Source of the DNA: Desulfuromonas sp. SDB
Lineage (GTDB): Bacteria > SDB-A
Assembly (NCBI GenBank): GCA_001412365.1
Contig: LKUE01000323.1
Location: 1 to 8,194, forward strand
Reading direction: 5' to 3'
DNA: 8,194 bases
The notes under the pieces are model-generated. The model was given only the letters and a program-made list of their open reading frames with translations. It searched no databases and had not been told where the DNA came from. Positions 1-8,194 of the stretch are shown here, piece after piece (position 1 is the first letter of the stretch; every line of letters begins with the position of its first letter). Both the position numbers and the translations under genes were made by a program.

Positions 1-519
1 GATGATCTGATCAATATAAAAAAAAGAAAATATCCGGATACATTTCAACTACAGTTTTCCATCCATACTACCGATGAGGAAATCCGGGACTGGCTGATCC
101 CGGTTAAGAAATGGTCTTTTGATCAGATAGCTGAATATGGGCAGGAATTTTACAACTCCGGAGGTAAGAAAATTACATTGAACTTTGCCTTAGCTGAACA
201 ACTACCGGTGGAACCGGATATTTTAGTTAAATACTTCTCTCCACAGTTTTTCATAATCAAAGTGACTCCATTGAATCCGACCTGTCAGGTGAAGAAGAAC
301 AAAATGAATTCATTGTTGCCCCATCCTCGAGGATATGAAAAAGTAGATCAGCTTCGGCAAAATGGTTATGAAGTAATTGTAAGTATTGGTGAATATGAAG
401 AAAATCAAATTGGAAGTAACTGCGGACAGTATTTGACCACATATTTAAATCATAAAATTCCGGTGGATAATGCCTACACTTATGACCTGGTGGTCCAGCC
501 ATACAATGAGGGAGAATGA
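1..519 (+). CDS. RlmN/Cfr-like radical SAM protein, C-terminal part (5' end outside window)
   Basis: The reading frame is open from the first base, so only the last 172 codons are visible. The segment 'SIHTTDEEIRDWLIP' (about residues 20-34 of the fragment) matches the S-L-H-A...R...-P stretch of RlmN, the 23S rRNA/tRNA adenine C2-methyltransferase. 'KVTPLNPT' (about 90-97) matches the N-L-I-P-x-N-P strand, and 'GSNCGQYL' (about 138-145) matches A-C-G-Q-L. The cysteine there (codon at 421-423) corresponds to the RlmN cysteine that carries the transferred methyl group. The usual R-x-x-R-G-x-D-I motif before that cysteine is absent, and the G-V-N-D turn is not recognisable, so this is probably a paralogous family rather than housekeeping RlmN. 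The CX3CX2C cluster motif must lie upstream. TTG at 178 is an internal codon, not the start. The family call is firm; the substrate is unknown. Confidence 0.8.
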   Translation, partial: DDLINIKKRKYPDTFQLQFSIHTTDEEIRDWLIPVKKWSFDQIAEYGQEFYNSGGKKITLNFALAEQLPVEPDILVKYFSPQFFIIKVTPLNPTCQVKKNKMNSLLPHPRGYEKVDQLRQNGYEVIVSIGEYEENQIGSNCGQYLTTYLNHKIPVDNAYTYDLVVQPYNEGE

Positions 520-604
520 TTTACCTGATTTTTAATATCCCTGAAAATCTCATTTTTTAAGCATTAAAATTAATAGCAACAAGTAAAACAGAAATTTTTC
601 TTTA

Positions 605-625
605 CAGGCAATGTGTTATTGCCTG
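605..625. repeat. perfect 8-bp inverted repeat, candidate operator or hairpin
   Basis: CAGGCAAT (605-612) and ATTGCCTG (618-625) are exact reverse complements around the 5-nt spacer GTGTT. The element lies in the 198-bp gap between the RlmN-like gene and the barrel gene. No T-run follows on either strand, so it does not look like an intrinsic terminator. A TATAAA box follows at 631-636. A regulator-binding site or an RNA hairpin are both possible. The rest of the gap (520-717) is A/T-rich and shows no gene. Confidence 0.45.
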
Positions 626-706
626 AATAGTATAAAATTGATGAGAACAATTACTTATTGACTTTAAATTAAAAAAAAAGAGAATTATACTACTGTAGAC
701 CTAAAT

Positions 707-713
707 GAGGAGG
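707..713 (+). promoter_or_regulatory. strong Shine-Dalgarno site of the barrel gene
   Basis: GAGGAGG lies 4 nt before the ATG at 718 and is the best match to the anti-Shine-Dalgarno sequence in the window. It fixes the start of the downstream gene and suggests efficient translation. Confidence 0.75.
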
Positions 714-717
714 TCCC

Positions 718-1353
718 ATGAATAAAGTTATAATAACTTCAATAACTGGGTTAGGATTATGGTTGATATGTTCAACGTCCTTATTTTCAGAACCGCACCG
801 GAGGGGATTTATTCTAAATTTTGGAATGGGTACAGGTTACACTCATATTTATTCCAAAACAGGGGATAGAGTGAGATACGACGATGAACTTGCACTGGGT
901 TCAGATTTTCGAATAGGGTGGGCTCCTACTGATCAGTATCAACTGTACTATACTCACAAGTTGACATTGTTTGATTTAGATGACTTGTTCAGAAAGTCAG
1001 AAGAATTGCAGGAAGAAAATCCCTTTGCCTTTTTAATCTTGCCCTTCTTGCCTTTTGCCTATTCTCATAACTGTGCCGGATTAGGAATGACCTATTTTTT
1101 TAAACCTCAAGCCCCTTCTTTTTATGTTGATGGAGGATTTGGAATGACCATATTTCCCAACCGGCAGATTGAAGAAGTTCAAGCAGGCGGATCAGTATTT
1201 TGGGGAGGGGGATATGAAATTACCCCTCATTTGACTCTTGGCTGCGAAATGATGTGGGGATTTGCCAGTGATGATGATCAATACAGCAATGAAGAACGGA
1301 CTACTTCCAATGCTTTTTCAGCTATTGTAACCATAAATTTCCTGTTATATTAA
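718..1353 (+). CDS. small predicted outer-membrane beta-barrel protein, function unknown
   Basis: This 211-residue protein begins with a lysine and a hydrophobic stretch (about residues 4-23), which looks like a signal peptide with cleavage near the S-E-P at about 24-26. A cysteine lies in this stretch, but the preceding residues (W-L-I-C) do not make a proper lipobox. The mature part alternates short amphipathic, glycine- and aromatic-rich strands, such as 'FILNFGMGTGYTHIY', 'FYVDGGFGMTIFP' and 'VFWGGGYEITPHLTLG'. It ends in strand-like 'SAIVTINFLLY' with a terminal tyrosine, as in the last strand of many outer-membrane barrels. Its size would suit an 8-stranded OmpA/OmpW-type barrel. I do not recognise a specific family. 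It is first in a row with the DnaK-fragment gene (59-nt gap) and the kinase gene. The start is set by the GAGGAGG site. Role could be a porin-like or structural surface protein. Confidence 0.75.
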   Translation: MNKVIITSITGLGLWLICSTSLFSEPHRRGFILNFGMGTGYTHIYSKTGDRVRYDDELALGSDFRIGWAPTDQYQLYYTHKLTLFDLDDLFRKSEELQEENPFAFLILPFLPFAYSHNCAGLGMTYFFKPQAPSFYVDGGFGMTIFPNRQIEEVQAGGSVFWGGGYEITPHLTLGCEMMWGFASDDDQYSNEERTTSNAFSAIVTINFLLY

Positions 1354-1412
1354 TATTCAAAATTTTTTTACTTTTAAAATTAAAGAAAATTTTTTAATCA
1401 AGGAGAGGTATT

Positions 1413-1673
1413 TTGCCCCACAATATAAATGATTTAAATGAGATGGAAAACAAGATGGTTTTTATTTTATTGGATAGGTTTCAACAAAAAGAAAAAATAG
1501 ATTTGAGCAATGATCAGATGGCGATGATGAGAATAATTGATATTGTCAGGAAATTATCTTCAAAATTAAATGATGATGGGAAAATTTTATTTGAACTTCC
1601 TTTTATAACTGCAGATAAAAACGGTCCAAAACATTTAAAGGAATTAATTACCGCTGATCAAGTTTTAGCCTGA
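1413..1673 (+). CDS. stand-alone DnaK/Hsp70 subdomain IIB mini-protein
   Basis: This 86-residue protein aligns without gaps to the part of DnaK that forms subdomain IIB of the nucleotide-binding domain (roughly E. coli DnaK 225-305, from memory). Landmarks are I-D-L at 29-31, N-D-x-x-A-M at 33-38, L-P-F-I-T-A-D at 62-68 and G-P-K-H-L at 71-75. Nothing else of Hsp70 is present: there are no phosphate loops, no lobe I, no substrate-binding domain and no DnaK remnant in the flanks. Positions matching the DnaK adenine-contacting residues E267, K270 and S274 are Arg46, Ser49 and Asn53, so nucleotide binding is unlikely. The start is TTG at 1413, placed 4 nt after AGGAGAGG (1401-1408); ATG at 1443 is an alternative. 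IIB is the lobe that GrpE grips in DnaK, so a GrpE- or chaperone-interacting role is possible but is inference. A decaying dnaK duplicate is the alternative, although the intact frame and good ribosome site argue against it. Confidence 0.75.
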   Translation: MPHNINDLNEMENKMVFILLDRFQQKEKIDLSNDQMAMMRIIDIVRKLSSKLNDDGKILFELPFITADKNGPKHLKELITADQVLA

Positions 1674-1686
1674 CCTTGTTATCATT

Positions 1687-2349
1687 TTGACCCGATCAAA
1701 TTTAATTCAGACAATTGCAGACACCATTAGTAAAAATTACAATAATCGTCAGTTAATTGTAGCTGTTGACGGTGTGGATGCTTCCGGGAAAACATATCTG
1801 GCTGATGAATTAGTTAAACCGTTAAGCCAGAGAAAATTCGAGGTTTTAAGAGCATCTATTGACGGTTTTCATAATCCCGCAGCAGTAAGGTACCAAATGG
1901 GTAAAGATTCAGCAGAAGGATTTTACCGCTGTTCATTTAATTATTCTGAGTTAACCGCTAAATTATTAAAACCTTTCATCCAGGGAAATAAAGTAGTAAC
2001 TTCGATTTATAACTTCATTGAAGATCATCCGGTAAAATCTCCTGAGATTACAGTAAATTCTGGTATGATATTAATTTTTGATGGCATTTTCCTGCATAGA
2101 AAGGAAATCTGCGGTTTTTGGGATATTTCCATTTGGCTGAAAGTTGATTTTAAGACAGTTCTAAACAGAGTTGTTAAAAGGGATGGTTATTTGCTTGGAG
2201 GAGAACAAGAAATTAAGAAAAAATATTTAAACAAGTATTTGCCTGGGCAGAATTTATATATTGAACAAAGAAATCCTGAAAATATTGCTGATTTGGTCAT
2301 AGATAATAATGACTTTATACATCCAAAGTTGGTGGCAAGCAGGATTTAA
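1687..2349 (+). CDS. uridine-kinase-like P-loop kinase
   Basis: The protein has 220 residues and a Walker A motif G-V-D-A-S-G-K-T at 29-36. It also has a uridine-kinase-type motif 'SIDGFHNPAAVRYQMG' at 57-72, continuing into K-D-S-x-E-G-F-Y at 73-80. A hydrophobic strand ends in D-G (132-133), followed by 'IFLHR'. This matches the bacterial 'uridine kinase family' proteins that carry D-G-F-H-N-P and D-G-x-F-L-H-R. These resemble Udk/phosphoribulokinase and are expected to move a phosphate from a nucleoside triphosphate to a small substrate in the cytoplasm. The real substrate is not established from sequence. An in-frame TAG at 1666-1668 and the lack of ATG or GTG leave TTG 1687 as the only reasonable start. 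It has no visible Shine-Dalgarno site and lies 13 nt after the DnaK-fragment stop, which suggests translation coupled to that gene. Confidence 0.82.
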   Translation: MTRSNLIQTIADTISKNYNNRQLIVAVDGVDASGKTYLADELVKPLSQRKFEVLRASIDGFHNPAAVRYQMGKDSAEGFYRCSFNYSELTAKLLKPFIQGNKVVTSIYNFIEDHPVKSPEITVNSGMILIFDGIFLHRKEICGFWDISIWLKVDFKTVLNRVVKRDGYLLGGEQEIKKKYLNKYLPGQNLYIEQRNPENIADLVIDNNDFIHPKLVASRI

Positions 2350-2371
2350 TATAGCTTGAATTCATAAAAGA

Positions 2372-2403
2372 AAGAAGGACTCAATCATGATTGAGTCCTT
2401 CTT
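2372..2403. terminator. perfect 32-nt palindrome, bidirectional intrinsic terminator
   Basis: The two 16-nt halves (2372-2387 and 2388-2403) are exact reverse complements. The stem carries the core GGACTCAAT and an A-rich upstream/T-rich downstream pattern on both strands. It sits between the convergent kinase gene (ends 2349) and TonB-family gene (ends 2417), so it can stop transcription from both sides. Confidence 0.85.
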
Positions 2404-2416
2404 ATATCGGATTGAA

Positions 2417-3064
2417 CTAGTTAAGTTTAAAATTTACCGGAAATACTATTTTAACCCTAACCGGTCTTCCCGCGCTTTCTGCCGGCTTAAATCTGCAGTT
2501 TAATCCTGCTTGTATAGCATTGTCGTTAAAAATCGGATTGGTGGAATTTATAACCTCAGCCCGGTTTACGGTGCCGTCAATATCTACATAGAGATATAAA
2601 ATGACCGTGCCCTCCATTCCGCCATTCAAGGCGGCAGTAGGATATTCCGGTTCTTCTAAAAATATGGGCTGAGGGGGGATTTCGTAAGTTTCCACATATT
2701 CACTGGAAACATCTACAGTATCTTCAGGAATCAATGAGGTTGTATCCACGGAGAATATGCTGTCGTAAATGCTTGAAATCATGGTGTCACCGCTATCGGA
2801 TATTACAATATCTCCTGAATTATTCAGGGGATCTTCAATTAAATTATCAGTGCGATGAATTTCATGAATTACTTCATCAATGGTCTGGAAGTCCACCAGC
2901 AGATTAATATCCTGTTGATAGGTAGATCTGTTAATGTGGTCAGCAGGTTGATATTGAGAAATATTAGGTTCAGGTATAGCTACCAGCGCCGCAATGTGGA
3001 CAAATAATGCTGCTATAAATCCGATCTTCAGGGGAATATTTGAGTGAATTTTCAAATCTTTCAT
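2417..3064 (-). CDS. TonB-family energy-transducing protein
   Basis: The 215-residue protein has one N-terminal membrane segment (about residues 11-28) after a short basic start, as in TonB, a linker (about 30-130), and a TonB C-terminal domain. That domain begins at 'EPEYPTAALNGGMEGTV' and contains V-D-I-D-G-T-V, 'FKPAESAGRPVRV' and a final 'PVNFKL' strand. TonB couples the proton motive force, through ExbB/ExbD, to outer-membrane receptors. No exbB, exbD or receptor gene lies in this window. The linker is rich in Asp, Ser, Thr and Ile and is acidic. It is not the Pro/Lys-rich spacer of classical TonB, so a paralogue with a special partner is possible. The start is ATG at 3064, supported by GGAGGTG on the reverse strand (3070-3076), 5 nt upstream. 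It is transcribed divergently from the glycosyltransferase gene. Confidence 0.85.
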   Translation of the reverse strand: MKDLKIHSNIPLKIGFIAALFVHIAALVAIPEPNISQYQPADHINRSTYQQDINLLVDFQTIDEVIHEIHRTDNLIEDPLNNSGDIVISDSGDTMISSIYDSIFSVDTTSLIPEDTVDVSSEYVETYEIPPQPIFLEEPEYPTAALNGGMEGTVILYLYVDIDGTVNRAEVINSTNPIFNDNAIQAGLNCRFKPAESAGRPVRVKIVFPVNFKLN

Positions 3065-3100
3065 TTTTTCACCTCCGGTTATTCTTCAACTATAATTACT

Positions 3101-3116
3101 ATTTAAAGGTTTAAAT
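3101..3116. promoter_or_regulatory. operator-like inverted repeat in the divergent intergenic region
   Basis: ATTTAAA (3101-3107) and TTTAAAT (3110-3116) are exact reverse complements separated by GG. The repeat lies between the divergent TonB-family and glycosyltransferase genes (3065-3178). A TATAAA box (3140-3145, + strand) and a TATAGT box (3089-3094, - strand) flank it, but neither has a convincing -35 partner. It could be a shared operator. It is all A/T apart from the centre, so chance is a real alternative. Confidence 0.25.
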
Positions 3117-3178
3117 TATTCCTTTTATTCAAGTTTTATTATAAAATTCCATTTTATTTCCAATATCATTAATTATTT

Positions 3179-4708
3179 ATGAATTGCTTAGAGAAAAAGA
3201 AATCCAATATAATCAACCGTATCTGGTTTATTCCTGCATGTTTTGCCCTGATTAAGTTTGTTTTTCATCTCCCCCTTCTACCCAATTACGGATTTCACCA
3301 TGATGAACTCTATTTTCTTGCCTGCGGCAATCATTTTTCCTTTGGCTATGTTGATCATCCACCTTTAGTTCCTTGGTTAGCCCGTTTTTCCTTGGAGTTA
3401 TTTGGTCATTCCCTTATCGGATTAAGAATATTGGCATTAATAAGTGTCACTTCAGCGTTAATTATTGTAGGAATAACTGTTTGGCGCATGGGGGGTAGGA
3501 AATATGCCCAGGGATTAACCTGCTTGTTGATGTTGTTCACTCCGGTTTATCTGCGTATTGCAAACCTTTTCTGCATTACCTCATTTGAACTTCTGGTTTG
3601 GTGTCTGATTTTCCTGGTAGCGGTGGAGATAATTAATAAAAGTAAATTCTACTTGTGGATAATATTAGGGATATTAATTGGCATTGGTTTGCTGATAAAA
3701 TTTTCTATTTTATTCTTGATATTCGGATTATTAGCGGGAATGATTATTACCCCGTTTCGAAAATATTTTAAATCCCCTCACTTTTATACTGCATTAGCTA
3801 TAGCTGTAGTTATATTCCTTCCCAATCTTATCTGGCAGATAATCCATGGCTGGCCAACTTTAATGTTCATGGTAAATTTAAATAAATATGTAATGGATGA
3901 TATTTCCAGGTTTCAGTTTATTTTAGGTCAGTTTTTATACATTAACCCCTTTTTTAGTGTTATGTGGATAGCTGGTTTAATATATCTGTTTTACTACCGT
4001 AAAAAGAAATATCAAATTTTTTCCTGGACTTGGATTTCCATGTTTTTATTGTTGTTAATTGCTAAAAGCAAAATTTACTATCTGTCTTCTTCATATCCCA
4101 TTCTTTTTGCCGGAGGTGGGATAGCGGTAGTTAACTGGACTGTTAACCGTGGGAAAAAATGGATCTACTATATTGTAGCTGGTTTTTTGTTTATTGGAGG
4201 AATATTGTTTGCTCCAATATCAGTGCCCCTATTGCCTATAGCTACATTGGACAAATATGTCCGGATAGTTACTGCTAACAAATTTGAAAATATTTACGAA
4301 GTCACCGGAGATCTGCGGGGTATGTTTGGTTGGGAGGAAAGGGTGTATGCAGTTTCAGAGGTGTATAATAGTCTATCGGAAAGGGACAAGGAAAGAACTG
4401 CTATTTTTGCATTGGGTTATGGAAATGCCGGAGCAATTGATTACTTTGGACCGGAATACGGACTTCCCAAAGCTTATTCTGTGAACATGACCTATTGGAT
4501 GTGGGGTTATCCTGAAGATGATGATGATATCTTTATTGGGGTGGGATACTCAGAGGAAACAATGAAATCAATATTTGAGGAAGTTTCAGTGGTTCAGGAG
4601 GTAAATTTAAAAAATGTGAATCCCTGGGAGACACCGTTTATAGTGACCATATGCCGAAAACCTCTTTATTCTTATAAAGATATCTGGGAAAGTCACCGCC
4701 CCTGGTGA
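3179..4708 (+). CDS. GT39/ArnT-like integral membrane glycosyltransferase (PMT_2 type)
   Basis: The protein has 509 residues and about ten hydrophobic membrane segments in the first ~360, then a soluble C-terminal part. Just after the first segment comes the loop 'YGFHHDELYFLACG' (37-50) with D42-E43, then D-H-P-P-L at 59-63. This is the first-loop acidic motif and H/Q-P-P-L motif typical of GT-C enzymes of the dolichyl-phosphate-mannose protein mannosyltransferase/ArnT class. Such enzymes take a sugar from a polyprenyl-phosphate carrier and attach it to a lipid or protein on the outer face of the inner membrane. Donor and acceptor cannot be told from sequence. The C-terminal domain ('GDLRGMFGWEE', 'YFGPEYGLP') resembles that of bacterial homologues. 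In-frame TAA at 3170-3172 leaves ATG 3179 as the only plausible start. No Shine-Dalgarno site is visible, which is unusual among its neighbours. Confidence 0.85.
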   Translation: MNCLEKKKSNIINRIWFIPACFALIKFVFHLPLLPNYGFHHDELYFLACGNHFSFGYVDHPPLVPWLARFSLELFGHSLIGLRILALISVTSALIIVGITVWRMGGRKYAQGLTCLLMLFTPVYLRIANLFCITSFELLVWCLIFLVAVEIINKSKFYLWIILGILIGIGLLIKFSILFLIFGLLAGMIITPFRKYFKSPHFYTALAIAVVIFLPNLIWQIIHGWPTLMFMVNLNKYVMDDISRFQFILGQFLYINPFFSVMWIAGLIYLFYYRKKKYQIFSWTWISMFLLLLIAKSKIYYLSSSYPILFAGGGIAVVNWTVNRGKKWIYYIVAGFLFIGGILFAPISVPLLPIATLDKYVRIVTANKFENIYEVTGDLRGMFGWEERVYAVSEVYNSLSERDKERTAIFALGYGNAGAIDYFGPEYGLPKAYSVNMTYWMWGYPEDDDDIFIGVGYSEETMKSIFEEVSVVQEVNLKNVNPWETPFIVTICRKPLYSYKDIWESHRPW

Positions 4709-4745
4709 GTATTTAAAAACATTTCTTTTATTTCCAATTGCAATT

Positions 4746-4751
4746 TATAAT
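4746..4751 (+). promoter_or_regulatory. candidate -10 box for the 4781-7777 operon
   Basis: TATAAT is an exact sigma-70 type -10 consensus, 30 nt before the ATG at 4781. The matching -35 position (TTCTTT, 4723-4728, 17-nt spacer) is weak. The Shine-Dalgarno run AAGGGGG follows at 4770-4776. This is the only near-perfect -10 box in front of the operon. The group may use other promoter rules if it belongs to the FCB assemblage. Confidence 0.4.
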
Positions 4752-4780
4752 AATAGCAAAATAACTCTCAAGGGGGAAAT

Positions 4781-5239
4781 ATGTATCCTCTTTTTCTATT
4801 TTGTCTGGCAGTAATTCTAGGATTAGTGCAGTTCTTGTTGTTGCATAAACCATTATTTTCATCATTTCTCCTCGCTTTTATTGTCTGCAATATTGGTCTT
4901 CAGGGTATTTATGCGTTTATGGGACACTTTTTCCGATCTGATGAAACCGCCAGGAATATCGGCTGGCCCACCGGCAACCTTTTCCAGAAGGAAATTGCCT
5001 TTACCAATCTTAGTCTGGGAGTCATCGGAATAATGAGTATATGGTTCAGGGGAAATTTCTGGTTGGCTACTATTATTGCCCGTTCTGTATTTCTGTGGGG
5101 ATGCAGCTACATCCATTTTATGGATTTAAAAAGAAATAAAAATGTCCAGGTATTCAATGCTGGACCGGTGTTGTATTTTGATTTTTTCTTTCCCTTTATC
5201 CTGATAGGCTTTTACATTCTTCAATTGATTTATGGGTAA
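4781..5239 (+). CDS. DUF6790-like small integral membrane protein
   Basis: The 152-residue protein has four hydrophobic segments (roughly 3-22, 26-48, 72-112 in two passes, and 128-150). Its conserved centre 'NIGWPTGNLFQKE' (59-71), followed by N-L-x-L-G-V-I-G-I, fits the DUF6790 family as I remember it (I-G-W-x-x-G-S-P-F-Q-x-E). The function of this family is not known to me. The start ATG has AAGGGGG 4 nt upstream. It is the first gene of the packed operon and its end overlaps the methyltransferase-like gene by 8 nt (ATGGGTAA), so the two products are probably made together and may act together in the membrane. Confidence 0.68.
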   Translation: MYPLFLFCLAVILGLVQFLLLHKPLFSSFLLAFIVCNIGLQGIYAFMGHFFRSDETARNIGWPTGNLFQKEIAFTNLSLGVIGIMSIWFRGNFWLATIIARSVFLWGCSYIHFMDLKRNKNVQVFNAGPVLYFDFFFPFILIGFYILQLIYG

Positions 5240-5702
5240 AAATAAAAAGATAAAAATTTTTGAAATTTTAGCCTTTCCTCCCTTTCATTTCTTTTTTGCA
5301 GTGATTTTGTCCTTAATCAGTTTATTTATTAAATCATTTGGTCAGGTAGATATTTTCCCATTTAATCTTTTAGGAATTATATTGATAACCGGCGGAATGT
5401 ATATTTTCATCTATTATTCCTGGGTATTTAAAAAATTTAACACTACCTTGAAATTTGAGTATGCCAATCAACTTTATACACAAGGTTTTTTCAGATACAG
5501 CCGGAATCCCATGTACCTGGGAGGATTAATCTCTTTACTGGGGTTTTCTGTATTAGCAGGAAGTTTGTTTTCTTTCATCGGAGTTATGTGGTTTTTTGTC
5601 ACCATGAATTTCATTGCCATCCCCCTGGAAGAGAGTATGCTGGAGGAGAAATTTCCCGGTCAGTATTCTGCCTATAAATCAAGAGTGCGAAGATGGTTTT
5701 AA
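5232..5702 (+). CDS. isoprenylcysteine/phospholipid methyltransferase-like membrane protein
   Basis: The 156-residue protein has membrane segments at about 15-34, 42-62 and 94-130. It carries the signature of the ICMT/PEMT superfamily: G-x-F-R-Y-S-R-N-P-M-Y-L-G-G at 85-98, and near the C-terminus E133-E134, L-E-E-K-F-x-x-x-Y at 137-145 and V-R-R-W at 152-155. These residues form the SAM-binding site of integral membrane methyltransferases. In bacteria, members methylate lipids or small acids, but the substrate here is unknown. Its ATG overlaps the end of the DUF6790-like gene by 8 nt and has no Shine-Dalgarno site of its own, so translation is likely coupled. The frame ends just before the A/U hairpin that precedes the radical SAM gene. 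Confidence 0.82.
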   Translation: MGKNKKIKIFEILAFPPFHFFFAVILSLISLFIKSFGQVDIFPFNLLGIILITGGMYIFIYYSWVFKKFNTTLKFEYANQLYTQGFFRYSRNPMYLGGLISLLGFSVLAGSLFSFIGVMWFFVTMNFIAIPLEESMLEEKFPGQYSAYKSRVRRWF

Positions 5703-5727
5703 TTATTAATAAGGAGATTATTAATAA
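5703..5727 (+). promoter_or_regulatory. all-A/U hairpin with the ribosome binding site in its loop
   Basis: TTATTAATAA occurs at 5703-5712 and again at 5718-5727. Each copy is itself a palindrome, so the two also pair with each other. They form a 10-bp A/U stem whose 5-nt loop is GGAGA (5713-5717), the Shine-Dalgarno core of the radical SAM gene. The element begins immediately after the stop codon of the preceding gene. It could present or mask the ribosome site, or be two adjacent binding sites for a protein on DNA. Function is inference. Confidence 0.4.
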
Positions 5728-6743
5728 ACGATAATAGGTGGCTGTTTTTATTCATTCAGGGGGTGCCCTGTGTTTACCGTTGTAAACACTGTGATTTTGC
5801 ACCGGTTTCAGGATTTAAAACTCTGGATATAAATAAAATAATTGAAATTACTGATGAATTAATCTCCGGGACAAATAAAAAGAATTACAATTTTAAGAAT
5901 TATTCCGTCCATTTAGGTGATTGTGCTTTAAATCATCCCGATTTGCCTTGTTGGATTAGTTATCTGAAAGATAGAAATATCGAAGGATGGCGGAGTATAG
6001 CGGTGGACGGTTTTGTACATAAACCTGTTCAGCAATGGCAGCCGGTACTTATATCCATTCTGGAGAGAGGAACAGAATTTTTAGAATTTACCTTGTACGG
6101 TGAAGGAAAGACACATGACTGGTTTGCCGGTAAAAAGAGAAGTTATGAGTCAATATTAGCTCTGGCTGACCTTTGGCAGTCATTAGGAGGTAAAACTATT
6201 TGGAATCTCTTTGTTCATAAAAAAAATCTTCAACAGATTAGAAATGTTCAGACGGAAATATCAACTAGATTTAAAACCTGTATTGATCTTTCCCTTTGGT
6301 CTTATGTCGGATTTGGAACTGAGATTGAGCAATTGAGATTAGATGTAGATGATATGGAGTTTTTTGATGAAAATTATAAAGATCAATTTGAATCCTATAA
6401 ACCAGAATATAAATGGATTGATGAATTAAAAGAATCCGATGAAATGCCCTATCCTCTTGAGCCAAAAATTGTCAGAATTGTCGTGGACAGTTCACTTAAT
6501 GTCCGTATGCCCTATACCCGCACCGGATTAGGTCATCAGGGAATTGTTATTTCTAAATACGGATCTGAATCAGGGGAAATGATAATTGATAAATGGTTTC
6601 AGGAATATCAAAGGATCTATAGTTCTTATCCTAATATCAAAAAACTTATAGAAAAGTGTGGGGATTTGAAAAGTTCTAAGTTACATTCCAAAAGCAGCAT
6701 TATCAGTAAATGGCTCAGTTTATTTCAGGATTACTCAAAATGA
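5724..6743 (+). CDS. radical SAM protein, unassigned subfamily (start uncertain: ATA 5724 or GTG 5763)
   Basis: The protein carries a CX3CX2C motif (C-V-Y-R-C-K-H-C, bases 5769-5792), the ligands of the radical SAM [4Fe-4S] cluster. A region 'SVHLGDCALNHPDL' sits where the G-G-E-P strand is expected. The middle reads like a partial TIM barrel, and the C-terminal ~120 residues are acidic with no domain I recognise. Substrate unknown. GTG 5763 is the first ordinary start codon in frame, but it leaves only two residues before the first cluster cysteine. It would also remove 'RWLFLFIQGVP', the typical first beta strand, which is coded in frame upstream. An AAGGAG site (5711-5716) stands 7 nt before ATA 5724, so a non-canonical ATA start (339 residues) is my preferred reading. 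Its stop overlaps the DUF4037 start (ATGA at 6740-6743). Confidence 0.78.
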   Translation: MNDNRWLFLFIQGVPCVYRCKHCDFAPVSGFKTLDINKIIEITDELISGTNKKNYNFKNYSVHLGDCALNHPDLPCWISYLKDRNIEGWRSIAVDGFVHKPVQQWQPVLISILERGTEFLEFTLYGEGKTHDWFAGKKRSYESILALADLWQSLGGKTIWNLFVHKKNLQQIRNVQTEISTRFKTCIDLSLWSYVGFGTEIEQLRLDVDDMEFFDENYKDQFESYKPEYKWIDELKESDEMPYPLEPKIVRIVVDSSLNVRMPYTRTGLGHQGIVISKYGSESGEMIIDKWFQEYQRIYSSYPNIKKLIEKCGDLKSSKLHSKSSIISKWLSLFQDYSK

Positions 6744-7777
6744 AAGGAATTGAACTATCTGAAGCTTTTTTCAATAATTGTATTTTTCCGATATTAAAAA
6801 GTAATTTTCCAGAAGTTTTAGATAGTATATCTGCAGCAATATTAGGAGATGGTTCAGAAGTTCTGGGTTTTGATGATCATATTTCTCATGACCATAACTA
6901 CACTCCTCGGGTAATTTTATTTTTGGATGATGGAAGATATGATCAATATGCAGATGAATTGAAAGAAAAATTATATCAGTTTATCCCTAAGGAATTTAAT
7001 GGTTTTAAATTAATGAATAATAAGTACAGAAAATCTTTAGATATTGTTCCTTTGAAAAGATATTTCCTTGATTACCTGGGAATTAGTAATTTTCCAGTAC
7101 CTAACTATGACTGGCTGAAATTAGACGAACAAAAATTATTGGAATTAACCTCTGGAAAGATTTTTTATGTTCCACATGGAAAATTAGAGGAAATCAGGAC
7201 AAAATTTTCTTTTTATCCGGAAGCAGTCAGGTATTTTCTACTCCATCAAAGTTTTGTAAGATTGTCAGAAGTTTGTGGAATTGAACGTTCTATTCTAAGA
7301 AATGATAATATAGCTACTGATTTTTACCGAAGCTTTTTTATTTATTTTTCTATAAAGATTGTACATCTATATAAAAAGCGGTATTGTCCCTACCGAAAGT
7401 GGATGGGAAAAAATCTCATTAATCTTGATGAAGAAGGTTTAAAATTAAAGAAAAAAATTGACTGTCTGGTTAAAAATAATGATCTTCATAAAATTAGGAT
7501 AAAGATTAAAGAAATTTCTGAATTTTTAATGACATTAATTTTCGATGAATTACATTATGAATTTTCGAATCTTGGGGAAGATGAGGAATTATATCTGTTA
7601 AATTTTTCAGATGATATATTCAATGCCTTAAAATCGGAAATTCCTCCAGAATTACTTAATTTATCACCGGTAATATCACCTAAATCATATTGGGGTATGT
7701 TATTTGACCTGGATGGTTTGGGTAGTAGTTTTAGGGGAACATTAATTGAAAATATTGATTTTATAGAGGGAAGATAA
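6740..7777 (+). CDS. DUF4037 nucleotidyltransferase-like protein
   Basis: The protein has 345 residues from ATG 6740. Residues 1-62 match the DUF4037 opening: 'GIELSEAFF', then 'GDGSEVLGFDDHISHDHNYT' (36-55) and P-R-V-I-L-F-L. G38-S39 followed by D45-D46 and D51 looks like the G-S...D-x-D pattern of nucleotidyltransferase-fold proteins, with H-D-H (50-52) typical of this family. The remainder is mostly helical ('FLLHQSFVRLSEVCGIERSI'). The family function is unknown to me; nucleotide transfer to a small molecule or RNA is a reasonable guess. An upstream ATG at 6710 would add ten residues but has no ribosome site. ATG 6740 overlaps the radical SAM stop as ATGA, has CAGGA 9 nt upstream, and puts the conserved M-K-G-x-E-L-S at the N-terminus. 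Coupled translation suggests the two proteins act together. Confidence 0.78.
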   Translation: MKGIELSEAFFNNCIFPILKSNFPEVLDSISAAILGDGSEVLGFDDHISHDHNYTPRVILFLDDGRYDQYADELKEKLYQFIPKEFNGFKLMNNKYRKSLDIVPLKRYFLDYLGISNFPVPNYDWLKLDEQKLLELTSGKIFYVPHGKLEEIRTKFSFYPEAVRYFLLHQSFVRLSEVCGIERSILRNDNIATDFYRSFFIYFSIKIVHLYKKRYCPYRKWMGKNLINLDEEGLKLKKKIDCLVKNNDLHKIRIKIKEISEFLMTLIFDELHYEFSNLGEDEELYLLNFSDDIFNALKSEIPPELLNLSPVISPKSYWGMLFDLDGLGSSFRGTLIENIDFIEGR

Positions 7778-7793
7778 AAAATCTTCCCTCTAT
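7763..7793. terminator. perfect 13-bp hairpin containing the last stop codon of the operon
   Basis: ATAGAGGGAAGAT (7763-7775) and ATCTTCCCTCTAT (7781-7793) are exact reverse complements around an AAAAA loop. The operon's TAA stop (7775-7777) begins in the stem. It stands between convergent genes (ends at 7777 and 7802), so it can serve both. The downstream T-run is weak on the + strand. Confidence 0.75.
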
Positions 7794-7801
7794 GAATATG
7801 A

Positions 7802-8194
7802 TTAATTTATTATCTGAAACTTGTAATTTGACTGACTTGAATTACTTGTACATCTTAAGAAATAAGTGCCTGATGGTAACAAAAAGTAATCCCAGTTGAT
7901 CTGATGATCTCCTGAATTAAATTGCTGATTGGCAATAGTAGTCAATTGCCTTCCTCCCAGGTCAAAGATTTCAATCTTAATATTTTGTCCTATCTCCAGA
8001 TTAAAGGTTATATTGAGTAATCTTTTATTGACGATATTTCTTATCTCAATTTGATTTTCAATTTGGTCATCTGTAATTGACTCTTCAATACCGGTGGTAA
8101 AATCGGTTCGATCAAAATATGCATTCAAAGTTCCCATGCTGTAGGAATATCCGGTCCAGGCTACTGAAGCTTTGGAGAGGTGAAATGGATTTAA
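7802..8194 (-). CDS. secreted protein C-terminus with Por/type IX-like sorting domain (5' end outside window)
   Basis: The reverse-strand frame stays open to the window edge, so ATG at 8137 is internal and at least 131 residues are visible. The last ~75 residues have the layout of the Por secretion C-terminal sorting domain/FlgD-like Ig fold: 'FNLEIGQNIKIEIFDLGGR', then the turn 'GDHQINWDYFLLPSGTYFLR', then a final K-F-Q-I-I-N strand. In Bacteroidota-type organisms such domains send proteins across the outer membrane by the type IX system and are then removed. The part before it ('VAWTGYSYSMGTLNAYF') belongs to an extracellular cargo domain too short to identify. A cysteine in 'FLRCTSNS' is not typical. 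The sorting-domain call is good; the cargo is unknown. Confidence 0.75.
   Translation of the reverse strand, partial: LNPFHLSKASVAWTGYSYSMGTLNAYFDRTDFTTGIEESITDDQIENQIEIRNIVNKRLLNITFNLEIGQNIKIEIFDLGGRQLTTIANQQFNSGDHQINWDYFLLPSGTYFLRCTSNSSQSNYKFQIIN

Follow-up and report, generated by a model that had tools for sequence, protein, structure and literature searches.

Can the part of Hsp70 that exchange factors hold be encoded as a gene of its own? Subdomain IIB is the lobe of the Hsp70 ATP-binding domain that is gripped by exchange factors, and the middle domain of ClpB also contacts the cleft between subdomains IB and IIB of DnaK. The question is raised by a short reading frame, here called the IIB ORF, in the window, by which we mean the whole stretch of 8,194 nucleotides that was analyzed. 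Subdomain IIB was already known within full-length Hsp70/DnaK; what is new, as judged from the sequence, is a natural gene that appears to encode IIB alone. If the gene is expressed and its product folds, the exchange-factor handle of Hsp70 can exist as an independent gene, and the product would be a natural ATP-blind probe for recognition of DnaK by GrpE and ClpB. A subdomain, and not a whole domain, would then clearly have left a multidomain machine. The gene is a singleton without relatives, which limits its weight for now.

The reading frame and its subdomain borders

We re-checked the frame in the window and collected its features, together with those of the downstream neighbor, in Table 1. 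The coordinates, the intact frame, the length of 86 residues and the good AAGGAGAGG site given by an earlier, sequence-only reading of this DNA were all correct. The nearest upstream in-frame stop is at 1395 and the ORF's own stop is at 1671-1673, which leaves no room for further DnaK sequence in this frame. Codon usage was coding-like, with a value of 0.19 in the correct frame and lower values in the other five.

Table 1. Positions of the IIB ORF, its parts and its downstream features in the window
Feature	Position	Strand	Basis or remark
Free-standing Hsp70/DnaK subdomain IIB protein	1413..1673	+	86 aa, TTG start, intact frame
Ribosome-binding site AAGGAGAGG	1400..1408	+	directly 5' of TTG, read from sequence
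Region aligning to E. coli DnaK 231-301	1440..1652	+	query residues 10-80, phmmer alignment
Helix 9 (residues 39-53), lacking the nucleotide face	1527..1571	+	identity to DnaK panel
Beta-hairpin, residues 57-80, LPFITADKNGPKHL, retained	1581..1652	+	identity to DnaK panel
P-loop uridine-kinase-like gene	1687..2349	+	PF00485 6.1e-8; PRK07667 2.1e-24
Perfect 14-bp hairpin, palindrome AAGAAGGACTCAATCATGATTGAGTCCTTCTT, between convergent kinase and TonB genes	2372..2403	.	terminator scan, minus-strand flag

A profile search, which the sequence-only reading had proposed as a check, gave a significant HSP70 match. The ORF matched PF00012 with an E-value of 2.2e-7 (29.9 bits against a gathering cut-off of 20.6) over profile positions 227-295 of 599, and four DnaK models matched at 1.6e-13 to 8e-11. 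Solved DnaK structures were also matched by sequence, with E-values up to 1.8e-9. The alignment to E. coli DnaK ran over 71 residues without gaps, as had been claimed. Since subdomain IIB comprises residues 229-306 of Hsc70 (PMC2940730), the alignment offset places the 86 residues at approximately DnaK 222-307, which is IIB and little else. The ends of the ORF coincide with those of the subdomain, and the full nucleotide-binding domain, the linker and the substrate-binding domain of an Hsp70/DnaK chaperone are absent from the 86-residue protein. When the host genome was searched with the HSP70 profile, the only match on the window's contig was at 1446-1655, in agreement with the earlier observation that no other DnaK sequence lies nearby.

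Resemblance to Hsp70 by chance, without homology, is vanishingly improbable. One helix of the ORF is also similar to the C-terminal arm of trigger factor (42% over 39 aa, E=0.008), but the E-values down to 1.6e-13, the length of the ungapped alignment and the agreement of independent DnaK models already refute a chance origin. The trigger factor arm, encoded on contig C244 of the host genome, aligned with query residues 7-45, that is, helices 8-9 of IIB (DKFAQHHKIELSNEE against DRFQQKEKIDLSNDQ), and the likeness is perhaps one of convergent helix-loop-helix sequence only. We rejected the C244 match as a second IIB gene, as it is this arm and the similarity is limited to local helices.

The structure of the protein was predicted with AlphaFold2. 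With 23 DnaK IIB segments as the alignment, the model had a pLDDT of 89 and a pTM of 0.80, and Foldseek placed it on DnaK lobe II (5oow) with an rmsd of 1.0 A and a TM-score of 0.83 of the query. The predicted protein has the IIB fold, two helices and a beta-hairpin superposing on DnaK IIB, in a manner that depends on the alignment supplied. Without an alignment, two helices and a hairpin were still drawn, but at low confidence (pLDDT 63, pTM 0.43), so that folding of the 86 residues on their own is at most plausible. In a viral structure library, the fold was convincingly shared by large Hsp70s only, and no match went past an E-value of 0.001.

The ORF resembles subdomain IIB of the DnaK/Hsp70 nucleotide-binding domain (PF00012, TIGR02350) in its sequence over DnaK 231-301, in its predicted fold (rmsd ~1 A), in the loop DLxxDxxAxxR and in the hairpin LPFITADxxGPKHL. 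Unlike DnaK/Hsp70, it is encoded alone, without subdomains IA, IB and IIA or the substrate-binding domain, and it lacks the adenine-contact residues and has a more hydrophobic, apparently repacked helix 9. Hsp70 lobe II (IIA and IIB) of E. coli DnaK has likewise been crystallized without lobe I (5oow); that protein, however, is a laboratory construct that includes IIA and binds AMPPCP, whereas the ORF is a natural IIB only and is predicted to bind no nucleotide.

Pattern of change relative to DnaK

We compared the ORF with a panel of 118 non-identical DnaK IIB segments. Helix 9 (residues 39-53) is the most conserved part of DnaK IIB, with a pairwise identity of 85% within the panel, while the identity of the ORF to DnaK over these residues was 22%. 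The corresponding values for helix 8 (residues 10-27) were 54% and 16%. Identity of the ORF to DnaK was 51% in the loop (residues 28-40) and 54% in the beta-hairpin (residues 57-80), relative to 66% and 68%, respectively, within the panel. All three adenine contacts were changed (E267R, K270S and S274N), and each of the three residues is invariant in the panel (118/118). Their Hsc70 counterparts, E268, K271 and S275, have been named as nucleotide-binding (PMC2940730). The earlier reading had correctly placed the adenine-contacting positions at Arg46, Ser49 and Asn53, and its view that the protein cannot serve as an ATPase is supported. Among the other columns conserved at 85% or more in the panel, 19 of 28 were kept in the ORF. 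Three positions of helix 9 that are mostly alanine in DnaK became I44, V45 and L48, and the mean hydropathy of residues 39-53 was +0.12 relative to -1.03 for the panel (maximum -0.72), which is above any of the 118 DnaKs. Such a change would be expected for repacking of the helix or for a new interface.

We also followed positions reported as GrpE contacts. These are R261 in E. coli DnaK (PMC2940730) and E236 and Y257 in Mtb DnaK, a double mutation of which blocks both GrpE interaction and refolding (PMC10803776); in our alignment, these two residues correspond to E. coli E264 and Y285. The ORF has R40, D43 and F64 at the positions of R261, E264 and Y285, all of which are common choices in DnaK. 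Beside this region, N282 (N in 104 of the 118 DnaKs) is replaced by E61. With the contact list taken from papers, the kept positions are compatible with a retained GrpE face. The contrast between lost adenine contacts and kept GrpE positions is small-number evidence, with three adenine positions, and the kept hairpin residues may be structural instead of forming an interface.

Short relatives and the proposed role

We found no short IIB homologue in ~400 bacterial genomes (sets of 41, 386 and an overlapping 386), in the phylum, or in GTDB contigs, phages, plasmids and IMG/VR. Short homologues in related genomes, which the sequence-only reading had suggested collecting, were likewise not found; at this close range the search was narrow, since the phylum was represented by four genomes and the host genus by this genome alone. 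Frame length was checked among the hits in the genome sets and GTDB contigs, for the best 80 loci of the IMG/VR alignment scan and for four phage records. All hits with a checked frame were long Hsp70 frames or were cut by a contig end, except for the host trigger-factor match, and the plasmid hits, among the matches listed, were either annotated as dnaK or unannotated. As no relative of similar size was found, any function of the IIB gene is hypothetical. PHROG 23470 (106 aa, E=0.07) was considered as a short phage IIB family and was set aside as a chance match; its hits in genomes were mostly frames of 125-150 aa, and none in the host genome reached the cut-off. None of the defence-system models or Rfam families fitted the ORF. 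Open-licence papers yielded nothing relevant on a stand-alone IIB, a truncated DnaK or a GrpE decoy.

Hsp70/DnaK proteins were seen in huge phages, namely Prevotella Lak-C1 and two uncultured ones (LR756508 and LR756501). These are, like the ORF, Hsp70 sequences outside the chromosomal set, but their IIB lies within frames of 458 to 646 aa and their adenine contacts are intact. The Lak-C1 Hsp70 frame is without its N-terminal part, whether TAG is read through or the standard code is applied.

The losses on the nucleotide face, together with the retention in the loop, the hairpin and the GrpE-contact positions, fit the idea of an interaction module. Our best reading, which we hold tentatively, is a free-standing, repurposed and nucleotide-blind IIB kept by selection; as the gene is a singleton, selection on the free-standing form is inferred. 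Two features of the genome support this reading: the host grpE and dnaK genes are adjacent (the full dnaK is on contig C343 with grpE just upstream, at 237-713), and the IIB gene is separated from its neighbors by gaps of 59 and 13 bases, DnaK debris being absent. The IIB copy would fold as a small alpha/beta module and would act through protein-protein contact, independently of nucleotide. Its most likely partner would be whatever holds IIB in the context of DnaK, namely GrpE or the middle domain of ClpB, and given a selected interaction module we consider the chance of such a partner to be about one half. Such binding would allow the module to titrate away the exchange factor or to modulate DnaK. 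It is rather doubtful that the stand-alone IIB has evolved into a ligand for GrpE or the DnaK/ClpB network that needs no nucleotide and serves as an encoded decoy, or as a regulator, in nucleotide exchange, and we know of no description of a chaperone regulator of this kind. The role as an interaction module had been suggested before; the pattern of loss and retention fits it, but the short homologues were absent from the genomes searched.

Origin, neighboring genes and rival explanations

The sequence-only reading had named a decaying dnaK fragment as the alternative. We ran neutral-drift simulations (n=400) from the panel's real DnaK genes, with stops forbidden, until the best identity was equal to that of the ORF (28/71). 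When scored with a profile of the 118 segments, the ORF reached 61.4 while the simulations reached 27.2 +/- 7.7 with a maximum of 50.4, and none of the 400 attained the score of the ORF. This indicates that most of the divergence occurred under constraint on the fold, a constraint that could date from the free-standing gene or from a longer ancestor. The chance of 86 stop-free codons at this base composition, once saturated, was ~0.0015. The host DnaK was 33% identical to the ORF, among the poorer matches, and carries LPYITAD and GAKHL where the ORF has LPFITAD and GPKHL; the low identity and the missing lineage signatures suggest that the source was probably not the dnaK of the host lineage. 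That the ORF is simply a decaying copy of the host dnaK, although consistent with a partial DnaK sequence that lacks close homologues, is very unlikely in view of the rejected simulations, the improbable open frame and the poor match to the host protein. The earlier reading had taken a lack of short homologues in related genomes as a sign of such decay, and none was found in the few related genomes searched.

The main rival to a selected interaction module is a stranded remnant, which we regard as possible, if somewhat unlikely. A divergent, non-canonical Hsp70 paralogue, perhaps acquired horizontally, would have been selected within a longer protein and recently cut by a deletion, and the surviving piece would be functionless or on its way out. 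The lack of short homologues and of the lineage's own DnaK signatures favors this explanation, and a recent acquisition or rearrangement fits the finding that neither the IIB gene nor the downstream kinase has an orthologue in three other family members. It requires, however, that both borders of the subdomain were breakpoints, that a good ribosome-binding site was in place and that the parent already lacked all three adenine contacts. In addition, the flanks of the ORF are free of Hsp70 debris, and the other HSP70-profile matches in the host genome are all unlike it. The matches on contig C332 and on contig C201 (the latter read as MreB-like) were rejected as relatives because their IIB is dissimilar. 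Contig C332 encodes a second, divergent Hsp70-like protein of the host genome; its frame is 531 aa long and its IIB region is degenerate.

The upstream neighbor of the IIB gene, across the 59-base gap, is an outer-membrane-barrel-like gene. The kinase gene starts 13 bases past the IIB stop, no ribosome-binding site is visible in front of it, and the hairpin behind it is likely a bidirectional terminator and the probable end of a two-gene unit. With this spacing, the missing site and the hairpin, the IIB gene and the kinase look like a coupled unit, and translational coupling of the two is probable. IIB might accordingly be a regulatory or stabilizing subunit of the kinase, or its translation might mainly deliver ribosomes to the kinase start. 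The same three features and the joint absence of both genes from the three relatives favor such a partnership, which we nevertheless consider unlikely. The kinase gene has a patchy distribution, occurring in 3 of 290 genomes including the host. The other two copies are 39% and 35% identical to it, and we read the ORFs upstream of them as acetyltransferase-like and lipocalin-like, with no IIB gene. A mere leader would also have no need to preserve the IIB fold.

An artefact of assembly or binning, in the form of a chimeric contig or a contaminating organism, is highly improbable. The host genome of 3.14 Mb is in 433 contigs, of which the window is contig C323, with an estimated contamination of 3.9%, and for three genes of this contig a search of the family gave no short or close match. 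Even if the contig were misbinned, however, the stretch of ORF, ribosome-binding site and neighbors is continuous and coding-like. Further along the window (5763-7777), we noted a CxxxCxxC motif close to the N-terminus of a protein that had no Pfam match and was radical-SAM-like by eye; its gene and a DUF4037 gene overlap by 34 bases and are a possible two-gene unit.
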